DNA from: Coriobacterium glomerans PW2
GTDB taxonomy: Bacteria; Actinomycetota; Coriobacteriia; Coriobacteriales; Coriobacteriaceae
Assembly: GCF_000195315.1 (NCBI RefSeq)
Contig: NC_015389.1
Coordinates: 1,612,001 to 1,676,000 of the forward strand
DNA length: 64,000 bases
Direction: 5' to 3'
How positions within the stretch are numbered: the stretch's first letter is position 1; the number at the start of each line of letters is the position of its first letter. A program made the position numbers and the translations under genes. Below the pieces are notes generated by a model that was given only the letters and a program-made list of their open reading frames with translations, was not told where the DNA came from and did not search any database. Shown piece after piece: positions 1 to 64,000 of the stretch.

Positions 1-495
1 CCTGCGGATGTAGCCGTAGCAAAACCCATGTTGGTGCCCCCGCCGATGATCGTATCGGGTGAATCGATAGTCTCCGCTGCCATCGAGCACATATCGATCC
101 ACGATGAATCGCGGCACTCGATCGAGCCCGCGGACACGCGCGGTCGGCCGCCGCTCGACGCTATCGGTCCAAGACTGGTATCCATTCAGAAAGACGGCAT
201 CAGCTCGAGCGATGGGCGCATCGACCGTTGCCTTGACATCGAGAATCTCTATGGTCTTGTTTGGTCTGACCTCGATGCTCCAAGTCCTGTGGGCAACGCC
301 GCCGGGCTCCGAGGAACACGTGGAGCGCACCTCGAGACCCATCTCGCAACAGGCGGGCCGATCCGCTCCCGACCAGTTCACCAGATGCGACGAGCCATCA
401 GGAAGCGACCTCCACCTGAGCGTGAACCGTGGATCGGCATCTATATCGACAATCGGAAGCGTTTTTGCGAAGGAGCCGCCACGCGGGTCGTCCAT
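1..495 (-). CDS. alpha-galactosidase (GH36), N-terminal fragment
   Basis: The first 165 residues of a glycosidase whose remainder lies beyond the window's left edge. Residues about 102-111 read FLNGYQSWTD, a signature of the N-terminal beta-sandwich domain of clostridial-type GH36 alpha-galactosidases; the catalytic barrel is not in the window. The ATG is one base beyond the stop of the upstream symporter gene, so the two are probably translationally coupled. Together with the GPH-type symporter and the TetR gene this suggests uptake and hydrolysis of alpha-galactosides such as melibiose or raffinose. The family call rests on one motif and context; the substrate is inferred. Confidence 0.72.
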   Translation of the reverse strand, partial: MDDPRGGSFAKTLPIVDIDADPRFTLRWRSLPDGSSHLVNWSGADRPACCEMGLEVRSTCSSEPGGVAHRTWSIEVRPNKTIEILDVKATVDAPIARADAVFLNGYQSWTDSVERRPTARVRGLDRVPRFIVDRYVLDGSGDYRFTRYDHRRGHQHGFCYGYIRR

Positions 496-496
496 G

Positions 497-1915
497 CTAG
501 TCTACCTTGCCTTCCAAGCTCGCCGAGCCGCAGCTCGCGGTGCGATCCGCTGAAGAGGCGGCATCGCGTCGAATCGCTGCGAGCACTCCGTGCTCGTCGT
601 AGCGCAGAAACGTAAGTCCGCTGATCAGGCATAGAACCATGGCTGCAAGCGCAGAGAGCCGATAGCCAGTCCCCGCGCCTCCTATGAGAGCGACCGACGT
701 GAACAGGATCATGGCAACCGACTGACCGAGCTTCATCGAAAAGGTCCTCGCCGCATAGAACATGCCCTGCCGCGCCTCGCCGTTGCTGATGGCATCGGCC
801 TGGGCGATGTCTGCGACGACGGCTTGAGGCAAAATGCCGAGAACCGCCATGGGAGGAGCAGCCAGAACAGCGATCATCACACCCCAGGCGATACCCGGAA
901 TCCCGAGAAGGCCTGCGAGTGATGTCACCCCGAATGCAATGCAGAAGAACATGAAGGCAAAGCACACGAGCCATTTCTTGCCCATTCGTTTCGCAAGCGC
1001 GTTGACCGGCGCATAGAATACAAGACTCATGATCGTCATGAGAGCGAACAGAACAAAGGTCATAGAATCCGGGAGACCCATGAGGGCGGTGATGTAAAAC
1101 GGCAAGCCGGTCTGGAACATCGTGATCGCGATCCAGTAAAGAATATCGGAGGCAACGAACACCTGGAACCGCCGATTTGAGAATGTCATCTTGAGACTCT
1201 CTCCCATCTTGATCGTGGAGGGTGTCGTCTCAGCATAGATATGCTCATCGATGGTAAACGTCGGAACGAGCATGCATGCCACGGCTATCACGGAGAGCGC
1301 CGCGATCGTCACGCGAAAGCTCGTCGTCATGTCAAGGGCAGGCTGAAGCAGACCTGCGATGTTGGGGACGAGGTATGCGATCGCCGTGCCGATGAAGTAC
1401 GTGAACGAGATGCGCGTGGAAACCTCGATTCTGAGCTCCTGCGTCCGGCCCAGCTCGGGTATGAGTGCGTTGAACGGCGTGCAATAGCATGTCATGCATA
1501 CGTAGAACGCCAGCACCGTGACGAGCAGGAAGATATCGTTCACCACCGAAACGCCGTCTATCGGCGACACGAAGGCGAGTATCGTCGCAGCTCCGAAGGG
1601 AATCGCGGCATATCGCATGAACGGAACGCGACGTCCGAGACGGTGGCCGCATGCATCTGAGCGCGAAGCGACCCACGGATCGACGAACGCATCGGTGAAT
1701 CTTCCCAGAGCGGTGATGAGGCCAATCGTCGTCATACCGAGCAGCACGCTGCCCTGGGTGATGAAGATGCGCTGACCTTCGTTCAAAAGGTCATGGCCAG
1801 GTTGAAAGAAGTAAACGAGCCAGTTCGTGACAACTCCAGACAAGATCGACCAACCTAGCTGGCCTGTGGCAAAGGTCCATATGATACGATTCGTCGCAAG
1901 TCTTCTTTCAGTCAT
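497..1915 (-). CDS. GPH/MFS sugar:cation symporter
   Basis: Integral membrane transporter of about 472 residues with roughly twelve hydrophobic segments. The N-terminal half carries a GPH-family-like pattern: an Asp-containing loop (LGRFTDAFVDPWVASRSD) followed by a basic RLGRRVPFM stretch, as in melibiose and glucuronide cation symporters. The start was set at the ATG at 1915 because AGAGGGGAG lies 6-7 nt upstream; an ATG 14 codons earlier has no such site. The start overlaps the end of the TetR gene, and the stop abuts the alpha-galactosidase start. It probably imports the alpha-galactoside split by the neighbour. The exact substrate cannot be read from sequence. Confidence 0.82.
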   Translation of the reverse strand: MTERRLATNRIIWTFATGQLGWSILSGVVTNWLVYFFQPGHDLLNEGQRIFITQGSVLLGMTTIGLITALGRFTDAFVDPWVASRSDACGHRLGRRVPFMRYAAIPFGAATILAFVSPIDGVSVVNDIFLLVTVLAFYVCMTCYCTPFNALIPELGRTQELRIEVSTRISFTYFIGTAIAYLVPNIAGLLQPALDMTTSFRVTIAALSVIAVACMLVPTFTIDEHIYAETTPSTIKMGESLKMTFSNRRFQVFVASDILYWIAITMFQTGLPFYITALMGLPDSMTFVLFALMTIMSLVFYAPVNALAKRMGKKWLVCFAFMFFCIAFGVTSLAGLLGIPGIAWGVMIAVLAAPPMAVLGILPQAVVADIAQADAISNGEARQGMFYAARTFSMKLGQSVAMILFTSVALIGGAGTGYRLSALAAMVLCLISGLTFLRYDEHGVLAAIRRDAASSADRTASCGSASLEGKVD

Positions 1916-2639
1916 CGGGATCTCCCCTCTTGCAATCACCGGATCCGGTTCCGCCAAGGTATGTCACCGCCATGTCAGCAATGAGATGCAGCTCATTTGA
2001 AGCAAGCGAGAAATCATCGGAGGGGATCAGCTCTCCTCTGGAAAGCTTCTGCGCAACGCCGAGCAGCGCATGGGCAACGCTGCGATAGAAGAGGCGAAAA
2101 TCGACATCACGACGGATGCTGCCATCTGTTCGTCCGGATCGATATGCTTCTTCGAATACGAAGTAAAATGAGTCAATCTGAGCATCGTAGCAAGCAAGCG
2201 CCGACTGGTCGACACGCTCTGTGAGAAGCATCCGATCGAGTTCGTCGATGAAGGCGACGAAACGCGGATTCTCCAAGTACTCGTTGCGATAGGCTGACGT
2301 GAGCGCGTCGAGCATCTCAAGACCGGACATGTCCCTGAAGGCCTCTGAGATCACCAAGTCATTTACCTCGAGGTTGAATCGATACCATAGCAGGGTCGCG
2401 GCGCGTACCGCAAGATCCGCCTTGGTTGCGAAATGACGGTAGAGCGTCGCCACTCCGACCCCTGCTGCATGCGCCACCCGGGTCATCGGCACGGCGGCGA
2501 TCCCCTCATCTAGGAAAAGCAACGCGGCCTGCTCGACTGCCTTTGTGTCACGCGTGTCGAATGAAGCGCTGAAAGGCGTTTCCGGAAGCCCGTGCGCATC
2601 ACACGCTCGACGATCGGAGAATCTAGCGCTGCGCGCCAC
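1908..2639 (-). CDS. TetR-family transcriptional regulator
   Basis: DNA-binding repressor of 243 residues. Residues about 33-80 hold the TetR helix-turn-helix: AALLFLDEGIAAVPMTRVAHAAG followed by VGVATLYRHFATKADL. The rest is a helical ligand-binding/dimer domain without a recognisable specificity. The start is GTG at 2639, preceded by AAGGAAGAGG. The 3' end overlaps the symporter start, so it leads the TetR-symporter-galactosidase operon. The intergenic region to the divergent glycosyltransferase gene holds two adjacent palindromes that are the likely autoregulatory operator. The inducer is unknown; TetR control of sugar genes is less usual than LacI or AraC control. Confidence 0.88.
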   Translation of the reverse strand: MARSARFSDRRACDAHGLPETPFSASFDTRDTKAVEQAALLFLDEGIAAVPMTRVAHAAGVGVATLYRHFATKADLAVRAATLLWYRFNLEVNDLVISEAFRDMSGLEMLDALTSAYRNEYLENPRFVAFIDELDRMLLTERVDQSALACYDAQIDSFYFVFEEAYRSGRTDGSIRRDVDFRLFYRSVAHALLGVAQKLSRGELIPSDDFSLASNELHLIADMAVTYLGGTGSGDCKRGDPDD

Positions 2640-2662
2640 TTGACATCCTCTTCCTTTCGTAT

Positions 2663-2697
2663 GATAGTCTAACTATCGATTTGATAGTTAGACTATC
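2663..2697. promoter_or_regulatory. double palindromic operator in divergent promoter (probable TetR sites)
   Basis: Two 15-bp elements, GATAGTCTAACTATC at 2663-2677 and GATAGTTAGACTATC at 2683-2697, are perfect reverse complements separated by 5 bp. Each is also itself an inverted repeat (GATAGT-N3-ACTATC), so the region offers two dimer sites 20 bp apart. It lies between the TetR gene and the divergent glycosyltransferase gene. A possible plus-strand promoter, TTGATA (2681-2686) and CATGAT (2703-2708, 16-bp spacing), overlaps the right half. Binding by the adjacent TetR protein is inferred. Confidence 0.8.
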
Positions 2698-2728
2698 ACT
2701 AACATGATCAGAAAGGAAGAGCTTCGCC

Positions 2729-4276
2729 ATGAAGTCCGTAAACGGTCTACCGGATAGGTCGGAGATCATCTTCGGCAATGTCATGGATGCCAAGACCCGC
2801 CGTCGCGCGCGACGCGCCAGAAACAGATATGCGAGACGGTTTGGCGACGACGCATCAGCCACCTACCATCTCGCCGCGCGTGATCTCCCAACGATCGGCA
2901 CGCTGCTCGACATACGAGAACTCGTTTTGTCAGAGAGCGACGCACCACTTGACATCATCGCGGACGCCAAGGCGGGACGCCACATGTTGCAAACGGAGCG
3001 ATCCCCCATCGGGTCCGACCGAAAGCCCGTGGTCATCGGCAATATCCGAATGGGCTATGGACATTACCGCATCGCCATCGCGATGGCGTCTGCCGCCCGT
3101 GCCATGGGGTTCACGCCCTATTGGTTCGATCTTGTGTCCCATGCGAAAACGACAGGTGCCAAGGTGATTGCCGCGCAAAACGAGTTGTATTCTCAAGGAT
3201 CTCGTCTATCGCAGAGATTCAGCCTGTTTAACCGGCTCATATGGGAACCACTCAACACGGAGGGTTTCAGGAAGCTCTCGTATAACGCGATAGATCAGAA
3301 GAAATCCGAACTCATGGTGCCCATCTTTCAGGACCTTCCTCAAGATGTCCCCTATGTGGGCACGCATGCCTGGCCCTCTCAGGCGGCTGTTCACGCAGGC
3401 CTCACCCATGTAGTCAATGCCATCCCGGACAACTGGCCGATGGCGCTGCATCTTGCCGAGGGCTCGATACACGCGGTCCAGACGCCCGGAGCGTATCTGG
3501 GGTATCGCATGCTGCGGGGCATGGCTCCGACTCGCTCGCTCAGACAAATGCCCCGCAAGGACATATGCGAGACCGGCCATTATGTGGATCATGAGATCGT
3601 CTCGAACATCGATATCGATTGCGCGCGAAGAAGAGAGAGGCTGCTCGGGGGCTCCCCTATCCGTTATCTCATCACGATCGGAGGAGCGGGAGCACAGACC
3701 GAGCTGGTTGCCGCTATCATCGAGCATCTGCTGCCGGCGGCGCGACGCGGAGACGCTCTGCTCCTTATCAATGCAGGTGATCACGGGAAGGTCTGGAAAC
3801 GCCTCGAACAGCTTGTGGATGGACTCGCCAGCTCAGCGGTGCGACACTTCGGGGACTTCAGGGAGGTGATGAGCTTCGCAGACCTGTGTCTCGCCGAGGA
3901 TCAGACCGAGCTGAGCGGCATCCACGCCTTTTTCGACCAAGACATCTTCGCAGCGGTATATTCGACCAATCTGTTAATGCGCGGGTGCGATCTTTTGATC
4001 ACCAAACCGAGCGAGCTATCGTTTTATCCTGTCCCAAAGCTCATGGTGCATCGCATTGGAGGACATGAGGCATGGGGGGCCATCCGTACCGCCGAACTCG
4101 GAGACGGAACCTACGAGATCGATGACACGCGCGAGGTGCTCTCTGTGATCGACGCGATGCAAGCCGATCGCACTCTTATCAGTCGCATGTGCGATGCCAT
4201 CATTCGTGCAAACGCCCAGCATGTCTATGACGGCGCATACAGAGTTATCAATCTCGCCACCACCGGGCTCGGCTAG
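2729..4276 (+). CDS. GT-B-like glycosyltransferase of unknown substrate
   Basis: A 515-residue soluble protein that I do not recognise at family level. Three regions recall the GT28 fold (MurG, monogalactosyldiacylglycerol synthases): GNIRMGYGHYR at residues 104-114 in the place of the N-terminal Gly/His loop, YLITIGGAGAQ at 313-323 at the start of a second Rossmann-like half, and LLITKPSEL at 422-430, like the donor-binding ITKPGG region. The first 45 residues are very Arg-rich, with no signal peptide or membrane segment. RBS AAAGGAAGAG. It is transcribed divergently from TetR across the double operator. Its stop shares the tetramer CTAG with the convergent LacI gene. The transferase assignment is structural analogy only. 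Confidence 0.55.
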   Translation: MKSVNGLPDRSEIIFGNVMDAKTRRRARRARNRYARRFGDDASATYHLAARDLPTIGTLLDIRELVLSESDAPLDIIADAKAGRHMLQTERSPIGSDRKPVVIGNIRMGYGHYRIAIAMASAARAMGFTPYWFDLVSHAKTTGAKVIAAQNELYSQGSRLSQRFSLFNRLIWEPLNTEGFRKLSYNAIDQKKSELMVPIFQDLPQDVPYVGTHAWPSQAAVHAGLTHVVNAIPDNWPMALHLAEGSIHAVQTPGAYLGYRMLRGMAPTRSLRQMPRKDICETGHYVDHEIVSNIDIDCARRRERLLGGSPIRYLITIGGAGAQTELVAAIIEHLLPAARRGDALLLINAGDHGKVWKRLEQLVDGLASSAVRHFGDFREVMSFADLCLAEDQTELSGIHAFFDQDIFAAVYSTNLLMRGCDLLITKPSELSFYPVPKLMVHRIGGHEAWGAIRTAELGDGTYEIDDTREVLSVIDAMQADRTLISRMCDAIIRANAQHVYDGAYRVINLATTGLG

Positions 4277-5295
4277 TCAATTGAGCGCACGCTGTTGCGG
4301 ACCACAAGAGAGGGGCTCACGACGGAGGTCATGGGATCATCATCGATTCCCGAGATGCGCCTTGTCAGCATATCGAATGCTATAGATGACAGACGCGGAA
4401 TATCTTGATCGACAGCGGTGATACCTGGCCAAGCGAATGCGAGTGAGGGGCTGTTGTCGAAACTCACGATCGATATGTCCTCAGGAATGCGGATGTCACG
4501 TTCGCGCAACCTGCAGAGCATCCCCACCGTGATGAGATCGCTGGTCGAGAAGATCGCAGTGACGCCTGCCTCGATCAGCAGATCTGTCTGAGCGTAGCCG
4601 GTCTCAGCGTGATAATCGCATTCCGCGACGTAGTCCGGTTCAAACGTGATGCCTCGCTCAGACAGCGCCCTGCGATAGCCCATGAGTCGAGCAGATCCGT
4701 TTTGCGTATGAGAAGTGTTTGCCAAGCAGCCGATGCGCCGATGGCCGTGATCGAGAAGATGCAACGCGGCCATATAGGCACCAAGTTCGTTGTCCACATA
4801 GACTTTGTCACACCGAACTCCATCTATGACACGGTCGATCATGACAAAGGGGACCGAGAGAGCGGCGAGCACGCCGATCGGATCGGCTTGGTCATCTTCA
4901 GAGCCACCGTTGCTCGCGACATATGCGATGCCATCGACACCGCGCGCATCCAAGCATTCGAGTTGCTCGCAATCATAGGCACTGCGATCATCAGAGTTGG
5001 CAATGAACAGACCACATCCTGTTTCGCGACAGCGTTCTTCAAAGCGCTTCGCCAAGGAAGAGAAGAACGGGTTCTCGATATCGGGAATAACCAAGCCAAT
5101 GGTGTTCGATTTACTCATCGCGAGACCGCGTGCGACCTCATTCGGGCGATAGCGGAGGCGGCGGGCGGTCTCGCGAATGCACCTCTTGCTCTGATCGGAC
5201 AGACGACACGATCGGTTGTTCAGCACCAGCGACACCGCGGATTCGGAGTAACCCGACTCCCGTGCGATGTCCTTGAGGGTAACCCTACGAGCCAT
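4273..5295 (-). CDS. LacI-family transcriptional regulator
   Basis: Repressor of 340 residues. Residues 4-55 form the LacI headpiece (VTLKDIARESGYSESAVSLV, then the hinge helix NEVARGLAMSKSNTIGLV), followed by a periplasmic-binding-protein-like effector domain. RBS AGGAGG precedes the ATG. It is the last gene of the long minus-strand run that begins near 11.8 kb, but is separated from ribokinase by a terminator, so it may have its own promoter. The ribokinase and nucleoside hydrolase context suggests an RbsR-like role. The AAAGCGCTTT palindromes near 12.0 kb are plausible binding sites. The effector is unproven. Confidence 0.88.
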   Translation of the reverse strand: MARRVTLKDIARESGYSESAVSLVLNNRSCRLSDQSKRCIRETARRLRYRPNEVARGLAMSKSNTIGLVIPDIENPFFSSLAKRFEERCRETGCGLFIANSDDRSAYDCEQLECLDARGVDGIAYVASNGGSEDDQADPIGVLAALSVPFVMIDRVIDGVRCDKVYVDNELGAYMAALHLLDHGHRRIGCLANTSHTQNGSARLMGYRRALSERGITFEPDYVAECDYHAETGYAQTDLLIEAGVTAIFSTSDLITVGMLCRLRERDIRIPEDISIVSFDNSPSLAFAWPGITAVDQDIPRLSSIAFDMLTRRISGIDDDPMTSVVSPSLVVRNSVRSID

Positions 5296-5346
5296 GGATT
5301 CCTCCTGTCATCTTCCCATGTCGCATCCGACCAGTGCCCTAAAACG

Positions 5347-5383
5347 GAGCAGCGGATGTTCCATCATAGAACATCCGCTGCTC
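5347..5383 (-). terminator. rho-independent terminator after ribokinase
   Basis: A perfect 15-bp stem (GAGCAGCGGATGTTC with its complement) and 7-nt loop; on the minus strand it is followed by CGTTTTA. It lies 30 bp past the ribokinase stop and before the LacI gene. Confidence 0.75.
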
Positions 5384-5412
5384 AACGATAGCGCGCAATG
5401 TGAGAACAGTGC

Positions 5413-6327
5413 CTATCGGGTCAGGAGGCGCTCAACCTCGGCGATGGAGGGTATGGACTGCTGCGCGCCGATCCGAGTCGTCGCGAGCGCAGAGGCGCAC
5501 GATGACCACCGGATGATCTCCTCGGTGGACATCCCTCTGGCTCGGGCCGCGATGAAGGCACCGAGATAGGTATCCCCCGCGCACGTGGTGTCGATAGCGT
5601 TCACATGAAACGGCTCTGAGACGAGTTTGCGGCCATCCTCAAGAAGAATCGCACCACGCTCACCAAGCGTGACGGCGACAAGATGTACGCCTTTATCTGC
5701 CAGCTGTCGCATCGCTCTCAAAGCGGCCTCGTCGCAGTCGGGATAGACTCCTGTGATGGCCGCGCACTCGGTTTCGTTGATGCAGACCAGATCGATATTT
5801 GACCAGATGTCATCAGGCAGCGTTCTCGCAGGCGCAGCATTCAAGACGACATACATCCCGCGGGAGCGGGCCTTGGCAAGGGCGGCAAACGTGGTCGCAT
5901 GGTCGCACTCGAGCTGAGTGAGAAAGATGTCCCCGGGACCAGCGAGGCGATCGAGAGCATGCGAGACATCCTCCGCTCGCAAGACATCGTTCGCACCGGG
6001 ATCTACGATGATGCGGTTGTCTGGCCCGACGCGCACGATGCATGCCACCCCGGTAGGTCTGCCGGACACGCGCTCAACGCACTTGCACTCCACCCCGGCC
6101 TCAGCCAGAGCGGCGATCAGCTGATCGCCGAACGTATCTTGGCCGACAGCACCGATCATCTGTGTCTGGGCGCCGAGCTTAGCGGCGGCGACGGCTTGAT
6201 TCGCCCCCTTGCCACCGGGATTGGCAAGAAAGCCGCCGCCGGAGATCGTTTCTCCGGCAAGCGGCATGCGCTCGCACGCTATAGTCAGATCCATATTCAA
6301 GCTGCCGAAAACGATTACCTTATGCAT
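5413..6327 (-). CDS. rbsK: ribokinase (PfkB family)
   Basis: Phosphorylates ribose with ATP at O-5, feeding the pentose phosphate pathway. It has 304 residues, normal for ribokinase. The N-terminal PfkB pattern is GSLNMDLT...GGGFLANPGGKGANQAVAAAKLG (residues 8-50). The C-terminal anion-hole and catalytic-base region reads DTTCAGDTYLGAF near residue 242, where ribokinases normally have DTTGAGD or DTTAAGD, so Cys replaces the small residue. RBS GGAGTG. With the nucleoside hydrolase upstream it would consume ribose released from nucleosides. Confidence 0.9.
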   Translation of the reverse strand: MHKVIVFGSLNMDLTIACERMPLAGETISGGGFLANPGGKGANQAVAAAKLGAQTQMIGAVGQDTFGDQLIAALAEAGVECKCVERVSGRPTGVACIVRVGPDNRIIVDPGANDVLRAEDVSHALDRLAGPGDIFLTQLECDHATTFAALAKARSRGMYVVLNAAPARTLPDDIWSNIDLVCINETECAAITGVYPDCDEAALRAMRQLADKGVHLVAVTLGERGAILLEDGRKLVSEPFHVNAIDTTCAGDTYLGAFIAARARGMSTEEIIRWSSCASALATTRIGAQQSIPSIAEVERLLTR

Positions 6328-6462
6328 GTGAGCACTCCGAATGAAAAGTCATTATTGCCAATGCACGACCGAAATGCTATGCATGCTCTCGATTCGTGCA
6401 CGTGTCCGTGTGTCATAACGATCTGTGTACCGGTAGGAGCTAGTTCGCTGGCATAGACTTGA

Positions 6463-7863
6463 TTACAACAGATGCTTAAGCGTCACCTTTCTAAAAACCA
6501 AGAAGACGATGAGCGACAATGCCGAAACAGCCGACATGATGAGAAAAATGTTCGATATCAAGGCCGGCTCCCCCGCCGAAGCTCCAATCGGACTATAAGC
6601 TGAGAGATGCTTGTTGATTATCAAGCTGCTGTATACAGCCATACCAATCGATGATGCCGTGTTCAACATGAGATCAAGTATGCCAATGCCGCGACCACCC
6701 TCTTCCTTTGGTAGAGCATCGGAAGCTGTGTCGTAGAGCGGTGTATACGCAATGGTCATGCCCCCTACGAACAGGCATGCGAGCACTGACAATACGACGA
6801 AGCCCTTGCTGAGCAAAAGCGCGGAACCACCAAAACCTATTATCATCAAAGACGCCGCTAAAACAAGCGTCTTCGAACGTCCCAGTGCGTTAATCGCGGG
6901 GCCCGAGCCCACTCCAACGATCGCCGCGAAGATATACACCGCAGTGAGCCATGAAGACACCTCGGTGAGCGGAACGCTGTATAAGGCATCTCCGAGTGCG
7001 TTATAGATCGGTACGCAAGCAAAGTTAAAAAAGCAGATCATGAAAACCATGAGCACGACAGACATATAGGCGGCGTTCGTTACAAATGATCGACTGAGAA
7101 AAGGATGCCCGGCCTTTAAAATCCATACGATGAGAATCGCAGCTACGCTAATTGCAGCAATTATCAGAGTTAGACTTGGAAACGAAAAATACACTGCGAT
7201 AAGACCTGCGAGAACCGCAAAGATAGTTATGCCAATCCCGTCGATCCTCTCACCTTCCGCGCTGATATCAGGGGTGTATTTGATAAGGGAAGGGATAAAA
7301 ATCAGAGAAATTCCCGGTACCAGAAACAGATATTTCCAATCAATCGAGGTGATGATGCCTCCGGCAAAGATTCCAACGGCTGCAGCAAGATAGTAAACTG
7401 CATTATAGATACCGATATAAATGGCTTTTTCTTTATCTGTAAGATACTTTACGGACATGACGAGGAAAACCGATCCAGCAACTTGCCCTCCTGCTGTCTG
7501 AATCATGCGCGCAACTAGAGCAATCCAAAAATTAAATGATCCGAAAAACCCCAATAAACTTCCAGCTATGAGCGAGCTCACCCCGAATAACGTCATATGT
7601 TTAGGCGAGATAAAGTCGCAAAGCGTTCCGTAGAGCATGCAAACGACACCAAGAACAATGCCTGGGAGCGTGCTCAGAAGCGCAGCGCTGCCTGACATAC
7701 CGAGAGTGTCACCGATGTTTTGGAATACCAAATTGAACGCTTGAGTCATGAGCGTGCCCAGCAAAAATACGATGAGAAGCGCCGGAAGGGCTTTTTTTGT
7801 CTTTAGGCGATTCTCCTCGAAAAGATCGTCGCCTACCCTCTCAACGGCAACAAGTTCGGCCAT
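6463..7863 (-). CDS. MFS permease, probably nucleoside or ribose uptake
   Basis: Membrane transporter of 466 residues with about 12 predicted segments, beginning after a 25-residue charged N-terminus. Major-facilitator features include the cytoplasmic loop after TM2 (YGTLCDFISPKHMTLFG), a divergent form of motif A. The start at 7863 is supported by GGGGAGG 8 nt upstream; seven codons of additional reading frame upstream lack an RBS. It lies between the nucleoside hydrolase (33-bp gap) and ribokinase (136-bp gap), so nucleoside or ribose import is the most economical guess. Substrate not determinable from sequence. Confidence 0.78.
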   Translation of the reverse strand: MAELVAVERVGDDLFEENRLKTKKALPALLIVFLLGTLMTQAFNLVFQNIGDTLGMSGSAALLSTLPGIVLGVVCMLYGTLCDFISPKHMTLFGVSSLIAGSLLGFFGSFNFWIALVARMIQTAGGQVAGSVFLVMSVKYLTDKEKAIYIGIYNAVYYLAAAVGIFAGGIITSIDWKYLFLVPGISLIFIPSLIKYTPDISAEGERIDGIGITIFAVLAGLIAVYFSFPSLTLIIAAISVAAILIVWILKAGHPFLSRSFVTNAAYMSVVLMVFMICFFNFACVPIYNALGDALYSVPLTEVSSWLTAVYIFAAIVGVGSGPAINALGRSKTLVLAASLMIIGFGGSALLLSKGFVVLSVLACLFVGGMTIAYTPLYDTASDALPKEEGGRGIGILDLMLNTASSIGMAVYSSLIINKHLSAYSPIGASAGEPALISNIFLIMSAVSALSLIVFLVFRKVTLKHLL

Positions 7864-7896
7864 GATTTCCTCCCCTTCTGTCAATCTCGAACAAAT

Positions 7897-8844
7897 CTAG
7901 GCTGATATAGCGAGCCACATGAGGCGGGAGAGAAACCCCGGCACGAAATGCTCTCCATCCACGGCAAGCGCGACCTTCGTGTTCGGCGCATCGAGAAGCC
8001 TCGCTGGATCACCAATCGTTCTTCCTCGGCCATCCTCGAGATCAACCGTAAGATTAATGGGAAATGTTGTCACAAGACTTGAGTCGAGTGCGACTGCGGC
8101 GGCGAGAGGGTCATGCAGGTTGCAACCGGGGATGCTATCATATCTCTCGCTGACCTCAATATAAAAATCAATCATATCTGCCATGAAGGTGCCGATCCTC
8201 GTACCCGTTGCGCGCAACTGCTCGTTATCCTGACGGCTCATTCTCACTTTGGTTGTCACATCTAACCCGATCATCGTGATATCCGCAGAGCTGGAAAACA
8301 GCTCTTTGGTGGCTTCGGGATCCTGCAAGACGTTCGCCTCAGCGAAAATGGTGCTGTTACCTGGTTGCGTCAAGGCCCCACCCATCATCACGATGTGAAT
8401 CTTGTTCTCGATATCAGGTGCCTTTCGAAGGACTGCGGCCATCGTCGTGGACGCACCCGTGGGAACGATTACAAGTTCGTCACCGTATTGCCGTACCGAT
8501 TCGATAATAAAGTCAACTGCGTTTTGCTCTTGAACCGAGCCGGCTGCTTTGGCAGGGATCTCAACATCTCCTGTACCGTTTTTACCGTGAAACTCCCCCG
8601 AGCTATCTAAGACTTCGAAGCTATCGCTTGCCAAAGGATGCGTCGGTCCCGCGTATACAGGAATGTCTGGATATCCGAACAGTTCAAGAAGGTCAAGGTC
8701 GTTTTGAACCCCCTGAGCGACGGTTACATTTCCATAGGTACCGGTTATTCCGATGAGCTCAGCCTCCGGAGAAGCCAATACGTATGCCAACGCAAGCGTA
8801 TCGTCGATGCCCGTGTCCAGATCAAGGATTATTTTTTTGCTCAT
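7897..8844 (-). CDS. nucleoside hydrolase (IUNH family)
   Basis: Cleaves the N-glycosidic bond of ribonucleosides to ribose plus base. The calcium-binding signature DLDTGIDD sits at residues 8-15. Other family marks are MMGGAL (153-158), AEANVLQDPEAT (168-179) and the active-site HDP at 244-246. Length 315 is typical. RBS AGGAGATCATT. It is encoded between the choloylglycine-hydrolase homologue and the MFS permease in the same direction, with ribokinase beyond. Purine or pyrimidine preference (RihA/B/C type) cannot be assigned. Confidence 0.92.
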   Translation of the reverse strand: MSKKIILDLDTGIDDTLALAYVLASPEAELIGITGTYGNVTVAQGVQNDLDLLELFGYPDIPVYAGPTHPLASDSFEVLDSSGEFHGKNGTGDVEIPAKAAGSVQEQNAVDFIIESVRQYGDELVIVPTGASTTMAAVLRKAPDIENKIHIVMMGGALTQPGNSTIFAEANVLQDPEATKELFSSSADITMIGLDVTTKVRMSRQDNEQLRATGTRIGTFMADMIDFYIEVSERYDSIPGCNLHDPLAAAVALDSSLVTTFPINLTVDLEDGRGRTIGDPARLLDAPNTKVALAVDGEHFVPGFLSRLMWLAISA

Positions 8845-8927
8845 AATGATCTCCTAACATCTCTCGAAGAAAGCATCTTTACCTTATCGGGTGAGCACTC
8901 TGAATGGACCGCTGCTGAACGAGCTTT

Positions 8928-9983
8928 TTATAATGTATTCTCGCCGGGATTCCATACATTTTTCTCGATAAATGGATACGCCAACTGCTTCGAGATGAAG
9001 CTGTAGTATCGAATCTTATTTCCCCATCTCTCAGGATCACCGTATTCAAGTGATCTGAGATTCCGGTTTTCATAGGTGAAAGCATAGAGGATCTTCTTTT
9101 TGATATCATATCCAGCTGTGTATTGGGTCCATGCTACCAGCGTCCTATCGGCCTGACTGATCCTCAAGGCCCCTTTGGGTGTATTCACCGAGGACAGTAG
9201 TTGAAATACTTGGTTCAGCGCATCTTCATCGTCCACTTGGACGGAAAGCAGTTTTAAAAATGCCGCACGCAAAAACCGCGATTCCGGCTTGAAATCGGCG
9301 GGTATCCCCACTAATCCGCTTGTGAGCTCTTCCAAGTCTATTTGGTGAATCGATTCGGTTCGGTCAAACTCATACTGCCGATTCGTCGCCCTCTCCAACC
9401 AACACTTCAGATTATCTAGATGCCAATCAAATTCTGGTGCGTTGGCAAATACACCGACAGGGTTTTCAAAGAACTTGAAACCGTTCGGGACAGAAGGTTC
9501 GACAACAATCGAGCGACCCGTCTCATCTTGAAAAACGCAGTGCTGGGGAACGGACTTTTCCATCATCGATCCCGGATCATTCGTGATGCCCACATCTTGA
9601 CCAAGTCTTTCAATAGTCTCATCAAGACTTCTGTAATGAGTCAGAATCCAAGTGCAAAGCTCTTCGCCGCAAATTGGCGTCTTGCCCTTGAGCTTGATTT
9701 GCTCAGTAGGAACGTAGCGGAAATAATGATCAAAATAGAATGATCCACCGCAGATCCCATGTTCGTTGATTCCGTCCAGCAGCTTGGGAGATTTGTGAAT
9801 GTCATCGGCCCAGACGATTCCCATGACGCTGTGCAAACTGTCAAATGGCGTATAGGTGCCGGGAATCTCACTGCCCCTTGGAATTTTTACGCCCGAATAC
9901 TCGAAATGCTGTTCAAAGTCCTGAGTTCGCCCCCAATACGGATTGCCTTGCCTGCTGATGAGTTCGATTCCGGTGCATGCCAT
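8928..9983 (-). CDS. choloylglycine hydrolase/penicillin V acylase family Ntn-hydrolase
   Basis: A 351-residue member of the linear-amide C-N hydrolase family (bile salt hydrolase, penicillin V acylase). Family landmarks occur in order: CTGIEL at the N-terminus, GRTQDFE (residues 18-24, Arg and Asp of the active site), LLDGINEHGICGG, VGVFANAPEFDWHLDNL, SRFLRAAF, and TQYTAGYDIKKKILYAFTYEN. The nucleophile is Cys3 rather than Cys2: an Ala intervenes after Met, so maturation must remove two residues. There is no signal peptide. RBS GGAGGGAGG. Its place in a nucleoside operon makes a bile-salt role uncertain; another amide substrate is possible. Confidence 0.85.
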   Translation of the reverse strand: MACTGIELISRQGNPYWGRTQDFEQHFEYSGVKIPRGSEIPGTYTPFDSLHSVMGIVWADDIHKSPKLLDGINEHGICGGSFYFDHYFRYVPTEQIKLKGKTPICGEELCTWILTHYRSLDETIERLGQDVGITNDPGSMMEKSVPQHCVFQDETGRSIVVEPSVPNGFKFFENPVGVFANAPEFDWHLDNLKCWLERATNRQYEFDRTESIHQIDLEELTSGLVGIPADFKPESRFLRAAFLKLLSVQVDDEDALNQVFQLLSSVNTPKGALRISQADRTLVAWTQYTAGYDIKKKILYAFTYENRNLRSLEYGDPERWGNKIRYYSFISKQLAYPFIEKNVWNPGENTL

Positions 9984-10035
9984 AGCGCTTCCTCCCTCCG
10001 TAGGTCATATCATGCTCGCCCTCAACCTCTTCGGT

Positions 10036-10995
10036 CTATAACGGCTTCTGAGCAGAGGGCATCATTGCGATTCCCGCACCGACCAGAGCAACGAAGGCAC
10101 CCAAGATCGTTACGAAGTAGACCTGATTGCCCAATGCCGGAACCAGCCAATCAATGAGAACCGAGCCGATCAGTTGACCCGCTGTTGAGGCCAAGCCTAA
10201 AAGGAGTAAACCTAATCCGCGTACCAGCAAAGCCATCAACGCAATTGAAAGAAGCCCCAAGGGACCACCCAGGTACATCCACCAATCACTTGGAAGGCCC
10301 GGCGTCACCTGCCCCATGGCAAAGCGGACAAGCAATACGGAAGCCAAGATGCAAAAGCCGACTAAGAAGTTCCACGTTATGGAGACCAACATGGAACCCG
10401 TCTCTCTTGCAACGGCGGAGTTGCCCGCTGGCTGCCAACCTGCTAGCAGACCTGCCAAGAATGGAAGCACGGCCAGCGCAATTACTTTTGGCATCTGCCA
10501 GTTGGGAAGCACGACCAGCACTGTTGCAACAATAGCCAGAATTGCTCCCAGGACCCTCGGGATACTGAACGGTTGCTTGGAATCGACACCGATTCCCAAT
10601 CGATCGCAGGCAAGACCTGATATCACCATTCCTGATATCAACGTGGTTTGGAAGGTTGCAACACCCAAGACGGAAGCCGTCGCCCCTTCCGAGAAGACAA
10701 CCATCGCACCACAGCATCCCGCAACCCAGTTCCACCATGGAATTCGATGTGCAGTGATCTTATGCGGTATCGAGGCGAATCCTTTTCTGGTGGATCCCTG
10801 AGAAAGGATGATGATCGTCATCACGACCAGCCCGGAGGCAAATGATACGACTGCGGAAAGATTTCCGTCCCCGAGCTCCTTTCCGACTTGTCCATTTACT
10901 GCCGACTGCATCGGTGACAGCATGCCTGCCAGAACCGTTGCTATGAACAGCAATGGAACTACAACGGTCCTCTCCGCGCTTTTCTGGGGCATCAT
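10036..10995 (-). CDS. DMT permease, DUF606/YdcZ type
   Basis: A 319-residue, roughly ten-helix membrane protein made of two similar halves, each beginning with a glycine-rich first helix followed by an NGQVG or PAGNSAVARETGS stretch (AGMLSPMQSAVNGQVGKELG near residue 23, GWQPAGNSAVARETGSMLVS near 185). This is the arrangement of DUF606 transporters of the drug/metabolite superfamily. It lies 52 bp upstream of the choloylglycine-hydrolase homologue and downstream of the GATase-like gene, with a short GAGGGTG ribosome site. Likely exports or imports a small metabolite of the pathway; the substrate is unknown. Confidence 0.78.
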   Translation of the reverse strand: MMPQKSAERTVVVPLLFIATVLAGMLSPMQSAVNGQVGKELGDGNLSAVVSFASGLVVMTIIILSQGSTRKGFASIPHKITAHRIPWWNWVAGCCGAMVVFSEGATASVLGVATFQTTLISGMVISGLACDRLGIGVDSKQPFSIPRVLGAILAIVATVLVVLPNWQMPKVIALAVLPFLAGLLAGWQPAGNSAVARETGSMLVSITWNFLVGFCILASVLLVRFAMGQVTPGLPSDWWMYLGGPLGLLSIALMALLVRGLGLLLLGLASTAGQLIGSVLIDWLVPALGNQVYFVTILGAFVALVGAGIAMMPSAQKPL

Positions 10996-11049
10996 TCTTT
11001 TTCACCCTCGCTTTGGTCTAACAAGATTGAGCCGGATAGTAGAAGACCT

Positions 11050-11799
11050 TTATTCAGATATACTTCCGGAGAGCCAATCGATGCATCGAGAGAAAAACCT
11101 CCCATAATGCTGCCAATCCATGAAGTCTCGGGAAGCCCAATGCGGCGCGATGTCTGTTGCGTATGCTAGCGTGCGCCCCTTTTTCGGATTGCCGACCACC
11201 AGCAGCGGATCGGATTCAACCGTCATCAGAGTTTTGGATTCATTCTTCGCAATGAGCTTTTGGTAACCGAGAATCGGCGGAAATTCGCCGAGCCCATCGG
11301 TAATAGCATTGGCTTCAACCGGTTTTGGTCTTAATCCCTCCGGGGCCTCGATACGATCGTCACAAGGCTGTATCTGCACCGGCAGAATATCCTCGATTGG
11401 CGTGCCATGATAATGAGCTTTTCCCTCGAATCCAGCGAAGGAAAGGTATCCCCCTGCCATCATCAAAGACCCGCCAGCCTCTACCCATTGCTTCAAAAGA
11501 TTCATTCGATTAACCGACGGAATCCCTTTTGCAAACACATCGTCAGAAAGTGCTAATGAGTTCGATCCAATATCTGATAGCAATACCACATCATATTGAT
11601 CTAGCTCACCTTTGGTCCATGGAAATTTTTCAGGAACGTCATGTGCAAGCAAGTGCGTAACAGTGTGTCCCTGTTGACGAAGAGAACCGAGTAAAGCCGA
11701 ACATCCGATCTCCAGTTTTGTATTTGTGAACGAATCGCAGCCTTTGTACTCCGTTGTGGCTGTTATCCAAGATTCACCGGCTAGAAGGACTTTTGCCAT
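11050..11799 (-). CDS. class-I glutamine-amidotransferase-like protein (PF07090 type)
   Basis: Soluble 249-residue protein resembling the putative glutamine amidotransferase family (ThuA/GATase1-like fold): N-terminal VLLAGESWITATTEYKGCDSF, then YDVVLLSDIGSN, LLKQWVEAGGSLMMAGGYLSF, and a C-terminal GRTLAYATDIAPHWA. A classical GATase catalytic triad (nucleophile elbow GxCxG) is not visible, so glutaminase activity is doubtful. It is the first gene of the minus-strand run, with RBS AGGAGG and a promoter region containing two LacI-type palindromes about 160-220 bp upstream. Function unknown; it may process a sugar- or amide-containing substrate with the genes behind it. Confidence 0.7.
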   Translation of the reverse strand: MAKVLLAGESWITATTEYKGCDSFTNTKLEIGCSALLGSLRQQGHTVTHLLAHDVPEKFPWTKGELDQYDVVLLSDIGSNSLALSDDVFAKGIPSVNRMNLLKQWVEAGGSLMMAGGYLSFAGFEGKAHYHGTPIEDILPVQIQPCDDRIEAPEGLRPKPVEANAITDGLGEFPPILGYQKLIAKNESKTLMTVESDPLLVVGNPKKGRTLAYATDIAPHWASRDFMDWQHYGRFFSRCIDWLSGSISE

Positions 11800-11956
11800 G
11801 TTGTTTCCTCCTGTGCTAGTCTCTGTTTCCGTCCGATCCAGTTAATGCGTAGCACTGCACCTAGCAACCTGTAATCGCAACGCATCAATTCGGTCATCCA
11901 TCTTGAACATGCGCATTCGCGACGATTCCGCATCTTGTACGTCCCAGTTGCTCTCA

Positions 11957-11972
11957 GATAAAGCGCTTTATC
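11957..11972. promoter_or_regulatory. LacI-type operator, proximal copy
   Basis: A perfect 16-bp palindrome, GATAAAGCGCTTTATC, with the central CG typical of LacI/GalR operators. It lies 158 bp upstream of the GATase-like gene. An identical copy is centred 51 bp away, close to five helical turns, so two dimers would sit on the same DNA face. Confidence 0.82.
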
Positions 11973-11985
11973 AATGCTTGAAGTG

Positions 11986-11991
11986 ATTCTA
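11986..11991 (-). promoter_or_regulatory. possible -10 element between the two operators
   Basis: On the minus strand TAGAAT lies between the palindromes; a weak -35 candidate (TTTATC, 16-bp spacing) falls inside the distal operator, so repressor bound there would block polymerase. The -10 is convincing, the -35 is not. Confidence 0.4.
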
Positions 11992-12007
11992 GCATCTCTC
12001 CTAAACA

Positions 12008-12023
12008 GATAAAGCGCTTTATC
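12008..12023. promoter_or_regulatory. LacI-type operator, distal copy
   Basis: Second exact copy of GATAAAGCGCTTTATC upstream of the GATase-like gene. The only LacI-family gene in the window is the one at 4273-5295, at the other end of the same gene run; that pairing is an inference. Confidence 0.82.
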
Positions 12024-12394
12024 ACCTCTGTCGACAAGCGGTTGGTTTTCCCCTCTAACCGGTTTTCGCCGCACCAATCAGAGTGACATGAGACGTGTAT
12101 TGCCTCTATCAGGTGCTCCGCGATACCGCCAACCGTGCTTTCGCCTCGGAATTAAACCTACATACATGTGGATTGTCGGCTCCGCCCTCAAATCGCTGCC
12201 GATCGTTCGCCTTCACAATATTGTCAGCTTGCAAGGACTTTTGAGATCGCACTGATTTATGCATCGGAGCACGAGTCTCGCGAAGCACGAAGCCCAGATA
12301 TGCACGTAAAAAGTATGTTATTGATCTGAACGCCCGCCATGAAACAAACGGCGCCCGATCATACAGATGCAGCGACGCTTGCAGTCAGCATTTG
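12024..12394. other. intergenic region, no gene seen
   Basis: About 370 bp between the operator region and the end of lysS. Short open frames here lack ribosome sites and codon bias. No tRNA, repeat or clear terminator for lysS was recognised. Confidence 0.5.
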
Positions 12395-13921
12395 CTACGC
12401 CTCGGGCCGCATGTGCGGGAAGAGCAGGACGTCTCGAATGCTTGCGGAATTCGTCAGCAGCATGACCACCCTGTCGACGCCGATGCCGATGCCGCCGGCG
12501 GGCGGCATGCCGTACTCGAGCGCCCGAATGAAGTCAGCATCGTACTCCATCGCCTCATCGTCCCCGGACGCCTTCTCCTCGACCTGTCTTCTGAAGCGCT
12601 CCGCCTGATCCACCGGGTCATTCAGCTCTGAAAAGGCATTGGCGTACTCATGACCTGCGATGACCAGCTCGAAGCGGTGCGTAAGCCTTGGATCGTCTCT
12701 TCGACGCTTTGCTAGAGGCGAGACTTCGACGGGATAGTCGCACACAAAGGTCGGATCGATGATCGTCGGCTCACCGATCTCGTCGTAGAGCTCGGCTATG
12801 AGCCTGCCCGCTGTCCACTCGGCCTCGACCTCGATGCCGTGCGCTGCGGCATGCGCGCGCAGCTCCTCGACTCTTGTGTCGAGGCTGACCGGTGATCCGA
12901 GAGCCTCCGATACGATCTCTGCCATGGGACGACTCACCCACGTTCCCGACAGGTCGATCGCGCGCCCTTGGTAATCGATCCGCTCGGAGCTGTTCACCGC
13001 AGCGTTAGCGGCCTTGATGACTCCTTGCGCCAGCGCCTTCATCCCCTCGAGATCTGAATATGCTCGGTACGCCTCCATCGTGGTGAACTCCGGATTGTGA
13101 GTCTGATCCATCCCCTCGTTGCGGAAGATGCGCCCGATCTCGTACACCCGCTCGAAACCTCCCACAAGCAAGCGCTTCAAGTGGAGCTCGGTCGCGATGC
13201 GCAGATAATTCTCCTGATTCAACGCGTTATGGTGCGTTATGAAGGGCTTCGCGGTCGCCCCGCCCTGTATATTCTGAAGAATGGGCGTTTCGACCTCGAA
13301 GTAGCCATCCGCATCCATGTGACGCCGAAAGGCCGAGAGAATCCGCGAGCGCTTCTCAAAAGTCGAGCGCACCTCATCGTTCATGATGAGATCGACGTAG
13401 CGCTGGCGATACCGGGTCTCCTTGTCGGACAGACCGTGGAACTTCTCCGGTAGAGGGCGAACGCTCTTGGCCAGAAGCGCGACGCTTGTCGGGGCGATGG
13501 AGAGCTGACCGCGACGCGTGCGGACGACGCAACCGGATACGTTGACGATATCGCCCAGATCGAGATCGCGAACAAGGGCCCAGTCCTCATCGCGCATGTC
13601 ATTGATACGGCAGAACAGCTGAATCTCGCCTGTCGGATCGCGCACCACGATAAAAGCGATCTTGCCCTGTCCGCGCTTCGCCATCACGCGACCTGCGACG
13701 CTCACGATATCAGTGGTGCTTTCCCCGTCGGCCAGCGAGGCATAGGCGAGCTCGAGCTCGGCAACATGGTGCTTCGCTACGGTCTTCTCGGGATACGGGT
13801 CGCCTCCATCGGCGATCAGCGCCGCGCGCTTCGCCAAACGATGCGCGCGCTCGTCGTTTATCGTAGCATCCGGCAAAGCGCCATCTTCCTCAGAAGCGGA
13901 AGATTCGCGGTGATCAGACAT
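12395..13921 (-). CDS. lysS: lysyl-tRNA synthetase, class II
   Basis: Charges tRNA-Lys with lysine. It has 508 residues: an N-terminal OB-fold anticodon domain (VSVAGRVMAKRGQGKIAFIVVRD), then the class II core with motif 2 (FERVYEIGRIFRNEGMDQTHNPEFTTMEAY) and motif 3 (GGIGIGVDRVVMLLT) near the C-terminus. RBS GGAGGAG, 5 nt from the ATG. It follows greA across a terminator, so it probably has its own promoter there. The greA-lysS neighbourhood is common in bacteria. Nothing unusual. Confidence 0.97.
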   Translation of the reverse strand: MSDHRESSASEEDGALPDATINDERAHRLAKRAALIADGGDPYPEKTVAKHHVAELELAYASLADGESTTDIVSVAGRVMAKRGQGKIAFIVVRDPTGEIQLFCRINDMRDEDWALVRDLDLGDIVNVSGCVVRTRRGQLSIAPTSVALLAKSVRPLPEKFHGLSDKETRYRQRYVDLIMNDEVRSTFEKRSRILSAFRRHMDADGYFEVETPILQNIQGGATAKPFITHHNALNQENYLRIATELHLKRLLVGGFERVYEIGRIFRNEGMDQTHNPEFTTMEAYRAYSDLEGMKALAQGVIKAANAAVNSSERIDYQGRAIDLSGTWVSRPMAEIVSEALGSPVSLDTRVEELRAHAAAHGIEVEAEWTAGRLIAELYDEIGEPTIIDPTFVCDYPVEVSPLAKRRRDDPRLTHRFELVIAGHEYANAFSELNDPVDQAERFRRQVEEKASGDDEAMEYDADFIRALEYGMPPAGGIGIGVDRVVMLLTNSASIRDVLLFPHMRPEA

Positions 13922-13934
13922 CTGGACTCCTCCG

Positions 13935-13966
13935 AAAAAAGCTCCCCGAGAGCAAGGCTCGAGGAG
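13935..13966 (-). terminator. terminator of greA
   Basis: On the minus strand a 10-bp stem (GCTCCTCGAG with CTCGGGGAGC, one G-T pair) is followed by TTTTTT. It lies between the greA stop and the lysS start. Confidence 0.85.
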
Positions 13967-13992
13967 CGCTTGAACGCTATGGGCCCTGAAGC

Positions 13993-14466
13993 CTAGCGCG
14001 AGACCTTGGTGATGGTATAGGCGCGCACGGTACCCGAGGGCATCGTGACCTCGACGGTCTCGCCCTCAGCGCGACCGATGATCGCATGGCCCACCGGTGA
14101 CTCGTTCGAGATCTTGTGCTCCAGTGAATTCGTCTCGGTCGTGCCCACAAGAGAGACGTCGGTCGCCACGCCATCGGCGTCCACAAGCGACACCGAGCTG
14201 CCGATAGATACGGTAAGTGAATGACCGGTTGCCTTCACCTCTTGAGCGTTCGCGAGAATCGCTTGGATCTCGACGATCCGAGCAGCGTTCTTCGCCTGTT
14301 CGTCCTTCGCATCGTCATATTCGGAGTTCTCTGAGAGATCGCCGAAATCGCGTGCGATCTTGATGCGCTCGACGATCTCCTTGGAAAGCGTCGTCTCCCG
14401 CCAGTCGAGTTCATCGACCAGTTTCTGGCGACCCTCGGGGGTTAGAACTATCTCATTTGCTTCCAT
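13993..14466 (-). CDS. greA: transcription elongation factor GreA
   Basis: Stimulates transcript cleavage by stalled RNA polymerase. The 157-residue protein has the N-terminal coiled coil (LTPEGRQKLVDELDWRETTLSKEIVERIKIARDFGDLSENSEYDDAKDEQ, tip with acidic D/E residues) and the C-terminal FKBP-like domain (SPVGHAIIGRAEGETVEVTMPSG). ATG at 14466 chosen because of AGGGAG 8 nt upstream. It is flanked by terminators on both sides and so is a single-gene unit. Confidence 0.95.
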   Translation of the reverse strand: MEANEIVLTPEGRQKLVDELDWRETTLSKEIVERIKIARDFGDLSENSEYDDAKDEQAKNAARIVEIQAILANAQEVKATGHSLTVSIGSSVSLVDADGVATDVSLVGTTETNSLEHKISNESPVGHAIIGRAEGETVEVTMPSGTVRAYTITKVSR

Positions 14467-14493
14467 GCAACAGACTCCCTGTTCTCGTGCGAT

Positions 14494-14536
14494 CAAAACA
14501 AAACGACCGGCCCATTCATGAAAGAAAGCCGGTCGT
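14494..14536 (-). terminator. terminator of tatA
   Basis: On the minus strand a 9-bp perfect stem (ACGACCGGC with GCCGGTCGT), loop of about 16 nt, followed by TTTTGTTTT. Sits between tatA and greA. Confidence 0.85.
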
Positions 14537-14560
14537 CATTCACCTGCGCACAGCACGGTG

Positions 14561-14827
14561 CTACTCGGCGTCCTCTTTTTCTTGAGCTTGTTCCTTTTTC
14601 TTCTTTGCTGCGGCGAGCTTTGCCTCAAGCAGGCGAATCTCCTCATCCTCGGGCACGTTGGAGGTCTTCTCGACCTCAGCGGTCTCCTCGTCGTCCTCCA
14701 TGCCCTCACGGATGCTCTTGACGGTAGACCCCAAAGACTTGCCAAGTTTCGGAAGGTTCTTCGGACCGAGCGCCAGCAGCGCTATGACAAGAACAACGAT
14801 CCATGGAAATACACCTTTTGGCATCAT
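14561..14827 (-). CDS. tatA: Sec-independent translocase subunit TatA/TatE
   Basis: Small pore-forming subunit of the twin-arginine export system. 88 residues: one N-terminal transmembrane helix (FPWIVVLVIALLALG), the conserved FGP-like hinge as GPKNLPKLGKSLGS, an amphipathic helix, and a highly charged tail ending in a Lys/Glu-rich coiled stretch. The start at 14827 follows GGGAGG; a frame ten codons longer lacks an RBS. It stands alone: tatC is not adjacent here. Confidence 0.9.
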   Translation of the reverse strand: MMPKGVFPWIVVLVIALLALGPKNLPKLGKSLGSTVKSIREGMEDDEETAEVEKTSNVPEDEEIRLLEAKLAAAKKKKEQAQEKEDAE

Positions 14828-14857
14828 ACGGTTTCCTCCCGGTTGCGCATCAGTCAT

Positions 14858-15122
14858 GCCGAACGAGTATACCGCCCCAAGGCGGTCGAGACAACATGCT
14901 CATATTGTACACGTTCGCAGAAACAGTCCCCGTGCTCCTGCACGTATCTCGCAAGCTGCACAACTTATCCGCAGCCCCGAGTGCGATCGCGTCCCAATCC
15001 GCATCGACACCGATACCGAATCCTCTGCGCATCTCCGGCTCGCGGCACCGGCTGACTCGTCCTGCGCAGCGCGCCGGAATCGACGGTCCATGCGGTGAGC
15101 GTCCTGCATGCTTTTCAGAAAG
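14858..15122. other. intergenic region, no gene seen
   Basis: About 265 bp between tatA and the tRNA-Pro terminator. Open frames on both strands exist, as expected at this GC content, but none has an RBS or a recognisable product. Confidence 0.5.
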
Positions 15123-15146
15123 CAAGGGACCCGCAAGGGCCCCTTG
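15123..15146 (-). terminator. terminator of tRNA-Pro
   Basis: Stem CAAGGG-G-CCC with GGG-T-CCCTTG around a TTGC loop on the minus strand, followed by CTTTCT, 12 bp past the tRNA 3' end. Confidence 0.6.
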
Positions 15147-15158
15147 TTGAGAATGCGA

Positions 15159-15235
15159 TGGTCGGGTTGACTGGATTTGAACCAGCGACCCCCGCGTCCC
15201 GAACGCGGTGCTCTACCAAACTGAGCCACAACCCG
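15159..15235 (-). tRNA. tRNA-Pro (CGG)
   Basis: On the minus strand the full cloverleaf can be drawn: acceptor CGGGTTG with CAACCCG, D arm, anticodon loop TTCGGGA giving anticodon CGG, T arm GCTGGTTCAAATCCAGT, and an encoded CCA. It reads CCG codons. A terminator follows. Confidence 0.95.
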
Positions 15236-15271
15236 AATCGAAGCTATCGTAGCAGAATGCGGCGCGCGATG

Positions 15272-16171
15272 CTAGACGTCAGACGCGGAGAGCCGGGACT
15301 TTTTCATCTTTGCGGCGCAGCTCCACCATCCGCGCTCGCGTTCGGCGGCGATGGCGATCGCGTCCGCCGTCTCGATCGTATCGCATAGTGCGTAGACGCA
15401 CGAACCGGATCCGGTGAGCTCGACCGCGCGGGCCTCAGATCGGGAGCGCATCCACTCGAGCACGTGTCCGATCTGCGGATCAAGCTCACATGATGCCGCT
15501 CGAAGGTTATTGGAGATGTGACGGGCGACGCCGGCACCATCATGTTCTCTCAGCGCCTCGAGCATCGGATCGATCGGCGCGGGAGGCACCGGGGCCCTAT
15601 CGAAGCGCGCGTAGGCCTCCGCCGCGGTGACACCTGTCGATATCGGCTTCACAAGCGCTACGGCAAGACCGCCGAGAGGTTCGAATATCTCCGCAGGGCG
15701 ATCTCCCGCCTCGTCGCAGTAGACGAGCGCACCAGACAGCAGAAACGGCACATCCGCGCCGATGCCGCGCGCTGTTGCGCGCACTCGCTCATCGGCCGGA
15801 TCGATCCCCCAGGCTCGACACATGCCCACGATGACCGCCGCCGCATCAGCTGAGGGCCCGCCCAATCCCGCGCGAATCGGAATCCGCTTCTCGACCTCGA
15901 TCTCGACGCAGGGCTTTCGGCCAAATGCCCGTCCGAGAGCCGCAGCCGCGCGATGCGCGGTGTTGCGCTCGGTTGCAACGTCGAGGTTCGGCCGCATGCG
16001 CACCGTCAGCGTCGAGTCCGATGCGGGTGCCACGGTCACGGTATCGGTCAGATCGAGCGCAGCCATAACAGAATCGACTCGGTGGTAACCGCGTGCATCC
16101 GTTTGCGCGTGAACTCCGAGATAGAGATTGACTTTGGCGGGAGCAAAAACTCTGATCGCCCGTTCGATCAT
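15272..16171 (-). CDS. ispE: 4-diphosphocytidyl-2-C-methyl-D-erythritol kinase
   Basis: GHMP kinase of the MEP isoprenoid pathway, phosphorylating CDP-methylerythritol at the 2-OH. 299 residues. N-terminal FAPAKVNLYLGV is the substrate-binding motif; the ATP-binding GHMP loop is IPIRAGLGGPSADAAAV (residues about 96-112), with Pro-Ser where many have Gly-Ser-Ser. The C-terminal ELTGSGSCVYAL is the third motif. RBS GAGGAG. It starts 2 bp past the veg stop, forming the veg-ispE pair also seen in Firmicutes. Confidence 0.95.
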   Translation of the reverse strand: MIERAIRVFAPAKVNLYLGVHAQTDARGYHRVDSVMAALDLTDTVTVAPASDSTLTVRMRPNLDVATERNTAHRAAAALGRAFGRKPCVEIEVEKRIPIRAGLGGPSADAAAVIVGMCRAWGIDPADERVRATARGIGADVPFLLSGALVYCDEAGDRPAEIFEPLGGLAVALVKPISTGVTAAEAYARFDRAPVPPAPIDPMLEALREHDGAGVARHISNNLRAASCELDPQIGHVLEWMRSRSEARAVELTGSGSCVYALCDTIETADAIAIAAERERGWWSCAAKMKKSRLSASDV

Positions 16172-16173
16172 CC

Positions 16174-16470
16174 TCAGTGCTCCTCAAGCTGGTTGCCCAG
16201 GGGAGTGAAGATATGCTCACCAGATTCCGGATCGAACAACTCGACCGTACCCGTCAGAACATCCACATACTGATAGGACTGACGCGACTTGCGGCCCCGG
16301 CGCTCATCGACCTCTATGATGAAAACTGCAGGATGAACGGTTTGAATCGTACCGATGCGCTCGATGACGCGCGTACGACCCATATTGGCCTTCACTTTCA
16401 CGCGATCGCCTACCATGCCCTCGAGTTTCTCGTGGATGTCCTCAATGTGATTGACTTCCTGATCTTCCAT
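16174..16470 (-). CDS. veg: Veg family protein
   Basis: A 98-residue protein matching the Veg family (PF06257): EDIHEKLEGMVGDRVKVKANMGRTRVIERIGTI followed by a basic RRGRKSRQSYQYVDVLTGTVEL. In Bacillus Veg influences biofilm matrix gene expression and is made at high level; its biochemical role is unclear. ATG at 16470 follows GGGAGG; a longer frame reaches 16569 without an RBS. It is two bases from ispE, a conserved neighbour. Confidence 0.88.
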   Translation of the reverse strand: MEDQEVNHIEDIHEKLEGMVGDRVKVKANMGRTRVIERIGTIQTVHPAVFIIEVDERRGRKSRQSYQYVDVLTGTVELFDPESGEHIFTPLGNQLEEH

Positions 16471-16665
16471 CAACGATGCCTCCCGCGGACTCATTTCTAA
16501 AAGGCAGATATGCCCCAAGATAGACAAACGGACTGATTGTATCAGGCCGCGACGGCAATTGCATCTCATGTGACGAATCTGCGCAGCTTGCGCCGAGCGG
16601 TACGAGAAAACTCCGGCCGATCCCCGCGACGCGCTCGCGTGACACGCGCTGAATCGCGGCCCTCG

Positions 16666-17316
16666 TCAGATGGCGGTACCCGACGCAGCGAGTCTTCGAG
16701 CTAGATCGTGCAGCGCGTGGAAACGGTGGCTGATGGCGTTCTTCTCCTCGGCGGAGAGCTCGGCCATGGTCATGCCGGGCCTCGCCGCGGGCAGAAACAG
16801 CGGATCGTAGCCGAAGCCGTTCTCACCATGCGGCGCGAAACCGATGCTGCCCTCGCAGCTGCCCTCACCGCTGAGCACCGTCCCTCCCGCGTCGATGAGC
16901 GCGACCACGCTCACAAATCGCGCCGTTCTGGCGCTTGCCGGCGTGTTTGCCAGGCGGCTCAGCAGTTTTGCGTTGTTCGCCTCGTCATCGCCGTGGACCC
17001 CGGCATAACGTGCCGAGTACACGCCCGGCTCGCCCCCGAGCGCATCGACCACGATACCCGAATCGTCGGCGATGGCGGCGAGGCCCGTCTCGGCGACAGC
17101 TGCCTCGGCTTTGATGAGGGCGTTCTCGAGAAACGTCGTTCCGGTCTCCTCGGGTTCCTCGAAATCGCCAAGCTGTGCGATCGCGACGAACACCTTATCG
17201 GGCATCACACGGCCCAGAATCGACTCGATCTCGACGAGCTTGTGCGCATTGCCCGTCGCGACCACTATCGTTCGGGCGGGATCAAGTGCGTCGATATCGA
17301 TGTGCTCCCATGCCAT
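16666..17316 (-). CDS. rdgB: XTP/dITP diphosphatase (RdgB/HAM1 family)
   Basis: Hydrolyses non-canonical purine NTPs (dITP, XTP) to the monophosphate, protecting DNA. 216 residues. Family motifs: VVATGNAHKLVEIESIL (residues about 18-34), ETGTTFLENALIKAEAA, AIADDSGIVVDALGGEPGVYSARYAG with the catalytic Asp pair, and GFGYDPLF. RBS GGGAG. It follows RNase PH in the same direction (57-bp gap), the usual rph-rdgB pairing, itself behind murI. Confidence 0.95.
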   Translation of the reverse strand: MAWEHIDIDALDPARTIVVATGNAHKLVEIESILGRVMPDKVFVAIAQLGDFEEPEETGTTFLENALIKAEAAVAETGLAAIADDSGIVVDALGGEPGVYSARYAGVHGDDEANNAKLLSRLANTPASARTARFVSVVALIDAGGTVLSGEGSCEGSIGFAPHGENGFGYDPLFLPAARPGMTMAELSAEEKNAISHRFHALHDLARRLAASGTAI

Positions 17317-17373
17317 GTCGGCTCCCTATCTCCTCGTCTGGCGATCTTGGGCGACTATCTGTCTGAGACGCGC

Positions 17374-18114
17374 TCAGGCCTCGTCTCTGAATGCCGTGAC
17401 CTCGTTTTGAAGAGCGATCAGCCTTTCTATCCCTTCAAATCCCAGATCGAGCAGTGCATCCAGATGCGCTCGATCAAAGGGCGTGCGCTCACCTGTGCCC
17501 TGTATCTCGACGATCTCCCTGCTCTGCGTGCACACGAGATTCATGTCGACCTCGGCACGCGAGTCCTCGGCGTAATCGAGATCGAGCAAGACGTTGCCAT
17601 CCACAAGACCCATTGAGACCGCCGCGACCTGGCTCACCAGAGGAATTCTGGGAATCCTGGCCGCCTCCACCCAAGCCGCGAGCGCATCGTGAAGGGCCAC
17701 CCAGGCACCGGTGAGAGCGGCTGTTCGCGTCCCACCGTCAGCTTGGATCACGTCGCAGTCGATCGTCACGGTGTGTTCGCCGAGCGCGCGCAGATTGGTC
17801 GCGGTGCGCAGGCTTCTCCCGATGAGGCGCTCGATCTCTTGAGAGCGCCCCCTGCGCTGACCGAACTCTCGTCTCGTGCGACGCCCGGTCGAAGCGGGCA
17901 GCATCGCGTACTCAGCCGTGACCCACCCTGAACGGCTCGCTCGACGCCATCCGGGCAGTCCGTCCTCTATCGTGGCGGCGCACAGCACACGGGTGTCACC
18001 GAATTCCACCATGCATGAACCGAGCGCGTTCTTCATGACATCCCGCTCGAGTCTCACGCGCCGCAGATCGCCCGCTCCCCGGCCGTCCGCCCTGCGTACC
18101 TCCATGTGCTCCAT
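17374..18114 (-). CDS. rph: ribonuclease PH
   Basis: Phosphorolytic 3'-5' exoribonuclease that trims tRNA precursors. 246 residues. Core motifs: RADGR near the N-terminus, RRTRREFGQRRGRSQEIERLIGRSLR, and TIDCDVIQADGGTRTAALTGA with the phosphate-binding region. Start at 18114 follows AAAGGAG; it begins 11 bp after the murI stop. Operon HAD-murI-rph-rdgB. Confidence 0.95.
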   Translation of the reverse strand: MEHMEVRRADGRGAGDLRRVRLERDVMKNALGSCMVEFGDTRVLCAATIEDGLPGWRRASRSGWVTAEYAMLPASTGRRTRREFGQRRGRSQEIERLIGRSLRTATNLRALGEHTVTIDCDVIQADGGTRTAALTGAWVALHDALAAWVEAARIPRIPLVSQVAAVSMGLVDGNVLLDLDYAEDSRAEVDMNLVCTQSREIVEIQGTGERTPFDRAHLDALLDLGFEGIERLIALQNEVTAFRDEA

Positions 18115-18125
18115 GCCCACTCCTT

Positions 18126-19055
18126 TCACAGTCTGCGCGTCCGGATCTGGCGATCCGACGCGAGCCGACTGAGTTCATCGATGCCCACATGCTCGACGTC
18201 CACGAGCCGTGAGCCGAAGATGAATCGTCCCGCCTCCGCGAATGCGGACGTGTTCTCGGAGGTCGTCGCGAACCGATGCTCGGGCCTCGCTGTCGACGGG
18301 GCGAGATGCCCTTGGCAAGCGAGCATCTCATGAAGCTCGCGCATCGTCTCCTCGGCTGAGGACACCACGTGCACGCCTCTGCCCAGCACGGCGCGAATAG
18401 GGCGCACGAGCAGCGGAAAATGCGTGCAGCCAAGTACGACGGCATCGATATCGAGACCCCTGAGCGGCTCGGTCTCGCGGCGCACGAGGGCGCGCACCTC
18501 CGGCGTATCGAATAGATCTGCTCCATCCAGCCACTGCGCATCGGCTCCGATTCCGCCGGCCAATCGGCTCTCGACGAGCTCTACGAAGCGCTGGGTCGCG
18601 CAACCGTGCACGCCAACACCGGCATCGAGGTTCTTGATCGCACGCAAATAGGCGCCCGAAGCGATGGTGAGATCGGTGGCGAGCACACCGATCTCGCGCG
18701 TGCGCGTTGCCAGAACGGCTGCGCGCGCGCCCGGCCCTATGACACCTATGACCGGGACATCGAACATGCGCTGAGCGAGACCGAGTGCTGAGGCCGTCGC
18801 CGTGTTGCAGGCGATGACGATCACCTTGACGCGCTGCCGCACCAGCCATGTCCCCACCTGCGCAACGAAGGCGCGCACCTCCTCGACGCCGCGCGTTCCG
18901 TAGGGGCAGCGCGCGGTGTCACCGATGTAGACGATCGATTCGTGCGGCATGGCGCGCGAGATGGCCCTTGCAACCGTGAACCCGCCGACGCCCGAGTCGA
19001 ACACGCCGATCGGGCGATCGCCGGTGAAGGCCGTTTTGGTCGGCTGAGCCATCAT
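18126..19055 (-). CDS. murI: glutamate racemase
   Basis: Interconverts L- and D-glutamate for peptidoglycan. About 309 residues from the chosen start. PIGVFDSGVGGFTVARAI is the N-terminal signature; the two catalytic cysteines are in VIACNTATA and VLGCTHFPLL. The frame is open for a further 127 codons upstream, but that stretch lies inside the HAD gene and looks like its shadow. The ATG at 19055 overlaps the HAD stop (ATGA) and has GGGAG upstream, so the genes are coupled. The C-terminus is about 40 residues longer than in E. coli or B. subtilis homologues. Confidence 0.94.
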   Translation of the reverse strand: MMAQPTKTAFTGDRPIGVFDSGVGGFTVARAISRAMPHESIVYIGDTARCPYGTRGVEEVRAFVAQVGTWLVRQRVKVIVIACNTATASALGLAQRMFDVPVIGVIGPGARAAVLATRTREIGVLATDLTIASGAYLRAIKNLDAGVGVHGCATQRFVELVESRLAGGIGADAQWLDGADLFDTPEVRALVRRETEPLRGLDIDAVVLGCTHFPLLVRPIRAVLGRGVHVVSSAEETMRELHEMLACQGHLAPSTARPEHRFATTSENTSAFAEAGRFIFGSRLVDVEHVGIDELSRLASDRQIRTRRL

Positions 19056-19966
19056 GCGCTCCGCTCCCGAGCGGCCAGCACGGTGCGCATGGCGCACACC
19101 CATCCATCGGTGATGCGTCCGTGCGCGACGTAGGCATCGGGATGCGCTGCGAGAAACGCCGGCGCAGTCGCGCATCGAAGGCCGTTCTCCACCAAGATGA
19201 ATGTCCCCACATGATCCGCCATGAGAAAATCGGATGCCGCATCGCCGATGGCGAGCGTCTGCTCGATGGGGATCGAGCGCAGCTCGCAGAAGCGCGCGAT
19301 ACCCCGACCCTTGTTGAGTCCCTTCGGCACGATGTTGAATGCCCTGCCCTTCGTGCCCGCGGGCAGCTTCAGAGTCGTGGGCTCCGATATGTAGTTGAGA
19401 TAGCCGTTGTCCGCCCAGTCGAGCGCAGTCGAACATGCGTCGAGCAGATCACGCGCTTGCTCATCGGGAATCTCTCCGCGCATCCCGACCGTCACCTCGC
19501 GATGCCTGTAGCCGGTCGACATGTCGTTGTGGTACTCGAGCAGGCCCGGCCAGCGATTGGCGAACTCATCGCAGATACCGGTGCTCTCGATCACCTCATG
19601 GGGTGTGAGTCCGCAGGCTGGGACGTAGTCCATATCCGCTGTGAAGTACTCCCAGCGGCTGCTGGCATGATCGACCATGATGAGGCCGCCCATCTCGCCG
19701 ATGAAGGCATTGAGGCCCAAGATGCGCACGTCCTCATGGAGCATGGAGCGATTGCGTCCGGAACACGGAATGACCTCGATGCCCGAGCGCTTGAGTTCGA
19801 CCAGAGCGGCGACCAGATCGAGGCTCGGCGCGCCGCTCGCATCAGCCAGCGCGCAGGAACCCGGTGCGAGCATGGTGCCATCGAGATCCGTGAAGACGTA
19901 GCGCACGCCGGCGAGCTGCTCGCGCAGGGCATCGTCAGGTGATAGAGGCAGAAAGCTGTTGGGCAT
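19052..19966 (-). CDS. HAD-superfamily sugar-phosphatase-like hydrolase (Cof/MPGP type)
   Basis: A 304-residue phosphatase-like protein. Motif I is FTDLDGTML near residue 25, motif II IPCSGRN, and motif IV AIGDAASDFLMAD near residue 245, preceded by KGLNKGRGIARF. The pattern matches the Cof-type or mannosyl-3-phosphoglycerate phosphatase branch, but the substrate is not assignable. The start at 19966 follows GGAGG. It leads the operon with murI (ATGA overlap), rph and rdgB. Confidence 0.8.
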   Translation of the reverse strand: MPNSFLPLSPDDALREQLAGVRYVFTDLDGTMLAPGSCALADASGAPSLDLVAALVELKRSGIEVIPCSGRNRSMLHEDVRILGLNAFIGEMGGLIMVDHASSRWEYFTADMDYVPACGLTPHEVIESTGICDEFANRWPGLLEYHNDMSTGYRHREVTVGMRGEIPDEQARDLLDACSTALDWADNGYLNYISEPTTLKLPAGTKGRAFNIVPKGLNKGRGIARFCELRSIPIEQTLAIGDAASDFLMADHVGTFILVENGLRCATAPAFLAAHPDAYVAHGRITDGWVCAMRTVLAARERSA

Positions 19967-20121
19967 GGGCCCTCCGGTATCGAGCGAAGCGAACGGCCCT
20001 ATCATAACCGCCTTCGTCGACGCGTGGCCAGCCGGACGGCAGATGCCACGCAGAAGTCACGCCATCGCTTCGAGTGCGCGGCTCCTCGATCGGTGCGGCT
20101 TGGGTTATACTTGGTGTCCGC

Positions 20122-20195
20122 GGGCGATTGGCGCAACTGGTCAGCGCAGGTGCCCTACACGCACAAGGCTGGGGGTTCGAGTCCCTCATCGCCCA
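20122..20195 (+). tRNA. tRNA-Val (TAC), unusual anticodon loop
   Basis: Cloverleaf: acceptor GGGCGAT with ATCGCCC, D stem GCGC/GCGC, T arm GGGGG-TTCGAGT-CCCTC. The anticodon loop reads CCTACAC, giving anticodon TAC (valine), but position 33 is C instead of the almost universal T, and the 27-43 pair is G-A. CCA is not encoded (A73 is followed by CCC), unlike the Pro and Glu tRNAs here. It may be a functional variant or a decaying gene. Confidence 0.78.
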
Positions 20196-20209
20196 CCCGC
20201 GATACCGCA

Positions 20210-20242
20210 GCGCCCTCCAGGCAATCTGTGCCTGGAGGGCGC
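20210..20242 (+). terminator. terminator of tRNA-Val
   Basis: Perfect 14-bp stem (GCGCCCTCCAGGCA) with a 5-nt loop, followed by TTCATCT; only a weak T tract. 14 bp past the tRNA. Confidence 0.65.
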
Positions 20243-20374
20243 TTCATCTGTGAGCTGCGCATCTGCTGCTAGCTCAGAAGTCGCATGACACTCGTTTTTG
20301 ACAGATGCGTGCCACCGCCAACTCGAGAGGCGCCGGTCACGCCGCTGAGCGCGCGATCGGCGATCGAGCTCTTA

Positions 20375-21094
20375 TCAGGAGAGCTTCCAGCTGGCCGTCT
20401 CGCTCTTCGAGAGAAACGAGGAGGTGTAGAGCGCTTTGACGGTTCCATCCTTGAAATAGATGTTTCCCGAGACCGTGCCGCCGGCGGCGAGCGTACCGGA
20501 GTTGAGCTCGTCGGTGCCCTCGCTGTAATAGGTCGCGGTCTCCTGCGCCCCCTTCGCGTCCTCGCCCTTCCAGTCAAAGGAGTTGTAGCTCACCTCTTTA
20601 TCGCCGTTGTTCACGTATGTGACGTGAATGCCGATCACCTTCGAACCATCGTAGTTCTTGAGATCCCCTTGAACCGAATCGAGCTTCACGCTGAGTCCGT
20701 TCTCGAGCTTGACCTCGGTGCCCGCGGAGAGATCCTTGTAGTCGCCCTTTGAGGACCCCTTGTCGGATGAATCCTTGTCCTGGGACTTCGAGGTCGCTGA
20801 CGGACCGTTCGCCGCATGGTCGATGGCCGCGACGTACATCGCCTGCGTCCCCATGACGATGGCGAACGCGATGACGTTCACGATGACCGCCGCGATGGCC
20901 AGCCCTTTGCCGGATCTCTTGCCGCGAACGGTTCCCACGATGCCCACGATCGCGAAGATCGCTCCGATCACCGCGAGCGGTGCCGCGAAGTTGTTGATGA
21001 TCGGAACCCATGAGAGAACGAGCGCGAGCACGCCCAACACGATCCCTACGATCGCCGCCGCCGAGTGGGACCGTCCCTGTGCGTTATCCACCAT
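20375..21094 (-). CDS. membrane-anchored DUF4352-like protein
   Basis: A 239-residue protein with about three N-terminal hydrophobic helices (DUF4190-like: AAAIVGIVLGVLALVLSWV, AAPLAVIGAIFAIVGIVG, GLAIAAVIVNVIAFAIVM), a Ser/Asp/Lys-rich linker, then an extracellular beta domain resembling DUF4352: VKLENGLSVKLDSVQ, GIHVTYVNNGDKEVSYNSFDWK, TLAAGGTVSGNIYF. Such domains are found in Gram-positive surface lipoproteins of unknown role. The start at 21094 follows AAAGGTTGAGG. No operon partner. Function unknown. Confidence 0.75.
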   Translation of the reverse strand: MVDNAQGRSHSAAAIVGIVLGVLALVLSWVPIINNFAAPLAVIGAIFAIVGIVGTVRGKRSGKGLAIAAVIVNVIAFAIVMGTQAMYVAAIDHAANGPSATSKSQDKDSSDKGSSKGDYKDLSAGTEVKLENGLSVKLDSVQGDLKNYDGSKVIGIHVTYVNNGDKEVSYNSFDWKGEDAKGAQETATYYSEGTDELNSGTLAAGGTVSGNIYFKDGTVKALYTSSFLSKSETASWKLS

Positions 21095-21405
21095 AACCTC
21101 AACCTTTCTGATTCGTCGCTGCAATCAAACGAGGGGTTCCTCGCTGATTCCGATATGGCCTCATTATTGTGTAGAGGGTGCTCGATTTCATTAGCTGTCA
21201 GCTAAGGTCTGGAAATATTTTTTCGCTTGCAGATTGAATGCCGTGCATATCACTGAGTCTCCTCCCCCTGCACACGCTGCTGACAGCTAGCGTGTACCCG
21301 CATCCTCCTTTTTTAAACACGCTATTGCGCTCGTCGCCGACGTCCGTTCCGGATCGGCATGCGGCTCCACACATCAATCCATCCAGTGGGTTATTATTTT
21401 ATCTA

Positions 21406-21419
21406 CGAACACCTGTTCG
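21406..21419. promoter_or_regulatory. LexA/DinR-type SOS box
   Basis: CGAAC-ACCT-GTTCG is a perfect palindrome fitting the Gram-positive SOS box (GAAC-N4-GTTC). It lies 16 bp upstream of the GTG start of the DUF6504-like gene, just downstream of an AT-rich stretch (TTATTATTTTATC) that could hold the -10. Confidence 0.75.
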
Positions 21420-21435
21420 ATATGAGAGGAGCGAT

Positions 21436-21741
21436 GTGGGAGATCTCGCTGGGACGAATGGCATACCCATGCGGCGCGTATATGTCGGGGTCACGGTCGA
21501 GTACGACCCATGCGGCGACGAGCGGCCGGTGCGCGTGACCTGGATCGACGGCAGGAGCTGGACCGTGGAATCCGTCTACAGCGTCCGCAGCTACGGTCGC
21601 GCTCACATGGGCAACCTCGTCACGCGCTTCGACGTTCGGATCGCAGGCAGGCGCAAGAGCCTGTGGCGGCAGGGAACGAGGTGGTTCGTCGCGCCGCCGG
21701 CGGCGCCCTCGGCACCGGTGCAGGGGACAGGCGTGAAATGA
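21436..21741 (+). CDS. DUF6504-like small protein behind an SOS box
   Basis: A 101-residue protein: RRVYVGVTVEYDPCGDERPV, then VTWIDGRSWTVESVYSVRSYG and VTRFDVRIAGRRKSLWR. The alternating hydrophobic pattern with a Trp-rich core resembles DUF6504. In actinobacteria that family is, to my recollection, often near Y-family polymerase or ImuB genes, which fits the SOS box upstream, but I cannot check this. GTG at 21436 was chosen for its AGAGGAG site; an ATG at 21469 has none. No polymerase gene adjoins here. Confidence 0.6.
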   Translation: MGDLAGTNGIPMRRVYVGVTVEYDPCGDERPVRVTWIDGRSWTVESVYSVRSYGRAHMGNLVTRFDVRIAGRRKSLWRQGTRWFVAPPAAPSAPVQGTGVK

Positions 21742-21977
21742 GGAGACGGGCGTTGCGACCCATGAATGCTGAGCGGCACCCCGCAGATCAGGGTACACTC
21801 CCAGGTGAGAAACCATCGAGCGTCCCGTCGGGAGGCCATCGGAACACGGATCCCCGAAGCAGGCGCGAGCGGATGCGGACGGCAGCCGGTCGCGAACCCG
21901 ACGGACGCGAGCGCCAGACAGGCGCGGGCCGAGACGACGAGCGAGCCCGCGCCTGTCGGCCCAGAAAGAGGTTCACC
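21742..21977 (+). other. leader region with strong hairpin before the phosphoesterase gene
   Basis: This 236-bp GC-rich stretch has no convincing gene. Near its end, 21917-21957 forms a 13-bp perfect stem (GACAGGCGCGGGC) with a 15-nt loop, 20 nt before the next start codon. No T run follows. It could be a terminator of the DUF6504 gene without U tract, or an RNA structure in the leader of the downstream gene. A TACACT at about 21794 is a possible -10. Confidence 0.5.
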
Positions 21978-22814
21978 ATGGCTGAACAAACCACCGCAGA
22001 GAATCGATCGGGGGCACCGGCACTCATCGTCGGAGACGTCCATCTCGCCCAAAGCGACATCCTCCCACGAGTCGAGACGGCGGTGAGGCGCCTCGATCTC
22101 GAAAGAATCGTGATGCTCGGCAATTACTGCGACGCATGGAGCAGCACGGGGATCCGCGCACCCGGCTGCATTCTCATCCCAGGTCTTCGCATGCTGCGTG
22201 ACTGGGTCGGCGATCTGCGAGAGCGCGGCGTCACCTGTGAGGTGCTCGTGGGCAACCATGACATGGAATACATCCTGGGCTCCGAGACGGCCGCCACCGA
22301 GCCGAGGCTCGCCGGCGAGGCCAGACGCATCCTCGCAGATATGGGTGCCCGCATCGCGGCCGAAGCCGAAGGGTTTCTCATCACGCACGCGGGGCTTACG
22401 CGAACCTACGCCGAGGTGCACCTGGGCGGCGCGTGCAACGCCACCCGAGCTCGTGACGGACTCAACGCGCTGTTTGATTCAGGTGAGGATGAGCACCTCA
22501 GCGCGCTTGCGGCGCGCGGACAACAGCACGGCCCCCAAGACCCGCCGGGACCGCTGTGGACGGATATCGAGGAGCTCACAGCCGATCCAGCGCTCGGCAT
22601 GGATCAGATCGTCGGCAACACCCCGATCCCGACGTGCCGGCGCGCGTTCTGCACCGCTGACTCGGCGGGCCGCGCGCCCAGGATCTATCTGTGCGATACC
22701 TACTCACTCGATTCGATGTTCCGACCGCTCGGAGATGGCAGCATGCTCATGATCCGCGATGATGACCTCGCGGTGATCACGAGCGAGGACCTCGGAATCG
22801 AGCCCTGGTTGTAA
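21978..22814 (+). CDS. calcineurin-like metallophosphoesterase
   Basis: A 278-residue protein with the metallophosphatase signatures LIVGDVHL (residues about 17-24), the motif-II position as MLGNYCDAWSS (normally GDxxD, here GNYCD), VLVGNHDMEYI (GNHD), and FLITHAGLTR (HxG/H). The motif order fits bis(5'-nucleosyl)-tetraphosphatase or Ser/Thr-phosphatase-like proteins. ATG at 21978 has an AAAGAGG site; the frame stays open upstream but that stretch is GC-rich noise. Single gene. Substrate unknown. Confidence 0.82.
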   Translation: MAEQTTAENRSGAPALIVGDVHLAQSDILPRVETAVRRLDLERIVMLGNYCDAWSSTGIRAPGCILIPGLRMLRDWVGDLRERGVTCEVLVGNHDMEYILGSETAATEPRLAGEARRILADMGARIAAEAEGFLITHAGLTRTYAEVHLGGACNATRARDGLNALFDSGEDEHLSALAARGQQHGPQDPPGPLWTDIEELTADPALGMDQIVGNTPIPTCRRAFCTADSAGRAPRIYLCDTYSLDSMFRPLGDGSMLMIRDDDLAVITSEDLGIEPWL

Positions 22815-22907
22815 GCGAGTCATCCCCTTGGGATGCCGTTCTCGCCGCCCTATGGTATCGTAGCGGGCATTCAGGAAATGGAGCTGGCCGCGACGAGCTG
22901 GGGCACG

Positions 22908-24035
22908 ATGGACGAGAACCGCTCGAACAGGATCGCATCACTGGACGGGTTGCGCGGGATCGCATGCCTGTCCGTGCTGCTGCTGCATATCGGTATGATG
23001 ATCCGACCTCTTGGCGCCGACTCCCCCTACGGCCTGATACCGGGGACGGCATCAGTTCTCATCTTTTTCGTGCTCTCCGGCGTGGTCCTGTCGATCGCAC
23101 CGCTCGCGCGACTTCGCGCGGGCGCGCACGACGATTGGCTCGGCTACTACCCCAGACGCGTGGTGCGCCTCGGCATCCCCGCCGCCGCGGCGATCGCGCT
23201 CGGTATCATCGCAGGCTTTGTCGCATGGCGCATGGGACAGATGTCCCGCTCCGCGATGGCCGTCGAGTTCTCCTCGGGTGCGCGCAGGGCCGTCCATGAC
23301 ATCCTCATGCAATTCGATCTGCTCTTCAACGTCTCAGATGACACGGTCAACCTGTTCGGCGGAGCGATCTCACGAGTCGACTCACCGGTATGGTCCATGA
23401 GCTGGGAGCTATGGTTCAGCCTGACGCTCCCTCTTGCCATCGCCTGCATCGGCAGGATCCGCCGTGACGGCCCGGCTGTCCTCGGCGCGCTCGCAGCGAT
23501 ATTCCTCTCGAGCTGGAGCGGATACTTCCCGTTGCGCCTGTGCCTCATGTTCTGGATCGGCACATTGCTCGCACGGCGCTGGGAGCGGCTCCGCGCCCTG
23601 CGCCTTCCGCGGGCGCTTGAGGTCATTTCGCTCATCGCGGCGGCGCTGCTCATCGAGCTGCCGCAGCTCGTCGCGACCGGACCGCTCGGCGCGGCAGCGC
23701 TCTCGACCGCGATGAGCGCGGCATGCGCGGCATGCGTCGCTCTCGCGATGACCGATGGCCTGCTGCATCGAGCACTCAGCTGCAAGCCGATTCTGATGCT
23801 GGGCGCCCTCTCCTACAGCCTGTATCTCACGCATGCGATCACGATCGGGGCGATCGAGGCGCTTCTGCCCCGCATCGGCATCGCATCTCCGCTCATGCTG
23901 TCGGGGATCGCGCTGGCGGCTAGCCTCGGCGTCGCCACCGCGTTCTGGCGTCTGATCGAGCGCCCGAGCATACGACTGTCTCACGTGGTCGGACGAGCAA
24001 CGCATCCGTCGAGAGGCGGAGTGGACGTGATCTAG
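22908..24035 (+). CDS. membrane acyltransferase (acyltransferase-3/OafA type)
   Basis: About 375 residues and ten hydrophobic helices. The N-terminus ASLDGLRGIACLSVLLLHIG is the acyltransferase-3 signature with the conserved His; further marks are FFVLSGVVLS, RRVVRLGIPA and VWSMSWELWFSL. These enzymes O-acetylate cell-envelope glycans. ATGs at 22833, 22878 and 22908 are possible; 22908 was preferred because the family starts just before this motif. Its stop shares CTAG with the convergent argD gene. Confidence 0.85.
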   Translation: MDENRSNRIASLDGLRGIACLSVLLLHIGMMIRPLGADSPYGLIPGTASVLIFFVLSGVVLSIAPLARLRAGAHDDWLGYYPRRVVRLGIPAAAAIALGIIAGFVAWRMGQMSRSAMAVEFSSGARRAVHDILMQFDLLFNVSDDTVNLFGGAISRVDSPVWSMSWELWFSLTLPLAIACIGRIRRDGPAVLGALAAIFLSSWSGYFPLRLCLMFWIGTLLARRWERLRALRLPRALEVISLIAAALLIELPQLVATGPLGAAALSTAMSAACAACVALAMTDGLLHRALSCKPILMLGALSYSLYLTHAITIGAIEALLPRIGIASPLMLSGIALAASLGVATAFWRLIERPSIRLSHVVGRATHPSRGGVDVI

Positions 24036-25315
24036 CCGAGCACGTCCGCCAAACCCGCAACAAGGGCGCCCACATCCGTCTTGGTGCAGATGAGCGGCGG
24101 CAGAAACCGCAGCGTGCGCGGACCGGTCGCGCTCAGCACGAAGCCGGCCTCCAAGGCGCGGGCCACCACGTCGCGCGCGTCACCGGACGCCTCGTCGATA
24201 TCGCAGCCGATCATGAGACCGGCGCCGCGCACCTCGACCACGTGCGAAAGGGCAGCGAGCTGCTCGGCCATATAGGCTCCGACCTCGCTGACCCGCTCGC
24301 CGAATCGGCCGACCACGAGCTCGGAGAGAACCGCCTCGGCCGCCGCAACCGAAAGCGGGCTCCCTCCGAACGTCGAGCCGTGGTCTCCCGGCTCAAAGGC
24401 CTCGGCCACCTCGCGGCGCGCGACGCAGGCGCCCATGGGCACACCCCCGGCGATGCCCTTGGCCAGACTCATGATATCGGGATGGATCCCGAACAGGTGC
24501 GACGCGAACGGGGCTCCGGTGCGGAACAGTCCCGTCTGCACCTCGTCTGAGATGAGCAGGCCACCATGGCTGTGAACGAGATCCCGGGCGGCGCGCATGA
24601 AATCTTGCGTCAGGGGGTGCACGCCGCTCTCGCCCTGAATCGCCTCGACCATGACGGCGCAGATCTCGCTGCCCTGCTCCCCGAAGATCGCCTGCAGCTG
24701 CTCGATGCTGTTCGGCTCGCATGCGATGAAGCCGTCGGGCAGGGGCTTGAACGGTTCCTGCAGGTGATCCTGCATCGTCGCCGCAAGCGTCTCGTGTGTC
24801 CGACCGTGAAAGCTTCCGCGCAGGCAGATGATCGTGTTCCCTTTGTTGCCCTTGCGTCTCGCGAACAGGCGCGCGAGCTTCATCGAGGTCTCATTGGCTT
24901 CGGCTCCCGAATTCGCGAAGAAGGTCTGCCAGATCTGCTCGCCGGCTCGAGGAGCGCTCGCGGCGGCGACGGCCTCTCCATCTTGGCTTTTGATGGCGCG
25001 GGCCAGAGCGCGAGCACCGAGGGCATCTCCGTTGGCGAGCTTCGAGAGCATCGCCGCGACCTCGCCGCGATGCTCGATGAAAAAGAAGTTCGAAACATGC
25101 AGCAGCCTGTGCGCCTGCGCCTCGATCGCAGCCGTCAGCGCGGGGTGCGCGTAGCCCAGGCAGCACACGCCGATTCCGGCGAGAAAATCCAGGTAGCGCC
25201 TGCCGTCATCGCCCTCGAGGGACATGCCCTCGCCCCGTGTGAACTCAACGTCCAGGCGCGCGAACGTCTGCATCATGTATGACGCTTCAAGCGTCTGCTC
25301 CTGATCTAACGACAT
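24032..25315 (-). CDS. argD: acetylornithine aminotransferase
   Basis: PLP enzyme converting N-acetylglutamate semialdehyde to N-acetylornithine. 427 residues. Class-III aminotransferase features: YLDFLAGIGVCCLGYAHP, FANSGAEANETSMKLAR, SFHGRTHETLAAT, LLISDEVQTGLFRTG, and SLAKGIAGGVPMGA with the PLP lysine. A stretch around residues 105-130 (GDALGARALARAIKSQDGEAVAAASAPRAG) is an insertion compared with typical ArgD. ATG at 25315 follows AAAGGTGG. Last gene of argCJBD. Confidence 0.94.
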   Translation of the reverse strand: MSLDQEQTLEASYMMQTFARLDVEFTRGEGMSLEGDDGRRYLDFLAGIGVCCLGYAHPALTAAIEAQAHRLLHVSNFFFIEHRGEVAAMLSKLANGDALGARALARAIKSQDGEAVAAASAPRAGEQIWQTFFANSGAEANETSMKLARLFARRKGNKGNTIICLRGSFHGRTHETLAATMQDHLQEPFKPLPDGFIACEPNSIEQLQAIFGEQGSEICAVMVEAIQGESGVHPLTQDFMRAARDLVHSHGGLLISDEVQTGLFRTGAPFASHLFGIHPDIMSLAKGIAGGVPMGACVARREVAEAFEPGDHGSTFGGSPLSVAAAEAVLSELVVGRFGERVSEVGAYMAEQLAALSHVVEVRGAGLMIGCDIDEASGDARDVVARALEAGFVLSATGPRTLRFLPPLICTKTDVGALVAGLADVLG

Positions 25316-25419
25316 GTGGACCACCTTTCTGTCGAGCGGGCCGCTCGCCCGCCGCCGATGCCGCGAGCTCATCGTTCAGCTCGAGACGGCACCTCTGCCG
25401 ATCGTGAAAGCCGCTCGCC

Positions 25420-26403
25420 TCATATCTTCTCGACCGCCTCCGCGGCGGGATCGATATTCTCCGCGAGACGTGAAGCGAACGTTCCCAGCGGATGAGGATG
25501 CGCATCCATCTCGTACCCGGCATCAGTGGAATGCATCACCGTTCCCACACCCGAATCTGTGAGCAGCTCCAGGAGCAGCGCATGATCGATGGTGCCGTTT
25601 ATGATGTGGGAGCGAAACACGCCGCAGCGCAGCGCGTAGATGCAAGACTCCAGCTTGGGGATCATACCCTTGGCGACCTTGCCGCCATCGAGCAGCCGCT
25701 GGGTCTCCTCGAGCGTGAGGTTCGAGATGAGCGAGGCTCTATCCGAGAAATCCTCAAAGAGACCATTGACATCGGTCAGGAAAACCACGTCGTGCGCGTG
25801 GACCGCCGCCGCGATATAGCCAGCCGCGACGTCAGCGTTTATGTTGTAGAATCCGCCGTCCTCGCCTTGAGCCACAGATGCGATGACCGGGATGTACTCG
25901 TGCGATATCATCTCTTCGAGATACTCGGCGTTGACGCTCACGATCTTGCCCACGCGTCCCAGCTCGGGATCGAGCTGCTCGGCGACGATAACCCCCGCAT
26001 CGCAGCCCGAGACGCCGACGGCGATGTTTCCGTGCTCGTTGATGACCGAGACGAGCTCTTGATTCACCTTGCCCACAAGGACCTCGCGTACGATCTCCAT
26101 AGCCGCAGGAGTCGTGACGCGCTGACCGTCTTTGAAGCTCACCGGCAGATCGCAGCGCTCGAGAGCCTCGCTGATCGCCGATCCGCCACCATGAACGAGC
26201 ACCGGCTTCATACCGATGATCTTGAGCAACAGGATATCGGCCATCACGTCCGCGCGCAGGCGCTTGTCGACCATGGCCGCGCCGCCGTATTTGATGACCA
26301 CGGTTTTTCCGGTGAGATTCTTGATCCATGGCAGCGCTTCAAACAGAAGCTGGACCGTCTGCTCGCTGGGAACAGCCGCTCGGGCGTCACGGGCGTATTT
26401 CAT
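25420..26403 (-). CDS. argB: acetylglutamate kinase
   Basis: Phosphorylates N-acetylglutamate, the second step of the acetylated arginine pathway. From the ATG at 26403 (RBS GTGGAGG) it has 327 residues. Amino-acid-kinase motifs: TVVIKYGGAAM, VLVHGGGSAIS, VGVSGCDAGVI, YNINADVAAGYIAAA, and VVFLTDVNGLF. Extra frame upstream to 26526 is the shadow of argJ. Gap to argD about 100 bp, to argJ 50 bp. Confidence 0.95.
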   Translation of the reverse strand: MKYARDARAAVPSEQTVQLLFEALPWIKNLTGKTVVIKYGGAAMVDKRLRADVMADILLLKIIGMKPVLVHGGGSAISEALERCDLPVSFKDGQRVTTPAAMEIVREVLVGKVNQELVSVINEHGNIAVGVSGCDAGVIVAEQLDPELGRVGKIVSVNAEYLEEMISHEYIPVIASVAQGEDGGFYNINADVAAGYIAAAVHAHDVVFLTDVNGLFEDFSDRASLISNLTLEETQRLLDGGKVAKGMIPKLESCIYALRCGVFRSHIINGTIDHALLLELLTDSGVGTVMHSTDAGYEMDAHPHPLGTFASRLAENIDPAAEAVEKI

Positions 26404-26453
26404 GGGGACCTCCACGCATGCGATCGGATCGGAGCTCGTTATATCGCGTCGCG

Positions 26454-27725
26454 CTATGTGCGATAGTCGCCGTTGATCTTGACGTAGTCGCTCGTGAGAT
26501 CGCAGGTCCATACGCGCGTCGCGCACGAGCCCGCTCCCACATCGGCTGAGATGACGATCTCGGAGGACTCGAACCGTCGCCGAGCCTCCCGTTCATCGAA
26601 GGGCACCGCCAGACCGCCGCGGCACACGGGAATCCCCATGATGTCGATGGCCACGTCTTCCTGTCTGAACAGCGCGCCGCATTTCCCGAGCGCCATGGCG
26701 ACGCGACCCCAGTTGCAATCTCGTCCGGCGATCGCGGTCTTGACGAGCGGGGAATTGGCGACCGCGCGCGCCAGGGTATCGGCATCGGCCGGAGTCGCGG
26801 CACCCGTGACGTTGACGGTCACGAGTCTTGAGGCTCCCTCCCCATCGACGGCGATGCTTCGCGCGAGCGCCTCGCAGACGACGAAGACCGCGTGCGAGAG
26901 CTCCTCGAAGGCATCGCTTCCCTGCTCGATGAGGGCCGCATCAGGTGCAGCTGCACCTGATGCGAGCAGGATGCACGTATCGTTCGTGGATGTGTCAGAG
27001 TCGACTGTGATCTTGTTGAAGGTGCGGGTTGCCGATGCCGCGAGTATCGCGTGCAGGGCCGCGGGACCGATCGGGGCGTCGGTGGTGATGCACGCGATCA
27101 TGGTCGCCATATCGGGCATGATCATACCCGATCCCTTGCACATGCCGCCGACGGTGAATGTGCGATCGACGTACTCCAACGTCGCGCTGCGATAGAGAAC
27201 CGCATACTCCTTGGGATTGGTGTCGGTTGTCATGATCGCGCGCGCCGCCATGGCGCCTCCGTCTCGCGACAGACGATCGAATGCATCCGGCACGCCGGTC
27301 TCAAACGGTCCGATGTCCAGCGGCTGGCCGATCACTCCCGTCGAGGCGACAAGGACCTGCTCGGGCTCGCAGCCCATGACCTGCGAGGCGATGTCGCAGG
27401 TTTCCCGTGCCGTGACCATCCCGGGCTCTCCGGTCGCCGCGTTGGCGTTGCCCGAGTTGATGACCACCCCTCGGATCGTACCGTGGCCACGTGACGCACC
27501 TCCCAGGTGAGCGCGACTCACGCGCACCGGTGCCGCGCAAAACGCGTTGCGCGTGAACACCGCGGCAGCTGAGCAAACATCGTCTGCGACCACCAGCGCC
27601 AGATCCGGGCGCGCCGGATCCCGGCGAAAGCCCGCATGCACGCCCGCTGCTCTAAAACCCTGCGCGGACGTGATCCCGCCGTCGGGCACCGCGCGAATCC
27701 GCGCGTCGAACTCATCTGTGTCCAT
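26454..27725 (-). CDS. argJ: bifunctional ornithine acetyltransferase/N-acetylglutamate synthase
   Basis: Transfers the acetyl group from N-acetylornithine to glutamate, recycling it. 423 residues, an Ntn-type autoprocessed protein. The cleavage-site motif KGSGMIMPDMATMIACITTDA holds the nucleophilic Thr (in MATM), and the N-terminal part has VVINSGNANAATGEPG. ATG at 27725 follows AAGGAG. Having argJ rather than argE means a cyclic pathway. Lies between argC and argB. Confidence 0.95.
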   Translation of the reverse strand: MDTDEFDARIRAVPDGGITSAQGFRAAGVHAGFRRDPARPDLALVVADDVCSAAAVFTRNAFCAAPVRVSRAHLGGASRGHGTIRGVVINSGNANAATGEPGMVTARETCDIASQVMGCEPEQVLVASTGVIGQPLDIGPFETGVPDAFDRLSRDGGAMAARAIMTTDTNPKEYAVLYRSATLEYVDRTFTVGGMCKGSGMIMPDMATMIACITTDAPIGPAALHAILAASATRTFNKITVDSDTSTNDTCILLASGAAAPDAALIEQGSDAFEELSHAVFVVCEALARSIAVDGEGASRLVTVNVTGAATPADADTLARAVANSPLVKTAIAGRDCNWGRVAMALGKCGALFRQEDVAIDIMGIPVCRGGLAVPFDEREARRRFESSEIVISADVGAGSCATRVWTCDLTSDYVKINGDYRT

Positions 27726-27770
27726 CCATGTTCTCCTTGATGAGATGTGTGAATCCATCTGTATGCCAAC

Positions 27771-27805
27771 GATGCTTCGCCCCGCGTCTCGCGGGGCGAA
27801 GCATC
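27771..27805 (-). other. 16-bp hairpin overlapping the argC stop codon
   Basis: A perfect stem, GATGCTTCGCCCCGCG with its complement around a 3-nt loop, begins inside the argC stop codon and ends 45 bp before argJ. No T tract follows on the minus strand, so it is not a classical terminator; an mRNA-stability or processing element is possible. Confidence 0.7.
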
Positions 27806-28874
27806 ACACCGGAAGAGCCGCCAGCGGCAATCCCCGGCTCTCGTCGAACCCAAACAAGGTGTTCGCGCATTGCACGGCCTGACCTGCGGCCCCCTTGCAC
27901 AGATTGTCGATCGCGGCGACCGCGATCAAAGAATGCGTGCGCTCGCTGATGGCCAAACCGATCTGGCAGACATTGCTCCCCGCGACCGATGCCGTCCTCG
28001 GCATCTCGTCCTCATCCATGACTCGAACGAAAACCCGTCCGTTGAAGAAGTCCCGGTACCGAGATATCGCCTCTTCGCATGTCAACGCGGATGCCCACTC
28101 GGACGAAAGCACCATGGTGACCGTCGAGAGCAGACCGCGCTTGAGCGGCGCCAGATGCGGGGTGAACACCACGCGCCCGGGGGCACCGAGTATCTGCTCG
28201 ATCTCGGGCGTGTGACGGTGCCGGCACACGCCGTATGCCTCAAGGTTCTCGTCGACATTGCAGAAATGCGTCCGAGCGCTTGCGGTGCGCCCCGCACCGG
28301 TCGCGCCCGAAATGGCATCGACCACGATCAGGCTCGTGGAATCGATCCAACCGGCATCCAGGGCCGGATAGGCCGCCAACGATGTCGCCGTGGGATAGCA
28401 GCCGGCACATGACACAAGAACCGGCTCTCCCTGAGCGCGCTGCTCGGCCGCCGCCACGAGCCCGTCGCCGAACAGCTCCGGTAGTCCGAAAAACCGCGTA
28501 CTCAGAAGCTGCGGAGAGGTATGGTGCACGCCATACCACTGCTCGAAGACATCGGCACCGGCCAGCCTGTAGTCAGCCGAGAGATCGATGACCGTGACAC
28601 CGGCGGAAAGCAGATCGGGTACCAGCGCCATCGCGGCGGTATGCGGAACAGCCAAAAACACCGCATCGCATTCGGTGAGCCTCGCGTCATCATGACCGGT
28701 GAACACGAGATCGCTCACACCGGAAAACGATGGATACGCGCTTGCGAACGTCTGGCCCGCGTCCGCATCCGAGGTAATGGCAACGACCTCAAAGTCCGGA
28801 TGATCCAAAAGAAGCCGGACGAGCTCGGCGCCGACGTATCCGGCGGCGCCGACGATCCCAACATCGATCGACAT
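27804..28874 (-). CDS. argC: N-acetyl-gamma-glutamyl-phosphate reductase
   Basis: NADPH-dependent reductase, third step of arginine synthesis. 356 residues. Nucleotide loop VGIVGAAGYVGAELVRLL at the N-terminus; catalytic Cys in VLVSCAGCYPTATSLA; C-terminal SVAGSNVCQIG and DNLCKGAAGQAVQ. First gene of argCJBD. About 50-60 bp upstream the minus strand has TGCTATTCT, a possible extended -10, and an AT-rich CATTCATTATGATG that might hold an ArgR half site; no clear ARG box was seen. Confidence 0.96.
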   Translation of the reverse strand: MSIDVGIVGAAGYVGAELVRLLLDHPDFEVVAITSDADAGQTFASAYPSFSGVSDLVFTGHDDARLTECDAVFLAVPHTAAMALVPDLLSAGVTVIDLSADYRLAGADVFEQWYGVHHTSPQLLSTRFFGLPELFGDGLVAAAEQRAQGEPVLVSCAGCYPTATSLAAYPALDAGWIDSTSLIVVDAISGATGAGRTASARTHFCNVDENLEAYGVCRHRHTPEIEQILGAPGRVVFTPHLAPLKRGLLSTVTMVLSSEWASALTCEEAISRYRDFFNGRVFVRVMDEDEMPRTASVAGSNVCQIGLAISERTHSLIAVAAIDNLCKGAAGQAVQCANTLFGFDESRGLPLAALPV

Positions 28875-29021
28875 GTCTGATCACATCCCTTTCCGAGCGC
28901 GCATGGGACCGCGCGCTCATGAGGCAGGAGAGAATAGCACTCTTGTACCCATCATAATGAATGCGGGATGCGTTTCGATCCAAAGAAGACAAATTTCGGT
29001 GACACCCTCTGCGCCCGTGCA

Positions 29022-29064
29022 GTCAGAGCACCCCGCCGCGCGATGCGCGACGGGGTGCTCTGAC
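29022..29064 (-). terminator. strong hairpin after the Fe-ADH gene
   Basis: A 14-bp perfect stem (GTCAGAGCACCCCG) enclosing a second short stem (CGCG/CGCG). It lies 63 bp past the Fe-ADH stop and upstream of argC. No T run on either strand, so termination is likely but not certain. Confidence 0.55.
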
Positions 29065-29127
29065 GCTGGCGACCGCCTCAGCGCGATCGTTCGCAGCAAG
29101 CTGAAACCGTGCGGCGTCCTCGGTTCC

Positions 29128-30342
29128 CTAGAAGGTCACCGCCTCATCGTTGTATGCGCACATGAGGAGCTTCTCCATCTCCTCCTGCGTGGGCTGACGC
29201 GGATTGGAGCCCGTGCAGGCGTCACCGATCGCCGTAGCGGCCACATCGCGCAGCTTCGCTTTGAACTCATCAGGGTCTATCACGGATGCATCGGCGCGAA
29301 CGCCTCCGCGTCCGTAGTTCTTTATGCCCTGCGGGATGCTCAGCGCATCGTTGAGGTCGCGAATCTTCTGCACGAGAGCGCTGACCAGCTCGTCTTCGCT
29401 CGTTCCATCAAGGTGCAGGATCTCTTTGGCGATGAACGCGTATCGGTTTCGCGCGCGCGTATCGCGTGCGTTGAATTGGATGACCTTGCCGAGGTACATC
29501 GCGTTGGCGCACCCATGAATTATATGATCCCCTGAGAAGGCGGCCCCCGTCTTGTGCGCCATCGAGTGAACGATGCCGAGCAGTCCGCTTGAGAACGCGA
29601 TACCGGCTATGCACTGAGCGTCATGCATGTGCTGCCTCGCGATATGATCACCCTCGTATGAGCGCGGCAGCCACTCGACGATCTCGCGGATCGCATGCAA
29701 GGCGTTGCCATCGGTATACATCGAACCGGCGGTTGAAACGTAGGCCTCCACCGCATGCGTCAGCGCGTCCATGCCGGTGTGCGCGCACAGTTTCTGCGGC
29801 ATGGTGTAGGTCAGCTCGGGATCGACGATAGCGACATCGGGCGTGATGTTGAAGTCGGCCAGGGGATACTTGATGCCCAGCTTGTAGTCCGTGATGACAG
29901 AGAATGCGGTGACCTCGGTCGCCGTACCCGACGTCGAGGCGATCGCGCAGAACCTGGCCTTCTGGCGCAGTTCGGGAAAGCTGAACGGAACGATGGCCTC
30001 CTCGAAGGTCTCGTGAGGGTACTCATAGAACAGCCACATCGCCTTTGCGGCATCGATAGGCGAACCACCGCCGATCGCGACGATCCAGTCCGGCTGGAAG
30101 GCGCTCATGGCCTCGGCGCCCCTCATGACGGTCTCGACCGAAGGGTCGGACTCGACGCCCTCAAACACCGAGACCTCGAAGCCGGCGCTCTTGAGATCCG
30201 TCTCGACATCCTTGAGGAAGCCGCCCCGGCGCATGGAGCCGCCCCCGGTGACGATCATGGCCTTGTTGCCCTTGAGGTTGGCCACCTCATGACGGGCTCC
30301 CTCACCGAAGAACAAGTCGCGAGGATTGGTGAAACGTCCCAT
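29128..30342 (-). CDS. iron-containing alcohol dehydrogenase
   Basis: A 404-residue group III dehydrogenase using NAD(P)H to interconvert aldehydes or ketones and alcohols. Motifs: MIVTGGGSMRRGG, the nucleotide loop VAIGGGSPIDAAKAMW, STSGTATEVTAFSVI, and the iron site MDALTHAVEAYVS with GIVHSMAHKTGAAF...HGCANA (His ligands). Resembles butanol-dehydrogenase-type enzymes of fermenters. ATG at 30342 with GGGAGG; a longer frame to 30435 has no site. Single gene with a hairpin behind it. Confidence 0.92.
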   Translation of the reverse strand: MGRFTNPRDLFFGEGARHEVANLKGNKAMIVTGGGSMRRGGFLKDVETDLKSAGFEVSVFEGVESDPSVETVMRGAEAMSAFQPDWIVAIGGGSPIDAAKAMWLFYEYPHETFEEAIVPFSFPELRQKARFCAIASTSGTATEVTAFSVITDYKLGIKYPLADFNITPDVAIVDPELTYTMPQKLCAHTGMDALTHAVEAYVSTAGSMYTDGNALHAIREIVEWLPRSYEGDHIARQHMHDAQCIAGIAFSSGLLGIVHSMAHKTGAAFSGDHIIHGCANAMYLGKVIQFNARDTRARNRYAFIAKEILHLDGTSEDELVSALVQKIRDLNDALSIPQGIKNYGRGGVRADASVIDPDEFKAKLRDVAATAIGDACTGSNPRQPTQEEMEKLLMCAYNDEAVTF

Positions 30343-30614
30343 ACATACCTCCCAATCGCAGGCTCGATAAGCCCGCATACAAGCGGAACCGTCTTCGGTG
30401 CCGCATGAACAGAAAACGTTGAACCTGCTTGACATGCCCCGTTGTCAACTCATATTCTACCGCCATTCGATCGAGGCGGCCTCTACGTTCTCAACACGAT
30501 CTCATTCGTGCGCATCGACGAAGAAGATGACGGTGCCGATATGACAGGTCGACTGAATCATGGGTACATGTGTTATGCTAGCTGATTGACGGAAAAGAAA
30601 GAGGAGATCCGGCG

Positions 30615-31694
30615 ATGTCGTTCGATCCCATGCAAGAGGACTGCTTGCGACTTATCCTTCAGACCATGAAGCGCAGACGCGTCTTCCCCCTCAATAACAG
30701 CGTGTTCATTGAAGAGTGCATGACGGCGTTCGATGAGGATCCGTCGCAGCTCATCGTCAGCGATAGCGATCGCTCATTTCATTTGGTTGCAAAAGCCGCC
30801 GGAACGATCGATTACGCCATTCCCGCGATCGCCGATGACGCCGAGGCGGAAGCGGCCGCTGAGCATGCGGAATTCCAGCTTCGCGAAGCGATCGGGTTGG
30901 ACGGCGGAAATTGGGATGCGCGGCGGATGCTCGCCGCGATGGAGTCCGAATCGAATGAGGAGTATGTCGACTATCTTCTTGCGCACGAGAAGGAGGTCGA
31001 ACAGGATGCCGAGACCTGCCTCCTTAGCGCTGGCGATGTCTACAGCAGGGAGTTCGCAGATGATCTGGGACGACGTCCCTATCTGCGCTGGCTCGCGGCC
31101 ATCGCCTCAAGAGCCTTTATCGCCGGCCGCTACACGCTCGCTCTCCGGACGGCTGAACGAAGCCTGGCCAGAGTTCCGAGCGATCCCGCCGATATTCGAT
31201 TCACCGCGATGCTCGCCATGGCGAAGCTCGAGCGTCCCCGCGGGGATCTGAAGAGACTCGGACGGCGACGCATCGCACCGAATCTGACATCCACCCGAGC
31301 GCGCCGAAGGCACCATAGCGCTGCGCGCACGGATGATGCATGGGCGATCTTGGCTGCCCTGTGCATGTCCTATCATGCACTGGACCTCTCAGATGCCGCC
31401 CACGAGCTGAGAAGTCTCATGCGCACCTATCCCAACTGCGCTGATATGCTCTTCTACCAGCCCGAGCTGCCAGATGGCGTCTTCGCGCGCGTGGGTGTCG
31501 AAGCCGGCAGCAAAGATGAGCTGATACTGGCTCTGAGCGAGGCGACCCCGCTTCTGCAGGAGGGCCCGAGCGATCCCGAGTCCCCGAGTCTGGCGACCTG
31601 GATCGCGACCAGCGAGATCGTCCAACGCGAGATAAGCGACAAAGATCTTGACGCGCGCATCATCGGCTACCCGCTCCCCGGAGACGAAAACTGA
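30615..31694 (+). CDS. unknown TPR-like helical protein A
   Basis: A 359-residue cytoplasmic protein without a recognised family. No signal or membrane segment. It is mostly helical: residues about 165-190 (AAIASRAFIAGRYTLALRTAERSLARVPSDPADIRF) and 250-275 (LAALCMSYHALDLSDAAHELRSLMRTYPN) look like tetratricopeptide units. A basic stretch, RPRGDLKRLGRRRIAPNLTSTRARRRHH, sits between them. RBS AAAGAGGAG. Its stop overlaps the start of the next gene (TGATG), so they are coupled. The C-terminal third resembles that of the next protein. Role unknown. Confidence 0.8.
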   Translation: MSFDPMQEDCLRLILQTMKRRRVFPLNNSVFIEECMTAFDEDPSQLIVSDSDRSFHLVAKAAGTIDYAIPAIADDAEAEAAAEHAEFQLREAIGLDGGNWDARRMLAAMESESNEEYVDYLLAHEKEVEQDAETCLLSAGDVYSREFADDLGRRPYLRWLAAIASRAFIAGRYTLALRTAERSLARVPSDPADIRFTAMLAMAKLERPRGDLKRLGRRRIAPNLTSTRARRRHHSAARTDDAWAILAALCMSYHALDLSDAAHELRSLMRTYPNCADMLFYQPELPDGVFARVGVEAGSKDELILALSEATPLLQEGPSDPESPSLATWIATSEIVQREISDKDLDARIIGYPLPGDEN

Positions 31695-32815
31695 TGAACC
31701 TGAACGACTACACGATCTGCTATCTGCTGAATGAGTACGGCAAAGACCATAGCGATCTGACCGCGGCCGCACGGGAGCTGCTGCGACGAGATATCGCCAA
31801 GCGGCCGGAGAAGTACGCGACGACCCCGCGTGCTCGGGCCCTCGTGCAGTACAGGCGAACTCGATCCGCGCTCATGAGGGGGCTAGACGCCATCGGAGAT
31901 CTGCAAGACGATGACTTCGCCAAATCGCGCTTCGCGCTGTTCGCCGGAATCCGCGCCAGCCTCCTCGACATCGCCAAGATGGACGAGTTCTTCGCCGAGC
32001 CGAAGCTCTTGGCGATTCTGCTCGATCACGCCCAACCCGATGGTATCGTCTCCGATCTCTTGAAGCTCGAAGCGGAGGTCCGAGATCAACTGAGCGAGAG
32101 CGTCGCCGGGTTTGACATCGCTGCTCCGCACTTTTGGATCTCGCCCTCATGCGCACGGGAGAACAGCTCGGATGCGGCCGATCTGACAGCCGCCAGCTTG
32201 GAGGTCATCGGCTGGCTTCATATTCTTGAGGCCCTCTCGCAGCAGTGCATGCAGACGGCTCGGTATCGACGGGCGGCCGATTACGCGCGTCTGGTGATGC
32301 GCGCCGAGGGATATCCCAATCATGCCGAGGGAACGGTGATGCTGGCGCTGGCTCGCCTTGAAGATGAGCCTGGGTTCTTCGAGCTGGCTCACAGGCTCTG
32401 CGCCCTGAGTGAGGAGCACCGTGCCGAGGCACCCGGATCGTCTCGAACCGCAACTGCGGACAGCCCTGCGGCGATGAGGGACAGCGCGCCGGATCACCCG
32501 GAGAACTCTCCCTGGTATCTGCTCGCCCGCACGATTCTGCTCTACAAGCTCGGAAAGACCAAGGCAGCCCGCAGAGCGCTGCGCGATTTCAACGAGCGCT
32601 GCGACGGCGGGGCATTCTTCCTGCTCAACCCAACCTATCTGGATCCATACCTGCCCGTTCGGCCTGAGCCGCGCGACAGCTGGGATCTCCCCCATCAAGC
32701 GGTCTGGGAGGCGGATGCGATTATTTCCGATACACCTGATTTCGTTCCCTGGGCGGAATCGGTCGAGGGAACGCTCGCGATATCCGACGCTTTCGCCAGC
32801 CGCAATGGTTTCTAG
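31694..32815 (+). CDS. unknown TPR-like helical protein B
   Basis: A 373-residue companion of protein A, translationally coupled to it by TGATG. Also soluble and helical, with likely TPR units near residues 180-205 (ALSQQCMQTARYRRAADYARLVMRAEGYPNHAEG) and 275-300 (LLARTILLYKLGKTKAARRALRDFNERC). The section after the last unit (FFLLNPTYLDPYLPVRP) parallels MLFYQPELPDGVFARV in protein A, suggesting ancient duplication. No catalytic motif seen. No other partner gene; tRNA-Glu follows on the other strand. Confidence 0.8.
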   Translation: MNLNDYTICYLLNEYGKDHSDLTAAARELLRRDIAKRPEKYATTPRARALVQYRRTRSALMRGLDAIGDLQDDDFAKSRFALFAGIRASLLDIAKMDEFFAEPKLLAILLDHAQPDGIVSDLLKLEAEVRDQLSESVAGFDIAAPHFWISPSCARENSSDAADLTAASLEVIGWLHILEALSQQCMQTARYRRAADYARLVMRAEGYPNHAEGTVMLALARLEDEPGFFELAHRLCALSEEHRAEAPGSSRTATADSPAAMRDSAPDHPENSPWYLLARTILLYKLGKTKAARRALRDFNERCDGGAFFLLNPTYLDPYLPVRPEPRDSWDLPHQAVWEADAIISDTPDFVPWAESVEGTLAISDAFASRNGF

Positions 32816-32939
32816 ACCTGAGTTGCGCGAACATGGTCACCAGGCGCTTTCCCGCCGATGTCGGCTGGCCGCCAAAACGATGACACGGTTCCCGAAGGGC
32901 GCTCGATGCACAGCGCACCAGACATCGCCTGAGGAGATG

Positions 32940-32971
32940 AAAAAGGTCCGGCTTCAAAGAGAAACCGGACC
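32940..32971 (-). terminator. terminator of tRNA-Glu
   Basis: On the minus strand a 7-bp stem (GGTCCGG with CCGGACC) is followed by TTTTT. Confidence 0.85.
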
Positions 32972-32983
32972 CGAAACCGCTTC

Positions 32984-33058
32984 TGGTGCCCCCAGCGAGG
33001 CTCGAACTCGCGTTACCGCCTTGAAAGGGCGGTGTCCTAACCACTAGACGATGGGGAC
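32984..33058 (-). tRNA. tRNA-Glu (TTC)
   Basis: On the minus strand: acceptor GTCCCCA with TGGGGGC, anticodon stem CCGCC/GGCGG around loop CTTTCAA (anticodon TTC), T arm with GTTCGAGCC, encoded CCA. Followed by a terminator. Confidence 0.95.
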
Positions 33059-33061
33059 AGC

Positions 33062-33398
33062 GCAAAAGAGTATACCAGAGTGCACCCTTTGCATACCAGA
33101 GGGACTCTCGCACTCTCTCACGTCGCGAGGAATCCTTCACTCGCAACGTCAGCGCAACGCGTCTCGCACTCACCGCAACGCGTAACGCCGAGTCAGGGAG
33201 AATCCCTCTTATCCGGGTTGGCAAGCGCCCAGGTGCCGCGCAGGAGGCGCGCAAGACGACTCAAAGGCAGCGTTGAGTTTGAAATTCGAGCCCGACTCGC
33301 TCTTCTCGGCGGTTATCCAGTCCTCGCGGACGAGCGCGAGCGCACCCGATTGCGCTACCATGATGAGATGCAGGTGTGAATGGGAGAGGAAGAATGCC
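33062..33398. other. intergenic region, no gene seen
   Basis: About 335 bp between tRNA-Glu and the DUF3781-GNAT gene. It has a direct repeat of ATACCAGAG (about 33071 and 33094) and several CGCAACG copies. No coding signal or promoter was recognised with confidence. Confidence 0.45.
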
Positions 33399-34369
33399 AT
33401 GGGCACCAAAGACGATCTGATCGAGAAGCTCGATAGCATACATACCACCGAGCTTGCCGCAGTCCGGCTCTCGCGAAATCTCGGTCTGGGGGTCTACGAC
33501 GTCTCGAACTGGTGCCGGTCGCGCATCCTCGACCCCAAGACGAGCGTCACGCTGCGTGGCAAGAACTACCTGGTGCACGCTCCAGATGCCATCATAACCC
33601 TCAACGCCCGAACGCTCACCGTGACCACCGCTCACGGGTGCGGTCCGCGCGCCCTCGACGATCGTTACCCGCGCTGGGCCCGCGATAGAAAGAAGACGCT
33701 GAAGGACGGCCCCGCCACCCGAGGGGATCCCAGCGAGGATCCCGTCGTGCGCCGGGAGACCAAAGCGGACCGGGAGACCGTCGACAAGCTGTATCGCACC
33801 TCGTTTTGGAATCTTCACGAACCCGGCTGCAGCGAGCACTACCTTGTTCACATCATGCGCGAGCATCCGGATCTGGTGCATGATCTCAACCTCGTCCTCG
33901 AGGTCCACGGCCATATCGTGGGAAGCATCATGTACACGCGGGCGAGCATCTCCGATGAGACCGGCGCGAAGAGGACCGCTCTCACGCTCGGCCCTGTGTG
34001 CGTACATCCGGGATGCCGATACCAGGGTTTCGCAACGAGGCTGATGGACCATTCACTTCAAAAGGCCCGCGATCTCGGGTTTGGCACCGTCGTCGTCTTC
34101 GGCGATCCCGCCATCTTCGTTCGGCAGGGCTTCAGAAGCTGCAAGCGCGTCAACATGTCGCTTGAAGACGGCACCTATCCCGCCTCGATGCTCGTGGCCC
34201 AGCTCGCGCAGGGCACACTGGAGGGTCATCGCTGGACCTATCGAGCCAGTCCCGTCAGAGAGATCGACCCGGCCGACGTCGAGGCCTACGACGCCACGCT
34301 CGAGACCTGGGAAAAGGCCTGGGAGCCGAGCCAGGAGCAGCACTTCATCTTGAGCAGCGCGCTTCTGCC

Positions 34370-34373
<4 letters not shown>
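33399..34373 (+). CDS. DUF3781-GNAT N-acetyltransferase fusion
   Basis: A 324-residue protein with two parts. Residues about 4-85 ([25 protein letters not shown] ... [25 protein letters not shown]) resemble DUF3781, normally a stand-alone small protein. Residues about 120-260 are a GNAT acetyltransferase: [70 protein letters not shown] (acetyl-CoA pyrophosphate loop), [16 protein letters not shown]. Both occur next to each other in Firmicutes, so this is a natural fusion. ATG at 33399 chosen with GGGAGAGGAAG. The stop shares CTAG with the convergent glnN. Confidence 0.8.
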
Positions 34374-36478
<2,105 letters not shown>

Positions 36479-36788
36479 GCGTCGCCCGAGCAGCGGACGC
36501 GTTGATCAGCGTCACCGAACAGCCTGCTCGCACCCTGTTGTGAGATGATGGACAGCCTCTCGGTGAACGCGCATACGGACAGGGTACCGCAGAGCGGACC
36601 CATAAACCCAATAAGCGGCCGATCGGCACGTTTCTTCCCCATCTTCACGCGCATACGGAAGACCGAACGAGAAGGCGGGACCCCTGGTGGCTCGGCGACC
36701 ACCGCGATGTGTTTGTTCCATCCGCACCGAGCAATGCACAGTAGAATGGTCATATCGTATCGCAAGCTCAGCCCCGGAAGGAGAGCCC

Positions 36789-38153
36789 GTGGGGATCACG
36801 CATAGCGAGATCGCGGACACCCTTGAGATGGTCTCCACTCAGCATCTCGACATTCGCACGCTCACCATGGGCATCTCGCTCACGGGTTGCGCGCGCGAAA
36901 GCATCGACAGCGTGTGCGCCGATGTCTACGAACATGTCACTCGAACCGCTGAGCGTCTCGTCGATTGCGCCGAGGAGCTCGAGCGCGAATACGGCATTCC
37001 GATCGTGAACAAGCGCGTATCGGTCACGCCGATAGCCCAGATCGCCGCCGCGTGTCACGCCGAGGATCTCACGCCGATCGCGTGCGCGCTCGACGCGGCA
37101 GCCGAGACGATCGGAATCGATTACATCGGGGGCTTCTCAGCTCTCGTTCACAAGGGCATCGGAGACGCCGATCGTCGGCTCATCGCATCCGTCCCATCGG
37201 CACTCGCCGCCACGACCAGGGTATGCTCGAGTGTGAACGTCGCAAGCGTCCGCGCCGGTATCAATATGGACGCCGTGCTGAGCGTAGCCGGCGTCATCCG
37301 CGACGCGGCGCTCGCCACCGCTGATCGCGATTGCATCGGCGCTTCGAAGTTCGTGGTCTTCGCCAACATGGTCGAGGACTCTCCGTTCATGGCTGGAGCC
37401 GTCCATGGTTCGGGCGAGGCGGATGCCGTCATCAACGTCGGCGTCTCGGGCCCCGGCGTCATGGCGGCAGCCCTTGAGAAGCTGCCGGAATCCGCGACGC
37501 TGACGGAGGTCGCCGAGCGGATCAAGCAGGTCGCCTTCAAGATCACGCGTGCCGGCGAGCTCATGAATCGTGAAGCGGCCAAACGATTGGGCGTGTCCCG
37601 CGGCATCGTCGATCTCTCGCTCGCACCGACGCCGGCAGCCGGGGACTCCGTCGCGCGCATCTTGGAGATCATCGGCGTGGGTACCTGCGGCGGACCGGGT
37701 ACGACCTGCGCCTTGGCCCTGCTCAACGACGCCGTGAAGAAAGGCGGGGTCATGGCGACCTCCAATGTCGGAGGTCTCTCCGGAGCTTTCATACCCGTCT
37801 CGGAAGACGCCGGCATGATCGAGGCCGTCCAAGCGGGGGCTCTCTCACTGGAGAAGCTGGAGGCGATGACCTGCGTGTGCTCGGTCGGGCTCGATATGAT
37901 CGCCATACCGGGCAGCACGCCCATCGAGACGATCGCGGCGATCATCGCCGACGAGATGGCCATCGGGGTCATCAACGGCAAGACGACAGCTGTTCGCATC
38001 ATCCCCGCGATCGGCAAAGGTCCGAAAGACTGCTTGGAATACGGAGGGCTCTTCGGACGAGCTCCGGTCATGGCTGTCAACCCGTATGCGGGAGACGTGC
38101 TCGCACACCGAGGCGGACGCTTTCCGGCTCCTATCAACTCGCTTAGGAACTAG
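36789..38153 (+). CDS. DUF711/UPF0210 (PFL family) protein
   Basis: A 454-residue cytoplasmic protein of the UPF0210 family, whose activity is unknown; it has a fold related to PFL-type enzymes. Typical blocks: [103 protein letters not shown] at 36789 follows GGAAGGAG; the frame is open further upstream without a site. An ACT-domain partner, common elsewhere, is not beside it. Next gene starts 6 bp after the stop. Confidence 0.92.
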
Positions 38154-38159
38154 GTTGCC

Positions 38160-38624
38160 ATGAGGTTCTTCACCCGTGTGATCGCCAAAGCGCTCATCTT
38201 TCTCGTCATCGTGCTCGGCGGTCTATCTCTGCTTGTCAACACGCCGCTCGGCAACATGCCGTTCATACGCTCGCTGAGCTCGGATGCCGGCAACGCGCTT
38301 CTGGAGAAATCGGGTCTGAAGGGCAAGGCGGACAGTGCCCTGCGCGACAGGATCGCGGAGATATCATCCGCCACGGGACTGTCGCAAGATCAGGTATCGG
38401 ATGCGATCGACAACCTGAACATCTCATCTTGGAAGATGATCCCGCTGCCGGATAGCGCCAAGAAGAAGAGCGGCTTCGTCACAACCTATCAGGGCATGAA
38501 GGTCACCGTCACCACCTACGAGGATCCCTCCTATCTGGGCGTCGAGGTCTACGGACAGAACCTCACGCTCGCGGTTCCAGAAACCGCTCAAGCCTACGTC
38601 GGCTGGCTCGGCTATCTCTCATGA
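38160..38624 (+). CDS. small membrane-anchored protein of unknown function
   Basis: A 154-residue protein with one N-terminal hydrophobic segment (ALIFLVIVLGGLSLLVN, residues 11-27), then an extracytoplasmic helical part (SGLKGKADSALRDRIAEISSATGLSQDQVSDAIDNL) and a C-terminal beta-rich part (GFVTTYQGMKVTVTTYEDPSYLGVEVYGQNLTLAVP). Starts 6 bp after the DUF711 stop, weak ribosome site. No family recognised. Its stop overlaps that of the convergent gene (TCATGA). Confidence 0.7.
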   Translation: MRFFTRVIAKALIFLVIVLGGLSLLVNTPLGNMPFIRSLSSDAGNALLEKSGLKGKADSALRDRIAEISSATGLSQDQVSDAIDNLNISSWKMIPLPDSAKKKSGFVTTYQGMKVTVTTYEDPSYLGVEVYGQNLTLAVPETAQAYVGWLGYLS

Positions 38625-39092
38625 TCTGAGCGACGCGCACAGATGCCCGCTCACCGCTCCGGTATCGCTCGGCGCGCGCGTCGCGGTCTGGAAGACCGCC
38701 GGCTGATCGCCTGGCGCAGAGCTGTCGTCTCGCATCACGACCGCCATGATCGCACCGCCCACCACCAAGATGAGCAGGATCGCGAGTGCGATTCCCACGG
38801 CAGCCGATGCGAGAGCGACCAGCGTTGCAGAGACGGGTCGCGCGTGTCCGCCCGAAGGGGAACCGGGCTGTGGACAGGTGAGCCCGATTCCCAGTCCTCC
38901 CGCGCGACTCTCGCCTTGGGCGCGTCGAGCCGCGGTGAGCCCATCTACCGGTGCGCGGACGGCTGAGGGGGCGGACGAAGCCGAGCGCGCCCTCGGCGCT
39001 GCGGTGCTCTCGCCGCAGGGTGCCCAAGGCGGACCGGCCGGATCGATGCTGATTGACGCGCGTCGCGAATCGAGGCGATCCTTCTCAGACAT
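38619..39092 (-). CDS. single-pass membrane protein of unknown function
   Basis: A 157-residue protein: a Pro/Ala/Arg-rich cytoplasmic N-terminal half, one hydrophobic segment (TLVALASAAVGIALAILLILVVGGAIMAVVM, about residues 90-120), and a short outer tail. RBS AAGGAGTTCAAT supports the ATG at 39092. No domain recognised. It lies convergent to the preceding gene with a 6-bp overlap of stops. Low-complexity composition makes function hard to guess. Confidence 0.6.
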   Translation of the reverse strand: MSEKDRLDSRRASISIDPAGPPWAPCGESTAAPRARSASSAPSAVRAPVDGLTAARRAQGESRAGGLGIGLTCPQPGSPSGGHARPVSATLVALASAAVGIALAILLILVVGGAIMAVVMRDDSSAPGDQPAVFQTATRAPSDTGAVSGHLCASLRS

Positions 39093-39370
39093 ATTGAACT
39101 CCTTAGCGTTGCGCCGAAGTCGGGCTTTAGCCTACGCACCAGAGCTTACCATCTCATGAGGGGTTTCATTCGCATGCGCGTCACCGCAGATGAGAAACCG
39201 CAGTATCTTGACCCTGCGACAGGTGCTCGGGTGGCATCGGAGCCGCTTCGAGATTCTTTGAGAATGCCGGGGCTCCGATGCACCCGGTGCGCGCGATGCG
39301 CTATGGTAGGAAGCCGACAGAGCTGAACGCGCGAGCAGCGAGAGCGCCACGCATGAAGAGCAGGGGTGCC

Positions 39371-39670
39371 ATGTCACTAACAGGACGTCAGATTCGACAG
39401 CTTCGCAAAATCGGCCATCATCTCGATCCGGTCGTCATCATCGGCAAGGCGAACGTGGGTGCGGGCACCGTCGCACAGGCGAGCGAGAGCTTGGAGGCGC
39501 ATGAACTCATCAAGTGCTCGGTGCTCGATACTTCTGCTCTCACCGCGCGCGCCGCTGCCGATGAGGTCGCGAAGAGCTGCGGAGCCGAGATCGTCCAGGT
39601 GATCGGTCGCCGCTTCACGTTGTACCGCAGAAGCAGCCGCGACGACATCGAGCATATCGATATCAGCTGA
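39371..39670 (+). CDS. yhbY: YhbY-type CRM-domain RNA-binding protein
   Basis: A 99-residue single CRM domain: LTGRQIRQLRKIGHHLDPVVIIGKANVGAGTVAQASESLEAHELIKCSVL, ending GAEIVQVIGRRFTLYRRS. YhbY binds the 50S precursor and helps ribosome assembly. ATG at 39371 follows AGGGG; an ATG at 39353 also in frame is less supported. Monocistronic, facing the BTAD regulator gene. Confidence 0.92.
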   Translation: MSLTGRQIRQLRKIGHHLDPVVIIGKANVGAGTVAQASESLEAHELIKCSVLDTSALTARAAADEVAKSCGAEIVQVIGRRFTLYRRSSRDDIEHIDIS

Positions 39671-39719
39671 ACGACCCCGCCCCCCGGATCGCTCATGCGA
39701 GCCGAGCGCTCGCATCTCG

Positions 39720-42700
39720 CTACATGATGTCCCGGTTGCGGCTCTTGCGCACGATCCGCTCATAGATGGCGCACGTCTCGGACTCCGGTGACGCCTTGAG
39801 TTCGTGGTCGAGATAATAGAGATGGCTCTGATACAGCTCGACCGCCTCGCGGCGACGACCGCCCAGATCGTAGACGCGCATCGCGCTTCTGATCACATCC
39901 TCGCGCGTTCGATCCTCCTTGAGCGCGGCCTCGATCATCCAAGCCGCCGATGAGAAGTCTTCCTGCTCGATCGCGATCTCGACGCCGCGAATCATGCAAT
40001 CCAGGAACCTGGATCCCATGGCCTTTCGCACGCGAACAAAGTACGCCGAATCCGCGGCGTCAGGCACGTACAGCGGCCCGACGTAGAGCTCTTCGATCTT
40101 GAGACACATCTCGAGTATCTGCTCACCGGATACACCGCTGCGCCCGAGAAGAACCTCACGGGTCAGAAGGGCCATCCGCATGACATCGGAGGCGACGTAC
40201 TCCGAGTTGACCGCGACACCCTCGCCCTGCGTGATGATATACTGGGGGCCTCCTCGACGCTGCCCCATCGCACGGCGCAGCATCGACAGAGCGCTGTACA
40301 GATTGCTTCTGGCATGGCCGTAATCATATTCGGGCCACAACTCCTCGGCAAGGGTGCGCCTGCTCACAAATGACCCCATCCCCAGCACAAGCCTGGAGGC
40401 GAGCACGCTCGTCTTCCTTCGACGCCACAGCTCGTCGGTGAGCGTATGGCCGTTTCGCTCCGCCTTGAATCCCCCGAACAATCTGATGTTCAGCTGCCCC
40501 ACCTCATGGGTGATCGATGGGTCCGGGACCCCGAGAAGCGGATCCGCTCCCTTGGGTTCAGAATCATTTTGCAAATCATATCTGCGTCGCAGCTGATCCG
40601 GAATGAGTCGACGCATAGCGTCGGCGCGCTCGCCCAGAGCGCACATGGCGAGACGGGCGATGAGACGCATCCCGGGATCGAGCAGCTTGTTCTTGTGCAG
40701 GGAATACCATGCGGACAGCTCGGCGTCGAATCGCGCGGAAGACAGGAGCAACGCGTTCGCCCACGCCTGTGCGACAGAGATGTCGTTTTCGGCCAAGTCG
40801 AGCATCTCGGCCTCCTCGCGTATCGCGACGCGCGACGTGTTCATGACGTGCGCCGTGCGCTCGAGCAGATGGGCCCAGCTCCTCAGCAGTTTTTGCTCCT
40901 TGTCTGCGAGCCGCAGAACCTGCGTTCCGCGAAACTCCGCGTTCACGACCTGACCCACCATGAGGTCCTGCCAACCTTCCAGAAGGAGGCAGAGCAGCTG
41001 CGTCGACTGATCACCTGCGCGAATGGCACCTGTGGATGCATCGGCGAATGAACGCTCATCTGTGACGGGCAGGCCGACGAGCATCCTGCGCGCCGACACC
41101 ACGAGCCTCAATCGATCGAGCAGCGGCCGGAGCCTGCGGCTTCGCACGATCGGCTCCATGGCGCAAAGCAGCTGGTCGCGCTCATCGAGCTTATCCAGGG
41201 TGCCGGAGGCGACCTCACCGAGCAGCAGATCGGTGAGGTCGAGAAGACTCGACACGTCGAGATCATCGGCTTCGGAAGCACCGGTGGGAACGCGCCCGGG
41301 GTCCGCGGGATCGAGGCGTCCGCGCAAGAAATCGGATTGGAAGCGGACGTGAGCGCGAAGTCTCGCGACCACGGGCAACGATGGGGACTCGGCGGCGAAA
41401 CGAGGTGACTGCGGCAGCTCGATATTGCGACACCCTGTCCACATCTCTGAAAGCGCGCAGGCGGCCTCCCAGTCGGCGCTATCGATCTCGTCGTCGATCC
41501 TTTGCGCGCGCCGGCTCAGCTCACGGGCCGTGAGGCGAGCGAGCGCGATGTCGCCGCTCGTCAGAGCTGCAGCGTATGCGCCAAGCAGCGCGCCGACTCC
41601 GATCTCGCGCTGACCGGGCAGGGCCTCGTATCGCGCCACGATAGCGCTGATAAGCGTCGCGTGCCCCGCAAGCGCCAGCTTCAGGGGGAACTGCTGCAGG
41701 ATCGCGAGACCGCGTTCAGCATCCAGATGCTGATCGATGAGCATGGCCGCCCTGTCGACGCGATCGGCTTTGAGCAGAATCCTCGCCGCTCTGGTCACCA
41801 ATTCGGGTCGCATGGCTGCGATTTGCTCGCAGATGCGCCGGAGGCTTGAACCCTCAGCGTTGATGCAGGAGAACTCGCGCGAAGCCGGATCGAAACCGAA
41901 CAACGGATAGTCGCGTGCGATGCGCGAAAGATCCCGGACGTCGACGCGCACACCGCAACGTTCCATATCGGCGATGCTCCCCTGCCCCATCAGCAGCATA
42001 AGCTGGATGAGATCGGCGAGCCCGCCGCAGTCGCCTTGAATCTCGTTCAGAACGGAGCGATATATGTCGATGACGGCGAGATCGAGCATGGTTTCGGATT
42101 CTTCTTGGCGCTCTGTGACGGTCTGAAGCGAAGCCACGAGAAGAGGAACACCCTGTGTGAGCCGATAGACGTCAAGTGAACTCGAGATCGAAAACGTTCG
42201 CGCCCACTCAGCGTATTCCTTGGGTCTCACCTTGAGGCTCTGAGCACTGACTTTTATGGAGTCGCCGGTCGCGCGAACGAGCGCGTGGTTGTTCGGTCTG
42301 CAGGTGATGATGAACTCGAAACCTCGCTCGCGCATCTTTCTGAGGTGCTCGACGAACGCCTTGAGCGCGGGGGGATCCAAACAGGGTGCGTTATCGATGG
42401 CGAGCAGCGGATGCGGTGACAGCGCGATCAACTCCTCGCCCCGATCGAGCAGGGCATCGAGTTCCTCGAGTGAGAATCCGGTGACATCCATGATGCTGAC
42501 CGCGCCGCGCGCGGGGTCGCTGCGAACCTCATCTGCGTACTGGAGAAGCAAGCCCGTCTTTCCGAATCCGTGCGGAGCGCAGATGAGAACGATCCCGGCT
42601 TCGCTCCCGCGAGAAATCAGATCGCGTACGAGGTGGGTCCGCGCGACCATGAAGCTCGTTCCCATCGGCAGCGCAGCGCTCTTCGGTGAGCAGTCCTCTT

Positions 42701-42743
42701 TTTTGTTTACGTCTTTTTTTGCTACTGGTTCGTTGTTTCTCAT
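39720..42743 (-). CDS. STAND-ATPase/BTAD (SARP-like) transcriptional regulator
   Basis: A 1007-residue regulator. An N-terminal STAND NTPase module has the P-loop APHGFGKT (residues 56-63) and Walker B-like PLLAID (112-117), as in MalT. A long helical, TPR-like middle follows. The C-terminal 250 residues are SARP-like: LNIRLFGGFKAERNGHTL, an OmpR-type winged helix (RRKTSVLASRLVLGMGSFVSRRTLAEELWPEYDYGHARSNLYSALSMLRRAM), then a BTAD helical domain (AAWMIEAALKEDRTREDVIRSAMRVYDLGGRRREAVELYQSHLYYLDHEL). ATG at 42743 follows GGGAGG. Coriobacteria carry many such proteins. Target and inducer unknown. Confidence 0.88.
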   Translation of the reverse strand: MRNNEPVAKKDVNKKEDCSPKSAALPMGTSFMVARTHLVRDLISRGSEAGIVLICAPHGFGKTGLLLQYADEVRSDPARGAVSIMDVTGFSLEELDALLDRGEELIALSPHPLLAIDNAPCLDPPALKAFVEHLRKMRERGFEFIITCRPNNHALVRATGDSIKVSAQSLKVRPKEYAEWARTFSISSSLDVYRLTQGVPLLVASLQTVTERQEESETMLDLAVIDIYRSVLNEIQGDCGGLADLIQLMLLMGQGSIADMERCGVRVDVRDLSRIARDYPLFGFDPASREFSCINAEGSSLRRICEQIAAMRPELVTRAARILLKADRVDRAAMLIDQHLDAERGLAILQQFPLKLALAGHATLISAIVARYEALPGQREIGVGALLGAYAAALTSGDIALARLTARELSRRAQRIDDEIDSADWEAACALSEMWTGCRNIELPQSPRFAAESPSLPVVARLRAHVRFQSDFLRGRLDPADPGRVPTGASEADDLDVSSLLDLTDLLLGEVASGTLDKLDERDQLLCAMEPIVRSRRLRPLLDRLRLVVSARRMLVGLPVTDERSFADASTGAIRAGDQSTQLLCLLLEGWQDLMVGQVVNAEFRGTQVLRLADKEQKLLRSWAHLLERTAHVMNTSRVAIREEAEMLDLAENDISVAQAWANALLLSSARFDAELSAWYSLHKNKLLDPGMRLIARLAMCALGERADAMRRLIPDQLRRRYDLQNDSEPKGADPLLGVPDPSITHEVGQLNIRLFGGFKAERNGHTLTDELWRRRKTSVLASRLVLGMGSFVSRRTLAEELWPEYDYGHARSNLYSALSMLRRAMGQRRGGPQYIITQGEGVAVNSEYVASDVMRMALLTREVLLGRSGVSGEQILEMCLKIEELYVGPLYVPDAADSAYFVRVRKAMGSRFLDCMIRGVEIAIEQEDFSSAAWMIEAALKEDRTREDVIRSAMRVYDLGGRRREAVELYQSHLYYLDHELKASPESETCAIYERIVRKSRNRDIM

Positions 42744-43164
42744 GTTCCCTCCCAACTTCGACATTTCTATCTACGATATGAAAGGGAGGAGGGCCGACAA
42801 GCGAAAAGCCGAGCGACTTTGGAACCGCGTTAGATTCTGGATAGATTTGTCACCATTTTTTGCAAGATCGCCGGTCACCTGGAACCCTCTCCTGAATAAC
42901 CCGACTACCTCCTGTTCTCTGTAAATCTGACTGCCACTTGCATCGAAATGGATATGAAGGGATGCCGAACGGGCCGAAACGTCCCTCCATATCACCGTCC
43001 ACGAAGTAAAATAGACCGTCTGAAAGCTGACTGTGGATCTTTAAGCTGAACTGGTGTAGACATCTATTTCCGCTGCAGGCGTACAAACTGCAAGATATCG
43101 CGCAGATTTAGAACAGATCGTCGCGCGCGGCGCGACAAATTGTGGAAAACTCAAACGGGACCGA
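42744..43164. other. long leader region upstream of the BTAD regulator
   Basis: About 420 bp, noticeably less GC-rich than its surroundings, between the nagB stop and the BTAD gene. No gene seen. On the minus strand TTGCAA-16-TATCCA (about 42843-42870) is a weak promoter candidate. No clear nagB terminator was found. Confidence 0.4.
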
Positions 43165-43896
43165 TCAGGAGAGCAGCGAAAGAGCCAACTCGTCTGCCAC
43201 GAGCACCGCATTGGGATGGAGCTGAAGGACGGAAGCCGGACAGGACGGCACGACAGGGCCCTGGCACATATCGCGCACCGCTTGGGCCTTCTCATCGCCG
43301 GCCGCAGCGATGATGACCATGCGCGAGTGCATGATGGACTGGATACCCATGGTGTAGGCCTGCCGCGGTACGTCCTGTTCGCGCTCGAACAGCCTCGCGT
43401 TGGCCTCTATGGTGCTGCGCGTGAGATCTACGCAATGCGTGCCGGTGGAGAATGCCGCATCGGGCTCATTGAAGCCTATGTGGCCGTTGCGTCCGATACC
43501 GAGAAGCTGAAGGTCGCAGAAACCCGCATCCTCGATCATCTGGTCATATGCAGTGGTGGCGGCTGCAGCATCCGCGTTCGAGCCGTCCGGCACATGGACA
43601 TGATCAAGGTCGATGTTGATGTTATCGAACAGATGCTTGCGCATGAAGTAGTGATAGCTCTGCGGATCATCGTTGGCAAGTCCGCGATACTCATCGAGAT
43701 TGAAGGTCTGAACCTGGGAAAAATCGACATCTCCTCGCTCATATGCCCTGATGATGGCCTCATAGGCACCGATGGGCGTCGTGCCCGTAGCCAGACCGAG
43801 CACCGAAGTCGGTTTGAGAATGACTTGGGCCAATATGATATTCGCTGTCTTCCGACTCATGTCATCATAATCACGAGCGCGCATGATCTTCAGCAT
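43165..43896 (-). CDS. nagB: glucosamine-6-phosphate deaminase
   Basis: Converts glucosamine-6-phosphate to fructose-6-phosphate and ammonia. 243 residues. Motifs: LGLATGTTPIGAYEAII, FNLDEYRGLANDDPQSYHYFM, LLGIGRNGHIGFNEPD (catalytic Asp/His region) and IMHSRMVIIAAAGDEKA. ATG at 43896 with GGAGGAAGG. It follows the EIIA gene (70-bp gap) in the glmM-crr-nagB order, linking amino-sugar catabolism and synthesis. Confidence 0.95.
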   Translation of the reverse strand: MLKIMRARDYDDMSRKTANIILAQVILKPTSVLGLATGTTPIGAYEAIIRAYERGDVDFSQVQTFNLDEYRGLANDDPQSYHYFMRKHLFDNINIDLDHVHVPDGSNADAAAATTAYDQMIEDAGFCDLQLLGIGRNGHIGFNEPDAAFSTGTHCVDLTRSTIEANARLFEREQDVPRQAYTMGIQSIMHSRMVIIAAAGDEKAQAVRDMCQGPVVPSCPASVLQLHPNAVLVADELALSLLS

Positions 43897-43966
43897 AGCG
43901 TTTCCTTCCTCCGAATGCGGATGCGGCGCGATCTGCCAAATGTCTGCAGATCGCGACACCTATACT

Positions 43967-44464
43967 TTAGCGCTCTCTGGCTGACATGAGCGTGTCAAGT
44001 TCTTCGACCGTCTGGCCGATCTTGCATCTGATGCGCGAGAACTCCGCAGAGTTGCATATCAGGATCGGCACCGTCATATCATAACCCTCTGACACGATCG
44101 CGTCGCGGTCGAACTCGATCAGAAGATCACCCTGCTTGACGCTGTCCCCAACCGACGCATGCACTCTGAAGTGTCTCCCGTTGAGACCCGATGTGCTGAT
44201 GCCGACATGGATCAGCACATCGAAGCCCTCGCAGGTGCGCAGCGCCACCGCATAGCCGGTTGGAAAAATCGCCTTCACCTTGCCATCGGACGGGGCGACG
44301 ACCTCGCAGCCCGTCGGTTCGATCGCCACGCCCTCGCCGAGCAGGCCGGCAGCGAACGTCTGATCTTGAACCTGAGAAAGCGAGATGACTCTGCCGGCCA
44401 TGGGCGAGGGCAGCACGCTGCTGCGGCCCCTGAATCTGAATTCCCTCATAAGACGCTTGAGCAT
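43967..44464 (-). CDS. crr: PTS EIIA component, glucose family (Crr-like)
   Basis: Stand-alone IIA domain of 165 residues that receives phosphate from HPr. SPMAGRVISLSQVQDQTFAAGLLGEG is the N-terminal EIIA-Glc signature; the phosphorylated His is in FDVLIHVGISTSG, and the partner His is in GRHFRVHASVGDSVKQGDLLIEFD. ATG at 44464 follows GAGGGGG. No IIBC gene adjoins. The frame extends upstream into glmM without meaning. Confidence 0.9.
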   Translation of the reverse strand: MLKRLMREFRFRGRSSVLPSPMAGRVISLSQVQDQTFAAGLLGEGVAIEPTGCEVVAPSDGKVKAIFPTGYAVALRTCEGFDVLIHVGISTSGLNGRHFRVHASVGDSVKQGDLLIEFDRDAIVSEGYDMTVPILICNSAEFSRIRCKIGQTVEELDTLMSARER

Positions 44465-44501
44465 GATCCCCCTCGATGACCGAAAGATACCTCGAGCGCG
44501 A

Positions 44502-45839
44502 CTACGGAAGCTCCCTCTTGACCACCTCGACCAGGCGATCGACCGCGTCTCGCGCCGCATCGTGACTCTGCGCCTCGGCCATGACGCGAACGAGCGGCTC
44601 GGTACCCGAGGTGCGCACGAGCACGCGTCCGCGCTCGCCAAGCCCGGCTTGCACCGCATGGACGGCATCCCAAACCGCCTTGCAGTCATCAAGAGCGTCC
44701 TTGCTCTCGGAGTGCACGTTGACGAGCACCTGCGGGTAGCGTTTCATGATACCGGAAAGCTCGGCCAGCGAGCGCTCGCATCGCTTCATGATCGACAGCA
44801 GTTGAAGGGCCGTCACCAGACCGTCTCCGGTTGTGTTGTGCTCCAGGAAGATGATGTGGCCTGATTGCTCGCCGCCCAAGATGGCTCCATCGGCCAGCAT
44901 GCGCTCTAAAACGTAGCGATCGCCCACCTGCGTCTGCACGACCTCGAACCCCTGCGAGCGCATCGCCGTGGTGAAGCCCAGGTTGCACATGATCGTCGAG
45001 ACCAGTTCGCGACCTTTGAGCTTGCCGCGCGCCGCCAGATCCGCCCCGCAGATCGCGAGTATGAAATCGCCGTCGATCTCCTCTCCGCGATCGTCCACGA
45101 ACAGCACGCGATCCGCGTCGCCGTCATGAGCCAAGCCGACATCGGCACCGGTGCGCAAGACGAGCTCGCGCAGCGGCTCGAGATGCGTCGACCCGCACTC
45201 GACATTGATATCGGTTCCGTTGAAGCCGGTATTGATGGCGTGCACCGTGGCACCCAGTCGCTGCAGAGCGATCGGCGTGCACATGCACGAGGCACCGTGC
45301 CCGCAATCGACGGCGACGACGAGCCCGGAGAGCGAGCCGCCCTCGACCGTATCGATCGCATGAGCTATGTAGCGCTCGCGCGCATCTCTCATCTTGACGA
45401 TAGATCCGACCTTCGCGCCGGTGGGCAGCCCCTCGGAACGATGCGCGGCGTCGGAGAGGACCCACGCCGAGATCTCCTCCTCGAGCTCGTCGGGAAGCTT
45501 CATTCCCTTGGAGCTGAAGAACTTGATGCCGTTGAACTCGGGCGGGTTGTGCGACGCCGAGATCACGATGCCCCCGTCCAAGCCGGACTGAACCGTCAGC
45601 AGCGCGACGGCAGGTGTCGGGATGATGCCGCAGCAGTGCGGCCGGCCGCCCTCGACCATGATGCCCGCTGTGAGCGCGCTCTCGAGCATCGTGCCCGACA
45701 GGCGCGTATCGCGCCCGACGCAGATGTCGGGGCCCAGAAAGCGCGCCGCGGCGCGGCCCAGGCAGAAGGCGAGATCGCATGAGAGATCCTGATTGGCGAC
45801 CCCGCGGACGCCGTCGGTTCCGAAAAGGTTTCGAGTCAT
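44502..45839 (-). CDS. glmM: phosphoglucosamine mutase
   Basis: Interconverts glucosamine-6-P and glucosamine-1-P for UDP-GlcNAc synthesis. 445 residues. FGTDGVRGVAN at the N-terminus, active-site serine in GIVISASHNPPEFNGIKFF, metal loop LAHDGDADRVLFVD, sugar loop GGEQSGHIIF, phosphate loop VRTSGTEPLVRVMAEA. Follows rpsI across a terminator and leads glmM-crr-nagB. Confidence 0.96.
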   Translation of the reverse strand: MTRNLFGTDGVRGVANQDLSCDLAFCLGRAAARFLGPDICVGRDTRLSGTMLESALTAGIMVEGGRPHCCGIIPTPAVALLTVQSGLDGGIVISASHNPPEFNGIKFFSSKGMKLPDELEEEISAWVLSDAAHRSEGLPTGAKVGSIVKMRDARERYIAHAIDTVEGGSLSGLVVAVDCGHGASCMCTPIALQRLGATVHAINTGFNGTDINVECGSTHLEPLRELVLRTGADVGLAHDGDADRVLFVDDRGEEIDGDFILAICGADLAARGKLKGRELVSTIMCNLGFTTAMRSQGFEVVQTQVGDRYVLERMLADGAILGGEQSGHIIFLEHNTTGDGLVTALQLLSIMKRCERSLAELSGIMKRYPQVLVNVHSESKDALDDCKAVWDAVHAVQAGLGERGRVLVRTSGTEPLVRVMAEAQSHDAARDAVDRLVEVVKRELP

Positions 45840-45895
45840 GGCTTCGGCTCCTTATTGATACGAGATCCTGTTCCCTGGCACGCCCTTGCAATGAT

Positions 45896-45940
45896 CAAAT
45901 GAAAAGCGGAACCCACCGAGCATGTCGGCAGGTCCCGCTT
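45896..45940 (-). terminator. terminator of rplM-rpsI
   Basis: On the minus strand AAGCGGGACC pairs with GGTTCCGCTT (one mismatch), followed by TTTCATTT; 30 bp past the rpsI stop. Confidence 0.75.
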
Positions 45941-45969
45941 GCACATCCGGATCCTTCGAGGAAGCGGGC

Positions 45970-46365
<396 letters not shown>

Positions 46366-46368
46366 GGG

Positions 46369-46812
46369 TTAAGCCTCCAGCTCGATCTTGACGGGGTTTT
46401 GCGCTGCATGGGGATGCTGCTCGCCGACGTAGACCTTGAGCTTGGTCAGCTGTTTGCGGCCGAGCGTCGTCTTGGGCAGCATGCCGCGAACAGCATGCTC
46501 GATGATCCTCTCGGGATGCTTCTCCATGGCCGAGCGATAGCTCTCGGCCTTGAGGCCGCCGTTGTAGCCACTGTGCCGATAATAGACCTTGTGGTCCGCC
46601 TTGTTGCCACTGAGCTTGACCTTCTCGGCGTTGATGACAACCACGAAGTCGCCGCAGTCCGAGTTGGGTGTGAACTGGGGCTTGGTCTTACCGCGCAGGA
46701 TCTGTGCGATCTGGGTGGCGAGACGTCCCAGAATGGCGCCATCGGCATCGATGAGGACCCATGTGCGGGCCACCTCACCCTGCTTGGCATAGTGAGTCGA
46801 CTTCTGAATCAC
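46369..46812 (-). CDS. rplM: ribosomal protein L13
   Basis: Large-subunit assembly protein of 147 residues: [43 protein letters not shown], and [29 protein letters not shown]. The start is GTG at 46812 ([11 protein letters not shown]), preceded by GGAGG at 6 nt spacing; frame upstream to 46854 has no site. Strong promoter 67 bp upstream. Confidence 0.96.
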
Positions 46813-46878
46813 TTGATTCCTCCAGATACGATACGTGTCTTGACAGAGATTCACGGGGCTCTGTGAAGTAACCTGTTG

Positions 46879-46906
46879 AGTATACCGCCTGTTTTCCTCG
46901 CGTCAA
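46879..46906 (-). promoter_or_regulatory. sigma-70-type promoter of rplM-rpsI
   Basis: On the minus strand TTGACG (46901-46906), 16-bp spacer, TATACT (46879-46884). Near consensus and directly upstream of a highly expressed operon. Confidence 0.8.
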
Positions 46907-47031
46907 CATGTATTCGGCGGCCTCGCAGACATTCTGCACAGAAGGTCGGTCGGCATCGTGCGCGGCGCGCAGCGACCTCCTTGCGCAGAAAAGGTGCAGG
47001 GGCAATAGGAGCGCGACGCGCACGGGAGCGC

Positions 47032-47910
47032 TCACCGAGCGACGAACGCGCCTATGCTCTCGAGATCGCGTTCGGCGGCGCGGCGGCCCTGAAGATAGAG
47101 ATCGAGCAGCTTCTCCGCGTCGCGCTCGATATGGCCGACCTCGACTGGGCGCTCGGGTGCGATCACGAGGGCGCGGCCCGCCCGCTCGTAGTCCCAGATG
47201 CGCTCTCGTTGCGCGTTGTAGCGCTCATGCCGCGTCGCCAGGCCGTCAAGCAGATAGGGATAGGCCCGCAGGCGCGCACGGGCGGCGGACATGAGCTCGT
47301 AGGGCTCCTTGCGATAGGCGCGTTCGCGCGTGAGCACCACCAGCGCGCGATCGAAGCCGTCGACCTCGAGAGCGCGCTCGACCGGCACCGAGTCCGCGAT
47401 GCCCCCATCCAGGTAGAAGTGGCCGTCGATCTCGACCGGCGGAGCCATGAGCGGCAGCGACGTGGACGCGCGGACCACGTCGAGATCCCGCTGCGTCGAA
47501 GCGACCTCCAAGTAAGCCGGCGTGCCGAACACGATGTCGGTGACGACGGCGAAAAGCCGCATCGGATTGGCTTGGAAGGCCTGATCATCAAAGGGATCGA
47601 GACGCAGCTGAATCTCGTTGAGCAGGAAATCGTAGCCGATGAAGCTGCCGGTCGCAGCGAAGGAACGCGCACCGATATAGCGGCTGTCATCGCAGAACGC
47701 CAGATTGACGCGATTGGCCCGACCGATCTGGCGCGACTTGTAGTTGAGCCCGTTCAGAGCCCCCGCAGATGCCCCGTATGCGGCAGCCGTCTCGATACCG
47801 TGCTCGAGCAGGACATCGATCACGCCGGCTGTGAACTGCCCGCGATAACTGCCTCCCTCGAGCACGAGCGCCACCGACTTGGATGCCGCATCTGGATGCT
47901 CGACTGCCAT
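47032..47910 (-). CDS. patatin-like phospholipase
   Basis: A 292-residue lipid acyl hydrolase of the bacterial patatin group (YjjU/RssA type). Oxyanion region LEGGSYRGQFTAGVIDVL, nucleophile elbow YGASAGALNGLNY (GxSxG), catalytic Asp in YLDGGIADSVPVE. No signal peptide. ATG at 47910 follows AAAGGAGGGG; the upstream open frame is not supported. Single gene. Physiological substrate unknown. Confidence 0.9.
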   Translation of the reverse strand: MAVEHPDAASKSVALVLEGGSYRGQFTAGVIDVLLEHGIETAAAYGASAGALNGLNYKSRQIGRANRVNLAFCDDSRYIGARSFAATGSFIGYDFLLNEIQLRLDPFDDQAFQANPMRLFAVVTDIVFGTPAYLEVASTQRDLDVVRASTSLPLMAPPVEIDGHFYLDGGIADSVPVERALEVDGFDRALVVLTRERAYRKEPYELMSAARARLRAYPYLLDGLATRHERYNAQRERIWDYERAGRALVIAPERPVEVGHIERDAEKLLDLYLQGRRAAERDLESIGAFVAR

Positions 47911-48175
47911 GGCCCCTCCTTTGTCCCTCGCGAGAGCCGCGCTCTCTGAGCGCGGGCATGCGCCCGCATATCTTTCGATTCCATCTTGGACCACACCGAG
48001 GGGAATCGCAAACGGAGGGGTCGATGATGAAGCAGAACTCCACGTCATCCCACCAGATGCAGACCGCTGTTTTCACCTCCTCTCCGCAACTATCTCAGTG
48101 AACGTGGTAGAATACATGGTCCGCAGCACGCGTGCTGCGTGTTCATTGACAGGTCGGTATCGACCTCTCTTGCGA

Positions 48176-48544
48176 GGGGGCGACTGGTTTCGACGCGATA
48201 GCTCTGAGAGAGGAAGCAGGCCGTGGTCTCCTCGCCACGTTAAACAGGGGTACCGTCAAATTGAATTGACAACAACAAGTCTTTCGAGCCTTCACTGGCT
48301 CTCGCTGCTTAGTTAAACTGACAGCGCGTCAATCGAGGGAGTTCCCCGCCCCTCGTGCGGCGTCATCTTAGGGGAATGCGTCTGAGCACGTAGCCGGTAT
48401 GGCTCAGACTAAGATCGAACCGACTAGGAACCCGAGGGCGCGTCGCCGCGCGCAAGGGAACCGAATCTCAACCGGCGACTGAGCCTGGAGATGCCGATCA
48501 GGGAGCTTTCGTGGACCGGAGTTCGATTCTCCGCGCCTCCACCA
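48176..48544 (+). ncRNA. ssrA: transfer-messenger RNA (tmRNA)
   Basis: Rescues stalled ribosomes and tags proteins for proteolysis. The tRNA-like ends pair (GGGGGCG at 48176-48182 with CGCCTCC at 48534-48540), with T arm CCGGAGTTCGATTCTCCG and encoded CCA. The reading frame ends CTGGCTCTCGCTGCTTAG, giving a tag of about DNNKSFEPSLALAA (resume codon probably the GAC). Pseudoknot-rich region follows. A TAGAAT at about 48109 is a possible -10. A terminator lies just after. A partial second copy sits 181 bp downstream. Confidence 0.95.
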
Positions 48545-48553
48545 GACAATACA

Positions 48554-48596
48554 AGCCCTTTTTTCCTGTTATCGCAGGTAAAAAGGGCTTTTTATT
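48554..48596 (+). terminator. terminator of ssrA
   Basis: Stem AGCCCTTTTT...AAAAAGGGCT with an inner CCTG/CAGG pair, followed by TTTTATTT; 10 bp past the tmRNA 3' end. Confidence 0.88.
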
Positions 48597-48724
48597 TCGT
48601 CGTTCTTCTTGCATTTCGTTATTGTCTTGGTAACCCGATGGCGGCGAAGGAGGTTTTGGCAACGGATTCGAGGGCCAAAGGCACATGCCACGTTCAGCGC
48701 ATGAGGGGAGGAGGCCAAAAAAAA

Positions 48725-48965
48725 AGGCCGTGGTCTCCTCGCCAAGCCAAACGAATGTATGGTCAAATTGAATTGACAACAACAGGTCTTTCGAGCCTCA
48801 ACTGGCTCTCGCTACTTAGTTAAACTGACAGCGCGTCAATCGAGGGAGTTCCCCGCCCCTCGTGCGGCGTCATCTTAGGGGAATGCGTCTGAGCACGTAG
48901 CCGGTATGGCTCAGACTAAGATCGAACCGACTAGGAACCCGAGGGCGCGTCGCCGCGCGCAAGGG
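48725..48965 (+). pseudogene. partial second copy of tmRNA (no tRNA-like ends)
   Basis: 241 nt matching 48218-48458 of ssrA without gaps and with 13 substitutions, all in its first 93 nt; the last 148 nt (stop codon and pseudoknots) are identical. It lacks both arms of the tRNA-like domain, so it could not be alanylated. The tag frame now reads DNNRSFEPQLALAT, ending AT instead of AA. Most likely a remnant left by recombination or integration at ssrA. Confidence 0.9.
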
Positions 48966-48995
48966 CATATGGTCACTTCTGTGGCGCTTTTGCTC

Positions 48996-49085
48996 TATAA
49001 TTCGAGGCGCTGCGGAGCCCAAGGTCCGCAGCATCGAGAAAGGTGGTACCTCAGTAAGTCGCTGTCGCCCCGTGTTCTTGATGAA
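48996..49085 (+). other. T-box-like leader fragment
   Basis: Directly after the tmRNA copy come TATAAT (48996-49001), a hairpin GCTGCGGA/TCCGCAGC (49009-49032) and AAAGGTGGTACC (49039-49050), close to the T-box consensus AGGGTGGNACC, then CGCCCCG. No aminoacyl-tRNA synthetase or amino-acid gene follows, and no stem I was seen, so it would be a remnant if it is a T-box at all. Confidence 0.35.
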
Positions 49086-49363
49086 CACCCTGCGGAATTC
49101 GAAGCGGCGAAGCGCTTCCACTTGCCCATGCGCGTCCCTATGCGCTGCGATATGTACATTGCGTTTGTCAAAACCTGTCCGATTAGATGTAAAAAATGAT
49201 ACAGACTATCGAATGAGCTGTTATCATCCGCTGCCCAAAAGGTGCTGGCGAAATCTGAATTAATCTGCGGCACTGGAAGGGCATGTCGAAATGGTTTGCC
49301 GATGCGAGCATGCAAACTATCTGTTTGTAGCTAAAACAAAGAGCCCCCGATAGTTTTGGCAAC

Positions 49364-49639
49364 ATGCAAATTGAGGGCTTTCATCTATTCCAGAAACGTC
49401 TTGGCCGCCATCTTCAGGCTTTTCGCAAGGCAAACCACTATTCGCAAGAGCGGGTCGGGGAGCTCCTCGGCATGGACAGAGTTTCCATTGGCTATATCGA
49501 GCAGGGTAAACGCGCTCCGAAGCTCAGCACGCTGTATGCGCTGACCTCACTTTACGGCATAACGTTATCAGAGTTGTTCGCCTTCGAGCAGGCGGATACC
49601 GGTCCGGAGATACCTGATAGTCAAGATTCGATCTGCTAG
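49364..49639 (+). CDS. small XRE/Cro-type HTH regulator
   Basis: A 91-residue DNA-binding protein. The helix-turn-helix spans residues about 28-66: YSQERVGELLGMDRVSIGYIEQGKRAPKLSTLYALTSLYGI. No other domain. No clear Shine-Dalgarno precedes the ATG. Flanking sequence is AT-richer than the genome, and it stands between the tmRNA fragment and surface-protein genes, so it may belong to an accessory segment. Target unknown. Confidence 0.75.
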   Translation: MQIEGFHLFQKRLGRHLQAFRKANHYSQERVGELLGMDRVSIGYIEQGKRAPKLSTLYALTSLYGITLSELFAFEQADTGPEIPDSQDSIC

Positions 49640-50040
49640 ACCGTCCCGTTGACTGCAAACCGCATTTATGCGGAGTGCGACGCTAATGGACAACATGTCT
49701 TCGGCTGCTCGCGGACGGACGCATCGCTGCAAGCCCTTTTGCTGTTATACGACGCGGGCAGGTCTCGAAAATCGCCTTCAGCTCGCACCCAAGCTAGTGG
49801 GGAGACCGTCGTACTGCTCAAGCCGCTTCACGCGGCAGTTGCCTCAATAACAAATAGTTGGATCAAGAGAGACTGGCAATTGAGCAGCTCGTCTTAGAAG
49901 CGCTTGGCATATCCAGAGCGGGCTAAAAGAGCTGGCGACGCAACAACCGCAACCCTCGCACCTTCAGCACCTGCAGACCCAGATTCATAAGATTGCATTG
50001 AGCCTCACCCTTCCATCCGCCATATAAACCATATATAATT
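49640..50040. other. intergenic region, no gene seen
   Basis: 400 bp between the XRE gene and the end of the membrane-protein gene. Short frames lack ribosome sites. The last 40 bp is AT-only (ATATATAATTTTAATTATCT) and may serve as a bidirectional terminator. Confidence 0.45.
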
Positions 50041-51138
50041 TTAATTATCTAATATACCCCAAGGATCAATTTGTCCATTAGCAGTACGCCATGAACCGTC
50101 CGACCACTGATATGTGGTTGAACTACTGCCATCCTCATAAAAATGTGTTTTCCACTTACCAGTAGGGCGAGGACCGCTGCTGGGCTTGGACCCGCCGCCA
50201 CCTCCAGCAGGCTTGCCAGCACCGCCACCAGCAGGCTGACCGCCACCGGTACCGCCACCAGCCTTGGGTTGCGCAGCCCCGCCACTGTTATTTGAATTTG
50301 CAGCAGCCTTGCGCGCCGCCTCGTCCTCGGCAGCCTTCTTTGCAGCATCAGCCTTGGCCTGGGTCACCGCATCGATACGAGCCTGGAAACGGGTAACCTG
50401 ATCCTGCGCTGACTTCACAAGCTTTTCGTTGCTGGAACCGGGCATGCTCCAAAACTTCTTGGCAACCTCGTCCTTCTGAACGGTCTCAAGCACGCTGTTC
50501 AGAGCGCCCAGACGCTGGTTCAAATCGTCAAGATTGTCCGTACCGTCCACGTTGAAGTTGGCCTGCTCGTCAACCGCATCCTGCCATTTCTTGATCTGCA
50601 CGTCCTGAACATTCTTGATCCGCTTGCTGTACTCGGTCTCAAGCTTGCCCCAGTCCTGATCCGTACCGTCAGCGTACTTCAGATTGTTGTCGTTGGAATC
50701 CTTCTTGACCTGATCCAGTGACTTCTGATACCCATCGATCCGCTCGATCATATGATCCAGATCAAGGTCGGCCAGATTCACCTGATCCAGATGCTTGGCG
50801 GGGTCCAGCTTGCTGTAGGCCTGCTCGACCTCCTGATTGTGCTTGCTGGCCTGCTCGCGGTAGCTGTTTCCGTACACAGCCCCGGCACCGCATGCAAGAA
50901 CCGCCACAATCAGAGCGGTTGCTATAACCGCCTTGCGCTTCTTGGGATTCTTGCCCTTGTTGTTACCATTCTCGCTTTGAACGATAGGAACGCTCTCGGA
51001 GTCCACCATGCTTTGCGCATGCTCCCCTACGCTTTCGCTTCCCATATGATCCGGCTGGGGCTCAAGAGGACTCAGCCCAGCATCGGGAGTGCTCCCCGCC
51101 CTGCTGCCGCTCAGATTGTCAGCTTTTCTGCCATTCAT
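50041..51138 (-). CDS. membrane-anchored coiled-coil protein with Gly/Pro-rich stalk
   Basis: A 365-residue protein. A polar cytoplasmic N-terminus (about 65 residues) leads to one transmembrane segment (KRKAVIATALIVAVLACGAGAVYG), then a long charged helical, probably coiled-coil region (about 90-275), a GGGTGGGQPAGGGAGKPAGG low-complexity stalk, and a C-terminal small domain KWKTHFYEDGSSSTTYQWSDGSWRTANG. No sorting signal; topology would put the C-terminus outside. ATG at 51138 follows AGAGGCG. No family recognised; similar layouts occur in bifidobacteria. Confidence 0.7.
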   Translation of the reverse strand: MNGRKADNLSGSRAGSTPDAGLSPLEPQPDHMGSESVGEHAQSMVDSESVPIVQSENGNNKGKNPKKRKAVIATALIVAVLACGAGAVYGNSYREQASKHNQEVEQAYSKLDPAKHLDQVNLADLDLDHMIERIDGYQKSLDQVKKDSNDNNLKYADGTDQDWGKLETEYSKRIKNVQDVQIKKWQDAVDEQANFNVDGTDNLDDLNQRLGALNSVLETVQKDEVAKKFWSMPGSSNEKLVKSAQDQVTRFQARIDAVTQAKADAAKKAAEDEAARKAAANSNNSGGAAQPKAGGGTGGGQPAGGGAGKPAGGGGGSKPSSGPRPTGKWKTHFYEDGSSSTTYQWSDGSWRTANGQIDPWGILDN

Positions 51139-51542
51139 TTTAATCGCCTCTACATTCTTCATGTCGCATTTTCGGCTGGTATCAATCGGCTGGGCTTAAG
51201 CGAGCTCAAGGATGTCCTTCAACCGAAGCGCTATAGATCTGGTCGATTCAACCGATCAGCTGGTCTCACAATGGTCTCAAAGAGCACGCGACCGCCCAGA
51301 ATCCGGCGTCGTCCAAATATGATGCTCGGCAAAAAAAGACCCTTATCAAGAGAGCTGATGCGGTGCCGGCATCCCATCGGGTTTTCTGTAAAAGAGGGGC
51401 GGGATCGCCGATCACGTTGCTGGCGGGGAGCCTCAGCACACGTGCTCTGAGGCTCCCGATATCGCTGCCGCGACATGGTCCATGGTGATCTCTGCCGCCT
51501 GCTCATCACTTCACGTTCATTCTGCATCGACAGCCCATCAAG
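51139..51542. other. intergenic region with a hairpin
   Basis: About 400 bp between two envelope-protein genes. 51426-51457 forms an 11-bp stem (GGGAGCCTCAG) extendable by AGCAC/GTGCT with a small bulge; no T run on either strand. It may end the transcript of the upstream InlB-like gene. No gene was recognised. Confidence 0.5.
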
Positions 51543-53006
51543 CTACGAGTTGCGACGGCAGATATATCCGCCTGCTGCAAAGACAGAACCGAGACCAGCG
51601 AGCGCTCCCGCTATAGCAGGAGAGTTGCCATCACCTGTCCCCGGGATGGGCCCTTCTTCCGTGGTGTCGTTCTGCACCTGGTCGGGATTGTTATTCTGCG
51701 AATCGTCGGACTTGCTGTTATCGTCGTTTGTCGTGCCGCCGCCTGCACCATCGCCGGAATCGTCGTTGCCGCCATTGGGCGCCTTCACAACAACCCAAAA
51801 CATCGAGGTCACATCCGACAGATCTGATATCTGCAGGGACGCTATATTATTAGTAATGGGTTTTCGCTCTGAGGTAACAGTTCCATCCATATGGATGCTG
51901 AACACGTCGAAAGCATTTGCTCCTTTGTACTCATCAAGCGTAATAGCGCAACTAAGCTTAAAAGACCCAAACCCGTTATGAATCTCCTTGCCATTCACAA
52001 AAAGTTTAGGGCTGATAGAACAGAGGCATCCATCGGTAAAATTGAACGGAAGCTTATCATACTCACTAGCTGAGGGGATGGGGCAATTCAGAACGATTTT
52101 TGCACCATCGGGGACGTTGGGGCCATGCAGAATGCCATCAACTTGAAGTATTTCCGCACTTCCAAATAAAATATTTACATTTGTATTTGCTCCTTTGAGG
52201 CGCCATGAGGTTAGCAGATGCACGTCTTTATCAATGGGAGTGTCCTTGGTGTACTGATGCCCGTATTGATCGAACCATCCGTTGAAGATGTACTTCGGAT
52301 TGCCGGGATGAGGCATTCCCGGCTCCATCATCACACTGGACTTCGAATTTATCCCAAGCGTAAAGAAATCGCCGCACTCATGTTGATTGTCAAGTGCCTC
52401 TTTCATGGTTTTGCCAGAAAGGATGCTGATGGGGGTGACCTCATATGGATCAGGATCACCGCGAAGATCAGAACTAAAAGGCACATAAGGATTGAAAAGT
52501 ACATTCATATATACTTTATGCTGATCAAACGCATAGACAGCGCTCAGCTTCAAATCACCGCTGACGGGTTTTTTGAAATCGTACAGATCCTTGGTGATGT
52601 CTGACGCCTCAGCGAACTCGGTCTGATCGCCGATGCGCCATCCGACGAAATCAAAATGATGGTCGTTGTAGTACGGCTTGTTTGCATCATCAAAGATTCC
52701 GGATTCCTTGTACCCCGGGTCGGCGACCGCTTGGCCGTCGGGTACGTGGACCTCCTTCAATGTCGTTGAGTCTTGGCCGACGATGAAGATGACTGTGTGG
52801 GTTGACGCATTTTCAGGCGTCGAGATCGCGTCGGGGTCATTCTTTTGTTCCGGGGAACTGTTCTGTTCGTCTGCCGCAAGCGGATTCTGCCCCGCATCGT
52901 CATCTGCATACGCCATGTTGGCCGCACGAACGGATGCGCCGACGCCGAGCAGGAGGAACATCGTTGCCCCGACCAGCAGACGCCCTCGCAATCTTCTCAA
53001 GTTCAC
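51543..53006 (-). CDS. cell-surface protein with InlB-type repeats and sortase-like anchor
   Basis: A 487-residue secreted protein. Signal peptide: VNLRRLRGRLLVGATMFLLLGVGASVRAANMAYA, cleaved near residue 35. An acidic Gln/Asn-rich stretch follows, then at least two Listeria-Bacteroides (InlB B) type repeats (HTVIFIVGQDSTTLKEVHVPDGQAV...HFDFVGWR; KYIFNGWFDQYGHQYTKDTPIDKDVHLLTSW), a spacer rich in Asp/Asn, and a C-terminal anchor: IPGTGD, hydrophobic segment, CRRNS. The anchor motif is non-canonical. GTG at 53006 chosen with AAAGGGG. Lower GC than neighbours, suggesting acquisition. Confidence 0.8.
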   Translation of the reverse strand: MNLRRLRGRLLVGATMFLLLGVGASVRAANMAYADDDAGQNPLAADEQNSSPEQKNDPDAISTPENASTHTVIFIVGQDSTTLKEVHVPDGQAVADPGYKESGIFDDANKPYYNDHHFDFVGWRIGDQTEFAEASDITKDLYDFKKPVSGDLKLSAVYAFDQHKVYMNVLFNPYVPFSSDLRGDPDPYEVTPISILSGKTMKEALDNQHECGDFFTLGINSKSSVMMEPGMPHPGNPKYIFNGWFDQYGHQYTKDTPIDKDVHLLTSWRLKGANTNVNILFGSAEILQVDGILHGPNVPDGAKIVLNCPIPSASEYDKLPFNFTDGCLCSISPKLFVNGKEIHNGFGSFKLSCAITLDEYKGANAFDVFSIHMDGTVTSERKPITNNIASLQISDLSDVTSMFWVVVKAPNGGNDDSGDGAGGGTTNDDNSKSDDSQNNNPDQVQNDTTEEGPIPGTGDGNSPAIAGALAGLGSVFAAGGYICRRNS

Positions 53007-53459
53007 AGGATCCCCTTTCATCGGATATGAAAACAAACAGTTTGCATTTTAATGTGTTGTACTATAGATGTAAACTTTTAGTTTGATATTGTTACAAAGG
53101 CTGCTGGTGAGGAGGCGGCGGAATCTACAAGTATGCCAGCGCCTTGAGAACACACCGCAAGACCTTCATGCTCGCGTGCAGGTCCCCGTGCATCAGTCTG
53201 TCTGATCCATTGTTTGGCATTGCTTTTCTAATTGCCGCTTGAGCAGATCTTTGCAACGATGCGACGCATCCTTTGATATCGAGAGCCGCGCAGGGGAAGA
53301 TGGAGGATCCGCTCATCACGCAAAGCCACGCTCTGCACGGGTAGAAAGCCCTGTGTTGAGCGAATCGGCTCCGACATCGACGATGCCGGATGCCGCGCGG
53401 CGCGGATGCGGTGCGCATGATTCGAGCTCAACGACCCGCAACGAGTGAAAGGACGCGCT
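53007..53459. other. intergenic region, AT-rich promoter zone of the surface gene
   Basis: The first 90 bp is AT-rich with the palindrome CAAACTGTTTG (about 53033-53045) and AAACTAAAAGTTT (about 53075), possible regulator sites upstream of the InlB-like gene. The remainder to the ferritin-like gene is GC-rich, no gene seen. Confidence 0.45.
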
Positions 53460-54698
53460 ATGAACCCATTCGAGCTGGAACGGAGAGCCGACAAAGACAC
53501 ACTTCTGTTCACCTGGAAGGATCTCGCAGTCAAACCCTATAACAAGGCGGAGGTCGATCCATACACCAAGTGCCGCATCATCCTCATGAACGGCATCGAG
53601 GTCGAAGCCGTCATGTTCGGGCATAACTTCAACAGAAACTGCCCGGACAACGATCTGAGGCGCGAGATCGCTCTCACACGGGCCTTGGAGCAGTCTCAGC
53701 AGAAACGCGTGAACTGGCTGTCGCCCTCCGATGAGACCCCATTGGAACTCACGATCGGCTATGAGCAACTGGCCGTCGACCTGACCGCGTGGCTGGCGAT
53801 CCACGAACCCGACTCATATGCCAAGTCGTGCATGGACTTCGCGCTCCTGGAGGACTTCGACCACCTCTATCGCTACTCCAACCTGATGAAGCTCAACGAG
53901 AACATCCCCGCGGAGTCCCTGGTCATGGCCACCATCGAGATCACCCCGGGAAGACCGACCATCTCCCATCACAGGCACCCCTTCGACGCCGTCCGCAAGC
54001 CGGGAGACGTGAAGAAACACGACATCCGGACCACGCTCGGCGCGCTCATCCTGACGGCCGGCGAGCAGCAGACGATGAACTTCTACATGAACATCGGCAA
54101 CCAGATGGAAGAGGGCCCCGGACGCGATCTGTATCAGGAGATCGCCATGGTCGAAGAGGACCATGTGACCCATTATGGCGATCTGCTCGATCCGAAAGGC
54201 ACATGGCTCGAGAACATGCTCTTGCGCGAGTACATGGAGACCTATGTTTACTATTCGTTCCTCGAGACGGAGACCGATCCTGCGGTCAAGAAGATCTGGG
54301 AGCGCCATTTCGACCAGGAGGTCGCGCACCTGCACAAGGCGGCAGATCTGCTCAAGAGCTATGAGGGAACGGAGTGGAGCCAGATGATCCCGGACGGAAA
54401 GTACCCCGATCTGCTCGATCTGCATCCTCAGAAGGACTACGTCCGCTCGATTCTCGCCGAGCAGGTCGAGCTCACCGCGCAGGAGGAGAAGTTCGTCGAT
54501 GTGAATGAGCTGCCCGATGACTACCGCTTCTTCGCTTGGAACAAGCATGTCAACGGGAATGCGGAGGATGTGCCCAGTCATGTCGTCATACAGAAGATGC
54601 AAGGCGTCGACGGCAGGGACTATCGCTTCGAGGACAAGGAAAGCCCAGTTCCTGAGCTTCGCGACCGCTCCGAGGACAACACCGAGCTCGGGCGGTAG
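53460..54698 (+). CDS. ferritin-like (diiron carboxylate) protein
   Basis: A 412-residue soluble protein. The central part looks like a four-helix ferritin-like bundle with repeated acidic and His residues: MDFALLEDFDHLYRYSNLM, LYQEIAMVEEDHVTHYGDLL, and YMETYVYYSFLETETDPAVKKIWERHFDQEVAHLHKAADLLKSYEG (ExxH-type spacing as in rubrerythrins). The N-terminal about 100 residues are without a match. ATG at 53460 with GAAAGGA. Oxidative-stress or iron handling is plausible. Single gene with a strong terminator. Confidence 0.68.
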   Translation: MNPFELERRADKDTLLFTWKDLAVKPYNKAEVDPYTKCRIILMNGIEVEAVMFGHNFNRNCPDNDLRREIALTRALEQSQQKRVNWLSPSDETPLELTIGYEQLAVDLTAWLAIHEPDSYAKSCMDFALLEDFDHLYRYSNLMKLNENIPAESLVMATIEITPGRPTISHHRHPFDAVRKPGDVKKHDIRTTLGALILTAGEQQTMNFYMNIGNQMEEGPGRDLYQEIAMVEEDHVTHYGDLLDPKGTWLENMLLREYMETYVYYSFLETETDPAVKKIWERHFDQEVAHLHKAADLLKSYEGTEWSQMIPDGKYPDLLDLHPQKDYVRSILAEQVELTAQEEKFVDVNELPDDYRFFAWNKHVNGNAEDVPSHVVIQKMQGVDGRDYRFEDKESPVPELRDRSEDNTELGR

Positions 54699-54722
54699 CG
54701 CCGCACGATCTTAGGAAGCGGC

Positions 54723-54757
54723 AAGGGGATGGCGATCATCGCGTCGCCATCCCCTTT
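54723..54757 (+). terminator. terminator of the ferritin-like gene
   Basis: 13-bp perfect stem AAGGGGATGGCGA/TCGCCATCCCCTT with an 8-nt loop, ending in TTTTTC. Confidence 0.88.
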
Positions 54758-54851
54758 TTCTCACCCAATCCCGCATCATGCTGCGGAGCAGAAGCTGATA
54801 CCGCCGCCCGCCTACGGTTTCATCCTCGGGTCGGCAGCATTTCTCGGATGT

Positions 54852-54862
54852 CCCCCCCCCCC
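54852..54862. repeat. C11 homopolymer tract
   Basis: Eleven consecutive C in the intergenic region between two convergent genes. Long G/C homopolymers are prone to slippage, but no start codon or promoter is near. Confidence 0.9.
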
Positions 54863-55009
54863 ATCGGCTCGGCTCAAAGCCAAGACAGCAAGGAGTCCCC
54901 TGAGACTCCGAGGGGAGCCGATCATCGCGTTTATGCTCAGAGCGTGCGAGCTGTGCTGTGCCCGCAGCCCGCTCAAGAGATCAGCGACCTTCGAGTGAAG
55001 CTGCGCAAA

Positions 55010-55036
55010 GGGCCCCGGGCGCGATGCCCGGGGCCC
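55010..55036 (-). terminator. terminator of the repeat surface protein gene
   Basis: Perfect 11-bp stem GGGCCCCGGGC/GCCCGGGGCCC with 5-nt loop, followed by TTTGC on the minus strand. Confidence 0.65.
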
Positions 55037-55058
55037 TCGAAGAGCACTGCCGCGTGTC

Positions 55059-58000
55059 TCAGCGCTCGGTGCGCCGACGGAAAGCCGCCGCCAGACCGAT
55101 CGCGCCCGCTCCCGCCGCCAAGGCGATGAAGGACGAGAAGCCTGCGATGTCACCGGTCGAGGCCAGGCTGCCGCGAGCGCCTCTCGAGCCATTCCGCCCG
55201 GAACCGCTGCTCGGGCCGCGACCGTCGCGGGTGCCGCTGTTCGCCCCGTTGCCGTTGCCGCCGTTGCTGTTTCCACCGTGGTCGCCGCCACCGTTGTTGT
55301 TCCCACCGTGATCGTCGCCGCCATGGTCGTCGCCGCCGCCGGTCGGACGGATGTCCGCGGTGGTCTTGAAAGTGCCCTTGCCGTCAGCCAGAATGTAGTT
55401 CTTCGCCACCGGCCCGTTCTCGACGAGGTCGGCGGTCACGATCACCGACTTTCCCGTGCCGGCTTCAGCGTCGTCGAACAGAGCGGTCGCGGTGTAGTCC
55501 TGAGGAGTGGCGAGCGCTTCGCCGTCGATGAGGCCCTTGAACTCAACCGAATCCAGAGTCGCATCGCGCTTGCCGTCCCAGTCCTTGGATGCCACGGTCG
55601 CCGAGGAGATCTCGATGGGTTTGCGATCGATGGTCAGCTTCGTTTCAAGCGGCCCTGTCGGCGCATAGGCGATGTAGGCCGTATCGTCCCGTGCGATGCC
55701 GACCGTCGCCTCCGTCGAGTAGGTGCCGGCGTCCTTCGGCAAGCCGTCCGCCCAGTCGCCGTCCCCCGCGCGATAGCGGAACCTCGCACTCGCCACGAGA
55801 CCGTCGAAGCCCGGGATCCCCTGGTCGCCGTCGCTCAGGGCGAACAGTCCGACATCGGGTGCCGCGCCGTCGTAGACCTTCTCGAGTTCGGTCTTGCCCG
55901 ACAGGCCGTAGGTCTTGAGACGGTAGATCCTGATGGGGTAGGTGCCCTTCGTCGCGCCCTCGACGTTGTCCAGGGCGACGTAGCCCTGATCCGGCGCCCA
56001 CTCGTAGGCGCGGCCCGTGTCGGTGCCCGGAAGCTCGGCGGCTGCGCCCTTGCCGTAGATGCCGCCGGTGATCGAGATCGCGTCGGAGTCGATGGCCTTG
56101 GATCCCTCGCCGGGGACGGCCAAGATGGAACCGCCGGAGATGGAGACCTTGCCTGTCGAGTTGGCCCGGGCCCGACTGCCGATTCCGGGTGCCTTCGCTC
56201 CTCCGGTCCCGGTGACGACGCCGCTCTTGATCACGATCACCGCGCCGAAGCCGCCTGCTCCGCTACCGATGCCGGAGCCACCGGCTCCGCCGGTCGCGAT
56301 GATCTGACCACCTGTGACGGTGATCGAGCCGCCGGTCGATTCGGATCCGCCGCCGATACCCGGCTGCTGGTCGGAACCGGTGGCTGTCACCTTCGTCTGA
56401 TCGAGCACGATCGCGCCGACCGAGTCGGCCGGCTCGGTGGCGCCGCCGCCGATGCCCGCGCCGGACCCGCCGGTCGCGGTGATGTCGCCGCCGGTGATGT
56501 GAATGGTGCCCTTGCCGCCGCGCTCTCCGCCGCCGATGCCCGCACCGTAGCCGGAAACGGAGACGACGGTGCTGTTGGTTATCTGGATGTCGCCTGCCGG
56601 ACTGTAGGCGCCTCCGCCGATCCCGGCGCTCGACGTCGCGCCCTTCGATGTCACGTCTGAGTTGGAGATGGTGATCTTGCCGTCGGCGGATCCGCCGGAG
56701 CTGCAGCAGATCCCGCCTCCGCCGTTCTCATCGCCGACCGCGATGATCTTGCCACCTGTGATCGAGATCACGGCGCTCGCCTTGTTGTCCACCAGACTGG
56801 GCATGAGACCTATGGCAGCCCCCGACCCCGAGCCCTTTGCGCTCACCTGCGCGTCATCGAGCGTGATCGACGACGTATCGTCGAAACCGGTGCTTCCGGC
56901 ACCGATGCCGCAGGCTCCGTTGATGGCCGTAGCGCGGACCGTCGCGCCCTTGATGAGTATCGTTCCGGCTCCGCCATCGTATCCGCCACCGATTCCAGCG
57001 GCACCGCTCATCGACGTCGCCGTGACGTCTCCGCCGGTGATGCTCACGTTGCCCTTGTTGCCGCTTGACCATCCACCGACACCTGCACCGTTGTATCCCG
57101 AGGCCACGATGGTGCTCTTCGAGATGGTGATGTCAACGTTGCCGGTGCCGCCGTAGCCGTCCCCGATGCCGGAGCCCGCGTTGGAATCCGCATGCACGGT
57201 CGCATTCGAGATGGTTATGATCGCGTGCGAATCTCCGGTGCCGGTGCCGATGCCCGCCCCGGAGACGCCTGTGGCGGTGACGTCGCTGTCAGAGATGGTG
57301 ATATCGGTGTCGCCGGTGCTGTCGAGTCCGGCACCGATCCCCGCGCCGCGCCCCGCCTTGGCATGTACCGTGCCCCCGGTGATCCTGATCTTGCCCTGCG
57401 GGGAGCGGGTCGCCGATCCGATGCCGGCCGAGCTGCTGCCCTGGGCGGTCACGTCACCGCCCGAGATGGTGATTTCTCCGCCCGATGAGCTCTGATAGGC
57501 GGCACCGATACCGGCAGCCGAGCTATTGGACGTCGCCTTCACCGTCCCGCCCGAGATGGTGATCGTACCGACGGCACCGCTGTTCATGTCGCCGATCGCC
57601 GCCGCATGCTGACTGGTGGCGGTCACGTTGCCGCCGGTGATGGTGATGGCTCCCTTGGTCGCGGCGGTCCAGCCGCCCAAGGCCGAGTTGTATCCGTTCG
57701 CGACGACGGTTCCTCCCGAGATCGTGATGCGCCCGTCGCCGGAGTTGCCGCTCAGATTGCCGATTGCCGCGCCCCTTCCTCCGGTGACGTTGAGCGTGCC
57801 ACCTGAGATGGAGATCGCTCCCGTAGACGTAGCGTTGCCGCCGCCGATACCGGCTCCGCCCGGAGCGGTGACGGTGAGCGTCCCCGTGGATGCCTTCGTA
57901 ACGTTGAGCGTGGAGCCATTCGGCACGAGCACGGGAGTCTCGGACCCCGGGCCCGTGATCGAGCTTGTGCCCTTGAGGGTCAGATCGAGAACCCCAGTTG

Positions 58001-58364
58001 ACATTCCGATGGCGAGCACTTTGGAGTAGCCGGCATACGAGATCTTGACGCTGTCGAGCGTGATCGCCGCATGCGCGCCATCGGCGACGGCGATGCCGTC
58101 TTCTGTGGCGGTGTCTTTGCCCGCAGCCATGGAGATCGTGACGTTGGCGCCGTTCTGCACTCTGACGATATTGGTGTCTTCTTGACCGGCAAGGGTCTCA
58201 TATGTCCAATCAACCCCCTTTGTGCCTCCGGTCACCTCAAAGGCGCCGGCAGTCTCGGCCCACGCCTGTTTGGGGGATAGCATGAGAGCAGCCATAAAGC
58301 CCACGAGCAGAGCGAATGCTATCAAGGCCGATCTGTCATACCTTCTATCAGCGGTTCTGACCAT
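55059..58364 (-). CDS. large repeat-containing cell-surface protein with sortase-like anchor
   Basis: A 1101-residue exported protein. Signal peptide: ALIAFALLVGFMAALMLSPKQAWA (cleaved after about residue 36). Residues about 160-770 hold some 21 glycine-rich repeats of 27-33 residues with core GDVTATGGSGAGIGGG...GTITISGG, likely a beta-helix or solenoid. Then come a YDG/Ig-like part (LSGKTELEKVYDGAAPDVGLF, KLTIDRKPIEISSATV), a His/Gly/Asn-rich linker (GGDDHGGDDHGGNNNGG), and LASTGD, hydrophobic stretch, RRRTER. ATG 58364 with AAGGAC. Probably an adhesin or scaffold. Confidence 0.82.
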   Translation of the reverse strand: MVRTADRRYDRSALIAFALLVGFMAALMLSPKQAWAETAGAFEVTGGTKGVDWTYETLAGQEDTNIVRVQNGANVTISMAAGKDTATEDGIAVADGAHAAITLDSVKISYAGYSKVLAIGMSTGVLDLTLKGTSSITGPGSETPVLVPNGSTLNVTKASTGTLTVTAPGGAGIGGGNATSTGAISISGGTLNVTGGRGAAIGNLSGNSGDGRITISGGTVVANGYNSALGGWTAATKGAITITGGNVTATSQHAAAIGDMNSGAVGTITISGGTVKATSNSSAAGIGAAYQSSSGGEITISGGDVTAQGSSSAGIGSATRSPQGKIRITGGTVHAKAGRGAGIGAGLDSTGDTDITISDSDVTATGVSGAGIGTGTGDSHAIITISNATVHADSNAGSGIGDGYGGTGNVDITISKSTIVASGYNGAGVGGWSSGNKGNVSITGGDVTATSMSGAAGIGGGYDGGAGTILIKGATVRATAINGACGIGAGSTGFDDTSSITLDDAQVSAKGSGSGAAIGLMPSLVDNKASAVISITGGKIIAVGDENGGGGICCSSGGSADGKITISNSDVTSKGATSSAGIGGGAYSPAGDIQITNSTVVSVSGYGAGIGGGERGGKGTIHITGGDITATGGSGAGIGGGATEPADSVGAIVLDQTKVTATGSDQQPGIGGGSESTGGSITVTGGQIIATGGAGGSGIGSGAGGFGAVIVIKSGVVTGTGGAKAPGIGSRARANSTGKVSISGGSILAVPGEGSKAIDSDAISITGGIYGKGAAAELPGTDTGRAYEWAPDQGYVALDNVEGATKGTYPIRIYRLKTYGLSGKTELEKVYDGAAPDVGLFALSDGDQGIPGFDGLVASARFRYRAGDGDWADGLPKDAGTYSTEATVGIARDDTAYIAYAPTGPLETKLTIDRKPIEISSATVASKDWDGKRDATLDSVEFKGLIDGEALATPQDYTATALFDDAEAGTGKSVIVTADLVENGPVAKNYILADGKGTFKTTADIRPTGGGDDHGGDDHGGNNNGGGDHGGNSNGGNGNGANSGTRDGRGPSSGSGRNGSRGARGSLASTGDIAGFSSFIALAAGAGAIGLAAAFRRRTER
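56063..57884 (-). repeat. about 21 tandem glycine-rich protein repeats
   Basis: DNA region encoding successive units of 27-33 residues, each with AGIGGG-like and ITISGG-like blocks. Units are diverged, not identical, which argues for an old expansion rather than recent slippage. Confidence 0.82.
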
Positions 58365-58433
58365 AGTGAACCGTCCTTCCGTGCGCGGACTCGCAATCGG
58401 CCGCATAGCGATCGTACAGACGCCATGGTTCAT

Positions 58434-58781
58434 ACCCCGCTTTAGATGAGTTGAGGAGCGGATTCCCGATATTCTTTTTATGGACTAGATCTCTATATAA
58501 TGCACCCTCCAGAAATCTGTCGCGCTAGACGAGGGAGGCGGACGATTCGGTGCGCTTGGAGCCCATCGCGTCAAAGCGTGACAGATCTCAGTGATCTCAT
58601 AGGTGCGAGTGCAAACGGGCGCCCCCGCCCAGTGGCGAAGGCGCGCCCGTGCGCATCCGAAGCGAGGTGCACCGGGCGTCCTGCCTGCGCGCCGCGCCGT
58701 TCATGCTCTTGCGATTGCAATCCGTCGGCGCGACGTGATCACTGCCGATGGCAGAGCGAACCCGCGCTGACCGGTCGCGCT
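58434..58781. other. intergenic region with ADH terminator
   Basis: About 350 bp. 58615-58650 folds into an 8-bp stem ACGGGCGC/GCGCCCGT ending in TTTGC on the minus strand, a probable terminator of the downstream-facing ADH gene. Nothing else recognised. Confidence 0.5.
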
Positions 58782-59843
58782 CTACTCCTCGATCCTGACG
58801 ACCGGCTTGATGAGATCGGCCGGCTTGTCGCGCATGAGGAACAGCGCCTCCTCGAGATGATCCCATCCCTCGAAGATATGGGAGATGAGCGGATGCACAT
58901 CCAGCCGCCCGCGCGCGACGAGGGCGCCGAGCTTCTCCATGCGCAGGCGACCGCCGGGCATGAGCCCGCCGATGATCTCCTTGTGGCCCATCCCGACGCC
59001 CCATTCGACACGAGGGATCGTCACGAACTCTCCGGATCCCAAATAGTTCACGTTGCCGATCTTTCCGCCGGGCCTGACGCATTTGACGGCCTCCTCGAAT
59101 GTGGTGCCGTCCCCGCCGGCGACGAGCACCTTGTCGACGGGTACGCCTCCGGTCAGCTCGAGCACCTGCTCGGCGATGGGACCGTTCTTGTAGGAGATGA
59201 AATCGTCTGCACCGTAGCGACGCGCAACCTCCACGGTGACCGGCCGGTTGCCGACCGCGATGATATGAGCGGCTCCGCGCATCGCTGCTCCGGCGACGCT
59301 CATGAGGCCGACCGGGCCGATGCCAATGACGAGCACGACATCGCCGAACTCCACATCGGCGAGCTCGGCTGCGTGAAAACCGGTCGGCACCATATCCGAG
59401 AGCATGCACGCATCGACCGGGTCGATGTTCTCGGGCAGATGCGCCAGATTGCCATCGGCATCGTTGACATGGTAGAACTCCGAGAATACACCGTCTTTGA
59501 AGTTGGAGAACTTCCAGCCGCCGAGCATGCCGCCCGAGTGCATCGCGAATCCCGCCTGCGCCGCCAGCGAGCTCCAGTCAGGTGTGATGGCGGGCACGAG
59601 CACCCGATCGCCGGGCTTGAAATCCGCGACCTCCTCGCCGATCTCTGCGATCTCACCGCAGGACTCATGGCCCAGGATCATGTTGTGGCGCTCGCCGATC
59701 GCGCCCTCCCACAGCGTGTGCACATCCGATGTGCAGATAGCGACCGCCAGGGGCTTGACGATCGCGTCTCTCGGCCCGCAGGCGGGAACGTCCTTCTCGA
59801 TCCAGCCGGACTCGCCGATCTTGAGCATCGCGTAACCTCTCAT
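58782..59843 (-). CDS. adh: zinc-dependent secondary alcohol (isopropanol) dehydrogenase
   Basis: NADP-dependent medium-chain dehydrogenase of 353 residues, closely like the Clostridium beijerinckii isopropanol dehydrogenase: MRGYAMLKIGESGWIEKDVP, CTSDVHTLWEGAIGERHNMILGHE (catalytic zinc Cys, His, Glu), FKPGDRVLVPAITPDW, GWKFSNFKDGVFSEFYHVNDAD, and cofactor loop VLVIGIGPVGLM. Like that enzyme it lacks the structural-zinc Cys cluster. ATG 59843 with GAGAGGAG. Single gene, likely disposing of reducing equivalents during fermentation. Confidence 0.93.
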   Translation of the reverse strand: MRGYAMLKIGESGWIEKDVPACGPRDAIVKPLAVAICTSDVHTLWEGAIGERHNMILGHESCGEIAEIGEEVADFKPGDRVLVPAITPDWSSLAAQAGFAMHSGGMLGGWKFSNFKDGVFSEFYHVNDADGNLAHLPENIDPVDACMLSDMVPTGFHAAELADVEFGDVVLVIGIGPVGLMSVAGAAMRGAAHIIAVGNRPVTVEVARRYGADDFISYKNGPIAEQVLELTGGVPVDKVLVAGGDGTTFEEAVKCVRPGGKIGNVNYLGSGEFVTIPRVEWGVGMGHKEIIGGLMPGGRLRMEKLGALVARGRLDVHPLISHIFEGWDHLEEALFLMRDKPADLIKPVVRIEE

Positions 59844-60041
59844 GAGGTCTCCTCTCAGCGTGGGAATATCGTATCGTCGCATCCTTTGCGGACAAAACCC
59901 GCGACAACCTCAGTCTACCCGTGCACGGCTCATCATCCGGTCCGTCACACGATGCGGTTAAATTCTTCGATCGCGCGCCATGAGGTGTCGAGCGGGGCCG
60001 GCGTGCTGATTGCACGCGCACAGGCGAGCTGCCCCCCCCAC

Positions 60042-61682
60042 TCAGGCAAGCGATGCGCGCAGCAGCTCGCCGAAACGCCGGGGGTTGCCCGTGCCGCGAC
60101 TCGCCTTCATACATTGCCCGATGAGGAAGCCGAGCACCCGTTCGTTTCCGGCGCGGTACTGGGCGATCTGCCCGGGGCAGGCGCGCAGCACCTCCTCGAC
60201 GACGGGTTCGAGGCAGGCGTCATCGTTCACCTGACGAATTCCGCGCGCATCTGCGATCGCCCCGGGGTCCTCTCCTGTGCGCGCCATCACCTCGATGACC
60301 TCCGGTACCCGGCTGTACGAGATCGTCTCGTCCTCCACGAGCGCGGCGAGCGCACAGAGCCGCTCGGGGGCGATCCCGCTTTCAGCGAGTGGCGTCCTCG
60401 CCGCCTTCAGATACGAGACGACCTCATTGAGCAGCAGGTTCGCGATGGTCTGCGCACGCAGCCGATCGCAGTTTGCCGCAGCCCTCTCGAAGAAGCGGGC
60501 GAGATCCGCATCAGATGCGATCTGGGCCGCATCGGCGCGTCTGATCCCGAATTGCGTCACGAGGCGATCGCGCAAGGCCTGGGGGAGCTCGGGCAACCTC
60601 TTGCGACATGCCTCGATGAACTCGTCGGCGAGCGCGAACGGAGCGAGATCCGGGTCGGGAAACAACCGGTAGTCGTCGGCGGACTCCTTCACGCGCATCA
60701 CCACCGTGCGCTTGCGTGCGGGCTCCCAGTGTCGAGTCTCCTGATATACGGTGCCCCCCTGCTCGAGCACGTCCGCCTGACGACGGATCTCATAGGCGAG
60801 TCCGTCGTGCAGGCTCTTGAATGAGTTCAGGTTCTTGAGCTCGGTCTTGACCCCCAACTCGGTGCTGCCGCGGGGCCGTAGGCTCACATTGGCGTCGCAG
60901 CGCATCGATCCGCTCTCCATCGAGCAATCTGAGATGCGAAGGGCGATGAAGATGCGGCGCAGCTCCTCCATGAACAGACGAGCCTCCTCAGGCGTGCGCA
61001 AATCAGGCAGGGTGACCAGCTCGATCAGAGGAGTTCCGCAGCGGTTGTAGTCGATCAGGCTCTCGTGCGCCTCTGTGATCCGACCTTCCGCGCCGCCGAT
61101 ATGAACCATCTTCGCGGCATCCTCTTCCATGTGGATGCGCAGGATCCTGATGGGTGCGATGTAGGACCCATCTGGGCGACGCTCGGGTGCGAGAGGTGCC
61201 GAGGCGCCGTACCCGGTCGGCCTGAATCCGTGCTCGCCGGCGGAAGCGCCTCGTGCCTTGCTCGCAACGATGGCCTCTCCGTGCGGCTCGCCGGCGAGAT
61301 CGCCCCGCTCGGCGGCGGCGGAGGCCGGCACCTCCAGATCGAGGCGGCCATGCATGCACAGCGCGATCGGGCCCTGCGTGGTCTGGAAGTTCTTCGCCAT
61401 GTCTGGATAGAAGTAGTGCTTGCGATAGAACATCGAACGCCGGCGAATCTCGCAGTTCGTTGCGAGCCCTGCCATGACGATCGACTCGATCGCACGCTTG
61501 TTGGGAACCGGCAGCGCGCCGGGAAAACCCAGGCACACCGGGCACACGTTCGAGTTGGGCGCCTCATCGTGGGTGATCCGGCAGCCGCAGAACATCTTCG
61601 TCTCAAGCTCGGTGAGCTCGGTGTGGATCTCGAGCCCGATCACCGCCTCCCAGCGCTCGAGCGCGCATGCGAGTTCTCTCAT
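60042..61682 (-). CDS. gatB: Asp/Glu-tRNA amidotransferase subunit B
   Basis: tRNA-binding and kinase subunit of the GatCAB complex that amidates misacylated Glu-tRNA-Gln or Asp-tRNA-Asn. 546 residues, longer than the usual 475-505. Motifs: WEAVIGLEIHTELTELETKMFCGC, CPVCLGFPGALPVPNK, FYRKHYFYPDMAKNFQTTQ, DYNRCGTPLIELVTLPDLRTPEEA, MRCDANVSLRP. Residues about 120-170 are an Ala/Gly-rich insertion in the beta region. ATGA overlap with gatA. A poly-C run of 8 lies just past the stop. Confidence 0.95.
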   Translation of the reverse strand: MRELACALERWEAVIGLEIHTELTELETKMFCGCRITHDEAPNSNVCPVCLGFPGALPVPNKRAIESIVMAGLATNCEIRRRSMFYRKHYFYPDMAKNFQTTQGPIALCMHGRLDLEVPASAAAERGDLAGEPHGEAIVASKARGASAGEHGFRPTGYGASAPLAPERRPDGSYIAPIRILRIHMEEDAAKMVHIGGAEGRITEAHESLIDYNRCGTPLIELVTLPDLRTPEEARLFMEELRRIFIALRISDCSMESGSMRCDANVSLRPRGSTELGVKTELKNLNSFKSLHDGLAYEIRRQADVLEQGGTVYQETRHWEPARKRTVVMRVKESADDYRLFPDPDLAPFALADEFIEACRKRLPELPQALRDRLVTQFGIRRADAAQIASDADLARFFERAAANCDRLRAQTIANLLLNEVVSYLKAARTPLAESGIAPERLCALAALVEDETISYSRVPEVIEVMARTGEDPGAIADARGIRQVNDDACLEPVVEEVLRACPGQIAQYRAGNERVLGFLIGQCMKASRGTGNPRRFGELLRASLA

Positions 61683-63199
61683 GCGATCTCACCGCCTCTT
61701 CCCGCGAAGTCCGGCGCGACGCGACCGGCCGTCTGGGACCCCGCCTGCCCACTGAGGCCGCGCTCGAGCGCGCGAGCCCAGCCGAGCAGCTCGCGATCGT
61801 GGAAGGCGGGAGCCACGAGCTGGGCGGACACCGGAAGATGCGAGGTTTCGCCAAGCCCTGCCGGCACCGAGATGCCGGCGTTGCCGACGATGTTGATGGA
61901 GATCGTGAACATATCCGAAAGATACATCCTCGTGGGATCCTCGATCTCCCCGAACCGAAACGCCACGCCTGGACTCGTGGGCATGAGGATCACGTCAACC
62001 TGCCGAAACGCCTCTTCATAATCGCGCGTGATAAGCGTGCGGGCCTTCTGCGCGGCGATGTAGTACCTCTCATAGGCCTCCGTGGACAGAAGATAGGCAC
62101 CGAGCAGCTGGCGGCGCTTCGCCTCCGCACCGAAACCTCGCGCCCGGGAGCGAGAGATCTGCTGGCCAAGCGTCTTGCATCCCGGTTGCTGGTATCCATA
62201 GCGGATGCCGTCGAAGCGAGCGAGATTGGAGAAGGCCTCGGCGGAACCGATGACGTGGTATGCCGCGATGGCGGCATTCAGGTGAGGCAACTCGATTTCT
62301 ACCGGGGTCGCCCCCTGTTCCTCGAGCGCGCGCGAGGCCCTTTCCTGAGCCGACGCGACCTCCGGGCTCAGCCCCTCGACTTCCATGAGGGTCGGTGCGA
62401 TGCCAAAGCGCAACCCATCCAGGGGCATGTCGAGAAATGAAAGGAAATCCGCCGGCACGTCTCGACTCATGGCGTCGAGAGGATCGCGACCGCCCGACGT
62501 GAGCGCATCCATGGCGCAAGCCACGTCCTCGACGGTACGGCCGATGGGCCCAACTTGATCGAGCGAGGACCCGAAGGCCACCACACCGTAGCGCGACACC
62601 GCCCCATAGGTCGGCTTCATGCCCACCACTCCGCACAGCGAGGCGGGCTGGCGAGTCGATCCGCCGGTGTCGGAGCCGAGCGACAAGACGACCTCGCCGG
62701 CTGCGACCGCTGCCGCCGATCCCCCTGAGGAGCCTCCCGGAACGCGCGCCGTGTCCCATGGGTTGTTCGTGCGGTGGAATGCCGAGCTCTCCGTCGAGGA
62801 GCCGAACGCGAACTCGTCCATGTTCGCCTTTCCCATCGGCAGGCAGCCCGCATCGAGCATGCGCGCGACACATGTCGCCGTGAAGGGCGACTCGTAGGAC
62901 TCGAGCATGCGCGAGGCGCATGTGGTCCGCGTGCCCAGGAGGTTCATGTTGTCTTTGATCGCCAACGGCACACCGGCGAGAGCCGGAAGCTTGTCGCCGG
63001 AGGCGCGCGCCCTATCCAGCCGATCAGCGGCTTCGATTGCAAGTTCGGGCGTAACCTGCAGAAAAGCTCCGATTTCGCTATCGCGCCTCTCGATGGCATC
63101 GAGTGAGGCGCAGGCGATCTCGCGAGCGCTGAACTCACCGGCTGAGATCCCGGCTGCGATCTCGCGCGCTTGCAGCTCGTCGAACCCTCGCACCCTCAC
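61679..63199 (-). CDS. gatA: Asp/Glu-tRNA amidotransferase subunit A (glutaminase)
   Basis: Amidase-signature subunit of 506 residues that releases ammonia from glutamine. Catalytic triad region: AIKDNMNLLGTRTTCASRML (Lys), VPGGSSGGSAAAVAAG (cis-Ser) and SLGSDTGGSTRQPASLCGVVGMKPTYG (nucleophilic Ser). The GTG start overlaps the gatC stop (GTGA); gatB follows with ATGA. Three coupled genes in order C-A-B. Confidence 0.96.
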   Translation of the reverse strand: MRVRGFDELQAREIAAGISAGEFSAREIACASLDAIERRDSEIGAFLQVTPELAIEAADRLDRARASGDKLPALAGVPLAIKDNMNLLGTRTTCASRMLESYESPFTATCVARMLDAGCLPMGKANMDEFAFGSSTESSAFHRTNNPWDTARVPGGSSGGSAAAVAAGEVVLSLGSDTGGSTRQPASLCGVVGMKPTYGAVSRYGVVAFGSSLDQVGPIGRTVEDVACAMDALTSGGRDPLDAMSRDVPADFLSFLDMPLDGLRFGIAPTLMEVEGLSPEVASAQERASRALEEQGATPVEIELPHLNAAIAAYHVIGSAEAFSNLARFDGIRYGYQQPGCKTLGQQISRSRARGFGAEAKRRQLLGAYLLSTEAYERYYIAAQKARTLITRDYEEAFRQVDVILMPTSPGVAFRFGEIEDPTRMYLSDMFTISINIVGNAGISVPAGLGETSHLPVSAQLVAPAFHDRELLGWARALERGLSGQAGSQTAGRVAPDFAGRGGEIA

Positions 63200-63507
63200 C
63201 TGTCCTGTTCCCCTCCCAATATCTGCGGGATCAAAAAGCTTCTCCCGCGCGTGCTCGCCGCGTTGGCGAGCGCCTCCTCGATCGAAAGGGACCGCGCCGA
63301 TGCGATGGCGTCTTCGCGCACGACATTGGAGAGGTCCCCGATCGGATAGAACGTCGGCTCGACGTCAGACGTATCGTATTCGAGGATGGGCTCGAGCAGA
63401 TCGATCGCCTCGTTCAGATAATCGCGCATCTCGACGAGTTCGTCTCGATCGAGATCGATGCACACATAGCCTGAGATGTCCTGAACATCCTTCACGCTGA
63501 ATGCCAT
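63196..63507 (-). CDS. gatC: Asp/Glu-tRNA amidotransferase subunit C
   Basis: Small 103-residue linker of the GatCAB complex. The helical EMRDYLNEAIDLLEPILEYDTSDVEPTFYPIGDLSNVVREDAI is the typical GatC core; the tail SFLIPQILGG matches the family's VPxxL segment. First gene of gatCAB; the 3' end overlaps gatA. Confidence 0.9.
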   Translation of the reverse strand: MAFSVKDVQDISGYVCIDLDRDELVEMRDYLNEAIDLLEPILEYDTSDVEPTFYPIGDLSNVVREDAIASARSLSIEEALANAASTRGRSFLIPQILGGEQDR

Positions 63508-63560
63508 CGCTCGCCCCCTCTATCGCGTTGTGCCTCTTGGATGCGCATCCGCGTGCACCA

Positions 63561-64000
63561 TCAGTCGTTCGGATTGTCGATCGCTTTCGCGCTGAGATCG
63601 CCTCCATCGAAGCCGAGCGTGATCACGCAGCAATTGCCCATATGCTCGCCGGTCCTCAGAGTCTCATGACCGCAGGCGCGCAAGACCTGGGCGCATGCGG
63701 CGCCATGAGTCGCGCACAGTACGCTCAGATGTCCCGGGCGCTCCATGATCTGCGTCAGCGTGCACATCAGGCGCTCGCGAAACTCCATCTCCCCCTCACC
63801 GCCGAACGGCTTGTAGAAATCGCCGTAGGGAAGCGGGGGATTCGTATCCTCGGTGAGTCCCTCGAAGGTGCCGAAGTTCCATTCACGCAACCCTTTCACC
63901 CGCTCGTAATCCATGCCGGGCACGATCAGCTCAAGCGTGTCGCACGCCCGCTCAGAGGTGCTCGAGTAAGCATGGTCGAATGCGATGCCGCGTGCGCGGA
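63561..64000 (-). CDS. histidine phosphatase (phosphoglycerate-mutase-like), 5'-truncated by window
   Basis: The C-terminal 146 or so codons of a histidine phosphatase; the RHG start motif lies beyond the window edge. Visible: FDHAYSSTSERACDTLELIV, LREWNFGTFEGLTEDTNP, and LCATHGAACAQVLRACGHE with the second catalytic His. This resembles GpmB/CobC-type phosphatases; the substrate is not predictable. It lies 53 bp upstream of gatC in the same direction. Confidence 0.85.
   Translation of the reverse strand, partial: RARGIAFDHAYSSTSERACDTLELIVPGMDYERVKGLREWNFGTFEGLTEDTNPPLPYGDFYKPFGGEGEMEFRERLMCTLTQIMERPGHLSVLCATHGAACAQVLRACGHETLRTGEHMGNCCVITLGFDGGDLSAKAIDNPND

Follow-up and report, generated by a model that had tools for sequence, protein, structure and literature searches.

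Gene conversion between bacterial paralogues, for example rRNA operons and the tuf genes, leaves a sharp change from diverged to identical sequence. For tmRNA, partial extra copies have been described in two settings. Surveys of tmRNA genes set aside pseudogenes and fragments, which the excerpted text of Hudson et al. (2014, PMC4131195) describes as lacking one gene end. In the excerpts of the Islander work (PMC4383910) and of the work on Dehalococcoides ssrA islands (PMC3146451), the partial repeats consist of the 3′ end of the gene and bound an island.

The locus presented here lies in a window of 64,000 nucleotides, the whole stretch of DNA that was analysed, from Coriobacterium glomerans PW2. 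Similar to the pseudogenes of the excerpted survey (PMC4131195), it contains an extra partial tmRNA in a genome with one good gene; unlike those, the fragment misses both gene ends and is in part identical to the gene. With the island repeats, as far as the excerpts of PMC4383910 and PMC3146451 describe them, it shares the partial direct repeat downstream of the tmRNA gene, but the repeat does not include the 3′ end and there is no tyrosine integrase in the vicinity. It also differs from conversion between rRNA operons or between tuf genes, in that one of the two partners would be a non-functional piece of an RNA gene that is normally single-copy. Among open-licence PMC papers, in the portions of text returned by the literature search, no matching case of tmRNA paralogues or of tmRNA gene conversion was recognised. 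The fragment belongs to the general kind of tmRNA pseudogenes; it is ordinary in kind and carries a neat evolutionary signature.

The functional gene and the fragment beside it

The features discussed below are the following.

48176-48544, + strand: one-piece functional ssrA (tmRNA) gene with encoded CCA (ARAGORN, Rfam RF00023)
48268-48312, + strand: tag frame of the functional gene, DNNKSFEPSLALAA plus stop (comparative frame against 42 relatives)
48545-48605, + strand: terminator-like hairpin and T run 3′ of the functional gene (fold −24.6 kcal/mol)
48725-48965, + strand: tmRNA gene fragment, gene positions 43-283, without both gene ends; pseudogene-like
48745-48814, + strand: diverged stretch of the fragment with 13 differences, damaged PK1 and tag DNNRSFEPQLALAT
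48815-48965, + strand: stretch identical to gene 48308-48458, putative conversion tract (sequence comparison)

ARAGORN and Rfam together place exactly one tmRNA gene in the window, on the + strand at 48176-48544, where the full RF00023 model (1-374) is matched at 142.3 bits. The ARAGORN tag call for this gene was set aside, and the comparative frame, D(N/K)N...ALAA, which is conserved in 42/42 relatives, was preferred. By direct reading, its stop codon is the TAG at 48310-48312. ARAGORN tags are implausible both for this gene and for the family members L012-L067 (e.g. GMAQTK..., ARQPGDF...), and automatic tmRNA tag annotation in the family needs care. The hairpin 3′ of the gene is not listed by the consensus scan.

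The fragment is the second arm of a direct repeat, 48218-48458 and 48725-48965, of 241 nt with 95% identity at an offset of 507. It starts 180 nt past the end of the functional gene and has the same orientation. A search of the own genome (one contig, 2,115,681 bases) returned the gene and one further place only, which is the fragment. Acceptor stem, T arm and CCA, the tRNA-like domain of RF00023, are absent from it and the P2 helix is reduced to a few bases; an Rfam search gives no tmRNA match even at E<=10. Its PK1 is not intact, and its tag frame is open and ends ALAT in place of an ALAA-type end. When the missing gene ends were aligned with the sequence around the fragment, the similarity did not exceed that of shuffled sequence (p 0.19 and 0.61). 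As a partial copy without gene ends that stands next to an intact gene and is changed at invariant sites, it classifies as a tmRNA pseudogene fragment. An earlier note on this DNA had not mentioned the loss of both gene ends. The span it had given, 48218-48820, starts inside the functional gene and ends inside the fragment; the full pair occupies 48176-48965.

Just 5′ of the fragment, the sequence 48709-48738, GAGGAGGCCA, pairs with the first bases of the fragment; the resulting strong hairpin encloses an A9 run (the segment 48690-48769 folds at −27.0 kcal/mol). This hairpin-forming flank is perhaps a trace of how the copy formed. A T-box-like motif suspected near 49045 was rejected, as Rfam returned no more than two matches, which belong to unrelated families, stay below threshold and lie on the terminator-like hairpin described above.

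Position and polarity of the differences

Gene and fragment differ at 13 positions (48238, 48240, 48241, 48246-48249, 48253, 48254, 48278, 48292, 48293 and 48307 in gene coordinates). All of them fall within the first 90 nt of the 241-nt repeat and nine are packed into 17 nt, while the first 20 nt and the last 151 nt of the repeat are identical. The earlier note had recognised both the cluster and the identical end, with lengths of 93 and 148 nt that need this small correction. With even placement, the chance of all 13 differences in the first 90 of 241 sites is 1.5e-6; counted as seven or five independent events, the chance of such clustering is 9e-4 or 7e-3, respectively. An identical run of at least 151 nt was obtained in 6 of 400,000 random placements. 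The uniform divergence of an old duplication, which had been named as the outcome that would speak against a mosaic, is thus not what we observe. Since the last difference, 48307, lies in the final tag codon, the breakpoint is located there or later.

In order to assign the changes to one side, gene and fragment were aligned in register with 42 tmRNAs of the family (39 distinct), in a comparison that names Enorma and Collinsella among the relatives and in which the genus is represented by one genome. These 42 come from 64 family relatives searched; the alignment leaves out the other 22, most of them because their loci had not been fetched, and G032, G041 and G052 because their tmRNA gene is interrupted by a contig end or absent. 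A weak secondary match in L042 was likewise excluded. At 10 of the 13 positions, the gene agrees with 38-42 of the 42 relatives and the fragment departs. Nine of these ten fragment-derived changes are located in PK1, four of them at positions invariant in 42/42 relatives, and in the Rfam structure they fall on a single pair of PK1 stem 1 and on three G residues of stem 2. The change at 48307 converts the last Ala codon of the tag to Thr. Over the first 90 nt, the fragment is farther than the gene from the relatives in 42/42 comparisons. As the earlier note had reported, the tag of the copy, DNNRSFEPQLALAT, ends ALAT and that of the gene, DNNKSFEPSLALAA, ends ALAA; ALAA is the tag end in 42/42 aligned relatives.

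The opposite polarity is found at 48292-48293. The gene has TC at these positions and the fragment C and A, as in 16 and 17 of the 42 relatives; the remaining relatives are gapped. These two differences are changes in the functional gene, where they exchange Gln for Ser in the tag, and the fragment retains the older Gln. The tag ends EPQLALAA in 16/42 relatives, EPQLALAT in the fragment and EPSLALAA in the gene. Because the fragment keeps the Gln of the relatives where the gene has changed, it seems to predate the tag change of the gene, a dating that rests on two adjacent bases and possibly on one event. Position 48278 is uninformative on polarity. In total, ten changes are assigned to the fragment, two to the gene, and one is unclear.

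The identical 3′ part and competing histories

The stretch that is identical in gene and fragment, 48308-48458, is the most variable part among functional genes. Here the gene differs from the relatives by 24% on average and by 21% at minimum, compared to 0 between gene and fragment. In the PK1 stretch 48238-48260, the relatives differ from the gene by only 1.4% on average. The pattern between gene and fragment is reversed relative to this, with nine of the 13 differences in PK1 and none in the variable 3′ part, so that differing constraint does not explain the abrupt shift from diverged to identical sequence. A PK1 that diverged in the fragment while the variable 3′ part matches the current gene points to a PK1 that evolved without constraint and to a 3′ part that was converted, as expected for a gene-converted pseudogene. 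These data support the earlier suggestion of gene conversion that broke off close to the stop codon of the tag, as the differences cease at 48307 and the 151 nt that follow change fastest among the relatives.

We conclude that the fragment is probably a decayed partial duplication and that its 3′ part was made identical at a later time, most simply through gene conversion with the functional gene as donor. Gene positions 43-283, roughly the pseudoknot ring and the tag frame, would have been duplicated in the same orientation in this lineage. Freed from selection, the fragment would have decayed in PK1 and in the tag region, and the functional gene would meanwhile have changed its own tag from Gln to Ser. 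Later recombination between the copies, a gene conversion most likely from gene to fragment, would have overwritten 151 nt or more at the 3′ end of the fragment. The conversion tract would then run to the end of the homology and leave a mosaic with its breakpoint in the last tag codon or immediately 3′ of it.

Two base pairs within the identical stretch bear on the direction of transfer. The pair 48335-48354 is C-G in 42/42 relatives and G-C in both gene and fragment, and the pair 48381-48408 is C-G in 42/42 relatives and U-A in both. Paired changes of this type are expected from selection on a working RNA, and we infer from them a transfer from gene to fragment as the likely direction. The gene departs from invariant columns of the relatives in 6/76 cases within 48308-48458 versus 1/158 elsewhere (Fisher 0.005), an excess that could instead reflect transfer from fragment to gene. 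Four of the six departures are the two compensated pairs. At 48380, a U-C mismatch of 41/42 relatives is a G-C pair in the gene, which improves the pairing; the sixth departure, 48437, is unexplained. As a small natural case, the locus suggests that a single-copy RNA gene can exchange sequence with an adjacent decayed fragment, and feedback into the working gene is possible in principle.

A history without conversion would be a recent partial duplication followed by one local mutational burst in the new copy, through template switch or error-prone repair over about 17-70 nt. Such a burst would account for the nine changes within 17 nt and could explain much of the asymmetry; the clustering reaches only p = 7e-3 when five events are counted. 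We nevertheless regard it as unlikely, because the changes are not all in the copy: at 48292-48293 the fragment has kept the bases of the relatives and the gene has changed, and the older Gln codon of the fragment is left unexplained. In addition, a search of the own genome that allowed up to 3 mismatches found no sequence that could have served as template for the block. The notion that a genomic island or phage displaced a tmRNA piece on integrating into the tmRNA gene draws on the frequent use of tmRNA genes as integration sites, as stated in the excerpts of PMC4383910 and PMC3146451, on the genes of the 10 kb downstream, which are not found beside tmRNA in the relatives examined, and on an HTH regulator nearby. 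Scars of this type repeat the 3′ end of the gene, however; this end is absent from the fragment and occurs once in the window (up to 3 mismatches), and the genome search gave no convincing second occurrence. The only tyrosine-integrase matches, the one integrase class covered, are more than 600 kb away. With neither a 3′-end repeat nor a tyrosine integrase in the interval, the usual 3′-end integration scar was rejected and a displaced piece in general is very improbable.

The earlier note had also considered a hybrid origin. In that case a foreign parent, be it a phage, a plasmid or another species, would have brought in a variant tag ending ALAT. The diverged block and the altered tag letters on which this idea builds do exist, but a second parent is found neither in the 64 family genomes nor in the phage, plasmid and contig collections searched. 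Distant blastn against phages and plasmids returned no parent for the diverged block, two exact patterns, one from the tag region and one from the sequence after it, had 0 matches in IMG/VR, and one exact tag-region pattern gave 0 matches in GTDB-220 contigs, all of these being collections that may omit records of or near the source genome. At up to 3 mismatches, the PK1 block of the fragment occurs in 1/64 family genomes (own included), at the fragment only. A hybrid with a foreign parent is also hard to reconcile with the damaged PK1, the absent tRNA-like domain and the ALAA end of the tag in all 42 aligned relatives, and we consider it close to negligible. Partial duplication with later conversion is the reading that we retain.

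Tag function, rarity and neighbourhood

A tmRNA without acceptor stem, T arm and P2 closing helix and with a damaged PK1 is not alanylated and does not support trans-translation. The earlier note had expected the ALAT end to alter the residue that proteases such as ClpXP recognise. With the tRNA-like domain absent and PK1 damaged, charging and entry into stalled ribosomes are impossible by the known mechanism, and no effect on ClpXP substrates is expected from ALAT. This part of the proposal is not supported, and the altered tag of the fragment is almost certainly never used. The case is mostly a caution against taking a further tag frame in a genome for another tmRNA. A promoter-like site for the fragment was not found on the + strand in a scan that missed the promoter of the functional gene as well. 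The fragment might instead be a separate small RNA that competes for ribosomes or SmpB, with its 3′ identity kept by selection. Its extent, which closely matches the pseudoknot ring together with the tag frame but excludes the tRNA-like part, and the strong hairpin that it forms with its 5′ flank would suit such a role, which we judge most improbable.

With the fragment as query, a match is found in 63/65 family genomes, with none in G032 and G041. The partial-copy arrangement is seen in 1/65 of these genomes, a count to be read as a lower bound, since draft assemblies may hide copies. Contigs end inside the tmRNA gene in G032 (C1:1-55) and in G052, and G041 shows none. Besides the source genome, only G052 has two matches; these were dismissed as a second case, since they are contig ends (C21 and C2) that overlap by exactly 77 nt, a break typical of an assembly graph branch. 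At the level of the order, 281/297 genomes matched, and 23 besides the source genome gave two matches. Sixteen of these represent a single gene that the alignment divides in two or that a contig end interrupts. In the other seven (G292, G265, G203, G164, G166, G040 and G074) the second place is separate. It comprises only the last 23-28 nt in G265, G203, G164 and G166, 24 nt antisense in G040 and 37 nt in G074. No other internal tmRNA fragment of this kind occurs among the 23 two-match genomes of the 297 order genomes, again as a lower bound, given draft assemblies and distant tmRNAs that are matched only in part.

Two of these genomes contain further features. G292 has two full-length tmRNA-like matches on different contigs, C286:4135-4501 (77% to the functional gene) and C106:2798-3161 (73%), which may reflect either a second tmRNA on a mobile element or contamination. 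In G265 (C2:1701846-1735996), a repeat of the final 27 nt of the tmRNA lies 34 kb further downstream, on the same strand; such a scar-like repeat would be expected if a genomic island had entered the tmRNA gene.

The tmRNA gene is adjoined by glmM, rpsI, rplM and a patatin-like gene, which in part or whole, and on varying sides, also adjoin it in most relatives examined. The HTH regulator and surface-type proteins lie in the region 48597-55000. None of the 20 relative stretches examined has a counterpart of this region within 10 kb of tmRNA, and its G+C is lower than that of the upstream side. Further downstream, 55059-58433 encodes a 1124-aa protein with beta-helix repeats and a YDG domain in a strongly repetitive coding stretch.

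Follow-up and report, generated by a model that had tools for sequence, protein, structure and literature searches.

Surveys of tmRNA genes have rejected as pseudogenes those sequences that lack one gene end, and the fragments that they record have been attributed to the integration of genomic islands (PMC4131195). In Dehalococcoides, many direct repeats of 19–20 bp of ssrA are located at the boundaries of genomic islands, where they represent remnants of attachment sites and are accompanied by integration genes (PMC2764846). Additionally, the mycobacteriophage DS6A carries a tmRNA that consists of the tRNA-like domain (TLD) only (PMC4131195).

The present locus, which lies in a window of 64 kb (the whole stretch of DNA that was analysed, positions 1612001–1676000 of the genome), contains a second, partial ssrA sequence just downstream of the intact gene. 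We regard this copy, with a probability of about 0.8, as a non-functional internal fragment of ssrA, i.e., a pseudogene fragment, whose lack of function is deduced from its sequence.

The intact ssrA gene

The ssrA gene of the window is complete according to both ARAGORN and Rfam (369 nt in the numbering used here) and matches RF00023 with 142.3 bits over the full model (positions 1–374). It is followed by an intrinsic terminator that is predicted to be strong (Table 1). The tag peptide that ARAGORN assigns to the gene is wrong; the frame conserved in the family, which reads GAC AAC AAC and onwards, gives DNNKSFEPSLALAA before the stop and agrees with the tags of translated relatives, e.g., DKNSSYEPQLALAA. 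Translation of the tag may resume one codon before position 48268.

Table 1. Coordinates of the features at the ssrA locus, in positions of the window
Feature	Position	Strand	Remarks
Intact one-piece ssrA (tmRNA)	48176..48544	+	ARAGORN; Rfam RF00023
Tag frame of the intact gene, DNNKSFEPSLALAA and stop	48268..48312	+	Family-conserved frame, ending ALAA and stop in translated relatives
Expanded ssrA–gatB interval	48545..60041	.	About 0.3 kb in L072, about 1.4 kb in L119
Intrinsic terminator of ssrA (predicted)	48553..48590 (about)	+	Fold −22.5 kcal/mol, z −6.4
Partial ssrA copy	48725..48965	+	nt 43–283 of the gene, without acceptor, T-arm and tRNA-like domain
PK1 3' strand, destroyed in the copy	48745..48761	+	9 substitutions in 17 nt
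Tag frame in the copy, DNNRSFEPQLALAT and stop	48775..48819	+	Family-conserved frame
Tract identical to ssrA (putative gene conversion)	48815..48965	+	151 nt (nt 133–283)
Small XRE-type HTH regulator gene	49364..49639	+	Pfam HTH_3; 400 nt past the copy

Extent and uniqueness of the partial copy

The repeat search yielded a direct repeat pair of 241 nt, 48218–48458 and 48725–48965, with a start-to-start distance of 507 nt, and blastn of ssrA against its own locus returned nt 43–283 of the gene with 94.6% identity at an E value of about 1e-107. The alignment is ungapped and in the same orientation, with 13 mismatches, and the gap from the end of ssrA to the copy is 180 nt. Since nt 1–42 and 284–369 are missing, both halves of the tRNA-like domain are absent from the copy. 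The flanks of the copy align with these missing ends no better than shuffled sequence does, and no flanking microhomology that would point to a duplication mechanism was found. The 5' border of the copy coincides with a palindromic junction, GGCC-A9-GGCC (48713–48729), which may be the mark of a breakpoint.

No further ssrA matches besides the copy were found in the whole genome, a single contig of 2,115,681 bases. With contig breaks set aside, two matches for the copied segment were obtained in one of the 67 family genomes, namely the present one, and a partial ssrA copy occurred in none of the 66 others; the pattern of the copy was likewise absent from the genome contigs of other species. 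A sister species of the genus, sought through the neighbouring patatin gene, was not found, and the relatives identified by sequence are species of Enorma and Collinsella. The initial annotation had described a full-length, terminated ssrA accompanied by an extra 241-nt segment of its interior without the tRNA-like ends, and had proposed a comparison across related genomes; the description proved exact in coordinates and length, and the comparison places the copy in this genome only.

Two other candidates for duplication were rejected. An apparent second duplicate in G021 consists of a contig break inside ssrA with an exact 77-bp overlap; this record was assembled from a metagenome, so that strain variation offers a simpler explanation. 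In G322, two full tmRNA matches lie on one contig; both of its ends seem to carry the same genes, in reverse order, which suggests that the contig is chimeric.

Mismatch pattern of the copy

By position in ssrA, nine of the 13 mismatches fall in nt 63–79, one at nt 103, two at nt 117–118 and one at nt 132, with none in nt 43–62 or nt 133–283. At the nine positions in PK1, the ssrA base is kept by 58–73 of the 73 related ssrA sequences, and in the copy the pairing of the second stem (as tested) is reduced from 4 to 2 of 5 pairs and that of the first from 5 to 4. The chance probability of this cluster is about 5e-4 even with all mismatches confined to nt 43–132; as the nine changes stay clustered, one multi-nucleotide event is likely. 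No source of the PK1 patch was found elsewhere in the genome at up to three mismatches. A/N-specific mutagenesis, as in diversity-generating retroelements, was considered for the changes in the copy and rejected, the substitution types being mixed.

The last tag codon is GCT (Ala) in ssrA and ACT (Thr) in the copy, the first base of this codon being G in all 73 relatives; consequently, the tag of the copy ends in LALAT before the stop, in place of the ALAA of the translated relatives. At nt 117–118, the copy reads CA (codon CAA, Gln), where the intact gene has TCA (Ser). This Gln state is nearest to that of the relatives that read EPQLALAA, with EPQLALA in the copy and EPSLALAA in the intact gene. 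The tag frame, stop and pseudoknots had all been reported to be repeated in the copy; the tag stop codon and PK2–PK4 are indeed identical in sequence to those of the functional gene, whereas PK1 is broken and the last tag Ala has become Thr.

Across nt 133–283, related ssrA genes differ at 29% of positions on average, and if this tract had diverged as much as the other parts of the copy apart from PK1, zero differences in 151 nt would be expected with a probability of about 2e-4. Since the copy has the EPQLAL of the family and the intact gene the derived PSL, the duplication would be older than that change; most simply, the copy split from the gene before PQL changed to PSL. The identity of nt 133–283 despite this older split suggests a later conversion of the copy by the intact gene, which would probably explain the tract. 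The initial annotation had invoked a mechanism other than the usual insertion at ssrA, either recombination within the gene or an element that brings a tmRNA body of its own; the former, as gene conversion, fits the mismatch pattern.

Function of the copy

The tRNA-like domain is needed for the charging of tmRNA and for SmpB binding. The copy contains none of its parts (5' and 3' ends, T-arm, CCA) and would thus be neither charged nor engaged by SmpB in the known way; in addition, PK1 is changed at 9 of 17 nt. No match to RF00023 above the gathering score was found on the copy, and the only match of tmRNA type that reaches it, to RF04321 (permuted tmRNA), scores 28.2 bits against a cut-off of 47 and is built on the 3' end of the intact gene. 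Recognisable ssrA sequence that is devoid of essential parts and lies beside an intact gene has the make-up of an ssrA pseudogene or fragment.

The interval between ssrA and gatB

The DNA 3' of ssrA is a variable, often rearranged place in the family. In the relative L072, the gene order is patatin, ssrA, gatB, gatA, and the order is the same in L119; here, the ssrA–gatB interval extends over 11.5 kb, with the copy at its start. The first 5 kb of the interval (48.5–53.5 kb) are mostly 51–56% GC, compared with about 63% in the genes upstream of ssrA. Among the 66 other family genomes, no relatives were found for the XRE regulator (at E 1e-10) or for a 417-aa protein of the interval (at the threshold used). 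The segment 49000–49110 displays a TATAAT-like box, an 8-bp hairpin and a AAAGGTGGTACC motif that resembles a T-box antiterminator; a T-box remnant at 49010–49110, suggested by this motif, was rejected for want of Rfam support.

L068, L070, L071 and L075 have ssrA at its site between the patatin gene and gatB in the orientation opposite to that of L072, L119 and the window, with the flanking gene order kept; such flipping may be due to T-arm repeats in inverted orientation or to site-specific recombinases. Relatives of genus g3 carry tandem units of ~200–210 bp directly 3' of ssrA (L014:1921–2382, L028:1853–2208, L023:1850–2115). At the start of most of these units stands the ssrA T-arm in inverted orientation (CGCGGAGAATCGAACTC), and those of L023 and L028 reproduce the final 20 nt of the gene together with its terminator; the units could belong to a family of small palindromic repeats or be what remains of att sites.

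Integration at tRNA and tmRNA genes usually relies on tyrosine integrases. In viral contigs that match the ssrA of the family, Collinsella-like ones among them, a large serine recombinase gene runs into the ssrA 3' end (L078, L079, L080), which indicates that prophages use the ssrA site in the family. No relative of this ssrA-adjacent recombinase was found in the window or the genome, no integrase is present among the main ORFs of 49.4–54.7 kb, and a search of the 64-kb window for further sequence of the ssrA 3' end gave nothing beyond chance matches, also at 53–54 kb, where the initial annotation had proposed to look for an att repeat. Both the distal 3'-end repeat and the integrase beside ssrA that belong to an att duplicate of an integrated island are therefore lacking, and the copy, which covers the gene interior, is not an att scar, in agreement with the initial annotation. 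Copy-like DNA gave no match in phage, plasmid and viral collections either, and the body of the copy is the species' own ssrA; the notion of an element with its own tmRNA body is thus not supported.

Origin of the copy

The fragment might instead have arrived in foreign DNA, with a mobile element or transformed DNA that expanded the ssrA–gatB interval and contained part of the ssrA of a sister strain or sister species. The reduced GC content, the absence of family relatives for the XRE and 417-aa proteins, the serine-recombinase prophages at ssrA and the tag state of the copy, which is older than that of the intact gene, would agree with such an origin. We nevertheless consider it unlikely, given that nt 133–283, though strongly variable between genera, match the species' own ssrA exactly, that neither an integrase nor an att repeat occurs in or near the interval, and that no similar sequence is found in phages, plasmids or other species.

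It is very improbable that the copy gives rise to a functional RNA without a TLD, be it a transcribed decoy, regulator or tmRNA competitor, or acts as a silent cassette that provides ssrA with tag or pseudoknot variants by gene conversion. Its PK2–PK4 and tag stop are those of a working gene; however, the 180 nt that separate ssrA from the copy have no promoter-like site on the + strand, the terminator would block read-through from ssrA, PK1 is broken, no relative conserves the copy, and neither charging nor SmpB binding could proceed through the missing TLD. An assembly artefact, with the copy absent from the chromosome, is hardly credible, since the two sequences differ at 13 clustered and biologically interpretable positions in a genome of one 2.1 Mb contig that is 99% complete; the flanks of the copy are also unique on both sides, even if repeats are classic places of misassembly and the present sequence is one assembly of the species.

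For the preferred reading, a non-functional internal fragment derived from the adjacent gene, we propose the following order of events. Either part of the native ssrA of the species or the entire gene, with both ends of the duplicate being lost later, would have been duplicated just 3' of the gene into unstable DNA, at a time when the tag of the intact gene still read PQL and not yet PSL. No longer under selection, the copy would then have lost PK1 and changed the end of its tag, after which the intact gene would probably have overwritten nt 133–283 by gene conversion. Gene conversion alone leaves the nine changes in 17 nt unexplained, and the multi-nucleotide event is an extra assumption.

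Comparison with known systems

ssrA fragments need not be att scars, as an internal copy can also result from local duplication with subsequent decay and gene conversion, and such copies can mislead both annotation and short-read assembly at ssrA. The present copy adds to the indications that a rearrangement hotspot adjoins ssrA in Coriobacteriaceae. Like the pseudogenes and fragments of the tmRNA surveys, it is a duplicate tmRNA sequence judged to be non-functional; unlike them, it has lost both ends, keeps the mRNA-like interior and adjoins the intact gene without att-type boundaries (PMC4131195). As in the Dehalococcoides islands, a plastic region right after ssrA contains additional sequence of the gene, whereas the repeated sequence here is 241 nt of gene interior without an integrase (PMC2764846). 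The DS6A tmRNA is also partial, but it keeps the TLD that the present copy lacks (PMC4131195). The copy is best read as an ordinary pseudogene fragment of ssrA in DNA prone to rearrangement, comparable in general kind to the known cases.
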